Shown here one piece after another: positions 1 through 40,635 of a DNA stretch of 40,635 nucleotides (positions within the stretch are counted from its first letter, which is position 1; each line of letters starts with the position of its first letter). Origin of the DNA: an uncultured Clostridia bacterium (GTDB lineage Bacteria; Bacillota; Clostridia; Oscillospirales; Acutalibacteraceae); the NCBI GenBank assembly GCA_944376655.1, contig CALWDJ010000019.1, forward strand, positions 1 through 40,635. Reading direction: 5' to 3'. Below the pieces are notes generated by a model, which had not been told where the DNA came from, did not search any database, and saw only the letters and a list, made by a program, of their open reading frames with translations. The position numbers were made by a program, and so were the translations under genes.

Positions 1-158
1 ATGTCGGGAAGAAGCTGGATATCCGGGCAGCACTGTGCTGACTCCCATTTGGAGACTGCTTGATTGGTTACGCCAAGCGCGTTGGCCAGTTCTTCTTGCG
101 TAAGACCTTTCTGTTTTCTCAGAAAGGCAATCTGTTCATTGATTTTAATTGTAGACAT
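1..158 (-). CDS. XRE-family HTH transcriptional regulator, N-terminus only (runs off the left edge)
   Basis: The minus strand opens with ATG at 158 behind an AGGTG ribosome binding site. The visible 52 residues begin [18 protein letters not shown] and continue with [20 protein letters not shown], the standard Cro/C1 helix-turn-helix signature with the Q-V-S-K-W recognition helix. The rest lies outside the window, so any sensor or membrane domain is unknown. A promoter with an overlapping inverted repeat lies just upstream, which fits autoregulation. The HTH family is clear; the regulated target is not. Confidence 0.85.
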
Positions 159-185
159 AAAAACACCTCGCATTTGTTATTTTAC

Positions 186-220
186 AGCTGCAATTATATT
201 TTACGTATATGCAGCTCCAA
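186..220 (-). promoter_or_regulatory. Promoter with overlapping inverted repeat, likely autoregulatory operator
   Basis: On the minus strand a -35 like TTGGAG (220-215) and a -10 TATAAT (198-193) are separated by 16 bases. The arms AGCTGCA (186-192) and TGCAGCT (210-216) form an inverted repeat bracketing the -10 element. This is a typical place for an XRE-type repressor to bind, here plausibly the product of the gene at 1-158. Operator function is inferred from position and symmetry only. Confidence 0.5.
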
Positions 221-290
221 AAACAATGACGGATCAGTTTGATGAGCATATATTTTGTCCAACCGCCGGTTGGACAGTTCGGTATAAAAG

Positions 291-374
291 TGACGCACGA
301 TAAAATACGCAGAATTACGTTATCTCATCAGTTGTTCGGTACGGTATTGCCAAAATCTGAAACGGTGCGCGCAT
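291..374 (-). pseudogene. Remnant of a NUDIX hydrolase gene (5' end with in-frame stop)
   Basis: Behind a good GGAGG ribosome binding site, ATG at 374 starts MRAPFQILAIPYRTTDEIT and then meets a TAA at 317-315. Reading on in the same frame gives FCVFYRAS, so the stop interrupts what looks like one continuous reading. From memory of the family, many NUDIX hydrolases start MRAPFQVL.IPYR and continue with a FCVF.R segment. The similarity ends near 291, before any NUDIX box, so this is a truncated and stopped remnant. Assignment rests on about 27 residues and is tentative. Confidence 0.4.
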
Positions 375-1112
375 TTTTGTCCTCCTTCAAATTTAATTTT
401 ACGGTCATTTTTCGTTATTTTACTATAAAAAATTATAACATATTGCGGTGTTTGGCACAACAAACAATAATTTTTATATTAAAAGTATTTTTACCTGATT
501 TTAAATTATGAGGTTTACAGTGTGTGCGAACGTTCTTATGCAGTATTTTTTGTGAACCCGCTGTATTTTAGATATTTATTACCGGAAAAACGCATAAACA
601 TTTGACAGAAATTCTGTTCGCCGGTAAAATCAATATACTCAATATGTTTATGATATAAGCACTGCTTGTATCCTGACAGCAGAATAGCCTGCCGATGGTA
701 TACAGTGGGGAAGCACGGCAGGCGATGGAAAACGGCCGCGTAAGAGGCTGCGCACCGATAAATAGGGTGAATAAACATAGGCTTAAAAACCAATTCGACA
801 GCAGCAGTTAAGCGTCCTTAAATTTTGTGGCTTGTCCGCAAGGGGAAAAAATTTATCCTAATAGTATGAACACCGCGCCTTTTTTGGGAAAAATGAATTT
901 TACAGTATACGACATTGCAATATTGCGGAGAGTATTCTTGATATCGTCAAAAGCATATATGGCACAAAGCAATACACAGAAGACAAATAATTTGCTTTTG
1001 CAGCGGCGATAAGTATGTGGCAATAAACATAATCCGGCGGTTTTCAGCATACAATTAAATAGTCGCCGGGCGCACAGAAATAAGCACGGGCGCCCGCAGG
1101 GGAGTTGATTGT
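375..1112. other. Long intergenic region without a convincing gene
   Basis: This AT-rich 0.7 kb stretch lacks a frame with both a ribosome binding site and family-like protein sequence; the open frames in it look like chance. The right end carries the spoIIID promoter. Just before spoIIID, CGGGCGC (near 1068) can pair with GCGCCCG (near 1091), a short hairpin immediately upstream of its ribosome binding site. I see nothing else I can name. Confidence 0.5.
1028..1055 (+). promoter_or_regulatory. Putative sigma-E-type sporulation promoter of spoIIID
   Basis: The -10 element CATACAAT at 1048-1055 matches the known mother-cell sigma-E consensus (CATACAnT). An upstream CATAAT at 1028-1033 sits 14 bases away, the spacing usual for sigma-E promoters. 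In Bacillus subtilis spoIIID is transcribed by sigma-E. The match is by eye. Confidence 0.55.
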
Positions 1113-1376
1113 ATGAAAGAGCCGGCACAGGACAGGGCGGAGATACTCGGGGAATACATACTTGACACCGGAGCCACCGTAAGGGCGGCGGCAAAGGTTT
1201 TTAAAATCAGCAAATCCACCGTACATAAAGATGTTACCGAGCGGCTCTGCCATGAAAATCCGCAGCTTTACAGGCAGGTAAAGCAGGTACTTGAGAAAAA
1301 CAAGCAGGAGAGACATATACGCGGCGGAATGGCGACCAAGCGTAAGTACAAGGGTGAGGAGTTAAAAAGTCTTTGA
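1113..1376 (+). CDS. spoIIID: Sporulation transcriptional regulator SpoIIID
   Basis: SpoIIID is a small DNA-binding protein that switches mother-cell gene expression between the sigma-E and sigma-K stages of sporulation. The 87 residues match the family's usual size. An HTH spans about residues 22-46 with the hallmark SKSTVHKDVTERL, followed by a basic tail containing RHIRGGMATKRKYK, which corresponds to the DNA-contacting C-terminal region. ATG at 1113 follows a GGGGAG ribosome binding site and a sigma-E-like promoter. It implies that the organism sporulates or recently did. The gene stands alone; no terminator is evident before the thiT promoter. Confidence 0.95.
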   Translation: MKEPAQDRAEILGEYILDTGATVRAAAKVFKISKSTVHKDVTERLCHENPQLYRQVKQVLEKNKQERHIRGGMATKRKYKGEELKSL

Positions 1377-1399
1377 CGCGCTGTTTTTTGCGGCGGCGC

Positions 1400-1428
1400 T
1401 TGACAAGGGAATAACAAAGTGATATAAT
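1400..1428 (+). promoter_or_regulatory. Sigma-A promoter of the thiT leader
   Basis: A perfect TTGACA (1400-1405), 17-base spacer and TATAAT (1423-1428) lie directly upstream of the TPP riboswitch. Confidence 0.85.
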
Positions 1429-1436
1429 CATTTTGC

Positions 1437-1534
1437 AATTCAGGGAGCTTGATGAAACTCAGGCTGAGAGGGAGTCCGTCTTTTGACTATGGCTCCGACC
1501 TGCGACCTGATACGGATAATGCCGTCGTAGGGAA
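1437..1534 (+). ncRNA. TPP riboswitch
   Basis: The leader contains the conserved THI-box blocks in order: GGGAGCTT, CTGAGAGGGAGTCC, GACCTGATACGGATAATGCC and the closing CGTAGGGAA. It lies between a strong promoter and a terminator hairpin, with a thiamine transporter gene next. Thiamine pyrophosphate binding would favour the terminator and shut off import. The sequence signature and the gene downstream agree. Confidence 0.93.
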
Positions 1535-1550
1535 ATACACAAAATGTATT

Positions 1551-1580
1551 GCCGCGGGCATTTCTGCCCGCGGTTTTTTT
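1551..1580 (+). terminator. Riboswitch expression-platform terminator
   Basis: CCGCGGGCA (1552-1560) pairs perfectly with TGCCCGCGG (1565-1573) and is followed by seven T. It sits between the TPP aptamer and thiT. Confidence 0.88.
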
Positions 1581-1643
1581 ATTCGCCGGGGAATTGCAGA
1601 AAATAAAAGAAGCCGGTTTTATCCGGCAAAGGAGAGTAAAAAA

Positions 1644-2228
1644 ATGGAAATGAAAAACAAACCTGTTTACAAGCTTGCTTTAAGCGCTATATTTGTGGCG
1701 CTCGCTACCGGACTCAGCTTCATTAAAATCTGGGAAATGCCGCTCGGCGGCTCGATAACTCTGCTGAGTATGCTGCCAATCACTATGATTTCAATTATGC
1801 TGGGACTTAAATGGGGAATCGGCAGCGCGTTCGTTTATTCGCTTATCCAGCTTATGTTCGGTATATCTGAGGTGCTTAGCTGGGGTCTTACGCCTGTAAT
1901 GCTTGTCGGCACAATGCTGCTTGATTACATACTCGCCTTTACGGTTCTCGGAGTGGCAGGAGCATTTGTTAAAAAAGGCTACACCGGAATATGTGCGGGT
2001 GTTGTTCTTGCTCTCGGACTGAGATTTCTCAGCCATTTCCTGTCGGGCATTATAATTTTCCAAAAACTTGATCAGTTCGAGCTTTTCGGTACTCTGTTTG
2101 CCAACCGTCCGTATCTGTATTCTTTCTGCTACAACGGATTCTATATGATTCCGGAAATAATCATCACAACAATAGCTGCGGTACTTCTTTTCCGTATGTC
2201 TTCGGTCAAGAAGCTGATGGCACAGTAA
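1644..2228 (+). CDS. thiT: Thiamine ECF transporter substrate-binding subunit ThiT
   Basis: ThiT is the membrane S component that binds thiamine and docks on a shared energy-coupling module (EcfT and two ATPases), which is not in this window. The 195-residue protein has about six hydrophobic segments and begins MEMKNKPVYKLALSAIFVAL, typical of the YuaJ/ThiT family. ATG at 1644 follows GGAG at 1631; a longer open frame starting at 1449 would begin inside the riboswitch and is rejected. The TPP riboswitch upstream supports the substrate. A terminator follows at 2248-2279. Confidence 0.92.
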   Translation: MEMKNKPVYKLALSAIFVALATGLSFIKIWEMPLGGSITLLSMLPITMISIMLGLKWGIGSAFVYSLIQLMFGISEVLSWGLTPVMLVGTMLLDYILAFTVLGVAGAFVKKGYTGICAGVVLALGLRFLSHFLSGIIIFQKLDQFELFGTLFANRPYLYSFCYNGFYMIPEIIITTIAAVLLFRMSSVKKLMAQ

Positions 2229-2247
2229 TTTATTACAATTTAATAAA

Positions 2248-2279
2248 CGCCGGGGTACAGAAACTCCGGCGGTTTTTTT
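2248..2279 (+). terminator. Terminator after thiT
   Basis: CGCCGGGG pairs with CTCCGGCG around a short loop, followed by seven T. It lies at the convergent junction with the MBL-fold gene. Confidence 0.85.
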
Positions 2280-3156
2280 ATGCTTTTTTCCAGTAAAGTC
2301 TGTTGTCTTTAAAGTCGGCGGTAATTTCGCCCTTATCGTGCAGAAAAGAAAGATATGAGCGCACGGTGCTGCCTATTACGGCGTTCTGGACAAAATTCAT
2401 TGCAATCGAATACCTGTCAAAAATACCGGCGATAACATCTTCGCAGGTTGAGGGGGAGGCGCATATATCGAGCACGGCTTCACAGATTTCGAGGGTTACC
2501 TCCTTATTCAGTCGGGCGAGCGGCTTTATTTCCTCCTGCGGCAATGCGTGCGAGGGGATAAACAGCCGTCCCTCGAGATTTTTAAGGCGGTCAAGGCTCT
2601 CAAGGTGCTTTCCGGGGTCGTACAGAAAGCTGACGCGGTATTTTCCGAGAATATTCTCTCCCACAACCGCGTCGCCTAAAAACCATACGCCGTCAGGCGT
2701 GCCGACCGCCGCCATCGCGAAGGAATGACCGTCGAACCGCTTTATTTCGAGCCCTTCGGGAAGAACGGCGGTCTCAAGCGGCTTCGCGCTGCTGCCCGCA
2801 GCGTAAAGAAATTTTGTTTTTATTCCGTCGAACGGTCTTCCGCCGAACAGAAAGGACGGCTCAAGCACAGGATATTCGGTATAGCAGCAGTCCTCGCCCG
2901 GGGCATAAATTTCACAGCCGGTACGCTCCTCAAGCAGGTGATTGCCGCCTATATGGTCGGCGTGGGAATGGGTGTTTATTATCATTTTAAGATTAAGTCC
3001 GTTTGCCTCAAGGAGCCTGAGCGCCTTTTTGCCGGCGTCCTTGTCGTTGCCGCTGTCGATAAGGCAGGCATCACGGTCATTTATAAGGTATACGCCCATA
3101 TTTGTGGGACTGTCGATGTAAAATGTCCGTTCTCCGGCTTTATTAAGTGAATACAT
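2278..3156 (-). CDS. MBL-fold (metallo-beta-lactamase superfamily) hydrolase
   Basis: This 292-residue protein carries the zinc-binding motif THSHADHIGG near residues 62-71 and later metal-ligand candidates in GDAVVGEN and SHALP. The first 210 residues form the MBL fold; the last 80 look helical and winged-helix-like, as in many MBL hydrolases that act on thioesters or similar small molecules. ATG at 3156 follows GGAGG. The gene is isolated, facing thiT, so context gives no substrate. Possible roles include glyoxalase-II-like hydrolysis, but I cannot choose. Confidence 0.85.
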   Translation of the reverse strand: MYSLNKAGERTFYIDSPTNMGVYLINDRDACLIDSGNDKDAGKKALRLLEANGLNLKMIINTHSHADHIGGNHLLEERTGCEIYAPGEDCCYTEYPVLEPSFLFGGRPFDGIKTKFLYAAGSSAKPLETAVLPEGLEIKRFDGHSFAMAAVGTPDGVWFLGDAVVGENILGKYRVSFLYDPGKHLESLDRLKNLEGRLFIPSHALPQEEIKPLARLNKEVTLEICEAVLDICASPSTCEDVIAGIFDRYSIAMNFVQNAVIGSTVRSYLSFLHDKGEITADFKDNRLYWKKA

Positions 3157-3295
3157 AAAAAATTCCTCCGTTTATTCGGGAGTATATCACAGGGCGAAGC
3201 TGATTTCAAGCGTGTTTTGGTTGTTTTCCCGTAAATTGACACTTGTTTTTTGTGCGCTTTTATGGTAGAATGGCGGGAAGAAAGAGGTGAAGCGC

Positions 3296-3733
3296 GTGAA
3301 GTTTATCTTCGGCAGCTTTAAACGTGCCTTTTTTAACAAAAAATTTATCGGCTTCTGCCTTATAGGAATACTAAATACATTCAACACGGCGTTTTTCTCG
3401 TGGCTCGCCCATTTAAGGCTGCAGGAAAACATTTCGGCTTATATAGGATATTTTGTATCGCTTTCGGTTAATTATGTCCTTAACAGCCTGATTGTTTTCA
3501 AAAACAGGCTTGGAATAAGGCGCTATCTCAGATTTCTGCTGTCATATATACCGAATTTTGTAATATATACGCTGGTTACGCTGCTGACTATAAACGTCTG
3601 CAATATGGACCAGTTCTGGGCAACCGTGCTTGCCACAATGGCGGGAGCGCCGATAACCTTTGTTATAATAAAGCTCTATGCTTTCGGCAAGGTTAAAGGC
3701 GAAAAGTCAGGCGCCGGAAAAAATTTTTTGTAA
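3296..3733 (+). CDS. GtrA-like four-helix membrane protein
   Basis: The protein has four hydrophobic segments and the family-like opening FIGFCLIGILNTFNTAFFSWL, then FVSLSVNYVLNSLIVFK, matching GtrA/DPMS-type proteins that help flip or transfer polyprenyl-linked sugars. I prefer GTG at 3296, seven bases after AGAGGTG at 3283-3289; the GTG at 3287 lies within that ribosome binding site. The product would be 145 residues, normal for the family. No glycosyltransferase is adjacent, so the sugar handled is unknown. Confidence 0.85.
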   Translation: MKFIFGSFKRAFFNKKFIGFCLIGILNTFNTAFFSWLAHLRLQENISAYIGYFVSLSVNYVLNSLIVFKNRLGIRRYLRFLLSYIPNFVIYTLVTLLTINVCNMDQFWATVLATMAGAPITFVIIKLYAFGKVKGEKSGAGKNFL

Positions 3734-3747
3734 AAAAGAAAAAACTG

Positions 3748-3776
3748 TTGACAAAATAAAAAAGCGGTGTTATACT
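3748..3776 (+). promoter_or_regulatory. Promoter of the first T-box leader
   Basis: TTGACA (3748-3753), 17-base spacer and TATACT (3771-3776) place the transcript start just before the conserved GACGAAGA of the leader. Confidence 0.85.
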
Positions 3777-3792
3777 ATTTGAAAATTGATAA

Positions 3793-4056
3793 AGGCATTG
3801 ACGAAGACGGTCCGGAATGACTGCTTTAAGAGAGCCGGTGGTTGGTGTGAACCGGCAGTACGTATTCCAGAGTGACCCATCGCTTCCGAGCCGGAGCACT
3901 GAATTCGCAAGACAGTAGGTTCTCCCGTGATTGCTGCGTAAAGGCATAGGGATTGTTGGATCCCAAGAGGTGGCGGTTTTTCAGCCGCAATTTGAGTGGT
4001 ACCGCGGATGTGTATTCACACCCGTCTCAAGGATTTCTTGAGACGGGTGTTTTTTA
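3793..4056 (+). ncRNA. T-box leader 1 (uncharged-tRNA sensor)
   Basis: The leader starts with GACGAAGA, contains the stem I distal block AGAGAG-stem-GGTTGGTGTGAA-stem, the AAAGGCATAGGGATTG region, and the T-box itself, GAGTGGTACCGCGG at 3995-4008. A terminator follows. Uncharged tRNA would pair its NCCA end with TGGT, which implies discriminator base A, and its anticodon with the specifier. By position relative to CTTCCGAG (canonical CTTTGAG), the specifier reads ATC (Ile) at 3879-3881 followed by a purine, but the usual preceding GAA is absent. The T-box call is firm; the Ile reading is tentative. Confidence 0.92.
4019..4056 (+). terminator. T-box 1 terminator
   Basis: CACCCGTCTCAAG pairs with CTTGAGACGGGTG and six T follow. 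The 5' arm lies just downstream of the TGGTACCGCGG box, as needed for the antiterminator/terminator choice. Confidence 0.9.
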
Positions 4057-4078
4057 TTATACAAAGGAGGCATTTAAA

Positions 4079-6349
4079 ATGGCAACAGTATCAACCGACA
4101 GTCAGCTTAAAGAGGTTGCGGTGAGAATCCGAGAAATGCGTGAGATATGCGGCATTTCCGAGGCTGATATGGCGCAGAAAACAGAGGTAAGCACAGAAGA
4201 ATACAGACTTTACGAGGAAGGAAAAAAGGATTTTCCCTTCACCTTTATACATAAATGCTCGCTCGCTTTCGGAATCGGCATTACCGACCTGCTTGAGGGA
4301 CAGAGCGCCCACCTTTCCTCCTACACCGTGACCCGCAAGGGTCAGGGTCAGCAGACCGCGAAAGAGGACGGAATCGAGATACAGAACTTAGCCCCGCTTT
4401 TCAGAAAGAAGATAGCCGAGCCGTACTGGGTAAGATACGAGTACCATTCCGAGCTTCAGGATAAGCCGATACATCTCACAAAGCATTCCGGTCAGGAGTT
4501 CGACTTTGTAATGAGCGGCAGGCTTAAGGTCCAGATAGGTGAAAACGTCGAGTATCTGAGCGAGGGAGACAGCATTTATTACAACTCCTCAACCCCTCAC
4601 GGAATGATAGCGGTTGACGGCAGGGACTGCCTGTTTGTCGCCGTGGTGCTTCCGGGCGAGGACGTAAAGGAGGACATAATCCGCGGCACGATAGTCTCTG
4701 CCCATTCCGGCACGAAGGAATACGTTTCCTCAAAGTTTATCGAGACGGTTGAGGACGAGAACGGCGTGCTTCAGAAGATAGACTTCAAAAATGAGGATAA
4801 GTTCAATTTCGGCTTTGATATCGTTGACGCGATAGCCAAGAAAAATCCCGACAAGCTGGCTATGCTTCATATAGATAAAAACAAGACCGAGCGCAGATTT
4901 ACCTTCAATGATATGAAGCGTGCTTCCAACCAGTGCGCCAACTATTTCAAGTCTTTAGGCATAAAGAAAGGCGACCGCGTAATGCTGGTGCTTAAAAGGC
5001 ATTATCAGTTCTGGTACGCGATACTGGCGCTTCACAAGCTCGGGGCGATAGCGATACCCGCTACCAACCTTCTGCAGCAGCACGATTTTGAGTACCGCTT
5101 CAACGCGGCGGACGTAAGCGCCATAGTCTGCACCGCCGACGGTGACGCCGCGCATCAGGTGGATCTGGCGGAGCCTTCAAGCCCGACTCTTAAAACCAAG
5201 ATACTCGTAGGCGGCAAGCGTGACGGCTGGCACGACTTTGACGAGGAGTTCCAGCTGTTCAGCGCGCATTTCTACCGCACCGAGGACACCGCCTGCGGCG
5301 ACGACCTTATGCTTATGTTCTTTACCTCGGGAACCACGGGATACCCGAAGATAGCCGCCCACAGCTATAAATACGCGCTCGGGCACTACATAACCGCCAA
5401 ATACTGGCACGGCGTTGACGAAAACGGTCTGCACTTCACGATTTCAGAGACCGGCTGGGGCAAGGCGCTCTGGGGCAAGCTGTACGGTCAGTGGCTCTGC
5501 GAGGGCGCGGTATTCACCTACGACTTTGACCGCTTTGACGCGTCGGATATACTCCCGATGTTCGCGAAGTACAATATAACCACCTTCTGCGCTCCGCCTA
5601 CGATGCTTCGTATGATGATAAAGGAAGATATCTCAAAATACGACCTTTCGTCGATAAAGCATATGACCACGGCGGGCGAGGCGCTTAACCCCGAGGTTTA
5701 CAGGCAGTTTGAGAAAGCTACGGGGCTTCAGATAATGGAGGGCTTCGGTCAGACCGAGCTTACTCTTGTCATAGCCAATCTTATGGGCAATCCGCACAAG
5801 CTCGGCTCAATGGGCATGCCCACCCCGCTTTACGATGTCGATATACTTGACCCGGACGGCAATCCGGTACCCGACGGCGAGACCGGCGAGATAGTGGTAA
5901 AAACCTCCGAGAAAGTGCCCTGCGGTCTGTTCGAGGGCTACTACAAGAACGAGGAAAAGACAAAAGAGGTATGGCACGACGGTTATTATCATACCGGCGA
6001 TACCGCCTGGAGAGACGAGGACGGCTTCTACTGGTACGTCGGCCGTGTGGACGATGTTATCAAGTCTTCGGGCTACCGCATAGGGCCGTTCGAGATAGAA
6101 AGCGTTATAATGGAGCTTCCCTATGTGCTTGAGTGCGGCGTTTCCGCCGCGCCCGACGAGATACGCGGACAGGTGGTAAAGGCGAGCGTAGTGCTTGTAA
6201 AGGGCACCGAGGGCACCGAGGAGCTTAAAAAGGAAATCCAGAACTATGTTAAGCAGCACACCGCTCCTTACAAGTATCCGAGGATAGTGGAGTTCAAGAC
6301 CGAGCTGCCCAAGACCATAAGCGGAAAGATACAGCGCAACAAGCTGTAA
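4079..6349 (+). CDS. XRE-HTH / cupin / AMP-forming acyl-CoA synthetase fusion, copy 1
   Basis: Three parts are visible in 756 residues. Residues about 10-72 form an XRE-type HTH (VRIREMREICGISEADMAQK). Residues about 125-200 form a cupin (HSGQEFDFVMSGRLKVQIG and STPHGM). Residues about 255-756 form an ANL-family ligase with FFTSGTTGYPK (~414), EGFGQTE, YHTGD, DDVIKSSGYRIGPFEIE and the C-terminal catalytic lysine motif PKTISGKIQRNK. The ligase resembles short/medium-chain acyl-CoA synthetases and would activate an acid with ATP and CoA. ATG at 4079 follows AAAGGAGG; a longer frame from 3953 would lie in the T-box. Substrate is inferred, not shown: a branched-chain or aryl acid fits the neighbours. 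The HTH and cupin could sense the product or serve as relics of a fused regulator. Confidence 0.9.
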   Translation: MATVSTDSQLKEVAVRIREMREICGISEADMAQKTEVSTEEYRLYEEGKKDFPFTFIHKCSLAFGIGITDLLEGQSAHLSSYTVTRKGQGQQTAKEDGIEIQNLAPLFRKKIAEPYWVRYEYHSELQDKPIHLTKHSGQEFDFVMSGRLKVQIGENVEYLSEGDSIYYNSSTPHGMIAVDGRDCLFVAVVLPGEDVKEDIIRGTIVSAHSGTKEYVSSKFIETVEDENGVLQKIDFKNEDKFNFGFDIVDAIAKKNPDKLAMLHIDKNKTERRFTFNDMKRASNQCANYFKSLGIKKGDRVMLVLKRHYQFWYAILALHKLGAIAIPATNLLQQHDFEYRFNAADVSAIVCTADGDAAHQVDLAEPSSPTLKTKILVGGKRDGWHDFDEEFQLFSAHFYRTEDTACGDDLMLMFFTSGTTGYPKIAAHSYKYALGHYITAKYWHGVDENGLHFTISETGWGKALWGKLYGQWLCEGAVFTYDFDRFDASDILPMFAKYNITTFCAPPTMLRMMIKEDISKYDLSSIKHMTTAGEALNPEVYRQFEKATGLQIMEGFGQTELTLVIANLMGNPHKLGSMGMPTPLYDVDILDPDGNPVPDGETGEIVVKTSEKVPCGLFEGYYKNEEKTKEVWHDGYYHTGDTAWRDEDGFYWYVGRVDDVIKSSGYRIGPFEIESVIMELPYVLECGVSAAPDEIRGQVVKASVVLVKGTEGTEELKKEIQNYVKQHTAPYKYPRIVEFKTELPKTISGKIQRNKL

Positions 6350-6369
6350 AAGTATTTTATCTAAAAATA

Positions 6370-6398
6370 TTGACAAATTCCTTTTGTTGTGATAAGAT
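6370..6398 (+). promoter_or_regulatory. Promoter of the second T-box leader
   Basis: TTGACA (6370-6375), 17-base spacer and TAAGAT (6393-6398) lie just after copy 1 of the fusion gene. The second unit therefore has its own start. Confidence 0.8.
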
Positions 6399-6405
6399 GT
6401 ATTAC

Positions 6406-6693
6406 ATCAAAAAACAAAGGCGCTGACGAAGAGGATACGGCTGATGCTTTTAAAGAGAGATAACGGCTGGTGCGAGTTATCAGAGAAAGGCCTGTATTTG
6501 TAGCTTCCGAGCCGGGAGGAAGAAAGTTTGAAACGAGTAGAACCTCCCCGTGACTGCTGCGTAAAGGCATAGGAATTGTTTGATTCCAAGAGTGGCGGCT
6601 TTTCTGCCGCAATTTGAGTGGTACCGCGGGCTACCGATATATATGTATTTCGGCGCTCGTCTCAAAGTCATAACTTTGGGACGAGCGTTTTTT
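6406..6693 (+). ncRNA. T-box leader 2 (uncharged-tRNA sensor)
   Basis: The layout matches leader 1: GACGAAGA, AGAGAG-stem-GGCTGGTGCGAG-stem, TAAAGGCATAGGAATTG and the box GAGTGGTACCGCGG at 6616-6629, then a terminator. TGGT again implies a tRNA with discriminator A. In the equivalent position before CTTCCGAG the triplet is GTA (Val) at 6500-6502, followed by G. As in leader 1 the canonical GAA before the specifier is missing, so the Val reading is tentative. It controls the long operon that includes the oxidoreductase and aminotransferase. Confidence 0.92.
6654..6693 (+). terminator. T-box 2 terminator
   Basis: CGCTCGTC.CAAAGT pairs with ACTTTG.GACGAGCG and is followed by six T, ahead of the ribosome binding site of copy 2. 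Confidence 0.9.
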
Positions 6694-6727
6694 CGTCCCG
6701 AAAGGCTGAAGCCGAGGAGGAAAAAGT

Positions 6728-9019
6728 ATGAAACAGATAACAGGGCTTGATTACAAAATCAAGGAAATGGCGGCGCGCATAAGGGAGCTGCGCGAGATTG
6801 AGGGACTTTCGGTTGCCGATATGGCACAAAAGACCGCCGTAAGCGAGGAGGAGTACACCGCCTGTGAAAACGGCGAGAGCGACTTAAACTTCGCGTTCAT
6901 ATACCGCTGCGCGCTGGCGTTCAACGTGGACGTGACCGATATTATCGAGGGTCAGAGCCCGACTTTGAGGTCTTACACCGTGACTAGGAAGGGCGAGGGT
7001 CAGCGCATTGAAAAGGCGCACGGAATGACCTATTACAACCTTGCCGCCGCTTTCCAGAACAGGATAGCCGAGCCGCTTTACGTCAAAAGCGCTTACAGCG
7101 AGGAGGCGCAGCACCGCGATATTGAGCTTACCACTCATGCCGGTCAGGAATGCGACCTTATAATAGAGGGAAAGCTCAAGGTTCAGGTGGGCGAGCATAA
7201 GGAGATTTTAGGCCCCGGGGACAGCATTTATTACGACAGCTCGACACCGCACGGAATGATTGCCGTTGACGGCAAGGACTGTATATTCTACGCGATAGTG
7301 CTTAACCCGACCGGTGAGCCTATCCCCGAGCTTGAGGACGAAAAGCCGGTCGCCCAGAATGTGGCTCCCCACACGCCGGACACAAAGAACAGGATATACA
7401 GAAAGTACACCGAGGTCACAAAGGACGAGAACGGAACTCCGGTTTCCATAAAATTCAAGAATACCGAGCATTTCAACTTCGCTTTTGACCTTGTGGACGC
7501 TCTGGCAGATAAGGACCCTGACAAGCTGGCGATGCTGCATATCTCAAAGGATAAGACCGAGCGCAGGCTGACCTTCAAGGATATGAAAAAGGCTTCAAAC
7601 CAGTGCGCCAACTATTTCAAGTCCTTAGGCATAAGAAAAGGCGACCGCGTAATGCTGGTGCTTAAAAGGCATTACCAGTTCTGGTACGCGATACTGGGGC
7701 TTCATAAGCTCGGAGCGATAGCGATACCCGCCACAAACCAGCTTCAGGAGCACGATTTTGAGTACCGCTTCAAAACCGCCGGCGTTTCGGCGATAATCTG
7801 CACCGCCGACGGCGACACGGCGCATCAGGCGGATATAGCGGCGGCAAGCTGTCCTGAGCTTAAGCATAAGCTGATAGTAAACGGCACGCGTGAGGGCTGG
7901 CGCTCTTTTGATGAGGAATACACACTTTACAGCACCCATTACAACCGGCCGGACGACGCTCCGGGCGGGGACGACCTTATGCTGATGTTCTTTACATCGG
8001 GAACCAGCGGATACCCGAAAATTGCCGCTCATAACTATAAATATGCCCTCGGACATTTCCACACGGCGAAATACTGGCACAATGTCGACCCCGACGGACT
8101 GCATTTCACGATTTCTGATACCGGCTGGGCAAAGGCAATGTGGGGCAAGCTGTACGGTCAGTGGCTCTGCGAGGCGGCAACCTTCGTTTACGATTTCGAC
8201 AGGTTCGACGCGGCGGATATTCTTCCGATGTTCGCGAAATACAATATAACCACCTTCTGCGCGCCGCCCACGATGCTCCGTATGATGGTAAAGCAGGATA
8301 TTTCAAAGTACGATTTCTCGTCGGTAAAGCATATGACCACAGCCGGCGAGGCGCTCAATCCCGAGGTTTACAGGCAGTTTGAAAAGGCTACGGGACTTCA
8401 AATATTAGAGGGCTTCGGACAGAGTGAAAGCACAATGATAATCGGCAATATGACCGGCGCTCCGCATAAGATAGGCTCAATGGGCAAGCCGGCGCCGATT
8501 TACGACGTTGATATAGTAGACTCTGACGGCAATCCGGTACCTCCCGGAGAGACCGGCGAAATAGTGATAAACCTTAAAAACGGTTATCCCTGCGGTCTCG
8601 CGGTAGGATATTACGGCGATGAGGAAAAGACAAAGGAAACCTGGCGCGACGGCTATTACCACACCGGCGACACCGCGTGGAAGGACGAGGACGGCTTTTA
8701 CTGGTACGTCGGCCGTGTGGACGATGTTATCAAGTCTTCGGGCTACCGCATAGGGCCGTTTGAGATAGAGAGCGTTATAATGGAGCTTCCCTATGTGCTT
8801 GAGTGCGGCGTTTCGGCGGCTCCCGACCCGGTGCGCGGTCAGGTGGTAAAGGCGAGCATAGTGCTGGTGGACGGCACAGAGGGCACTGAGGAGCTCAAAA
8901 AGGAAATCCAGAACTATGTAAAGCAGCACACCGCGCCTTACAAATATCCGCGTATAGTAGTGTTCAGGGACAGTCTTCCTAAAACTACCAGCGGAAAAAT
9001 TCAGCGTAATAAGTTATAA
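6728..9019 (+). CDS. XRE-HTH / cupin / AMP-forming acyl-CoA synthetase fusion, copy 2
   Basis: This 763-residue paralogue has the same order as copy 1: XRE-type HTH at about 10-72 (IRELREIEGLSVADMAQK), cupin at about 125-200 (HAGQECDLIIEGKLKVQVG, STPHGM), then an ANL ligase with FFTSGTSGYPK, EGFGQSE, YHTGD and PKTTSGKIQRNK. Part of the ligase DNA is nearly identical to copy 1, while the HTH and cupin are more diverged, so the two may sense or use different acids. ATG at 6728 follows GAGGAGG. It heads the operon with the P-loop ATPase, ferredoxin, oxidoreductase and aminotransferase. Probable role: forming the acyl-CoA consumed by the oxidoreductase. Substrate unproven. Confidence 0.9.
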   Translation: MKQITGLDYKIKEMAARIRELREIEGLSVADMAQKTAVSEEEYTACENGESDLNFAFIYRCALAFNVDVTDIIEGQSPTLRSYTVTRKGEGQRIEKAHGMTYYNLAAAFQNRIAEPLYVKSAYSEEAQHRDIELTTHAGQECDLIIEGKLKVQVGEHKEILGPGDSIYYDSSTPHGMIAVDGKDCIFYAIVLNPTGEPIPELEDEKPVAQNVAPHTPDTKNRIYRKYTEVTKDENGTPVSIKFKNTEHFNFAFDLVDALADKDPDKLAMLHISKDKTERRLTFKDMKKASNQCANYFKSLGIRKGDRVMLVLKRHYQFWYAILGLHKLGAIAIPATNQLQEHDFEYRFKTAGVSAIICTADGDTAHQADIAAASCPELKHKLIVNGTREGWRSFDEEYTLYSTHYNRPDDAPGGDDLMLMFFTSGTSGYPKIAAHNYKYALGHFHTAKYWHNVDPDGLHFTISDTGWAKAMWGKLYGQWLCEAATFVYDFDRFDAADILPMFAKYNITTFCAPPTMLRMMVKQDISKYDFSSVKHMTTAGEALNPEVYRQFEKATGLQILEGFGQSESTMIIGNMTGAPHKIGSMGKPAPIYDVDIVDSDGNPVPPGETGEIVINLKNGYPCGLAVGYYGDEEKTKETWRDGYYHTGDTAWKDEDGFYWYVGRVDDVIKSSGYRIGPFEIESVIMELPYVLECGVSAAPDPVRGQVVKASIVLVDGTEGTEELKKEIQNYVKQHTAPYKYPRIVVFRDSLPKTTSGKIQRNKL

Positions 9020-9051
9020 TTTTTTTAAATAGTATTATAAAGGGAGGAAGT

Positions 9052-9714
9052 ATGGATTACAAACGACTGACCCTCATCTGCGGCCATTACGGCAGCGGAA
9101 AGACAAATGTCGCCGTAAATCTTGCGTTTGACCTCAAAAGGCAGTATAATAAAACATCGATAGCGGACCTTGATATAGTTAATCCCTACTTCCGCACAAA
9201 GGACAGCACGGAAGAGCTTGAAAGGGCGGGAATAGAGCTTATCTGCTCGGATTATGCCGGAACCAATGTGGATATTCCGGCTCTGCCGCAGCAGATGTAT
9301 TCCATAACAGACGACCGCTCGAAAAAGGTGATACTCGATATAGGGGGAGACGACCGCGGCGCTCTGGCGCTCGGGAGGCTTGCTCCGGCGATACTTGCCG
9401 AGAACGATTACGAGATGCTTATGGTGATAAACCGTTTCCGTCCGCTCACAAGGGACGCGCGTTCTACGGTAGAGGTAATGCGGGAGATCGAGTACGCAGG
9501 AGGCATACCCTTTACCGGACTTGTAAACAACTCAAATCTGGGCGAGGAGACTACGGCGGAGGACATTCTCTCATCGGTGGCTTACGCAAATGAGGTATCC
9601 GAGCTCTCGTCGCTTCCCGTAAAATTCACATCGGTACACGACACGGTTTATGCCGCTGTCGCGGGCAAAATAAACAATTTATTCCCGTTAAAGCTCCAGC
9701 CGAAAATAGGCTGA
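9052..9714 (+). CDS. ParA/MinD-like P-loop ATPase in the oxidoreductase operon
   Basis: The 220 residues open with a Walker A motif GHYGSGKTN at 11-19, followed by DLDIVNPYFR at 39-48 and a Walker B-like VILDIGGDD at 93-101. This is the layout of deviant P-loop SIMIBI ATPases (ParA/MinD/CobB group). GGGAGG precedes ATG at 9052; the gap to copy 2 is 32 bases and to the ferredoxin also about 32, so it is co-transcribed. Its job is unknown. Membership between an acyl-CoA synthetase and an iron-sulfur enzyme suggests a maturation or assembly role, which is inference only. Confidence 0.85.
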   Translation: MDYKRLTLICGHYGSGKTNVAVNLAFDLKRQYNKTSIADLDIVNPYFRTKDSTEELERAGIELICSDYAGTNVDIPALPQQMYSITDDRSKKVILDIGGDDRGALALGRLAPAILAENDYEMLMVINRFRPLTRDARSTVEVMREIEYAGGIPFTGLVNNSNLGEETTAEDILSSVAYANEVSELSSLPVKFTSVHDTVYAAVAGKINNLFPLKLQPKIG

Positions 9715-9746
9715 ACCGGGGAAATTCAAACAAAGGAGACTTGAAA

Positions 9747-9953
9747 ATGGCTAAGCTGACATTCAAAACCGATAACTGCAAGGGCTGCGGACTCTGTGTT
9801 GACGTATGTCCCAAACACGTTCTGCAGTTGGCGGCGGACAAGATCAACAAAAAAGGACATCATCCGGTCGAGGCTGTAAAGGAAGACGAGTGCATCGCCT
9901 GCGCTTTCTGCGCCACAATGTGCCCCGACTGCATTATAAAAATAGAGAGGTAA
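9747..9953 (+). CDS. vorD: 2x[4Fe-4S] ferredoxin, delta subunit of 2-oxoacid:ferredoxin oxidoreductase
   Basis: The 68-residue protein has two cluster motifs, CKGCGLCVDVCP and CIACAFCATMCP, of the bacterial 2[4Fe-4S] type. It would pass electrons between the catalytic subunits and free ferredoxin. ATG at 9747 lies eight bases after AAAGGAG; TTG at 9741 is rejected. It directly precedes the alpha, beta and gamma genes, the usual arrangement for VOR/KOR-type enzymes with separate subunits. Confidence 0.9.
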   Translation: MAKLTFKTDNCKGCGLCVDVCPKHVLQLAADKINKKGHHPVEAVKEDECIACAFCATMCPDCIIKIER

Positions 9954-9962
9954 GTGAAAAAT

Positions 9963-11030
9963 ATGTCAGAAAAGGTTTTGATGAAGGGCAACGAGGCGCT
10001 GGCGGAAGCCGCCATAATCGCCGGCTGCCGTCATTATTTCGGTTATCCCATAACCCCGCAGACCGAGGTTGCCGCCTATATGGCAAAGAGAATGCCGAAA
10101 ATCGGGGGAACGTTTTTGCAGGCTGAAAGCGAGATAGCCGCCATAAATATGGTTTACGGCGTATCCTCGACCGGACACAGGGTTATGACATCGTCTTCAA
10201 GCCCCGGAATTTCGCTTAAGGGCGAGGGACTTTCCTATCTTGCCGGTTCAGACCTTCCGGCGCTTGTTATCAACGTACAGCGCGGCGGTCCGGGACTCGG
10301 CGGAATACAGCCTTCGCAGGCGGACTATTTCCAAGCTACAAAGGGCGGCGCGCACGGCGACTTCCATATGATAGTGCTGGCTCCCGCTTCGGTTCAGGAG
10401 ATGGCAGATCTTACCGTAAAGGGCTTTGAGCTTGCCGATAAGTACCGTATGACCTCTATGATACTGGCGGACGGTACTATGGGTCAGATGATGGAGCCGG
10501 TTTCTCTCGAATACGATATAAAGCCCGCTCCCGAAAAGCCGTGGGCGACTACGGGTACAAAAATGCAGAGGGAACACAATATAGTAAACTCACTCTCTCT
10601 CGTTCCCGAGGAGCTGGAGAAGTTCAATATCGAGCGCTACAAGAGATATGACGAGGTTGAGAAAAACGAGGTCATGTACGAGGAGTATATGATGGACGAC
10701 GCCGAGATCTGCATAGCGGCGTTCGGCATTGCCGCCCGTGTCTCAAAGAACGCTATCACCGAGGCGAGAAGACAGGGTATAAAGGCCGGAATGATAAGAC
10801 CGATAACCCTCTGGCCGTTCCCGAAGACGCCCTTCAAAAAGGCGGCGCAGAGCGTAAAGCAGTTTATTTCTGTTGAGCTTTCAATGGGACAGATGATAGA
10901 GGACGTTCGTCTGGCGACCGAATGCAGGGTGCCCGTAACCCTCTGCAACCGCGTCGGCGGTATGATACCGTCGCCGGAGATGGTACTTGAGGCTATTAAG
11001 GAAGCCGCGAAAAACGGAGGTGCAAGATAA
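9963..11030 (+). CDS. vorB: 2-oxoacid:ferredoxin oxidoreductase alpha subunit
   Basis: This 355-residue subunit shows the family's N-terminal pyrimidine-binding domain: GNEALAEAAIIAGCRHYFGY, YPITPQTE at 28-35, then an ESEIAAINMVYGVSSTG segment and a C-terminal transketolase-like domain. With beta and gamma it interconverts a 2-oxoacid plus CoA and an acyl-CoA plus CO2, using ferredoxin and thiamine diphosphate. ATG at 9963 follows GAGAGG; GTG at 9954 is less likely. The stop overlaps the beta start (TAATG). The VOR versus KOR subtype cannot be fixed by eye; the aminotransferase next door favours branched-chain 2-oxoacids. Confidence 0.9.
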   Translation: MSEKVLMKGNEALAEAAIIAGCRHYFGYPITPQTEVAAYMAKRMPKIGGTFLQAESEIAAINMVYGVSSTGHRVMTSSSSPGISLKGEGLSYLAGSDLPALVINVQRGGPGLGGIQPSQADYFQATKGGAHGDFHMIVLAPASVQEMADLTVKGFELADKYRMTSMILADGTMGQMMEPVSLEYDIKPAPEKPWATTGTKMQREHNIVNSLSLVPEELEKFNIERYKRYDEVEKNEVMYEEYMMDDAEICIAAFGIAARVSKNAITEARRQGIKAGMIRPITLWPFPKTPFKKAAQSVKQFISVELSMGQMIEDVRLATECRVPVTLCNRVGGMIPSPEMVLEAIKEAAKNGGAR

Positions 11031-11785
11031 TGGTAGTATTTGAAAAACCCCACGCGCTGACAGATGTGCCGATGCACTACTGCCCGGGCTGTACGCACGG
11101 AATAGTTCACCGCCTTGTCGCCGAGGTTATAGACGAGTTAGGGATAGAGGGAAAAACGGTCGGAATAGCGCCGGTCGGCTGCTCGGTCATGGCGTACAAT
11201 TATTTCAACTGTGATATGATAGAGGCGGCTCACGGCCGCGCTCCGGCGGTTGCCACAGGCGTTAAGCGCGCCGAGCCGGACAATATCGTGTTTACATATC
11301 AGGGCGACGGAGATCTTGCGTCAATCGGTACTGCCGAAACGGTACATTCCGCCGCGAGAAACGAGAATATAACCGTTATATTCATAAACAACGCGATTTA
11401 CGGTATGACCGGCGGACAGATGGCTCCTACCTCTCTGCCCGGTCAGGTGACCCAGACCTCTCCCTACGGCAGGGACGTTACCCAGTGCGGTTTCCCCGTA
11501 AAGGTCTGCGAAATGCTTTCACAGCTTGACGGACCGGAATATCTTGAGCGTGTCGCCGTAAATAATGTAAAGAATGTAAAGAACGCTAAAAAGGCAATCA
11601 AAAAAGCCTTCCGGAACCAGATAGACGGCAAGGGATTTTCGCTTGTTGAGGTTATTTCAAGCTGTCCGACAAACTGGGGTCTTACTCCGCAGAACGCGCT
11701 TAAATGGATAGACGAGAAAATGATACCCTATTACCCGCTGGGCGTTTATAAGGACCGCTCTGCCGCCAAGGAGGAAACGAAATGA
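11030..11785 (+). CDS. vorA: 2-oxoacid:ferredoxin oxidoreductase beta subunit (TPP-binding)
   Basis: The 251 residues include HYCPGCTHG at 16-24 and C51, candidate ligands of the proximal iron-sulfur cluster. The thiamine diphosphate motif starts GDGDLASIGTAET at 92 and continues to NNAIYGMTGGQMAPT. These are hallmarks of the catalytic beta subunit. It overlaps alpha by one base and gamma by four (ATGA), indicating translational coupling. The residue pattern suits VOR/KOR enzymes and not the single-chain pyruvate enzyme. Confidence 0.92.
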   Translation: MVVFEKPHALTDVPMHYCPGCTHGIVHRLVAEVIDELGIEGKTVGIAPVGCSVMAYNYFNCDMIEAAHGRAPAVATGVKRAEPDNIVFTYQGDGDLASIGTAETVHSAARNENITVIFINNAIYGMTGGQMAPTSLPGQVTQTSPYGRDVTQCGFPVKVCEMLSQLDGPEYLERVAVNNVKNVKNAKKAIKKAFRNQIDGKGFSLVEVISSCPTNWGLTPQNALKWIDEKMIPYYPLGVYKDRSAAKEETK

Positions 11786-12327
11786 GTACAACACAGTTTT
11801 TGTTCGCCGGATTCGGCGGTCAGGGTATACTCTTCGCCGGAAAATTCGCGGCTTATAAGGGACTTATCGGGGAAAAGCAGGTGAGCTGGCTGCCGTCATA
11901 CGGACCCGAAATGCGCGGAGGCACAGCAAGCTGCAGCGTTATAGTAAGCGATGAGCCGGTAGGCTCGCCTATCGTTTCAAGACCTGACGTGCTTATTGCC
12001 ATGAACCTGCCCTCGCTTGACAGGTATGAAAGCGCCGTTGCCGTCGGAGGAACCATTTTTGTCGATTCAACCCTTATCGACCGTAAGGTTGAGCGTGATG
12101 ACGTGGCGGTTTACTATGTGCCGGCGACCCGTCTCGCGAGCGATAACGGTATGCCGACCCTTGCCAATATGATACTTATGGGCAATATTTTAAAGGTAAT
12201 GAACGAGTTTGACGAGGAAAGCGTAACCGCCGCGCTCAAAAAGGTTATTTCCGCAAAGCACGCGGATATGCTTGACATAAACCTTAAGGCGCTGAAAATC
12301 GGCGCGGAATATAAAGAGGAAGTGTAA
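11782..12327 (+). CDS. vorC: 2-oxoacid:ferredoxin oxidoreductase gamma subunit
   Basis: The 181-residue subunit starts with the typical [14 protein letters not shown] block near residues 8-21 and has [12 protein letters not shown], both standard for gamma subunits that complete the active site and bind CoA. ATG overlaps the beta stop codon. With the upstream ferredoxin it gives a four-subunit enzyme encoded in the order delta-alpha-beta-gamma. Confidence 0.9.
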
Positions 12328-12330
12328 GCC

Positions 12331-13395
12331 ATGGAAATCAAAATCGTTAAAACCGACTGTCCGAAGGAAAAGCCGGACAGCAGCACATTAGGCTTCGGAA
12401 AGATTTTCACCGACCATATGTTTATTATGGATTATTCCCGCGAGCAGGGCTGGCACGACGCGAGGATAGTGCCGTTCGGCTATATTTCTCTGCATCCGGC
12501 GTCAACCGTGCTGCATTACGGCTCTGAAATTTTTGAGGGGCTTAAGGCATACCGCCGCGCGGACGGCAAGGTTCAGCTTTTCAGACCTATCGAGAATGTC
12601 CGCAGAATGAACAATTCCGCCGAAAGACTCTGCCTGCCTCAGATAGACGAAAAGGACGCTATGCAGATACTTGAGACCTTTGTTTCTGTCGAGCAGGACT
12701 GGACTCCGTCAGCGGAGGGCACGTCCCTTTATCTGCGCCCCTTTATGTTCGGAAACGACGAGTCGCTGGGCGTTCACGCGGTGCATAACGCTACTTATAT
12801 GATTATCGCGTCACCTGTCGGAAGCTATTATAAAGAGGGCATAAACCCCGTAAAGATTATGATAGAGGACGAGGACGTGCGCGCGGTAAGAGGCGGTACA
12901 GGCTATGCCAAGTGCGGCGGAAACTACGCCGCAAGCAACCGCGCCGGCGAGAGGGCCGAGCAGAAGGGATATTCACAGGTGCTCTGGCTTGACGGCGTTG
13001 AGCGAAGGTATATAGAAGAGGTCGGCGCTATGAACGTTATGTTCAAAATCGGCGGCGAGATTGTGACCCCGAAGCTCACGGGCTCAATTCTTCCGGGTAT
13101 TACCAGAAAGTCCTGCATTGAGGTGCTTAAGGGCGAGGGCTATACCGTGAACGAGAGACTTTTAAGCGTTGACGAGCTTGGCGAGGCGCTTAAGAACGGA
13201 ACGCTTGAGGAGGCTTGGGGCTGCGGTACCGCGGCGGTCGTTTCCCCGATAGGCGAGCTTTGCTACAAGGGCGTTAAATACACCATCAACAACGGTGAAA
13301 TCGGCAAGGTCACACAGCACCTTTACGATACCCTCACCGGAATACAGTGGGGCAAAATCGAGGATAAGTACGGCTGGACATATCCGATTAAGTAA
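12331..13395 (+). CDS. ilvE: Branched-chain amino acid aminotransferase
   Basis: This 354-residue fold-type IV PLP enzyme has the expected catalytic lysine K194 in GTGYAKCGGNYAAS, and the family blocks EIFEGLKAYR, YLRPFMFG and EEVGAMNVMF. It exchanges the amino group between glutamate and branched-chain 2-oxoacids. It starts 3 bases after vorC behind GAGGAAGTG and ends the operon at a strong terminator. Its co-transcription with the oxidoreductase under a T-box points to synthesis of valine, isoleucine or leucine. The enzyme family itself is certain; the direction is inferred. Confidence 0.95.
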   Translation: MEIKIVKTDCPKEKPDSSTLGFGKIFTDHMFIMDYSREQGWHDARIVPFGYISLHPASTVLHYGSEIFEGLKAYRRADGKVQLFRPIENVRRMNNSAERLCLPQIDEKDAMQILETFVSVEQDWTPSAEGTSLYLRPFMFGNDESLGVHAVHNATYMIIASPVGSYYKEGINPVKIMIEDEDVRAVRGGTGYAKCGGNYAASNRAGERAEQKGYSQVLWLDGVERRYIEEVGAMNVMFKIGGEIVTPKLTGSILPGITRKSCIEVLKGEGYTVNERLLSVDELGEALKNGTLEEAWGCGTAAVVSPIGELCYKGVKYTINNGEIGKVTQHLYDTLTGIQWGKIEDKYGWTYPIK

Positions 13396-13400
13396 CTGAA

Positions 13401-13436
13401 AAAAGCGTATCCGTATTTTTGTACGGATACGCTTTT
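13401..13436. terminator. Terminator ending the T-box 2 operon
   Basis: GCGTATCCGTA pairs with TACGGATACGC, flanked by A4 and T4 on the two sides. Confidence 0.88.
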
Positions 13437-13450
13437 ATGCTGTTAATAAA

Positions 13451-13687
13451 GTGAGGTTGAGCACACTGAAATATTATGAAATAATAAGAGAATTAAGGGA
13501 GGACAGGGATTTAACGCAAAAGCAGGTTGCGGACATTCTCGGCATTGCGCAGACTACCTATTCCCAGTATGAGCTGAATAAAAGGCAGCTTCCGACCGAG
13601 TGCCTTATTACACTGTGCAGATATTACGGCGTGTCGGCGGATTATGTCCTCGGTCTGCCAAAAAATCTGAAATATCCGGAAAGATAA
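13451..13687 (+). CDS. Small XRE-family HTH regulator
   Basis: About 75 residues made almost entirely of a Cro/C1 HTH: IIRELREDRDLTQKQVADIL followed by GIAQTTYSQYELNKRQLP and ITLCRYYGVSADYVLGLP. The start is unclear: GTG at 13451 has no ribosome binding site, whereas TTG (13457) and CTG (13466) are alternatives near GTGAGG. It sits between two terminators, so it is a single-gene unit. Such stand-alone regulators are common; the target is unknown. Confidence 0.85.
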   Translation: MRLSTLKYYEIIRELREDRDLTQKQVADILGIAQTTYSQYELNKRQLPTECLITLCRYYGVSADYVLGLPKNLKYPER

Positions 13688-13716
13688 AAGAGCCGTTTTT
13701 GTACGGCTCTTTTGTT
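13686..13716 (+). terminator. Terminator after the small XRE regulator
   Basis: AAAAGAGCCGT pairs with ACGGCTCTTTT, so it can act in both directions. Confidence 0.85.
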
Positions 13717-13787
13717 ATATCTGTATTGGTTTATATAATTACTCCACATGCGCATACGAAAGAATTGGTGATTTTATTTCAGCGTAT

Positions 13788-14150
13788 TCAAGCCGGAATC
13801 TTTTGCGCTGCAACTGTTTTTCTTTTGTATAATAAGGCAAAAACAATTACATAAATTGCGCAAATGCTTATTAAGAGCAAAGAAGTTATAATTCCGGTTT
13901 GTATATTGCTCCGGTTTACTGTATCGTCCAACATAAACAAACGCATAAAAAATGTTATTGGAATCCCATCGGCAGACGGAATAAAATATATTCCGTACAA
14001 ATAAGCACCGAACATTCCGAGACAAGCGAGCGACAAAACCACCGGAAAAAAGAAAAGAAGACGCGAGTTTGTAAATTTCATTATAATCAACGAAACCAAC
14101 ATAGCAATAATAATGACAGCAAAGGTTATTAAGTAGCTTAAACAATCCAT
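13788..14150 (-). CDS. Small four-helix membrane protein of unknown function
   Basis: The 120-residue protein has four hydrophobic segments at about 4-25, 31-57, 64-72 (short) and 83-107, with a KRKTVAAQK basic tail. ATG at 14150 lies eight bases after AGAGG, which makes this frame more likely than the overlapping one. I do not recognise a family. It is flanked by the small XRE regulator and nadE, with no clear operon partner. Confidence 0.6.
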   Translation of the reverse strand: MDCLSYLITFAVIIIAMLVSLIIMKFTNSRLLFFFPVVLSLACLGMFGAYLYGIYFIPSADGIPITFFMRLFMLDDTVNRSNIQTGIITSLLLISICAIYVIVFALLYKRKTVAAQKIPA

Positions 14151-14246
14151 TATTTAAACCTCTTTTCATTTAAGTGTTTTAAATCTGCGTACAGGACGAT
14201 TGAATACTCTGTTTCATCTCCGTTATCTTCTGTTTATTTTATAAAA

Positions 14247-16160
14247 TCAAAGCATTTCAACTTCAGCAATCCAGTCTGCCGATGAGGCGTCGGACGGCAT
14301 ACGCCAGTCGCCGCGGGGAGAGAGCGTGACCGAACCGACCTTCGGGCCGTCGGGCAGGCAGGAGCGCTTGAACTGCTGCGAGAAAAAGCGTCTTATAAAT
14401 ACGGTGAGCCAGTGCTTTACCGTTTCTCTGTCATAAATGCCGTCAAACGCGATGAGCGCGAGACGGTATATTTTTTTCGGACGCTCGCCGAGGCGCAGAA
14501 TATGATAAAGAAAGAAGTCGTGCAGCTCGTAGGGTCCCACCAGATCCTCGGTTTTCTGCGCGATTTCGCCGTTTTCGTCGGCGGGCAGCAGCTCGGGGGA
14601 AACCGGCGTGTCAAGAATATCGTAAAGCACTTCCCTTAAATCCTCGCCCGAGCTTTCCGCCTCGTGGCGTACAATGTAGCGCACCAGTGTTTTAGGCACA
14701 GATGAGTTTACGGCGTACATTGACATATGGTCGCCGTTGTAGGTCGCCCAGCCGAGGGCAAGCTCCGAAAGGTCGCCGGTTCCTATTACCATTCCGCCGG
14801 TTTTGTTGGCAATGTCCATCAGCACCTGCGTGCGCTCTCTTGCCTGTGAGTTTTCGTAGGTGACGTCAAAGCAGGCGCTGTCCTGCTCTATATCGGCAAA
14901 ATGCTGATTGACCGCGGCGGTGATGTTTACTTCTATAAACGATACTCCCAAGAGCCGGCAAAGCTTTTCTGAATTTGAGCGGGTGCGTCCGGTCGTGCCG
15001 AAGCAGGGCATTGTAACCGCCTGAATATCTGAAAGCGGTCTGCCGAGCAGTCTCATCGCGCGGACGGTCACGAGTAAAGCGAGCGTGCTGTCAAGTCCAC
15101 CCGAAATGCCTATTACGGCGGTTTTGGCGTGGGTGTGCTCAAGCCGTTTTTTAAGTCCGTAGGACTGTATGCGGAGTATCGCCTCGGCACGTTTTGAGAC
15201 ATCTCCCTTGTCCGACGGTACAAAGGGATTTCTTTCTATATGGCGGCTAAGCGCCGTTTCGGTGATTTTCTGGTCGAATATTACACGCCGTATGCCGCCG
15301 AGCGGCTCGAAGCTCGTGTTTTTGTGGCGCTCGTGGGCGAGCTTTTTAAGGTCGATTTCGCTTACTGTCAGCGGCTTTTCCTCAAACGGCAGGCTCTCTG
15401 CAAGAAAAGAACCGTTTTCGTATATCAGGCAGTGACCGGAATATACAAGGTCCTGCGTTGATTCACCCGACCCTGACGAAGTATATACATATCCGCACAA
15501 AAGCCGCGCTGAGGTAGAGGCTGCAAGCATACGGCGGTATTCGGATTTTCCTATTATCTCGTTTGAGGCGGAGGGATTGAGTATAACAGACGCGCCCGCC
15601 CGGCACAGTTTTTCGGACGGCTGGCTTGCAGCCCATAAATCCTCGCATATTTCTATCCCGAAGGTATATTCCGGCATATCTCTGTGGCAGAAGATAATAT
15701 CAGTGCCGAACGGAATTTCCTTACCGTCAATATTCAGAAATGCGCCGTCACCGCAGAAATCCGCCGAGGTAAACTGCCGCTGCTCGTAAAATTCCGAATA
15801 GTTGGGCAGATAGGTTTTCGGCACTATACCGAGTATCTCGCCGTCAGACAAAACGGCGGCGCAGTTATAGAGCTTGAAGCCGTAAATAAGCGGCACACCT
15901 ACCGTAACCACAGGGTATTTTCCCTTTGTATATTCCGCGAGCGATAAAATCGCTTTTTTCGCGGCGTCTTTGAGCTTGTCCGAATAAAACAGGTCTCCGC
16001 AGGTGTAGCCGGTGATGCAAAGCTCCGGCAGTACAAGCAGATTTATCTTTTGCTTGTCCGCAAGGTCTATCAGCTTTTTTATTTCAGTTGCATTTTTTTC
16101 AGTGTCCGCCACGGTGCAGACCGGCAGACCGCAGGCAGCCTTTATAAAACCGTCAGTCAT
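14247..16160 (-). CDS. nadE: Glutamine-dependent NAD+ synthetase
   Basis: This two-domain enzyme makes NAD+ from nicotinate adenine dinucleotide, ATP and glutamine. The N-terminal nitrilase-like glutaminase has the full catalytic triad E46 (LPELCITGY), K115 (VPKTYLPNY) and C172 (GIEICEDLW). The C-terminal synthetase has the ATP loop GISGGLDSTLAL and TGDLSELALGW. I choose ATG at 16160, preceded by AAGGGA, over the ATG at 16184, which has no ribosome binding site. The 637-residue length is normal for the bacterial glutamine-dependent form. Confidence 0.95.
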   Translation of the reverse strand: MTDGFIKAACGLPVCTVADTEKNATEIKKLIDLADKQKINLLVLPELCITGYTCGDLFYSDKLKDAAKKAILSLAEYTKGKYPVVTVGVPLIYGFKLYNCAAVLSDGEILGIVPKTYLPNYSEFYEQRQFTSADFCGDGAFLNIDGKEIPFGTDIIFCHRDMPEYTFGIEICEDLWAASQPSEKLCRAGASVILNPSASNEIIGKSEYRRMLAASTSARLLCGYVYTSSGSGESTQDLVYSGHCLIYENGSFLAESLPFEEKPLTVSEIDLKKLAHERHKNTSFEPLGGIRRVIFDQKITETALSRHIERNPFVPSDKGDVSKRAEAILRIQSYGLKKRLEHTHAKTAVIGISGGLDSTLALLVTVRAMRLLGRPLSDIQAVTMPCFGTTGRTRSNSEKLCRLLGVSFIEVNITAAVNQHFADIEQDSACFDVTYENSQARERTQVLMDIANKTGGMVIGTGDLSELALGWATYNGDHMSMYAVNSSVPKTLVRYIVRHEAESSGEDLREVLYDILDTPVSPELLPADENGEIAQKTEDLVGPYELHDFFLYHILRLGERPKKIYRLALIAFDGIYDRETVKHWLTVFIRRFFSQQFKRSCLPDGPKVGSVTLSPRGDWRMPSDASSADWIAEVEML

Positions 16161-16315
16161 ACTTTTCCGTCCCTTATCTGTCATTTATATATACAGTTTA
16201 AGCCTTTTTCGTGTTTATGTCAATATTATTCGCTTCTTAATCGCTTATAAACAAAGGGCAGAAAAATCAGAAATTGCGAAATGTTTAAAATATTGTTAAT
16301 TTTTTTACAATCTTC

Positions 16316-16344
16316 TTGAAATCGGTTGTTTCATCGGTTATAAT
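16316..16344 (+). promoter_or_regulatory. Promoter of pckG
   Basis: TTGAAA (16316-16321), 17-base spacer, TATAAT (16339-16344), about 40 bases before the start codon. Confidence 0.75.
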
Positions 16345-16387
16345 GTATAAGGCAAAAGTTTTATTTTATAAAAAGGGGATAATTATT

Positions 16388-18172
16388 ATGACCAATAATC
16401 CGACGGTTGTAAAGTGGCTTGAAGAAGTCAAGGAGCTTACCAACCCTGATAAAGTTGTCTGGATAGACGGCAGCGAGGAGCAGCTTGAGGAGCTGCGCAA
16501 AGAGGCAGTTCAGACAGGTGAGATGATAAAGCTCAATGAGGAGAAGCTCCCGGGCTGCTATCTGCACAGAACCAACCCGAACGACGTTGCCCGTGTTGAG
16601 GACAGAACCTTCATCTGCTCAAGAACAAAGGAAAACGCGGGTCCGACCAATAACTGGTGCGAGCCGCAGGAAATGTACAAGAAGCTCTACAATATCGCCC
16701 GTGGCAGCTACAAGGGCCGTACAATGTATATAATCCCTTACTCAATGGGACCGATAGGCTCTCCGATAGCCAAAATCGGTATTGAGGTTACGGATTCAAT
16801 ATACGTTGTTCTTAATATGGCTATCATGACCCGTGTTGATAAAAAGGTACTCGATGTGCTGGGCGACAGCAACGACTGGGTGCGCGGTCTCCACTGCAAG
16901 TGCGATATTGACCCCGAAAACAGATACATCTGCCACTTCCCGGAGGATAACACCATAATTTCCGTAAACTCCGGCTACGGCGGAAACGTTCTGCTCGGCA
17001 AAAAGTGCTTTGCTCTCCGTATCGCCTCCTATCAGGGCTGGAAAGAGGGCTGGATGGCTGAGCATATGCTCATCTTGGGTCTTGAAAATCCGAAAGGTGA
17101 GGTCAAGTACATCGCCGCGGCTTTCCCGTCCGCCTGCGGAAAGACCAACCTTGCTATGCTTATTCCGCCTGAGTACCTCCGCAAGAAGGGCTACAAGATC
17201 TGGACCGTCGGCGACGATATCGCCTGGATGAAGATAGGACCGGACGGCCGTCTCTATGCTATCAACCCCGAAAACGGCTTCTTCGGCGTTGCTCCGGGAA
17301 CCAACTCACATTCAAACTTCAACGCGCTTGAAAGCACAAAGAAGAATACTATATTTACGAATGTCTGCCTTAATCTTGACGACAACACCGTTTGGTGGGA
17401 GGGTCTTAACAAGGATCTCCCCGAGAACGCTCTCGACTGGAAGGGCAACAAGTGGGACGCTTCCAAGTTCGACAAGGCTGACAAGTCAACCTATGCCGCT
17501 CACCCGAATTCACGCTTCACTGCTCCCGCGAAGAACTGCCCCTGCATTTCAGAGGAGTTTGACAAGGGCGAGGGCGTGCCGATCTCGGCTATCGTATTCG
17601 GCGGCCGCCGCGCTAAGTGCGCTCCGCTGGTTTACCAGTCAAAGGATTGGGTCAACGGTGTATTCGTAGGCTCGGCTATGGCTTCTGAAACCACCGCTGC
17701 CGCTGCGGGCGCTGTGGGCGTTGTACGCCGTGACCCGATGGCTATGCTGCCTTTCTGCGGCTACAATATGGGCGATTATTTCCGTCACTGGCTCGATATG
17801 GGCATCAAGCTCGGCGACAAGGCGCCTAAGATATTCAATGTAAACTGGTTCCGCACCGATGATGAGGGCAACTTCATCTGGCCGGGCTTCGGCGACAATA
17901 TGCGTGTCCTCAACTGGATAATTGACCGCTGCGAGGGCAAGGCTGACGCGGAAGAAACCGCTATCGGCTATGTTCCGAAGCCGGAGGATATCGATCTTAC
18001 CGACCTTGATATGGATATGGATACACTTAAGTCAATCCTCAAGGTTGACAAGGACGTATGGACCAAGGAAGCCGCTGAGATTGAGGAGCATTACAAGAAG
18101 TTCGGCGACAAGCTGCCTGAAGAGCTCCGCGAGCAGCTTAATAACCTCAAGGCAAGCCTTGAAAAAATGTAA
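16388..18172 (+). CDS. pckG: Phosphoenolpyruvate carboxykinase (GTP)
   Basis: The 594-residue protein is the GTP-type enzyme, which interconverts oxaloacetate and phosphoenolpyruvate. The nucleotide-binding loop FPSACGKTN at 246-254 includes the reactive cysteine typical of GTP-PEPCK; YGGNVLLGKKCFALRIA and the metal-binding HSNFNALEST region are also present. ATG at 16388 follows AAAAAGGGG. In fermentative anaerobes it often runs toward oxaloacetate to fix CO2 during succinate or propionate formation; direction here is inference. It has its own promoter and terminator. Confidence 0.96.
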   Translation: MTNNPTVVKWLEEVKELTNPDKVVWIDGSEEQLEELRKEAVQTGEMIKLNEEKLPGCYLHRTNPNDVARVEDRTFICSRTKENAGPTNNWCEPQEMYKKLYNIARGSYKGRTMYIIPYSMGPIGSPIAKIGIEVTDSIYVVLNMAIMTRVDKKVLDVLGDSNDWVRGLHCKCDIDPENRYICHFPEDNTIISVNSGYGGNVLLGKKCFALRIASYQGWKEGWMAEHMLILGLENPKGEVKYIAAAFPSACGKTNLAMLIPPEYLRKKGYKIWTVGDDIAWMKIGPDGRLYAINPENGFFGVAPGTNSHSNFNALESTKKNTIFTNVCLNLDDNTVWWEGLNKDLPENALDWKGNKWDASKFDKADKSTYAAHPNSRFTAPAKNCPCISEEFDKGEGVPISAIVFGGRRAKCAPLVYQSKDWVNGVFVGSAMASETTAAAAGAVGVVRRDPMAMLPFCGYNMGDYFRHWLDMGIKLGDKAPKIFNVNWFRTDDEGNFIWPGFGDNMRVLNWIIDRCEGKADAEETAIGYVPKPEDIDLTDLDMDMDTLKSILKVDKDVWTKEAAEIEEHYKKFGDKLPEELREQLNNLKASLEKM

Positions 18173-18200
18173 TTTCTGCTTTAAAAAATATTTATAAAAT

Positions 18201-18238
18201 ATCGGGAGATGGCTTTACAGCTGTCTCCCGATAACTTT
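18201..18238 (+). terminator. Terminator after pckG
   Basis: ATCGGGAGA pairs with TCTCCCGAT around a GC-closed loop, followed by a short T-rich tail. Confidence 0.7.
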
Positions 18239-18240
18239 TG

Positions 18241-18269
18241 TTGACATTTATATCCTTATATGCTACACT
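18241..18269 (+). promoter_or_regulatory. Promoter of the 18352 gene
   Basis: TTGACA (18241-18246), 17-base spacer, TACACT (18264-18269). Confidence 0.75.
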
Positions 18270-18351
18270 TTAGTTGTGAAAAGGGGACGGCACCCATAAC
18301 AAAAAACAGATTTCACAATATTTTTTAATCCGTTACAAGGGGGAGAAACCC

Positions 18352-19053
18352 ATAGAAAAAAACATTATTGTAGTGGATGAAAACGGCAATGAATATGAAG
18401 CGACCTATCCGAAAAGGGCAAAAGGTCTTGTAAAAAACGGCAGGGCACGCTTTATATCGGAAAATAAAATATGCCTTGCGTGTCCGCCGGATAAATCGGA
18501 GGATAAGAAAATGTCAGACAAAAATAATAAACCGGAAAAATCAGCAGCAGAAGCACCCGATAAGCTCACTATGAATTATGTGCTTGAACAGATTGAGCGT
18601 ATTTCCAAAGATACTGAGTATCTTTACAATACCATTCAGAAACTGGGTGAAATGTCAAATGCGAGCGGTCCGGGCGATATTGTAGGTCGGGCGAAGGCAG
18701 AAGCGCTCGGAAATGTGGTGGAATGCCGCGAGACAACCAATCAGCAGCTCCTTAAAATGTACGAAAAGATGTATGACGATTTAAAACCGCAGCCGCCGCT
18801 TAAAGAAAAGGCTTTGGAGGTTATAAACAGAACGCTTAATAATCCGACCTGCGGAGAATCCGAAAAGGAAGCGCTTTCAGATATGCTTGATACGGTACGA
18901 CATTTAAGTCCGGAACCTCAAAGCACTGATCCGGCATTAAGATTTGCTGAAATTACTGATTGGGTAAAAACGCTTAACAAAGATGAATTTGACCCTGATA
19001 TGTGGGAAGCTATAACACAGGCAATACAAGCACAGTTTTCAAGAAACGGGTAA
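18352..19053 (+). CDS. Unnamed protein with basic N-terminal domain; possible ATA start codon
   Basis: About 230 residues. The N-terminal 45 residues read IEKNIIVVDENGNEYEATYP and continue KRAKGLVKNGRARF, a compact basic segment I have seen at the start of many clostridial proteins of unknown role. A charged linker (KNNKPEKSAAEAPDK) and a mostly helical remainder follow. A strong GGGGGAG at 18339-18345 sits seven bases before ATA at 18352, and the family-like sequence runs right up to that codon. No ATG precedes the N-terminal domain; the nearest conventional start is GTG at 18373. Function unknown. Confidence 0.75.
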   Translation: MEKNIIVVDENGNEYEATYPKRAKGLVKNGRARFISENKICLACPPDKSEDKKMSDKNNKPEKSAAEAPDKLTMNYVLEQIERISKDTEYLYNTIQKLGEMSNASGPGDIVGRAKAEALGNVVECRETTNQQLLKMYEKMYDDLKPQPPLKEKALEVINRTLNNPTCGESEKEALSDMLDTVRHLSPEPQSTDPALRFAEITDWVKTLNKDEFDPDMWEAITQAIQAQFSRNG

Positions 19054-19112
19054 AATTATAAACTGAAGTTAAGCGATAAGTATTAAGAACATTATTTACA
19101 CATTATCCAATA

Positions 19113-19143
19113 AAAAAGAACCGTCGTCCGGCGGTTCTTTTTG
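19113..19143. terminator. Bidirectional terminator between the 18352 gene and fucI
   Basis: AAAAGAACCG pairs with CGGTTCTTTT, with A and T runs on both sides, at a convergent junction. Confidence 0.85.
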
Positions 19144-19151
19144 TTGCCAAT

Positions 19152-20936
19152 TTATTTGTAAAGCGGGCCGTATTCCGCGCAGGCGCGGTAATCGGCAGAT
19201 TCCTTATCCTCTGTGCCGAAGCCGCTCCATGAGTGCGGACGGAATATTTTCTCGTCAGGCACATTGTGCATATTTACGGGTATACGCAGCATGGAGCAAA
19301 GAGTTATAAGCTCTGCGCCCACATGACCGTAAACCGTAACGCCGTGATTCGCGCCCCAGTTGGCCATAACGCTGTAAACGTCCTTAAAGGGACCCTTTCC
19401 GGTAAGGCGGGGAGCAAACCATGTGGTCGGCCATGTCGGGTCGGTGCGGCTGTCAATCTTTTTATGTATCTCGTCAGGCAGGTCGGCGGTGTAGCCTTCC
19501 GCGAGCTGGAGGACGGGGCCCACGCCCTCGACAATGTTAACCCTCAGCATTGTGACCGGCATTTCTGCACGGCATCTGAAATGGCTTGAGAAGCCGCCGC
19601 CGCGGAAATACTCGTAGTTCGCCCTGCACCAGTCGGTGGCGGTAAGACATGCCGAAATATCCTTATCGGTCATATCCCAGAACGGCTTCATGCAGTGCTC
19701 GCCCTTTTCGTTTACGGAAGCTCCGCTGCCGTCAAGCGCGGTAGCGCCGGAATTTATAAGGTGAATAAAGCCGTCAGCCGCGACACCGTCCGGCTTTACG
19801 CCGGTAACACGCTCGCACGCCTCGGGACTCCAGTAGGTGCGTACATCGTGGAAGCAGGGCGCGGTGCCGCTTACAAGTGTGCCGAGCATCATCGCTACGC
19901 CGTTGAGCGTATCGTTTTCGGTGGCAAACGGAGTCGGCGCTTTTCTGCCGTTCCAGTCGAAGGTCGACGCCATAATAGCCTCGGTAAAGTCGGCGTTGGG
20001 CAGCCAGTCGGTCCAGTTGCGCTGACCCTGGAAGCCTGCGGCGAGAGCGTTCTTTCCGAGCGCCTCCTCATGCCAGCCCATTTCATCGAGCTTTTTGTTG
20101 CCGTAAAGAATATCCTTTATAACTATGGTCATCTTGGTGATAAATTCCCAGTCCTTGTCGGGCGGGACAACCTTTGATTTCCTTATTATTTCAGGCAGGT
20201 TCTTGCCGGCGTTGCAGTCAAAGCCCTCCCTGCAGTTGGCTTTTACCCAGGCAAGAGCCTTTTCGTATTCGTCATGGTCATATATCTCAAGAGTAATGCG
20301 GCGGACTATTTCGGTCATATCCACCCATTCGGGGCGCATGCCGAAATATTTCTGGAACAAATCGGCGTTGCAGTAGCTGCCGGCAATACCCATCGCCACT
20401 CCGCCTAAATTCACATATGCCTTGTTCTTCATCCAGCCGACACTGACCGCCGCGCGCGCGAAGCGCAGTATCTTTTCGGCAACGTCATCCGGAATATTTG
20501 TGTCGGTCATATCCTGCACGTCGTGACCGTAGATTGAAAACGCCGGCAGTCCCTTCTGCGCGTACGCCGCCATTACGGCCGCAAGATATACCGCGCCGGG
20601 ACGCTCGGTACCGTTAAAGCCCCATACCGCCTTTATGGTGTTCGGGTCCATATCAAAGGTTTCGGAGCCGTAGCACCAGCAGGGGGTCACCGAGAGGGTG
20701 GCAACCACATTTTCACCTGAAAATTTATCGGCGCATTTTGCCGCCTCGGCGCCGCCGCCTATCGTGCTGTCGGCAATAACGCACTGTACCGGAGTACCGT
20801 CCGGATAGCGCAGACTGCTTTCGATAAGCTTGCGCGCCGCTGTCGCCATTCCCATAGTCTGGTTCTCAAGGCTCTCTCTTACTCCGCCCCAGCGGCCGTC
20901 TATAACCGGGCGGATACCTATTTTCGGATAATTCAT
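19152..20936 (-). CDS. fucI: L-fucose isomerase
   Basis: The 594 residues match the usual length of FucI, which converts L-fucose to L-fuculose. The start [20 protein letters not shown], the ENQTMGMA block and [20 protein letters not shown] are typical. A GGAGG site lies before ATG at 20936. It follows fucA with a 34-base gap on the same strand, so both form the fucose operon. No fuculokinase or fucose permease gene is in the window, so that step must be encoded elsewhere. Confidence 0.95.
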
Positions 20937-20970
20937 CTCTATACCTCCGCTTATGTAAATTTATTTATGC

Positions 20971-21681
20971 TCAGTCTTTTTTATGGAGCATATCCCCGTC
21001 TTCACTGAAGCGCTTGTAGCCCGGATGTCTTCCGGTAACGCGGTAGAAGCCGCGCAGGTCAATCAGCTTCTGTATGTTTTCACGGCTTATGTCGTGGCTG
21101 CCGCCCAAAATTACGGCGTTGATAGTTATTTTCGCCCAGAGCTCAAGGCTTTCCATTCTGTAAAACGCGGTTATGACGTCGCTGCCGACCGCAAGCGCGC
21201 CGTGATTTTCAAGCAGCATTACGTCATGCTCCTCAAGATACGGCTCAATGGCGTCAGGCACTTCGGTGGTGGACGGCGTGCCGTAGGGGGTGAGCGGAAC
21301 GGCGCCGATAACCGCCACATCCTCTATCATATTGTACATATCCATTGCCTTGTGCGCTACGGCAAAGCCTGTCGCTCCCGGCGGGTGGGCGTGTATCACG
21401 CTCATTACATCTTCGCGCTTGTCATAGCAGCGCAGATGCATTTTTATCTCACTTGAGGGGCGAAGACCCTCGGCGGCTTCGAGTACGTTTCCCTTGCTGT
21501 CAAGTAGTATCAGCTTGTCAGGCGTTATAAAGGATTTGCTCATACCGGTGGGGGTAGCGATAATGTTGCCGTTTTCAAGACGGGCGCTTACGTTTCCGTC
21601 ATTGGCGGCAACCCAGCCGAGCTGCCAGGTTTTATGGCAGACGTCGCATATCTGGTCTTTTATCTCGTTTATGTTCTGCAT
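20971..21681 (-). CDS. fucA: L-fuculose-1-phosphate aldolase
   Basis: Class II zinc aldolase splitting fuculose 1-phosphate into dihydroxyacetone phosphate and lactaldehyde. Visible features are the substrate-binding GNVSAR, the zinc ligands in IHAHPPGATG and a later histidine in ENHGALAVG. ATG at 21681, nine bases after AAAGGAGG, gives 236 residues; a longer frame to 21723 lacks a ribosome binding site. First gene of the fuc operon, divergent from the AraC regulator. Confidence 0.92.
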   Translation of the reverse strand: MQNINEIKDQICDVCHKTWQLGWVAANDGNVSARLENGNIIATPTGMSKSFITPDKLILLDSKGNVLEAAEGLRPSSEIKMHLRCYDKREDVMSVIHAHPPGATGFAVAHKAMDMYNMIEDVAVIGAVPLTPYGTPSTTEVPDAIEPYLEEHDVMLLENHGALAVGSDVITAFYRMESLELWAKITINAVILGGSHDISRENIQKLIDLRGFYRVTGRHPGYKRFSEDGDMLHKKD

Positions 21682-21706
21682 GGCGCAGTACCTCCTTTTT
21701 GTGTTG

Positions 21707-21735
21707 TTGACAAAATCATACATTTATATTATAGT
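21707..21735 (+). promoter_or_regulatory. Promoter region shared by araC-type gene and fuc operon
   Basis: On the plus strand TTGACA (21707-21712), 17-base spacer, TATAGT (21730-21735) points to the AraC gene. The same TATAATATAA-rich stretch read on the minus strand offers a TATAAT toward fucA. The two promoters would overlap, which would let one bound regulator affect both. The minus-strand -35 is not clear. Confidence 0.55.
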
Positions 21736-21806
21736 ATAAATAAAAAGAGTCTGCTTGGTCATTTATAGGCGTAAAGTATGACAATATTCACTTTTCGGAG
21801 GCGTTT

Positions 21807-22652
21807 ATGAATTACAGCGAATTGCACGAGGACCGCCGCCGCGGCACCTTTGATTTTCCGATAGAGCTGTATTTTGTCAATAAAAATTCGCCGCGTTACC
21901 AGATGCCGCTGCACTGGCACCTTGAATATGAGCTGATACTTGTGCTTGAGGGCAGCTTCAGTCTTACGCTTGACGGAAAGACCGCCGTGCTTCAGGCGGG
22001 CGACAGCGCATGGATAGGGGACGGTGTGATTCACGGCGGGGCGCCGGAAAACTGCGTTTACGAATGTGTGGTCTTCGATCTTGTCACCCTGCTTAACGAT
22101 ACGCCGCTCTGCTCGGCGTCGGCGTCGGAGTTTCTGGCGTCGGAAAACGGCTTTTCCGGCATATTTCTGAAGGGCAGCGAAGAGGCGGAGCTGGCTGACA
22201 GGATATTCGAGTCAATGGAGAAGGAGCAGAAAGGCTACGAATGGGTGACGATAGGGCTTTTATGGCAGCTTATGGGTCTTCTGCTCAAAAACAGCGCCGG
22301 AAATACGGCGGCGCCCGACCGGGGACGGATAACGAGACTGAAAAACGTGCTTACATACATAAGAAACAGCTTCAGAGAGGCGGTCACCTTAGCGGATCTC
22401 GCGGCGGTGGCGGGTATGTCGCCTAAATATTTTTGCCGCGCATTTTCGGGCTTTACGGGCAGAACACCCATTGAGTACCTGAATTTTTACCGTATTGAAT
22501 ACGCGGGCGAGCGGCTTACACTTACAGATGAGCCGGTTACCGAGATAGCCTTTGCCTGTGGATTTGACGATATGAGCTATTTTTCAAAAACATTCAAGAA
22601 GTATAAAGGAATTTCCCCGAGCGATTACAGAAAGGCAGCAAAAAAGACCTGA
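21807..22652 (+). CDS. AraC-family regulator with cupin sensor, likely fucose-responsive
   Basis: The 281 residues comprise an N-terminal sugar-sensing cupin (LHWHLEYELILVLEGSFSLT) at about 35-90, and a C-terminal double HTH (LADLAAVAGMSPKYFCRAFS and VTEIAFACGFDDMSYFSKTF). ATG at 21807 follows CGGAGG. Divergent placement next to fucA-fucI indicates control of fucose use. The cupin's ligand is inferred from this position alone. A strong terminator follows. Confidence 0.9.
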   Translation: MNYSELHEDRRRGTFDFPIELYFVNKNSPRYQMPLHWHLEYELILVLEGSFSLTLDGKTAVLQAGDSAWIGDGVIHGGAPENCVYECVVFDLVTLLNDTPLCSASASEFLASENGFSGIFLKGSEEAELADRIFESMEKEQKGYEWVTIGLLWQLMGLLLKNSAGNTAAPDRGRITRLKNVLTYIRNSFREAVTLADLAAVAGMSPKYFCRAFSGFTGRTPIEYLNFYRIEYAGERLTLTDEPVTEIAFACGFDDMSYFSKTFKKYKGISPSDYRKAAKKT

Positions 22653-22679
22653 TACCGCAAAACGGTATCAGGTCTTTTT
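22641..22679. terminator. Bidirectional terminator
   Basis: A 17-base-pair perfect stem (AAAAAGACCTGATACCG and its complement) around a five-base loop separates the convergent AraC and Na/Pi cotransporter genes. Confidence 0.93.
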
Positions 22680-22722
22680 GTAGGCTCTTATATTCTTTGC
22701 GTTTTTTCAGCAAAGATTTTAA

Positions 22723-24486
22723 TTACTGCTCCGAAAGGCTGTATTTGTCGCTGTACATATTGAAATCGTCAATAAATTCGCCGCTTTCCGAGCTCTTGAT
22801 ATTATGCAGATATTTATGGGTGTCAAGGGTGTAGGAATTAAGCTGCATTGTATAAACCGCCACATTTGAGCAATGGTCTGAAACCCTCTCGCAGTTGGTG
22901 AGAATATCGGTGAAAATAAAGCCGAGCTCTATTGTGCATTCGCCGTTCTGAAGTCTTGCTATGTGGCGCGCCTTCAGCTCCTTTATGAGCTTGTCCACGA
23001 CCTGCTCAAGCGGCTCTACATGTCTTGCCGCCTGTGTGTCGTCGTTTACAAAGGAGTCTATCGTCATATTGAGTATTTCGGTTACGGCAGACGTAAGCAC
23101 ATCTATTTCTCCCGCGGCGCCCGCGGAAAAATGCGTGTTCTTTGTGTGGATTTCCTCCGCCGTCTTGCATATGTTGAGCGCGTGGTCGCCTATGCGCTCA
23201 AAATCGCCTATGCTGTGCAGCATACGGGCAATCCTGTGGGATATCTCCTCCGACTGTTCGTTATTGCTCAGCCGTACAAGATATGTTCCGAGCTTGTCCT
23301 CGTATTTGTCTATCAGCTCCTCGTTTTCGCGTATGAAGCTGACCTTTTCCGTATTGTATTCGTCAAGCAGCTTTATAGAGCATAGCAGCGATTCTCTCGC
23401 GTGCTCAGCCATTTCGCAGGTAAGCCGCTGGCATTCCGAAACCGCAAGCGGGGTGTTTGCGAATATACGCTCGTCCAGAAAAACGGTATGAGTTTTACCG
23501 TCGTTTTTCCTGACGGTAAGCTCACATAAATGTATAACGGCTTTTCTGAACGGCACGAGAATAATGGTATTGATAAGATTGAAAAAGGTATGTATCATCG
23601 CCACGCCTATCATCGATACGCTCTGTGTTATGAATTCCACTCCGGCCAAGCGGGCAATATAAAGAATTATAAGGAAAATAACCGAGCCGATGACATTTAC
23701 ATATATGTGCATCGCGACAACTCGTTTGGCGTTTTTGTTTGTTCCGAAGCTGGATATAAGCGCGGTTATGCAGGTGCCTATATTGGCGCCGAGCACCAGC
23801 GGTATCGCCATTTCATAGGTGATGGAGCCGGTAAGCGCCAGGGCCTGAACTATTCCTATTGTCGCTGCCGACGACTGTATGACGCCGGTAAAGAGCATTG
23901 AGACCGTGAGCGCGACTATCGGGCTTGAGAAGGCGGTAAGAAGGCTCTTGAAGCCGTCCATCTCCTGAACCGAGCTCATTGAGCTGCTCATAAAATCCAT
24001 ACCGGTCATAAGAATGGCAAAGCCTATCAGTATCAGGCCGACATTCTTTTTGCGGTCGTTTTTTGAGACCATTCTGAGCAGCAGACCTACAAAGGCAAGT
24101 ATCGGCGAGAAGGTCATAGGCTTGAGTATCGTGAGAAAGAAATTCTCACCGCTTATGCCCGCAAGGCTCAAAAGCCACGCCGTGAGCGTAGTACCGACGT
24201 TTGAGCCCATTATTATCCCGAACGTGTCACAGAAATTAACTATTCCGGAATTTACGAGACCCACAAGCATAACGGTCATAGCGGAAGACGACTGTATGGC
24301 AATGGTTATGCCCGCGCCGAGAAAAAAGCTGAGAAACTGATTTTTCGTGACCTTTTTAAGAGTTTGCTCCAGCGCGCCGCCCGCTATGCTTTCAAGACCG
24401 TCGGACAGCGTCGACATTCCGTACAGAAAGAAAGTAAGTCCGCCGAGCAGCTGAGCCACCATAAGCAGAATATGTGTAGAAGTCAT
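22723..24486 (-). CDS. Na+/phosphate cotransporter family protein with PhoU-like tail
   Basis: This 587-residue membrane protein has the two inverted Na/Pi repeats, each with a QSS signature: IQSSSAMTVM near residue 65 and VIQSSAATIG near 205. About 340 membrane-spanning residues are followed by a helical PhoU-like region (ARMLHSIGDFERIGDHALNI, DILTNCERVSDHCSNVAVY). This is the usual NptA/YjbB layout for phosphate movement. It begins 34 bases after glyS on the same strand, so it may be co-transcribed. A fairly weak GGGG site precedes ATG at 24486. Confidence 0.92.
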   Translation of the reverse strand: MTSTHILLMVAQLLGGLTFFLYGMSTLSDGLESIAGGALEQTLKKVTKNQFLSFFLGAGITIAIQSSSAMTVMLVGLVNSGIVNFCDTFGIIMGSNVGTTLTAWLLSLAGISGENFFLTILKPMTFSPILAFVGLLLRMVSKNDRKKNVGLILIGFAILMTGMDFMSSSMSSVQEMDGFKSLLTAFSSPIVALTVSMLFTGVIQSSAATIGIVQALALTGSITYEMAIPLVLGANIGTCITALISSFGTNKNAKRVVAMHIYVNVIGSVIFLIILYIARLAGVEFITQSVSMIGVAMIHTFFNLINTIILVPFRKAVIHLCELTVRKNDGKTHTVFLDERIFANTPLAVSECQRLTCEMAEHARESLLCSIKLLDEYNTEKVSFIRENEELIDKYEDKLGTYLVRLSNNEQSEEISHRIARMLHSIGDFERIGDHALNICKTAEEIHTKNTHFSAGAAGEIDVLTSAVTEILNMTIDSFVNDDTQAARHVEPLEQVVDKLIKELKARHIARLQNGECTIELGFIFTDILTNCERVSDHCSNVAVYTMQLNSYTLDTHKYLHNIKSSESGEFIDDFNMYSDKYSLSEQ

Positions 24487-24520
24487 TGCATTACCCCGTT
24501 TTCAGGCTTGAGTCCGAGAC

Positions 24521-25912
24521 TTAAAAACGTATCTTACCGGCTATATATTCCTTGAGTGAGGCAACAGGTATTCTCTGCTGCTCCATGGTGTCGCGGTCAC
24601 GCACGGTCACGCAGCCGTCCTCAACAGAGTCAAAATCGTAAGTGATGCATATCGGAGTTCCTATTTCGTCCTGACGGCGGTAACGCTTGCCTATTGATCC
24701 GGCATCGTCATAATCCACCATAAAGTCAAAGGCAAGATCCCTGAAGATTTCGGCAGCGCCGTCAGCCAGCTTCTTTGAAAGCGGGAGCACGGCGGCCTTA
24801 TACGGCGCAAGCGCGGGGTGCAGCCTTAAAACAGTGCGGGTGTCGCCCTTTTCGTCGGTCTCCTCGTCGTAAGCGTCGCAGAGGAAGGCGAGCAGCACGC
24901 GGTCGGCACCGAGCGACGGCTCTATTACATAGGGTATATACTTTTCGTTGGTTTCGGGGTCGAAATACTCCATGGGCTGACCCGAATGCTCTGAATGCTG
25001 TGTCAGGTCATAATCGGTGCGGTCGGCTACGCCCCAGAGCTCGCCCCAGCCGAACGGGAATAAAAATTCAAAGTCGGTGGTCGCCTTTGAGTAGAAGCAG
25101 AGTTCGTCCTTGTCGTGGTCCCTAAGACGCAGGTTTTCCTCCTTAAGTCCGAGGTCAAGCAGCCACTTGCGGCAGAAACCGCGCCAGTACTCGAACCATT
25201 CAAGGTCGGTGCCAGGCTTGCAGAAGAACTCAAGCTCCATCTGCTCAAACTCACGGGTTCTGAAAATAAAGTTTCCGGGAGTTATCTCATTGCGGAAGGA
25301 TTTTCCTATCTGAGCTACTCCGAAGGGTATTTTCCTGCGGGTTGTACGGGCGATATTTTTGAAGTTCACGAAAATGCCCTGTGCTGTCTCCGGACGCAGG
25401 TAAAGGGTAGCCGAGCTGTCCTCGGTCACGCCCTGAAAGGTCTTGAACATAAGATTGAATTTTCTTATATCGGTAAAATCGTGCGAGCCGCAGTGCGGGC
25501 ACACGATGCCTTTTTCTTTTATATATGACATCATTTCCTCGTCGCTCATAGCGGCGGGATTGTCCGAAAGTCCGTGCTCCGCCACATAATCCTCAATCAG
25601 CTTATCCGCTCTGTGACGCGTCTTGCAGGCCTTACAGTCCATAAGCGGGTCGGAAAAGCCGCCGAGGTGACCCGACGCCACCCATGTCTCCGGGTTCATA
25701 AGTATTGCGCTGTCAAGTCCGACGTTATACTGCGATTCCTGAACGAATTTTTTAAGCCATGCTTTTTTGATATTGTTTTTAAGCTCCGTGCCGAGCGGGC
25801 CGTAATCCCAAGAGTTCGCAAGACCGCCGTAAATCTCGCTTCCGGCGTATACAAAGCCGCGTCCCTTCGCCAGAGCTACGATAGTATCCATACTTTTTTT
25901 TGAGTTATCCAA
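24521..25912 (-). CDS. glyS: Glycyl-tRNA synthetase (single-chain alpha2 type), TTG start
   Basis: The 463 residues show the dimeric class II GlyRS start ([20 protein letters not shown]), a zinc-type segment with [10 protein letters not shown] and CPHCGSHD, and class II motif 2/3 regions ([34 protein letters not shown]). The likely start is TTG at 25912, about nine bases after GGGAGG; ATG at 25891 lies too far from that site. This type differs from the alpha/beta tetramer of many bacteria. Confidence 0.95.
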
Positions 25913-25996
25913 AATCGTTTGCCTCCCGAAACCGATATTTCTACAAATACTATACTATAAGAAAAGCGCCGAAAAGTCAACACCGATTATTTTAAC

Positions 25997-26025
25997 TTGA
26001 CATATTTATATATATGGATTATACT
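25997..26025 (+). promoter_or_regulatory. Promoter of the 26059-26614 gene pair
   Basis: TTGACA (25997-26002), 17-base spacer, TATACT (26020-26025). Confidence 0.8.
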
Positions 26026-26058
26026 TTAAACATAGTATTTTTGGGAGGTTTTGTTAAT

Positions 26059-26322
26059 ATGGATAACAGAAAAATTCAGCTTCACAATGTGAACTTTGAT
26101 GATTTTATAAAGGCTATTGACGAGTGTAAGGGTGATATTTATCTTGAAACCAAGGACGGCGACGTGCTCAATCTCAAATCAAAGCTCTGCCAGATGATAG
26201 GTCTCAGCACAATTCTCAGCAACTCTGAGGTTACCGAGGCTACTATCCGCTGCACTAATCCTGACGATGAGACAATGCTTTTCAGGTTCAATCTTTACGG
26301 TGAGATGCCTAAGGAGAATTGA
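26059..26322 (+). CDS. Small acidic protein of unknown function
   Basis: The 87-residue protein starts at ATG 26059 after GGGAGG (an earlier ATG at 26014 precedes the -10 element and is rejected). Sequence: MDNRKIQLHNVNFDDFIKAI, ECKGDIYLETKDGDVLNLKS, then a Q-MIGLSTILS-type segment. No cysteine clusters or membrane segment. It resembles a small conserved clostridial protein I cannot name. It is followed eight bases later by another small gene. Confidence 0.75.
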   Translation: MDNRKIQLHNVNFDDFIKAIDECKGDIYLETKDGDVLNLKSKLCQMIGLSTILSNSEVTEATIRCTNPDDETMLFRFNLYGEMPKEN

Positions 26323-26329
26323 GCATAAT

Positions 26330-26614
26330 ATGGCGGAAAACAAATTTTTAACCTATAAGGATAAGCCGCTGGTAAAAAGCGGTAATGAGATTTATTACGG
26401 TGATATGACCGAGCCGTATGTGGTGCGCTTTACGGTTCTTTCATATGTAAAGGAAGGGGATAACGAGCTTCCCGAAAAGGTTAAGGTGGAGCTTATGAAG
26501 AGCGACACACAGCTCCCCGAAAAGGACAGGGTCACAAAGGACACCGTAAAGGACACCTTCTATGACGCGCTGGACGTCGGATTTATCTGGCTTGAAAGAG
26601 CGCTTAAAAGTTAA
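26330..26614 (+). CDS. Small soluble protein of unknown function
   Basis: A 94-residue charged protein (MAENKFLTYKDKPLVKSGNE, IYYGDMTEPYVVRFTVLSYV). The start is ATG 26330; an AAGGAG lies 14 bases upstream, inside the end of the previous gene, so translation is probably coupled. I do not recognise the family. The pair ends at a strong bidirectional terminator. Confidence 0.75.
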   Translation: MAENKFLTYKDKPLVKSGNEIYYGDMTEPYVVRFTVLSYVKEGDNELPEKVKVELMKSDTQLPEKDRVTKDTVKDTFYDALDVGFIWLERALKS

Positions 26615-26624
26615 TATTAAGGAA

Positions 26625-26660
26625 AAAGGCTGTAAACGCGCTTGCGCGTTTACAGCCTTT
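26625..26660. terminator. Bidirectional terminator
   Basis: AAAGGCTGTAAACGCGC and GCGCGTTTACAGCCTTT form a 16-17 bp perfect stem between convergent genes. Confidence 0.92.
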
Positions 26661-26685
26661 GCTTTTATCCGCTGAAATCCGGTTA

Positions 26686-27219
26686 TCAGTAATTTTCCTT
26701 GCGAACCTCAAAATAGCTCTGAGGATGGGCGCATACCGGACATACCTCCGGAGCCTTTTTGCCTATTACAAGATGACCGCAGTTGCGGCATTCCCACATG
26801 ATTTCCTCACTTTTCTCGAATACGGCCTTCATCTCAACATTGTTGAGAAGCCTGAGATAGCGCTCCTCATGGGATTTCTCGATTTCCCCGACCATTCTGA
26901 ACTGCTTGGCGAGGTCGGTAAAGCCCTCTTCCTCTGCCTCGTCGGCGAAACGGGCGTACATATCGGTCCATTCGTAGTTTTCGCCCTCGGCTGCGCTTTT
27001 AAGGTTCTCGGCTGTGCCGCCCAGAGCGCCCAGTGCCTTGAACCAGAGCTTCGCGTGCTCCTTTTCGTTGTTAGCGGTCTGCTCGAAAATAGCGGCTATC
27101 TGCTGATAGCCCTCTTTCTTCGCGACCGATGCGAAGTATGTGTATTTATTGCGCGCCTGTGACTCACCTGAAAATGCCTCTCTTAAATTCTTTTCGGTTT
27201 TTGTTCCTTTTAAATCCAT
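26686..27219 (-). CDS. rbr: Rubrerythrin
   Basis: The 177-residue protein has the ferritin-like diiron domain ([45 protein letters not shown]) and a C-terminal rubredoxin-like center, [20 protein letters not shown]. It reduces hydrogen peroxide in anaerobes. GGAGG precedes ATG at 27219. Full length and apparently intact; transcribed alone. Confidence 0.95.
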
Positions 27220-27309
27220 TTTTATACCTCCTGTTTTAGGTTTGTCTTTATTCTATCATATATTATTGTTTATTTCCACAGATATTTTATTAAAATAAAG
27301 TTAAAATTC

Positions 27310-27338
27310 TTGACAGCAGTGGATTTTTATGCTATAAT
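27310..27338 (+). promoter_or_regulatory. Promoter of the ylxM-ffh operon
   Basis: TTGACA (27310-27315), 17-base spacer, TATAAT (27333-27338). Confidence 0.88.
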
Positions 27339-27379
27339 CACGGCTGTAAAGTTTTTTGCTTTACAGTGAGGTGTTTTTT

Positions 27380-27688
27380 ATGCCCAAGGAGCTGCATATT
27401 TCCGATTTGCTTGATGTTTACGGTGAATTTCTGAACGGTAAGCAGAGAGAGCTTTGCGAATATTATTATAATGATGATCTCTCGCTCTCTGAAATAGCCG
27501 AGAATGTAGGCATAACCCGTCAGGGCGTGCGGGACATTATAAAGCGCGCCGGTCAGCGGCTTGAGGATTTAGAGGAAAAATGCCGTTACTGCGAGAGGTT
27601 CTCAAAGCTCAAGGAGCTGTCTGAAAGCGCCAGAAAAGGCGACAGGCAGGCGTCAGAGCAGATTTTTGATATTATAGATGATTTGTAA
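27380..27688 (+). CDS. ylxM: YlxM-like HTH protein associated with the signal recognition particle
   Basis: The 102 residues include a sigma-like HTH (YYYNDDLSLSEIAENVGITRQGVRDIIKRA) and a helical tail, the YlxM/p13 family. ATG at 27380 follows GAGGTG; a longer frame from 27356 overlaps the 5' leader and is rejected. Its gene sits 10 bases before ffh, the standard firmicute arrangement, so a role tied to the signal recognition particle is likely. Confidence 0.92.
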   Translation: MPKELHISDLLDVYGEFLNGKQRELCEYYYNDDLSLSEIAENVGITRQGVRDIIKRAGQRLEDLEEKCRYCERFSKLKELSESARKGDRQASEQIFDIIDDL

Positions 27689-27698
27689 GGAGTAGGTT

Positions 27699-29051
27699 AT
27701 GGCGTTTGAAAATTTATCCGACAAGCTGTCGGGCGTGTTTAAGCGCCTGCGTTCAAAGGGAAAGCTGAGCGAGTCCGACGTTAAGGCGGCAATGCGTGAG
27801 GTTCGTCTTGCCCTGCTTGAGGCGGACGTTAACTACAAGGTCGCCAAGGACTTTACGAACGCGGTTACCGAAAAGTGCGTGGGCGAGGAAGTGCTTGAGA
27901 GCCTGACCGCCGCGCAGACGGTTATCAAAACCGTGAGAGACGAGCTTGCCGCCCTTATGGGAAGCGAGCAGGCAAGGCTCAGAATATCATCAAAGCTGCC
28001 CACCGTCATAATGATGTGCGGTCTTCAGGGCTCGGGTAAAACCACACATTCGGCAAAGCTCGCCAAATATCTGAAGGGTCAGGGTCACAGGCCGCTGCTT
28101 GTCGCCTGCGATATATACCGTCCGGCGGCTATCGAGCAGTTAAAGGTGGTCGGCAAGGCGGTTGACACGCCCGTTTTCGAGATGGGCACCCAGAAGCCGG
28201 AGCTTACCGCCAAGCAGGCGGTTGCCCACGCGAGGGACTACGGCTACGATTTCGTGATACTTGATACGGCGGGACGTCTTCATATAGACTCTGAGCTTAT
28301 GGACGAGTTGAAGCGTATAACCGAAACGGTAGAGGTACACGATATACTGCTTGTTATAGACGCAATGGTCGGTCAGGACGCGGTCAACATTGCCAAGGCG
28401 TTCAATGATATTCTTGAGATAGACGGTATCATTCTCACCAAGCTGGACGGTGATACGAGAGGCGGCGCGGCGCTCTCGGTAAGAGCGGTCACAGGCAAGC
28501 CCATAATGTTTACGGGCGTCGGCGAAAAGCTCGACGAGCTTGACGAGTTCCACCCCGACCGTATGGCTTCGAGGATACTCGGAATGGGAGACGTGCTGTC
28601 GCTTATAGAGAGAGTGGAGTCGGAAATCGACCAGAAGCAGGCGGAGGAAACCGCCAAACGGCTTGAGCAGAACAAGTTTGATATGAACGACCTTTTAAGT
28701 CAGTTCCAGCAGATAAAGAAAATGGGTTCAATCAAAAGCCTGCTTTCAATGCTGCCGGGAATGGATAAGCAGCTGCGCGACGTTGATATAGACGACCGCC
28801 AGATGCTAAGGGTCGAGGCTGTTATAAAGTCTATGACCAAAAAGGAGCGCGAAAAGCCGGACATTATCAACGCTTCCCGCCGCCGCCGCATAGCCGCCGG
28901 AGCGGGTGTTAAGGTTGAGGACGTCAATAAGCTGCTGCGCCAGTACGAGCAGATGAAAAAAATGTTTAAGCAGATGAACACAAAGGGCGGCAAGCGCAAT
29001 TTAATGCGCGGCATGCGTATGCCGGGCGGCCCGAAGGGCTTAGGTTTTTAA
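27699..29051 (+). CDS. ffh: Signal recognition particle protein Ffh
   Basis: The 450-residue GTPase has an N domain, G-domain motifs GLQGSGKTT (~107-115), DTAGRLH and TKLDGD, and a methionine-rich M domain with LLSQFQQIKKMG, AGVKVEDVNKLL and GMRMPGG. It binds 4.5S RNA and signal peptides for membrane targeting. ATG follows AAGGAG. Length and motif order are normal. Confidence 0.97.
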   Translation: MAFENLSDKLSGVFKRLRSKGKLSESDVKAAMREVRLALLEADVNYKVAKDFTNAVTEKCVGEEVLESLTAAQTVIKTVRDELAALMGSEQARLRISSKLPTVIMMCGLQGSGKTTHSAKLAKYLKGQGHRPLLVACDIYRPAAIEQLKVVGKAVDTPVFEMGTQKPELTAKQAVAHARDYGYDFVILDTAGRLHIDSELMDELKRITETVEVHDILLVIDAMVGQDAVNIAKAFNDILEIDGIILTKLDGDTRGGAALSVRAVTGKPIMFTGVGEKLDELDEFHPDRMASRILGMGDVLSLIERVESEIDQKQAEETAKRLEQNKFDMNDLLSQFQQIKKMGSIKSLLSMLPGMDKQLRDVDIDDRQMLRVEAVIKSMTKKEREKPDIINASRRRRIAAGAGVKVEDVNKLLRQYEQMKKMFKQMNTKGGKRNLMRGMRMPGGPKGLGF

Positions 29052-29124
29052 GAGCATTGTATGGCGGAAAACCGTCACGATTGTCTTTTAAACATAGATA
29101 TTCTTGATATGGAGGTGTATTACC

Positions 29125-29367
29125 GTGGCAGTTAAAATAAGACTTCGCCGTATGGGCGCCAAGAGAGCTCCTTTTTACCGTGTTGTCGTAGCTGATTCGA
29201 GATATCCGCGCGACGGCCGTTTCATTGAGGAAATCGGCACCTACGACCCGACAAAGGATCCGGCAGCTGTTAATATCGACGCCGAGAAGGCTAAAAAGTG
29301 GATATCAAACGGCGCTCAGCCGACCGATACCGTTAAAGCTCTGCTTAAGAAAAACGGTGTTCTTTAA
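29125..29367 (+). CDS. rpsP: 30S ribosomal protein S16
   Basis: The 80-residue protein reads [20 protein letters not shown] and continues with the usual S16 [14 protein letters not shown]. It starts at GTG 29125 after GGAGGTG; the upstream ATG at 29104 would lie before that site. Normal neighbour of ffh and khpA. Confidence 0.96.
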
Positions 29368-29389
29368 TTTTTTCTTGTGAGGTTATACA

Positions 29390-29623
29390 ATGAAGGAGCT
29401 TCTTACAGCTATCGTTTCCGGACTGGTTGAAAATCCGGAAGAGATATCGGTTACTGTCGACGAACCCAACGAGGAGGGCGTGATTTACTATCACCTTCAT
29501 GTCGCGGAAAACGATATGGGCAGGGTAATCGGCAAGCAGGGCAGAATAGCCAAGGCTATCCGCGTTGTAATGCGTGCCGCCGCCAACAGACAGAACCAGA
29601 AAATATCGGTTGAGATAGACTGA
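29390..29623 (+). CDS. khpA: KH-domain RNA-binding protein KhpA
   Basis: This 77-residue protein has a single KH domain with the GRVIGKQGRIAKAIR RNA-binding loop. KhpA works with KhpB (Jag) as a small RNA chaperone. It lies 22 bases after rpsP. Hairpins and a T-rich terminator follow, separating it from rimM. Confidence 0.93.
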   Translation: MKELLTAIVSGLVENPEEISVTVDEPNEEGVIYYHLHVAENDMGRVIGKQGRIAKAIRVVMRAAANRQNQKISVEID

Positions 29624-29688
29624 TTTAAGGGCAAGCGCCCTTGCTTTGGGAACGCCGGTTCTCCGGCGCTCCTTTAACTTTTGAAAAT

Positions 29689-29708
29689 CGCCTGTACGGG
29701 CGGTTTTT
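29689..29708 (+). terminator. Terminator between khpA and rimM
   Basis: CGCC/GGCG short stem followed by GTTTTT. A stronger hairpin, CGCCGG/CCGGCG, precedes it at 29653-29668. Together they probably end or reduce the ffh-rpsP-khpA transcript. Confidence 0.6.
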
Positions 29709-29781
29709 GCTTATATATAAGTTTGTAAATTATATCAGCGAATGATTTGACATAGAAAAGTTTAAAACGCCGGAGGAAGGT

Positions 29782-30297
29782 ATGATTAAAAAATTTCTTG
29801 AAACGGGAAAAATAGTCGGTACTCACGGGATAAAAGGCATGGTAAGGGTTCAGCCATGGTCGGATTCAGGGGAGTTTCTCTGCGGGTTTAAGTATTTTTA
29901 TCTCGATCCTGACGGCAGGGAGAGGCTGGAAGCTGCGGCGGTGCGCCCCCACGGCGCCGTGGTGCTTATAGCCTTTAAGGGGACAGACAGTATAGAAAAG
30001 GCGGAGAAGCTGAGGAACCGCACGGTTTATATTGACAGGGACGACGCCTCGCTGCCCGAGGGCAGGTATTTTATAGACGACCTTATCGGCTGTCATGTGT
30101 ATGATGCGGACAGCGGCGCGGAATACGGCGTTATATCCGATGTTTCCCAGACCGGAGCCAACGATGTATGGCATATAAAAAAGGACGGAAAGGAATATCT
30201 GCTTCCGGCGGTAGAAGAGGTCATAGCGGCTGTGTCGCCGGCTGAGGAAAGGGTGGAAATCCGTCCGATGAAAGGAATTTTCGACGATGAGGATTGA
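29782..30297 (+). CDS. rimM: Ribosome maturation factor RimM
   Basis: The 171 residues begin with KFLETGKIVGTHGIKGMVRV, the RimM N-terminal domain, and end with the PRC-barrel domain (HIKKDGKEYLLPAVEEVIAA). It assists 30S head assembly around S19. ATG follows GGAGG. It overlaps trmD by 11 bases. Confidence 0.95.
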   Translation: MIKKFLETGKIVGTHGIKGMVRVQPWSDSGEFLCGFKYFYLDPDGRERLEAAAVRPHGAVVLIAFKGTDSIEKAEKLRNRTVYIDRDDASLPEGRYFIDDLIGCHVYDADSGAEYGVISDVSQTGANDVWHIKKDGKEYLLPAVEEVIAAVSPAEERVEIRPMKGIFDDED

Positions 30298-31048
30298 TAT
30301 TATGACCCTCTTCCCAGCCATGTGCGAGACGGTTATGAGCGAAAGCATAATAGGAAGGGCGAGAAAGGCGGGCAAGGTTGAGATTGTCTGTACCGATATA
30401 AGGGATTTCGCAGGAAACAAGCACAACAAGGTAGATGATATGCCCTACGGCGGCGGAATGGGTATGGTAATGGCGGCGCAGCCGATTTATGACTGTTACA
30501 GAAGCCTTTACGGCGTGGACGAGCCCAAGCCGCATCTTATATATATGTCGCCTAAAGGAAGAACATTTGACCAGAAAAGGGCAAGGGAGCTGTCAGAGCT
30601 TGACCGGATCGTGCTGCTCTGCGGACATTACGAGGGCGTCGACGAACGTGTGATAGAGGAAATTGTCGATGAAGAGCTGTCGATAGGCGATTTTGTGCTT
30701 ACAGGCGGCGAGCTGCCGGCGCTTGCCGTGGCGGACGCGGTATGCCGCATGCTGCCTGGCGTTCTTTCGGACGAGCTGTGCTTTGAGGAGGAAAGCCATT
30801 TTTCGGGACTGCTTGAGTATCCGCAGTATACAAGACCCGCGGAATGGCACGGAAAAGAGGTTCCCGAGGTGCTGCTTTCGGGCAATCACGCGAAAATTGA
30901 CGAATGGCGGCGTATGCAGTCGCTTATGATAACCGCGGAGAGAAGACCCGACCTTTACAGCCGCGTGACGCTTACAAAGCAGGATATAAAGAGCTTTTCA
31001 AGGAGCGGAATACCGGTTCCCGACGGTTCTCAAAAAGAAAATACTTAG
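30287..31048 (+). CDS. trmD: tRNA (guanine-N1)-methyltransferase TrmD
   Basis: This 253-residue SPOUT enzyme methylates G37 of tRNAs. Visible are MRIDIMTLFPAMCE, DDMPYGGGMGMVM, LLCGHYEGVDERVIEE and GDFVLTGGELPA. ATG at 30287 gives the typical N-terminus. It usually precedes rplS (L19), but here the next gene is HPr. Confidence 0.96.
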   Translation: MRIDIMTLFPAMCETVMSESIIGRARKAGKVEIVCTDIRDFAGNKHNKVDDMPYGGGMGMVMAAQPIYDCYRSLYGVDEPKPHLIYMSPKGRTFDQKRARELSELDRIVLLCGHYEGVDERVIEEIVDEELSIGDFVLTGGELPALAVADAVCRMLPGVLSDELCFEEESHFSGLLEYPQYTRPAEWHGKEVPEVLLSGNHAKIDEWRRMQSLMITAERRPDLYSRVTLTKQDIKSFSRSGIPVPDGSQKENT

Positions 31049-31139
31049 TTCACGTTTTGTTAACATATTGAAAATGCACAAATACAAGTTTCCAAAATTA
31101 CAAATTGTTGGATAAATATTAGAACTTATTCACAAATTA

Positions 31140-31167
31140 TTGACGATTGCATTTAATGTGGTATAAT
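31140..31167 (+). promoter_or_regulatory. Promoter of the HPr gene
   Basis: TTGACG (31140-31145), 16-base spacer, TATAAT (31162-31167). Confidence 0.8.
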
Positions 31168-31220
31168 AGCAATAGAAAATTTTTAAATTAACATTGATCT
31201 TAAGTTAAGGAGATTTTACA

Positions 31221-31484
31221 ATGTGTGTTAAAGATGTAGTAATCCAGAATCAGGTAGGTCTTCATGCCCGCCCTGCAACCTTTTTCATTCAGAAAGCCAA
31301 TGAGTACAAGTCATCTATCTGGGTTGAGAAGGACGAGAGAAAGGTAAACGCCAAGAGTCTTTTGGGTGTTCTGTCTCTCGGTATCGTCGGAGGTACCACT
31401 ATAAAGATTATAGTTGACGGTTCTGACGAGAAGGAAGCCCTTGACGGTCTTGTTGCGCTTGTAGAATCAGGCTTCGCCGATTGA
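31221..31484 (+). CDS. ptsH: Phosphocarrier protein HPr
   Basis: The 87 residues keep both regulatory sites: H15 in GLHARPATFF, phosphorylated in sugar transport, and S46 in NAKSLLGVLSLG, the target of HPr kinase. H15 argues against the regulatory paralogue Crh. AAGGAG precedes ATG. It has its own promoter and terminator, with no ptsI adjacent, so control may be independent of Enzyme I. Confidence 0.95.
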   Translation: MCVKDVVIQNQVGLHARPATFFIQKANEYKSSIWVEKDERKVNAKSLLGVLSLGIVGGTTIKIIVDGSDEKEALDGLVALVESGFAD

Positions 31485-31498
31485 TGTTGTTTTTTATA

Positions 31499-31536
31499 AG
31501 CAGCCGATATTATTTTTTAATATCGGCTGAATTTTA
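31499..31536 (+). terminator. Terminator after HPr
   Basis: CAGCCGATATTA pairs with TAATATCGGCTG around T-rich loop, followed by a T-rich tail. Confidence 0.88.
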
Positions 31537-31537
31537 T

Positions 31538-31566
31538 TTGACTTTTTTCAGAAATGCTGTTATAAT
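31538..31566 (+). promoter_or_regulatory. Promoter of tRNA-Pro
   Basis: TTGACT (31538-31543), 17-base spacer, TATAAT (31561-31566). Confidence 0.8.
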
Positions 31567-31591
31567 AGCAAAAGTGTTCAAAAATACATAA

Positions 31592-31667
31592 CCGGGTGTG
31601 GCGCAGCTGGTAGCGCGCTTGACTGGGGGTCAAGAGGCCGCAGGTTCAAGTCCTGTCACTCGGACCA
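31592..31667 (+). tRNA. tRNA-Pro (anticodon GGG)
   Basis: The 76 bases fold as a cloverleaf: acceptor CCGGGTG/CACTCGG (one G-T pair), anticodon stem CTTGA/TCAAG around CTGGGGG, giving anticodon GGG, and T arm CAGG-TTCAAGT-CCTG. Discriminator A and CCA are encoded. It lies at the edge of the mobile-element remnant, a typical integration site. Confidence 0.95.
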
Positions 31668-31692
31668 TAAAAGGGTAACAAAAAAGATGCCC

Positions 31693-31730
31693 TGCGAAAA
31701 ACTCCGATTTCATCGGGGTTTTTCGCGTTT
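31693..31730 (+). terminator. Terminator after tRNA-Pro
   Basis: GCGAAAAACTCCGAT pairs with ATCGGGGTTTTTCGC (14 of 15 pairs), followed by GTTTTC. Confidence 0.75.
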
Positions 31731-31828
31731 TCGGAGCAAATTTTTTCAATATAGTTTTATAGATGCCAAAGGGCAAAAAACCTATTCTGAATCCATTCGA
31801 ACCCGCAAATTAAATATTTAAGCAAAAT

Positions 31829-31867
31829 CAGGCTCACGGAAATTAAAAAAACGTGAGCCTTTTTTTG
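31829..31867 (+). terminator. Terminator-like hairpin in the mobile-element remnant
   Basis: AGGCTCACG pairs with CGTGAGCCT, then seven T, about 70 bases before the next gene. Confidence 0.75.
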
Positions 31868-31935
31868 TTACCATAAAAGCTAATCGTCCTAAAAAAACGG
31901 TTGGCTTTTTTATTTTATATGAAAGGATTTTAACC

Positions 31936-32391
31936 ATGAAAAAAGAAACAGATTTAGGCGGCGTGAAAGCAATCGCAAAAACCCTGCTTATGACTGCCGT
32001 CAATCAAACGCCCTACTCACCAATGCTCGTACAGCACCCGTTCACATCTACCGGTTTGGTTGCTCTTCCGACAGAAAAGTATGAAGGTTTCCGACCGATA
32101 GATATAACCCTGAACAATGAAAATTTGCAGAGATGGCAGAACTCAGTAAATCAAGTAATAGACGAAACGGAAAACCCATATCACATATATATGCTGCTCA
32201 ATCCGCCCTACGCCCTGACCTTTCTCAAGCTCGCTTCGCCCTACCTTTCAAGAAAGGACTTCTCAGAAATCCTTGCCTCTGCGTGGATAAATTGCGAAGC
32301 TCCTCACAACGATCCTGAATTAAACAAAGCTGATTTAGTTTTCATGTTCAAATCTGCCGATCCTAAAGCACTTATGGAGGACGATGAATAA
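31936..32391 (+). CDS. Conjugative-element-associated protein of unknown function
   Basis: A 151-residue protein beginning MKKETDLGGVKAIAKTLLMT, with later YHIYMLLNPPYALTFLKLA. ATG follows AAAGGA. From memory, proteins with this start occur in clostridial conjugative elements beside relaxase genes, but I know no function. The next stretch looks like a relaxase tail, consistent with that setting. Confidence 0.65.
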   Translation: MKKETDLGGVKAIAKTLLMTAVNQTPYSPMLVQHPFTSTGLVALPTEKYEGFRPIDITLNNENLQRWQNSVNQVIDETENPYHIYMLLNPPYALTFLKLASPYLSRKDFSEILASAWINCEAPHNDPELNKADLVFMFKSADPKALMEDDE

Positions 32392-32399
32392 AATCAGGA

Positions 32400-32567
32400 G
32401 GAAATTGGTCGGCGGCATTGGGTACTATCCGTCTTCTGCATCATATCAGCCGCATGATTCAAAACCGATTGGAGGACGATCGCAGAGGAAAAGGCATTGC
32501 CATCGACCGTAAATTACGCAAAAAGATTGAAGAAAAGAAACAAGCTCACGGACAGAAAATGGGATAA
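32400..32567 (+). pseudogene. Probable relaxase C-terminal remnant
   Basis: In frame up to the TAA at 32565-32567, the plus strand encodes about 50 residues that include GTIRLLHHISRMIQNRLEDD, then DRKLRKKIEEKKQAHGQKMG. This resembles the end of MobA-type relaxases in firmicute elements (RLLHHM...IDRKL..KI..KK.A.G). The catalytic N-terminal part is missing and no convincing start precedes it. The family call is from memory and tentative. Confidence 0.4.
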
Positions 32568-32596
32568 AAAACGCAGCCCTTACGAGCTGCGATTTA

Positions 32597-32974
32597 TCAA
32601 ATTTGGTGTTTAATAATCCACATTAGCATGTCTTCAAATCGCAATGTCCCGGACGCCACATTAAGAACCATATCGGACAGTTCTTGTTGTGTATATTCGA
32701 GTTCAATGCCATTGAGCGATAAAAAGACAAGCATAGCATGTGCGCCGATACGCTTATTTCCGTCAACGAAAGTATGGTTGCAAATAAGTCCGTAGCCCAG
32801 TCTCGCTCCCTTTTGCTGAAGGGACGGAAAAGTATCAGTATCTCCGAATCCCTGAAAAGGTGCGTTTAAGGCTGAATCCAACAGACCTTCATCTCTCAGA
32901 CCGTCAACTCCGCCCGTTTCACGAATAAGTTCGCTGTGGAGCATAATTATCTGTTGTTTTGTCAGCTTTTTCAC
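32597..32974 (-). CDS. doc: Doc-type toxin (Fic family, death-on-curing)
   Basis: The 125 residues carry the Fic core HTFVDGNKR at 67-75, continuing IGAHAML. This core and length match Doc toxins, which phosphorylate elongation factor Tu. It overlaps the antitoxin gene by four bases. The Fic motif appears intact. Toxin-antitoxin pairs often stabilise mobile elements, and this one lies within the element remnant. Confidence 0.9.
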   Translation of the reverse strand: MKKLTKQQIIMLHSELIRETGGVDGLRDEGLLDSALNAPFQGFGDTDTFPSLQQKGARLGYGLICNHTFVDGNKRIGAHAMLVFLSLNGIELEYTQQELSDMVLNVASGTLRFEDMLMWIIKHQI

Positions 32975-33213
32975 TTTGCAAGCACCTCATAGGCTTGCTT
33001 ATTCTTTGCAATCAAGCGTTTGGATATAGACATAACATCTTCGTCCGAAGCAAGCTGTTCCTTTTCTGCCTGCCCGAACTCTACGATCAGATAGCGCGGA
33101 ACATTGTTTTTTAAAATAACGGCGGAACCGTTTTCATCAACAAGCCGTGCCACTTTTGAAAAATTCTGATTTGCTTCTGTAATGGAAACAAGATTATTTG
33201 TGTTAATATTCAA
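32971..33213 (-). CDS. phd: Phd/YefM-type antitoxin
   Basis: An 80-residue protein with the Phd-like N-terminal fold (LVSITEANQNFSKVARLVDE, NGSAVILKNNVPRYLIVEF) and a charged C-terminus that would bind Doc. The likely start is TTG at 33213, six bases after GGAGGTG; a longer frame from 33228 begins within that ribosome binding site. It precedes doc with a four-base overlap, the normal antitoxin-toxin order. Confidence 0.88.
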   Translation of the reverse strand: MNINTNNLVSITEANQNFSKVARLVDENGSAVILKNNVPRYLIVEFGQAEKEQLASDEDVMSISKRLIAKNKQAYEVLAK

Positions 33214-33294
33214 TGATAACACCTCCAACTATAGTATACACATTCAATAGGCGAAATTCAACCTATTTTACAAAAAATTTTGAAAGGAGTTCCT

Positions 33295-34260
33295 ATGTCA
33301 ACCTATATTCATTTTACCGACGTGCAGAAAGAGCAGGCACGGCAGACCGATCTTGTTTCTCTGCTGCAAAGCCTTGGCGAAACATTAAAACGCTCCGGCA
33401 AGGAGTATGTCTGGCTTGACGGCTCACAGAAGGTCACCGTGCGCGGAAATCTGTGGTATCACCAATATGAACAAGTAGGCGGTGACGCCATCGACTTCGT
33501 CCGAAGGTATTATAACAAGTCCTATGCGGAGGCAATGAAATATCTGCTCGGCGGATGCGGTGGAACGCTTACGGTATCGCCGCCTATTGTGAAAGAACCA
33601 AAGCCCTTTGAGCTGCCGCCGAAAAACGATAATATGCGGCGTGTGTACGCCTATCTCTTAAACCGCCGCGGAATTGACCGCGATGTGCTGAATACCTTTG
33701 TGCATCAGAAGATGATCTATGAATCGGCTGATTATCACAACGCTGTGTTCGTGGGTTACGATGTAGACGGCATACCTCGCCATGCGCATAAACGAGGTAC
33801 AGGCAGTGAAAGTAGTTACAAAGGCAATGCCGACAGCAGTATGCCGGAGTACAGCTTTCACTGGCATGGGCAGAGCAAATGTCTATGCTTATTTGAAGCA
33901 CCAATCGATATGCTCTCGTTCATATCTCTGAATAAAGATTGCTGGCGTATTCACAGCTATGCGGCATCCTGTTCCGTTTCGGACAGGGTGCTTTTTCAAA
34001 TGCTGAAAGACAATCCGAATATTCAAAAGGTGTATCTTTGCATGGATAACGATGAAGCCGGTCAGAAAGCAAACAAACGAATATCAGACAAGCTGTTCAT
34101 AAAAGGTATTCAGCACGAAATCCTCGTTCCGAACCATAAGGATTGGAACGAGGATCGGCTGGCAGCCGACGGCAATGCTCCGCGCTCCGGCGCGGAGTTT
34201 TCTGTATCCAATGAAAATGAGGAAGAAGGTGAAGAACCGTGTCAGGCGTTACAACTCTGA
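33295..34260 (+). CDS. Toprim/DUF3991-like mobile-element protein
   Basis: This 321-residue protein has an N-terminal region with the CHC2-like sequence KRSGKEYVWLDGSQKVTVRG and GGDAIDFVRRYYNKSYAEAM, and a C-terminal Toprim domain with the acidic pattern LFEAPIDMLSF and VYLCMDNDEAGQKA. It resembles primase-related proteins of clostridial conjugative elements. ATG at 33295 follows AAAGGAG. The next gene overlaps it by 22 bases. No zinc-finger cysteines are seen. Confidence 0.85.
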   Translation: MSTYIHFTDVQKEQARQTDLVSLLQSLGETLKRSGKEYVWLDGSQKVTVRGNLWYHQYEQVGGDAIDFVRRYYNKSYAEAMKYLLGGCGGTLTVSPPIVKEPKPFELPPKNDNMRRVYAYLLNRRGIDRDVLNTFVHQKMIYESADYHNAVFVGYDVDGIPRHAHKRGTGSESSYKGNADSSMPEYSFHWHGQSKCLCLFEAPIDMLSFISLNKDCWRIHSYAASCSVSDRVLFQMLKDNPNIQKVYLCMDNDEAGQKANKRISDKLFIKGIQHEILVPNHKDWNEDRLAADGNAPRSGAEFSVSNENEEEGEEPCQALQL

Positions 34261-36197
34261 TCTTCGTCGCCGCAGTGATGTTCTGTATCCTCGGCGGCGT
34301 TACCTTACTTGCCCACATCTATAACCTCAATAACATTAAATCTAAGACGGTCGGTGACGGACAGCACGGAACGGCGCGGTGGGCGACCAAATCGGAAATA
34401 CAAAAAATCTACAATCACATTCCGTTTACGCCGGAGAAATGGCGCGAGCAGGCGGCCAAGGGCGAAACTCCGACCGTGTCCCGAATTGTAAAACGCCGCT
34501 TTTTCAAAAAGAAAAATGAAGAACCGGAGGAAGCTCTGCCGCAGGGAATTGTGGTAGGCTGTACAGGAGGCAAGCATCATACCACCGCTATGGTAGATAC
34601 AGGAGATGTCCATGCGCTGATGATCGGTGCGGCGGGCGTCGGCAAGACCGCATTCTGGCTGTACCCCTGTATTGAGTATGCCTGCGCTTCGGGAATGTCG
34701 TTCCTCTCAACCGACACCAAAGGCGATGTTATGCGTAACTACGGCAACATTGCCAAAGGCTACGGCTACAATGTTTCGGTCATTGACCTGCGTAATCCTA
34801 CCAGCTCCAACGGCAACAATCTCCTGCACCTCGTCAACAAGTATATGGATTTGTATCAGCAAGAGAACAAGCTCATATACAAAGCGAAAGCCGAGAAATA
34901 TGCCAAGATTATCTCTAAAACCATTATCCTGTCCGGTATGGACGCGGCGAGCTTCGGTCAGAATGCGTACTTCTATGACGCCGCCGAGGGCTTATTGACG
35001 GCAACTATTCTGCTTGTGGCAGAGTTTTGTGAGCCGCAGAAAAGGCATATAGTATCGGTGTTCAAAATCATACAAGAGTTACTCGCGCCTTCAAGCAGAA
35101 AAGGAAAAAATCAGTTTCAACAGCTTATGGAGCTTTTGCCGAATGACCATAAAGCCAAGTGGTTTGCGGGAGCCGCACTGAATACAGCCGAGCAAAGTAT
35201 GGCAAGCGTTATGAGTACGGCGCTATCCCGACTGAACTCTTTTCTCGATTCGGAACTGGAACAGCTCCTATGCTTTGATACCGAAATCGATGCGGAGAAG
35301 TTCTGCAATGAGAAATCGGCTATCTTCGTAATCATGCCGGAGGAAAATCCCAACACCTTCTTTATGATCTCTCTGATCATTCAACAGCTATACAGAGAAA
35401 TCCTTGCCGTGGCGGATGAAAACGGCGGCAAGCTCAAAAACCGCTGTGTCTTCTTCTGCGATGAGTTCGGAACATTGCCGAAAATAGAATCCGCAGAGAT
35501 GATGTTCTCTGCATCCCGTTCAAGGCGATTGCAGATTGTACCGATTATCCAATCCTTCTCACAGCTCGACAAAAACTACGGCAAGGAAGGCGCGGAAATT
35601 ATTGTGGACAACACTCAGCTCACAATATTCGGCGGTTTCGCACCCAACAGCTCCTCGGCAGAGGTACTCTCCAAAGCCCTGGGCAGCCGAACCGTGATGT
35701 CCGGCTCGGTCAGCCGTTCAAAGAACGATCCCTCGCAGTCATTGCAGATGATCGAGCGCCCATTGCTCACACCCGACGAATTAAAATCAATGCCTAAAGG
35801 TCAGTTTGTTGTGATGAAAACAGGCGTACACCCGATGAGAGTCAGGCTTAAGCTTTTCAAAAATTGGGGTATTAGTTTTAACGAGAAAGAACCCTATACC
35901 GTAGCCGACAAGGGCGACCGTGAGGTGGAATACGCCGAGAAACAGGAGATTATAACCGGTATTATGAAGAAGTATCGGAAAACGGAGTATGAAGAAATGA
36001 AGGAGGCGGAGGCGGCCGCAACAGCGAGCGGTCAAGATCAGGCGGAAAGCCAAAGCAATGAGCCTCAACAGACTTCACCCGAAAAACCATCAGATAAGAA
36101 AAAAGGCGGTAACGATTTAAAAACCGAACCGCCGAGCCGAAGGCACACCCCGCCAAGCAGAGCAAAACAGGAGGTGAAACCAAGTGAGCAAGCTTAA
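34239..36197 (+). CDS. VirD4/TraG-type conjugative coupling protein
   Basis: The 652-residue ATPase links a relaxosome to a type IV secretion channel. One N-terminal membrane segment (about 5-30) is followed by HGTARWAT, the Walker A loop GAAGVGKT at 130-137, STDTKGD, and a Walker B-like VFFCDEFGTLPKI near 405. It starts at GTG 34239, overlapping the previous gene. The C-terminal 80 residues are hydrophilic and low-complexity. The gene seems intact although secretion genes are absent nearby. Confidence 0.92.
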   Translation: MSGVTTLIFVAAVMFCILGGVTLLAHIYNLNNIKSKTVGDGQHGTARWATKSEIQKIYNHIPFTPEKWREQAAKGETPTVSRIVKRRFFKKKNEEPEEALPQGIVVGCTGGKHHTTAMVDTGDVHALMIGAAGVGKTAFWLYPCIEYACASGMSFLSTDTKGDVMRNYGNIAKGYGYNVSVIDLRNPTSSNGNNLLHLVNKYMDLYQQENKLIYKAKAEKYAKIISKTIILSGMDAASFGQNAYFYDAAEGLLTATILLVAEFCEPQKRHIVSVFKIIQELLAPSSRKGKNQFQQLMELLPNDHKAKWFAGAALNTAEQSMASVMSTALSRLNSFLDSELEQLLCFDTEIDAEKFCNEKSAIFVIMPEENPNTFFMISLIIQQLYREILAVADENGGKLKNRCVFFCDEFGTLPKIESAEMMFSASRSRRLQIVPIIQSFSQLDKNYGKEGAEIIVDNTQLTIFGGFAPNSSSAEVLSKALGSRTVMSGSVSRSKNDPSQSLQMIERPLLTPDELKSMPKGQFVVMKTGVHPMRVRLKLFKNWGISFNEKEPYTVADKGDREVEYAEKQEIITGIMKKYRKTEYEEMKEAEAAATASGQDQAESQSNEPQQTSPEKPSDKKKGGNDLKTEPPSRRHTPPSRAKQEVKPSEQA

Positions 36198-36444
36198 TTT
36201 TTTATACCGCATGGAGATTTCGCACCGTGCGGTATCCGTCTATACCTACATTGCGGACAGAGCGAATAAAGACGGTGAATGTTGGCCTGCCATTCCCACC
36301 ATAGCGGCAGAACTTAAGCTGTCCCAATCCACCGTCCGCAGAGCGTTACGGGATTTGAGAAAAGCAGGAATTCTTGAAACCGAGCAACGATATCGAACTA
36401 AAGGCGGTAAGAGCAGTCTGCTTTACAAAATTCGTGGCGGATAA
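36184..36444 (+). CDS. Small helix-turn-helix protein of the mobile element
   Basis: The 86 residues include AVSVYTYIADRANKDGECWP and IAAELKLSQSTVRRALRDLR, a winged-helix HTH similar to HTH_36 proteins. GTG at 36184 follows GGAGGTGAAACCAA and overlaps the coupling-protein gene by 14 bases. These small regulators are common in clostridial conjugative elements. It ends close to the element's last recognisable gene. Confidence 0.8.
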   Translation: MSKLNFLYRMEISHRAVSVYTYIADRANKDGECWPAIPTIAAELKLSQSTVRRALRDLRKAGILETEQRYRTKGGKSSLLYKIRGG

Positions 36445-36584
36445 GGTGGAAAAAAATACACCTTCCGCCAAGGGGCTATTGCGCCGACCATGTGGAAGGT
36501 GCCACCTGTCATGATGATAGGTGAAGTGAACTACCCATATGAAGAATAACTACAGCAGAAAGAAAAAAGCTGTTTTGAATGTTT

Positions 36585-36794
36585 TTATGCCTTAATTACT
36601 GTGGCGAGCTTTAGGGGCCCGTGCTTTTCTATGTATCTGTGAACTGCAATAATATCGGTAAATACCATTGCCTCGGCGAAATATTCGGTGTAGGTAAGCG
36701 TATCCTTTAACAGCGGATATTTTTCTCCCGTGTTTACAGCAATATAGTATTTTTCTCTTTTCCCTATATCAATACCCCCAAAAACGCTATCCAT
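36585..36794 (-). CDS. Short protein of unknown function, start uncertain
   Basis: Up to 69 residues; YYIAVNTGEKYPLLKDTLTY then TEYFAEAMVFTDIIAVHRYI looks like real folded protein. The ATG at 36794 overlaps the -10 hexamer (TATAATG), so it cannot be a normal start for that promoter; GGGGG lies further down near 36776. Start and family are unknown. It stands beside another small gene on the same strand. Confidence 0.4.
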   Translation of the reverse strand: MDSVFGGIDIGKREKYYIAVNTGEKYPLLKDTLTYTEYFAEAMVFTDIIAVHRYIEKHGPLKLATVIKA

Positions 36795-36845
36795 TATACC
36801 ACAAAAGAAGCATAATTCAAATGTAATTAATGCACGAATTTAGGG

Positions 36846-37085
36846 CTATTTTTTTGCCTCTACAAACCAAGCGTTTTCTTCAAGGAATATATTTGTTATA
36901 TTGTTTCCGATGCGGCAGGTATACCGTATGCCCGCACCTCCTGCTTTAAGCGATGCGGTGCGGCAGACCTTTAATACTTGGTCGATCCGGTAAACCGTAC
37001 CGTCCTCCCATTTTATACTTAACGGAATTATAGTGCCGTCAGCCTTAAAATTCGCGTTAACGTCTACAAATACCTTACGGCACAT
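36846..37085 (-). CDS. Small clostridial protein of unknown function
   Basis: A 79-residue protein (MCRKVFVDVNANFKADGTII, then ASLKAGGAGIRYTCRIGNNI). ATG at 37085 follows AAGGAGG. It resembles a small uncharacterised protein common in clostridia, with a conserved KAGG.GIRYTCRI core. It probably marks the return to resident chromosome beyond the mobile-element remnant. No function known to me. Confidence 0.8.
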   Translation of the reverse strand: MCRKVFVDVNANFKADGTIIPLSIKWEDGTVYRIDQVLKVCRTASLKAGGAGIRYTCRIGNNITNIFLEENAWFVEAKK

Positions 37086-37423
37086 ACAAAAATCCTCCTT
37101 ATCTGAAATAGGATACCGGGTGAATTATATTTTTTCATATGGGTCAAAGGTTGTGAGCTTTTCGTTCTTTAATAAAAACGCCTGTCTCACACAGTCCGAA
37201 CCGAAACGGTCTTTTAGTCCGTCTATACTATGCATGGTGAATGAGACCTTTCTATTGTTTTTAGTTGTGGTAAAGTATTTTACAGAGCTCAATATCTATT
37301 TCTATTCTTTGGAACTCATATATTTTGGAATGCTACACAAATTTGTAAAAGAAAAAAGTATTTTTCTATTGACATAATTGTAATTTCGTGTTATTATGCG
37401 CATATATAAGGAAGTGATTGTAA
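37086..37423. other. Intergenic region upstream of the DeoR gene
   Basis: I find no gene or clear repeat; the only element I can support is the promoter at 37369-37397. Confidence 0.5.
37369..37397 (+). promoter_or_regulatory. Promoter of the DeoR operon
   Basis: TTGACA (37369-37374), 17-base spacer, TATTAT (37392-37397). Confidence 0.8.
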
Positions 37424-38194
37424 ATGTTTGCAAAAGAGCGGCAAGATAAAATTTATGAAATAGTCAAGAACAACGGCGCCGTTACAACCTCAGCACTTGT
37501 CAAGCTTTTTGATGTATCAATCGAGACTGTCCGTCGAGATTTACTTGAAATGGAAAGACACGGACTCCTTTTAAGAGTACACGGCGGAGCTGTTGCCATC
37601 GGAGAAATGAAGCCTTTTTTGAATTTAAACGAACGTAACAAGGAATTTACGGAGCAAAAGAGATATCTTGCTATTAAGGCGTCGGAATTTATCTCTGGCG
37701 GTGATATTATAGGCATCGATTCAGGCAGCACGGCAATATCCTTTTCGGAAGTTTTAAAAGAGAAATTTTCAAAGCTTACCGTAATTACAAATTCCCTTGA
37801 TGTTTTTAACATACTTTGCGACAGCTTTTCCGTAATTTTGTGCGGCGGATATTATTTGCCGAACGAAAAGGCATTTTACGGTTCATTAGCGCTCGGCATG
37901 CTTAAAAATCTGCACATGCAGAAAGCCTTTATTTTCCCTTCCGCGGTTTCGTTTGAGTTCGGAATATGTGATTATCAGAAGGATTTATACCAAATTCAAG
38001 AGCAGATGATTAAATCGTCGGATGAAATTTTCATTCTTGCCGACAGCAGTAAGTTTGAGAAAAAAGCGCTTCTGAAGATAGATGATATGAAAACCGAATA
38101 CCGCTATATCACCGATTGCAATATAAATTCAGAATTAGAAAAATTATATAAAGAGCATAACATAAATCTTTTTATCGGAGGAAATAAAAAATGA
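37424..38194 (+). CDS. DeoR-family transcriptional regulator
   Basis: The 256-residue protein has an N-terminal winged HTH (VTTSALVKLFDVSIETVRRD, LLRVHGGAV) and a C-terminal sugar-phosphate-sensing domain (IGIDSGSTAISFSE, CGGYYLPNEKAFYG). It overlaps the phosphodiesterase gene by four bases, so it likely controls its own operon in response to a phosphorylated metabolite. No ligand can be named. Confidence 0.93.
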   Translation: MFAKERQDKIYEIVKNNGAVTTSALVKLFDVSIETVRRDLLEMERHGLLLRVHGGAVAIGEMKPFLNLNERNKEFTEQKRYLAIKASEFISGGDIIGIDSGSTAISFSEVLKEKFSKLTVITNSLDVFNILCDSFSVILCGGYYLPNEKAFYGSLALGMLKNLHMQKAFIFPSAVSFEFGICDYQKDLYQIQEQMIKSSDEIFILADSSKFEKKALLKIDDMKTEYRYITDCNINSELEKLYKEHNINLFIGGNKK

Positions 38195-38955
38195 GAGTTT
38201 TATTAATTTTAGTTGACGGAATGAGACCGGACTCTTTAACCGACATACAAAAAGCTCAAGAAATAATTAAAAAATCGTCATATACCATGGAAGCTAAAAC
38301 CGTAATGCCATCGGTAACGCTCCCGTGCCATATGTCGCTTTTTCACAGCGTTGACCCTTCAAGACACGGGACAACAACAAATACCTATGCGCCGCAGGTA
38401 AGATCTATCAACGGCTTGTGCGAAGTAATTAAAAACAATAATAAAAGCTCTGCTTTCTTCTATAATTGGGAAGAGCTACGCGATTTAACGAGACCGGGGT
38501 CGCTCACTTTTTCATATTTTTGTCGAGGAGGAAGTATCGGTTACGATAGAGCAAACCAAATCATTACAGACGCGGCAATCGAATATATATCTGAGTTTTA
38601 CACCGATTTCACCTTTTTGTATTTAGGAGATACCGACGAAGTCGGTCACAAATACAGCTGGATGAGCAATGAGTATATTTCCGCTGTTAACAGAAGCTGG
38701 GATGAGATTGACAAAATTATAAATTCCCTGACGGAGGATTACACCGTTATTATTACCGCAGATCACGGCGGTCATGACAGATCCCACGGCACCGATTTAC
38801 CGGAGGATATGACAATACCGTTAATTATCAAAGGAAAAGATTTCAAAGCCGGAGAAAAGCTTGAAAACGTAAGTATAAAGGATATTGCTCCGACAGTCGC
38901 GAAGCTTCTAGATATTGCTCCCGACAAAGAATGGGAAGGAAAAAGTTTATTTTGA
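38191..38955 (+). CDS. Type I phosphodiesterase / alkaline-phosphatase superfamily enzyme
   Basis: The 254 residues show metal and nucleophile sites of the nucleotide pyrophosphatase/phosphodiesterase family: D9 in LVDGMRPD, T43 in MPSVTLPCHMS, GDTDEVGHKYSW, and TADHGGHDRSHG. It would hydrolyse a phosphate or phosphodiester of a small molecule. No signal peptide is seen, so it acts in the cytoplasm, perhaps on a substrate brought in by the downstream transporter. Confidence 0.9.
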   Translation: MRVLLILVDGMRPDSLTDIQKAQEIIKKSSYTMEAKTVMPSVTLPCHMSLFHSVDPSRHGTTTNTYAPQVRSINGLCEVIKNNNKSSAFFYNWEELRDLTRPGSLTFSYFCRGGSIGYDRANQIITDAAIEYISEFYTDFTFLYLGDTDEVGHKYSWMSNEYISAVNRSWDEIDKIINSLTEDYTVIITADHGGHDRSHGTDLPEDMTIPLIIKGKDFKAGEKLENVSIKDIAPTVAKLLDIAPDKEWEGKSLF

Positions 38956-39653
38956 TAAAATCAGTTAATAAAAACTCTGCCGCTGCTGTAACTTTGCTTT
39001 TTGCGGTTACATATATGATAAGCTATATAACAAGAATAAATTACGGCGCGACAATCTCCGAAATGGTGAGCGCTACCGGATTTACAAAAGCTCAGCTTTC
39101 AATGGCACTGACGGGGAGCTTTATAACCTATGGTGCCGGACAAATAATAAGCGGAATATGCGGAGATAAATTTTCGCCTAAAAAGCTGGTTACTTTAGGT
39201 CTTATAATAGTTCTTCCGTTATTCGGTATAATTTGCGTGCAGGCGGCAACAAAACTGTATATAAAGAAATTCACAAATCCGCTGATGTGTGCCGGAATAT
39301 TCTTTTTCACAGGTGCCCTTTCCGCGCTCGCACTATTTTTACTTACAGGTGAAAACGCGGGCTTTTCAGTTCTCTTTTCCGCTCTGCTTACAGGCAGTAT
39401 GCACGGTGTGAATTTAATTCTTATTTGTATGATACCTCCGTTTTTCAAGTCACAGGGAAATGTCTCAACCGTATCGGGCATATTAAATTCCTGCACATAT
39501 ATAGGAAGTGCCATATCAACATACGGAATAGCCGTGCTTTCTGAAAATATCGGTTGGAGCAATACTTTGCTTGTTTGGCTGCTGATTGCTCTTCTCGGCA
39601 CCGCAATATGCGCGGCGTGCGTCAGGCCGTGGAAATTGAAAATGTCATCTTGA
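38952..39653 (+). CDS. MFS transporter, internally shortened
   Basis: The reading frame gives about 233 residues, well under the usual 400 or more. The N-terminal part has a first helix and the MFS loop (ISYITRINYGATISEMVSAT, then GDKFSPKKLV). It then passes abruptly from VTLGLII to VLPLFGIICVQAATKLYIKK, continuing as the C-terminal half. About six helices appear to be missing without a frame break. TTG at 38952 overlaps the upstream stop codon; ATG at 38931 is an alternative. The MFS loop and helices resemble organophosphate-type carriers, which fits the phosphodiesterase next to it. Probably non-functional. Confidence 0.75.
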   Translation: MIKSVNKNSAAAVTLLFAVTYMISYITRINYGATISEMVSATGFTKAQLSMALTGSFITYGAGQIISGICGDKFSPKKLVTLGLIIVLPLFGIICVQAATKLYIKKFTNPLMCAGIFFFTGALSALALFLLTGENAGFSVLFSALLTGSMHGVNLILICMIPPFFKSQGNVSTVSGILNSCTYIGSAISTYGIAVLSENIGWSNTLLVWLLIALLGTAICAACVRPWKLKMSS

Positions 39654-39836
39654 ATTTGATGCTATTTTAATAATTTTGTTAAGTTGTTTCGGGGTGTGAT
39701 AAAAATCAAAATAAAGGTGACGGTTATAAACTTCTCTTTTTTAGCGTTTTAAAACTGTTATTTTGTGCCTCGGCATGTTTCAATAATATTGTATATTTAG
39801 TTTATGAGTATTTGACTAGTATTAATAAAATAAATT

Positions 39837-39875
39837 ACACCGCCTACCCTGCTGGGGAAGACGGTGTTGTTTTTT
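39837..39875. terminator. Terminator-like hairpin
   Basis: ACACCG pairs with CGGTGT, with further pairing inside, followed by a T-run on the plus strand. Confidence 0.6.
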
Positions 39876-39938
39876 ATGCCGCTAAGGGCATTTTGATTTG
39901 GTTCTTGCCGGCTCTGACGGACAGCTCCTGCGACTGGG

Positions 39939-40635
39939 TAGTGTCAAGAGTTTTGCGCAAATTTGGTTTGCAGACCTTGATATGAATGAAGTCAGCCAGC
40001 AATGGGGGCATCCTCAAGGGCTGCCTCCAGGTGCTTCATATTCATGTACTTTTTGTTGCCCCACTGAGAGCCGGCTACATGGCGCAGCCGGGCACAGACC
40101 AGCATAAGGGCAGAGTTACCGTCCGGGAAGCTGCCCACCACACGGGTGCGGCGACGGATCTCCCGGTTCAGTCTCTCAATCACATTATTGGTGCGGATGC
40201 GAGTCCAGTGCTCGCCGGGAAAATCGCAGTAGGTCAGTGTTTCCTCAATGCCGTCCTCCACTTTCCTGGCAGCCTCTTTCAGCTTCATCGAGTGTAGTTC
40301 TTCTACTACGGCTTTGGCCTTTTCACGGGCGGCTTTCTTGCTCTCCTGGGCGTGGATTGCCTTGAGCATCTTAGCTACCAGCTTTACTTTGGAGCGAGGT
40401 GTGACAGAGAATACATTGCGGTAAAAGTGTACGGTACAGCGCTGGTATTTGGCTTCAGGGAACACTTCACCAACAGCCTCCAGCATACCAAGACACTTGT
40501 CACCAACAATAAGTTTTACTCCTTCCAGACCCCGGCTGCGGAGCCACTGGAAGAAACCGACCCAGCTGGCCTTGTCCTCTTTCATACCTTCGGCGGCACC
40601 TAAAACTTCACGGTATCCATCCTCATTGACCGCAA
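39939..40635 (-). mobile_element. Partial IS256-family insertion sequence (right end outside window)
   Basis: The transposase gene and its adjoining terminal segment reach the window edge. The sequence TAGTGTCAAGAGTTTTGCG at about 39939-39957, 35 bases past the transposase stop, looks like an IS256-type terminal inverted repeat. The opposite end is not visible, so the inverted-repeat match cannot be confirmed. Confidence 0.65.
39992..40635 (-). CDS. IS256-family transposase, C-terminal part
   Basis: The visible 213 residues begin within the gene (AVNEDGYREVLGAAEGMKED) and include the MULE/DDE catalytic region (GVKLIVGDKCLGMLEAVGEV, FPEAKYQRCTVHFYRNV) and a terminal catalytic-Glu region (NVIERLNREIRRRTRVVGSF). 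This is the standard IS256/mutator type. The N-terminus lies beyond the right edge. No frameshift is seen in the visible part. Confidence 0.93.
   Translation of the reverse strand, partial: AVNEDGYREVLGAAEGMKEDKASWVGFFQWLRSRGLEGVKLIVGDKCLGMLEAVGEVFPEAKYQRCTVHFYRNVFSVTPRSKVKLVAKMLKAIHAQESKKAAREKAKAVVEELHSMKLKEAARKVEDGIEETLTYCDFPGEHWTRIRTNNVIERLNREIRRRTRVVGSFPDGNSALMLVCARLRHVAGSQWGNKKYMNMKHLEAALEDAPIAG

Follow-up and report, generated by a model that had tools for sequence, protein, structure and literature searches.

Organization of the operon and its two T-box leaders

The genes for acyl-CoA synthetases, a 2-oxoacid:ferredoxin oxidoreductase and a branched-chain aminotransferase that lie together in this DNA, a 40,635-nucleotide stretch from an uncultured Clostridia bacterium (hereafter the window), raise the question of whether the operon breaks down branched-chain amino acids or makes them. 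Regulation and gene content support the direction of synthesis, and we consider it highly probable that the operon makes isoleucine from 2-methylbutyrate and valine from isobutyrate by reductive carboxylation, with each ligase under its own T-box.

An earlier note on this DNA had placed a T-box leader ahead of the operon and had suggested scoring it with the Rfam model RF00230. The leader (T-box 1, 3789 to 4032; this and all genes below are on the forward strand) was borne out: it scores 96 bits (E 5.2e-20), above the gathering score of 93. It is preceded by a promoter-like site (TTGACA-17-TATACT, 3748 to 3776, forward strand; 11 of 12 consensus positions, a consensus match only), shows the isoleucine specifier AUC at 3879-3881 and is followed by the gene for ACS1, an HTH, cupin and AMP-forming acyl-CoA synthetase protein (ATG at 4079, stop codon ending at 6349). 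A second T-box, absent from the earlier note, heads the gene for ACS2, of the same architecture (6728 to 9019), so that the synthetase "fusion" described there is to be replaced by two separate ligase genes. T-box 2 (6414 to 6667) misses the gathering score of RF00230 (83.6 vs. 93 bits) but spans the full model (E 8.2e-19), and was assigned by its anatomy and not by its score. It has its own promoter-like site (6370 to 6398, forward strand; 10 of 12 positions, again a consensus match only) and the valine specifier GUA at 6500-6502.

Both leaders contain a specifier codon in stem I, the T-box sequence in the antiterminator and a competing intrinsic terminator. In each, the specifier, as read from the RF00230 alignment and the stem pairing, has on its 3' side a G and then the CUUC strand of stem I. 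The same reading rule, applied to other T-boxes of this genome, gave AAC before asnS, ACC before thrS and UUC before pheT, with one ORF lying between in the last case. The first terminator (4018 to 4050) has a 15-pair stem and a T run, with a folding z-score of -8.47, and the second (6652 to 6689) a 17-pair stem and a T run, with a z-score of -6.83; they are the longest of 11 hits in the terminator scan. Since these 11 hits are no excess over the shuffle mean of 11.3, only the two leader terminators count, by length and place. Both leaders are expected, from their sequence, to respond to the uncharged tRNA of their specifier.

Downstream of ACS2 lie a CobQ/MinD-like P-loop protein (9052 to 9714; PF01656, 28.8 bits, cut-off 25.4) and the four-subunit oxidoreductase that the note had recognized. 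VorB, the alpha subunit (9954 to 11030), contains POR_N and reaches 540.7 bits with NF005507 (cut-off 399). The two-[4Fe-4S] ferredoxin or delta subunit (9741 to 9953; PF00037), the thiamine diphosphate-binding beta subunit VorA (11030 to 11785; PF02775) and the gamma subunit VorC (11782 to 12327; PF01558) were assigned by Pfam. The complex is predicted to act on branched 2-oxoacids. The branched-chain aminotransferase of the note was confirmed: IlvE (12331 to 13395) scores 479.9 bits with NF009897 (cut-off 307) and 395.5 with TIGR01123 (cut-off 250.05). A perfect 15-base inverted repeat behind ilvE (13401 to 13436), read directly from the sequence and missing from the terminator scan hits, possibly marks the end of the operon.

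The two ligases

ACS1 and ACS2 share 71% identity. In both, AMP-binding, AMP-binding_C and Cupin_2 are above the Pfam cut-off, while HTH_19 is above it in ACS2 and below it in ACS1. The best solved-structure match of ACS1 is 3etc (E 2.5e-186), which we take to be Macs, the medium-chain acyl-CoA synthetase of Methanosarcina acetivorans. This match starts at ACS1 residue 216, so that Macs has nothing that corresponds to the HTH-cupin part. The acid preferred by Macs is reported to be 2-methylbutyrate (PMC10455477), and its pocket residue Trp259 aligns with W465 of the ligases, the Trp being retained. In the alignment of related ligases, the strictest catalytic-domain column is residue 461, which is Gly in 122 of 122 isoleucine-regulated and Ala in 59 of 59 valine-regulated enzymes; the next-strictest difference is at column 464. 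Both columns adjoin W465, with a distance of four residues between residue 461 and the site of the Macs acyl-pocket Trp, and residue 461 may merely mark the split of two clades. The predicted substrates are 2-methylbutyrate for ACS1 and isobutyrate for ACS2.

Specifier codons in related loci

A specifier was readable in 183 of 207 related ligase genes, and it was an isoleucine codon in all 122 readable ACS1-type genes and a valine codon in all 61 readable ACS2-type genes. These figures include 18 specifiers read by eye with the expectation known, namely 10 corrected parser outputs and 8 genes without output. The final parser, which chose the codon by a score blind to codon identity, gave an output in 175 of the 207 genes (with two or more candidate codons in 81 genes) and found the expected amino acid in 165; nine of the 10 misses had a codon for the expected amino acid on their candidate list. 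The automatic figure is therefore 165/175, and the corrected one 183/183. A first parser, based on regular expressions, had misread many specifiers, and a second, which demanded a purine after the codon, had left several unread.

The remaining 24 genes had no readable T-box; some are located at contig ends or directly 3' of another ligase gene. The ACS1 genes of loci L063, L090-L093, L097, L137 and L166 and the ACS2 genes of L134, L147 and L184 seem truly devoid of a usual T-box. Eleven further regions contained either a more distant ligase (eight regions, 42-44% identity) or vor genes alone (three regions). With a core pattern that would miss variant T-boxes, no T-box core was found in the latter three, nor in seven of the eight distant-ligase regions; the exception, L205, has GTC (Val) as read by eye.

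Among named loci with enough sequence, assigned to Clostridia and Erysipelotrichaceae, vorB lies 3' of ACS1 in 59 of 63. The P-loop gene is found in 85 of the 86 loci holding vorB (on the opposite strand in L087).

Isoleucine and valine genes in the genome and in the order

The note had also proposed to look for the usual biosynthetic genes, and the outcome favours its reading. In the genome to which the window belongs (95.9% complete), ilvC and ilvD were not found and there is no real ilvB, the best match having 19.1 bits as compared to a cut-off of 538.35, while the same searches detected each of the three genes in all 14 control genomes. Such an absence is also the picture of plain auxotrophy.

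Across the order, 197 genomes were surveyed: ilvC was present in 11 of the 68 that carry the ligase vs. 80 of 129 others, ilvD in 15 of 68 vs. 81 of 129 and vorB in 65 of 68 vs. 55 of 129; the genomes are related, and Fisher tests on these counts therefore overstate independence. The ilvD counts include matches in the ligase genomes G042, G072, G113 and G152 that score well below the others (346-376 vs. about 425-473 bits) and may be other dehydratases. Membership in the set of 68 was fixed after a first look and required a listed match that scored 975 bits or more and had no internal stop; this excluded shorter partial matches (G123, G182, G088, G185, G044) and matches containing a stop (G096, G069, G140 and others). 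A phylum survey at a strict cut-off found the ligase in seven of 398 genomes, our own included. Of 60 regions of the order, drawn from the ligase set (57 of its 67 other genomes), 35 showed a ligase without adjoining vor genes (34 ACS1-type and one ACS2-type; several cut by contig ends); ligase and Vor are therefore not always linked.

A possible leucine branch outside the window

The note's claim extended to all three branched-chain amino acids, and it is supported for isoleucine and valine, whose T-boxes are in the window; no leucine T-box was found within it. A leucine T-box is present on another contig of the same genome, together with a TIM-barrel-AMP ligase (LIG3) beside a relative of LeuA. 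This relative falls below the isopropylmalate synthase cut-offs listed (263 vs. 532 and 250 vs. 598.7). The active-site motifs of 2-isopropylmalate synthase are RDGEQ and HxHND; when compared with one canonical LeuA, they were absent in 33 of 33 rows of the relative (L048 and L119 contributed rows from the same contig). The sole aconitase-family and Iso_dh-family genes of the genome sit together behind a citrate-synthase-like gene, by eye a Re-citrate synthase. On these grounds a leucine route via LeuA was rejected for this genome, and LIG3, with isovalerate as its putative substrate, is the better candidate for leucine supply. In G186 (88% complete), G113 and G071 neither an aconitase-family nor an Iso_dh-family match was found, and G186 keeps the leucine T-box with the LeuA relative and LIG3 (L053).

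Of 37 rows examined for T-boxes before the LeuA relative, 22 had CTC or CTG among the parser candidates, in several cases beside other codons. In three the core was present but unread (L043, L126, L133; L043 is CTC by eye). The usual core was missing in 12, of which four lie at contig ends and two (L157 and L165) have CTC, by eye, with a variant core. We tentatively consider a reductive pathway of three branches, with T-boxes for isoleucine, valine and leucine and a ligase for each; through their HTH-cupin part ACS1 and ACS2 would be enzyme-regulators that sense their product or substrate, and the catalytically dead LeuA relative would be the leucine sensor of the third branch. This wider scheme is possible, though rather doubtful.

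Proposed pathway and alternatives

In the pathway that we propose, branched short-chain acids would be taken up from the surroundings, and ACS1 and ACS2 would convert 2-methylbutyrate and isobutyrate, respectively, into their CoA esters, with ATP going to AMP. The Vor complex would then combine the esters with CO2 and reduced ferredoxin, yielding 3-methyl-2-oxopentanoate or 3-methyl-2-oxobutanoate, which IlvE would transaminate to isoleucine and valine. Each ligase gene would be opened by its own T-box once the matching tRNA is uncharged; the transcript from the second leader would continue through the shared vor-ilvE genes, which the transcript from the first may also reach, if it passes the second terminator. 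The biosynthetic reading of the note is supported by the T-box score, the missing ilvB, ilvC and ilvD and the isoleucine and valine specifiers, and the organism very likely builds both amino acids from branched short-chain acids.

According to the opposite reading, isoleucine and valine are transaminated and oxidised by Vor to acyl-CoA, with reduction of ferredoxin for energy, as amino acid fermenters do. Vor and aminotransferases are indeed reversible, and operons of this kind are usually read as catabolic. However, isoleucine and valine T-boxes are expected to answer a shortage of these amino acids with higher expression, and AMP-forming ligases, whose cost in ATP suits synthesis, would waste ATP instead of making any; moreover, neither a phosphotransacylase nor an acid kinase is among the eight proteins scanned, and no other isoleucine or valine route was found in the genome. 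Breakdown was rejected as the main reading on three grounds, namely T-box control, ligases of the AMP-forming type and the lack of ilv genes, and we regard it as very improbable.

Within NCBIfam, both ligases match MbcS (NF047394) best, with 452 and 439 bits, below the equivalog cut-off of 850. MbcS is presumably the short-chain acyl-CoA synthetase of S. aureus, and a lipid function has to be considered, in which the ligases would provide the branched acyl-CoA primers of branched membrane lipids, and Vor and IlvE would turn amino acids or acids into primers. The S. aureus enzyme is reported to support branched fatty acid synthesis (PMC10026030). Against this function, control by tRNA-Ile and tRNA-Val with one ligase for each suits amino acid supply, and the operon also holds ilvE and vor; as the main role it appears most unlikely, and lipid and amino acid uses of acyl-CoA may coexist. 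Mere salvage, in which amino acids or peptides are imported and the operon buffers 2-oxoacid pools (for example for pantothenate or acid-amino acid equilibration), also fits the ilv gene absence but is opposed by T-box control of the ligases, each type being tied to a single amino acid wherever a specifier was readable (183 of 183); we regard it too as very improbable.

The operon also speaks against annotating vor operons of this kind as catabolic, as is usually done. The specifier codon together with the ligase type, or residue 461, is proposed as a marker that would let auxotroph-looking genomes be re-read as making isoleucine, valine and perhaps leucine from cross-fed acids. Isoacids are under test as feed supplements (PMC10311502).

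Comparison with known systems

The two leaders share with the T-box riboswitches of amino acid genes the specifier, the AGAGA loop, TGGTACCGCG and the competing terminator; here the targets are acyl-CoA synthetases instead. To our knowledge no T-box is known to target such an enzyme, and none is described among the literature matches listed.

Vor is known mainly from amino acid breakdown. The 2-oxoisovalerate:ferredoxin oxidoreductase (EC 1.2.7.7) has four subunits, as here, with VorB above its NCBIfam cut-off; the beta, gamma and delta subunits of our operon do not reach the cut-off of any NCBIfam model listed for them, and the complex adjoins ligases under isoleucine and valine T-boxes.

The conversion proposed for the operon is the same as the rumen reductive carboxylation of branched acids. 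Reports that such acids give rise to branched-chain amino acids in the rumen go back to the 1960s (Allison, 1966; Allison and Peel, 1971; Robinson and Allison; as cited in PMC7356843), and a rumen study describes isovalerate as directly carboxylated to leucine, and isobutyrate and 2-methylbutyrate as precursors of valine and isoleucine (PMC7356843). For rumen methanogens, formation of isoleucine from 2-methylbutyrate and of leucine from isovalerate is reported (PMC10658910). A 2020 Prevotella paper calls the reverse reaction from branched acids "not proven yet", and possible via ferredoxin oxidoreductase (PMC7709123), a remark that is hard to square with the older tracer work. Among the literature matches listed none names genes for the bacterial route, and bacterial genes are unnamed in the accessible text of the rumen work; our operon supplies candidates, with a predicted acid for each ligase. 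The chemistry is old; the assignment of genes to it, together with their control by T-boxes, is what we propose.

T-box leaders and ligases of the operon

The T-box leader that the earlier note had placed ahead of an acyl-CoA synthetase operon was confirmed at 3789-4032 on the forward strand, where it matches the Rfam model with 96 bits (gathering score 93, E 5.2e-20). The proposed layout held in that a T-box leader lies ahead of a ligase gene, but not in its single leader and single synthetase fusion, since two ligases and two T-boxes were found. The first ligase, ACS1 (4079-6349), is headed by leader 1 and the second, ACS2 (6728-9019), by leader 2 (6414-6667), whose Rfam score of 83.6 bits (E about 9e-19) is below the gathering score. 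Both leaders have a promoter-like site closely 5', an antiterminator with TGGTACCGCG and a strong terminator that competes with it, and they are the two within the window among ten T-box matches given by a genome-wide search of the same assembly. ACS1 and ACS2 share 71% identity and the domain make-up HTH-cupin-AMP ligase, the HTH of ACS1 scoring under the Pfam cut-off. On the 3' side of ACS2 follow a P-loop gene, the genes of a 2-oxoacid:ferredoxin oxidoreductase (Vor) in the order ferredoxin, VorB, VorA and VorC, and the branched-chain aminotransferase gene IlvE. The small, CobQ/MinD-like P-loop protein (9052-9714) was found in 85 of the 86 loci that hold vorB.

The window also contains a tRNA gene (31592-31664, forward strand, 64.4 bits) and a TPP riboswitch (1431-1550, forward strand, 60.1 bits), the latter upstream of a membrane-protein ORF ending at 2228 which, judged by eye, looks like a thiamine transporter.

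Specifier codons

From the Rfam alignment and stem I pairing (GAAG with CUUC), the specifier, taken as the codon preceding the stem I 3' strand, is AUC (Ile) in leader 1 and GUA (Val) in leader 2. This rule was cross-checked on the other eight T-boxes of the genome, all of which were read except the one at L010. The AAC and ACC T-boxes precede asnS and thrS, respectively, both above the NCBIfam cut-offs, and the UUC T-box lies 5' of pheT with one ORF in between. A UGG T-box precedes a TrpX-like gene scoring below cut-off, while a second one continues past its contig end; the CUC T-box precedes a LeuA relative and the GCU T-box an aminotransferase without a certain role.

The analysis was extended to 60 regions of the order and 80 named loci (the 80 best among 585 confirmed matches), which with the window gave 209 ligase genes passing the filter, or 207 once two exact copies were dropped. 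The specifier was readable in 183 of these 207 genes: it was ATC in all 122 readable genes of the ACS1 type, and a Val codon in all 61 of the ACS2 type (GTA in 53, GTC in 8). For eighteen of the 183 the reading was made by eye; the parser on its own returned the expected codon in 165 cases and another codon in 10. When the 122 Ile and 59 Val labels are mapped on a FastTree phylogeny of 204 proteins, a single change with support 100 explains them, against a mean of about 50 after shuffling, a contrast that is inflated by near-copies.

Some leaders depart from the usual form. Two ACS2 genes (L126 and L139) have a different T-box ending TGGTACCACG, also read by eye as Val, and in L098-L100 stem I with ATC is kept while the usual TGGNACC is absent from the antiterminator region, where TGGT remains. 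A distant ligase (42%; L205) has a T-box upstream of the ligase at 4828, with a GTC (Val) specifier by eye; no T-box core was found for seven other ligases as distant. In three genomes (G096:C6, G069:C50 and G140:C39) the ACS1 match is interrupted by one or two stops, and may represent split or neighbouring genes rather than a fusion.

Linkage to vor genes and the usual pathway

Of the named loci, 63 had enough sequence for this comparison, and in 59 of them vorB lies 3' of ACS1; 17 further loci were too short. The arrangement differs among relatives, with ilvE 5' or 3' of vor and the LeuA relative together with LIG3, a third ligase, before, behind or divergent; we read this variable gene order as a sign that the genes were rearranged repeatedly about a single function. 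In 35 of the 60 regions of the order (L065-L086 and L088-L100), some of them cut by contig ends, the ligase stands without vor genes, and in one of these (L076) ilvE is located further along. These regions contain 34 ACS1-type ligases, of which 29 have an Ile specifier (the core is the usual one in 26 and a variant in 3) and 5 show no T-box; their sole ACS2-type ligase has a Val specifier. Of the 68 ligase genomes, 65 have a vorB match at E 1e-90 anywhere in the genome. The VorB match of L056 (G022) consists of two pieces that overlap (1-71 and 68-353), possibly owing to a frameshift or an assembly error.

When ilv genes were looked for elsewhere in the genome, as the earlier note had proposed, IlvC and IlvD were not found and IlvB gave only a 19-bit stretch, while each of the three was found in 14 of 14 control genomes. 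In the survey of the order, ilvC occurs in 11 of the 68 ligase-bearing genomes vs. 80 of the 129 remaining ones (Fisher p 3.6e-10) and ilvD in 15 of 68 vs. 81 of 129 (p 4.5e-8), p values that are only indicative given the relatedness of the genomes and the incompleteness of some. Within the family, ilvC is missing from all three genomes of the window's genus and found in all eleven others. Among the 24 listed operon-carrier genomes, 6 have ilvC, 8 an ilvD-family match and 5 an ilvB match above cut-off.

A proposed leucine branch

The CUC (Leu) T-box operon lies on another contig of the genome (L101:8531-12577, G000:C2, reverse strand) and encodes the LeuA relative and LIG3, in which a xylose-isomerase-like TIM barrel is joined to an AMP ligase. 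Many relatives show linkage of this pair with the vor operon. By comparison with one canonical LeuA, 33 of 33 LeuA-relative sequences lack the active-site motifs RDGEQ and HxHND; the allosteric LeuA dimer domain is kept and is their most conserved part. We infer that the LeuA relative is a putative sensor or scaffold, and LIG3 is predicted to activate isovalerate.

Predicted ligase substrates

The solved structure nearest to ACS1 is 3etc (E 2.5e-186; runner-up 2.5e-105), which we take to be Macs of Methanosarcina acetivorans. According to PMC10455477, Macs prefers 2-methylbutyrate and its Trp259 is critical in substrate binding. W465 of ACS1 aligns with this residue when numbering is anchored on the YHTGD motif (431-435 in PMC10455477, 454-458 in the compared chain). 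The best separator in the catalytic domain is residue 461, Gly in 122 of 122 Ile-regulated and Ala in 59 of 59 Val-regulated ligases, a difference that may merely follow the split of the two groups into two clades; Macs has Gly here, like the Ile-regulated ligases. The second best is residue 464 (Leu in 120 and Met in 2 of the 122 Ile-regulated; Met in 45, Ala in 12 and Thr in 2 of the Val-regulated). A smaller acyl pocket in the Val-regulated ligases would fit the smaller acid isobutyrate. Columns 96, 99, 102 and 116, which lie past the HTH but before the Pfam cupin match, separate the groups equally fully, with the same caveat about the two clades; speculatively, this would suit a sensor discriminating Ile from Val.

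Comparison with known systems

The reductive reading of the operon, as a route to branched-chain amino acids, gains support and becomes more specific, with two T-boxes, two ligases and two amino acids, and with a third branch elsewhere in the genome. In the rumen, isovalerate is carboxylated to Leu, and isobutyrate and 2-methylbutyrate are precursors of Val and Ile (PMC7356843); rumen methanogens form Ile and Leu from 2-methylbutyrate and isovalerate (PMC10658910). The reverse reaction is described as not proven yet in PMC7709123, and the available portions of these three papers name no bacterial genes for the route. Among the matches listed, the literature search gave no publication joining T-boxes with these ligases. 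The kind of pathway is already known; what is new, within the scope of the search, are the genes, the division of T-boxes among them and the sensor-like fusions.
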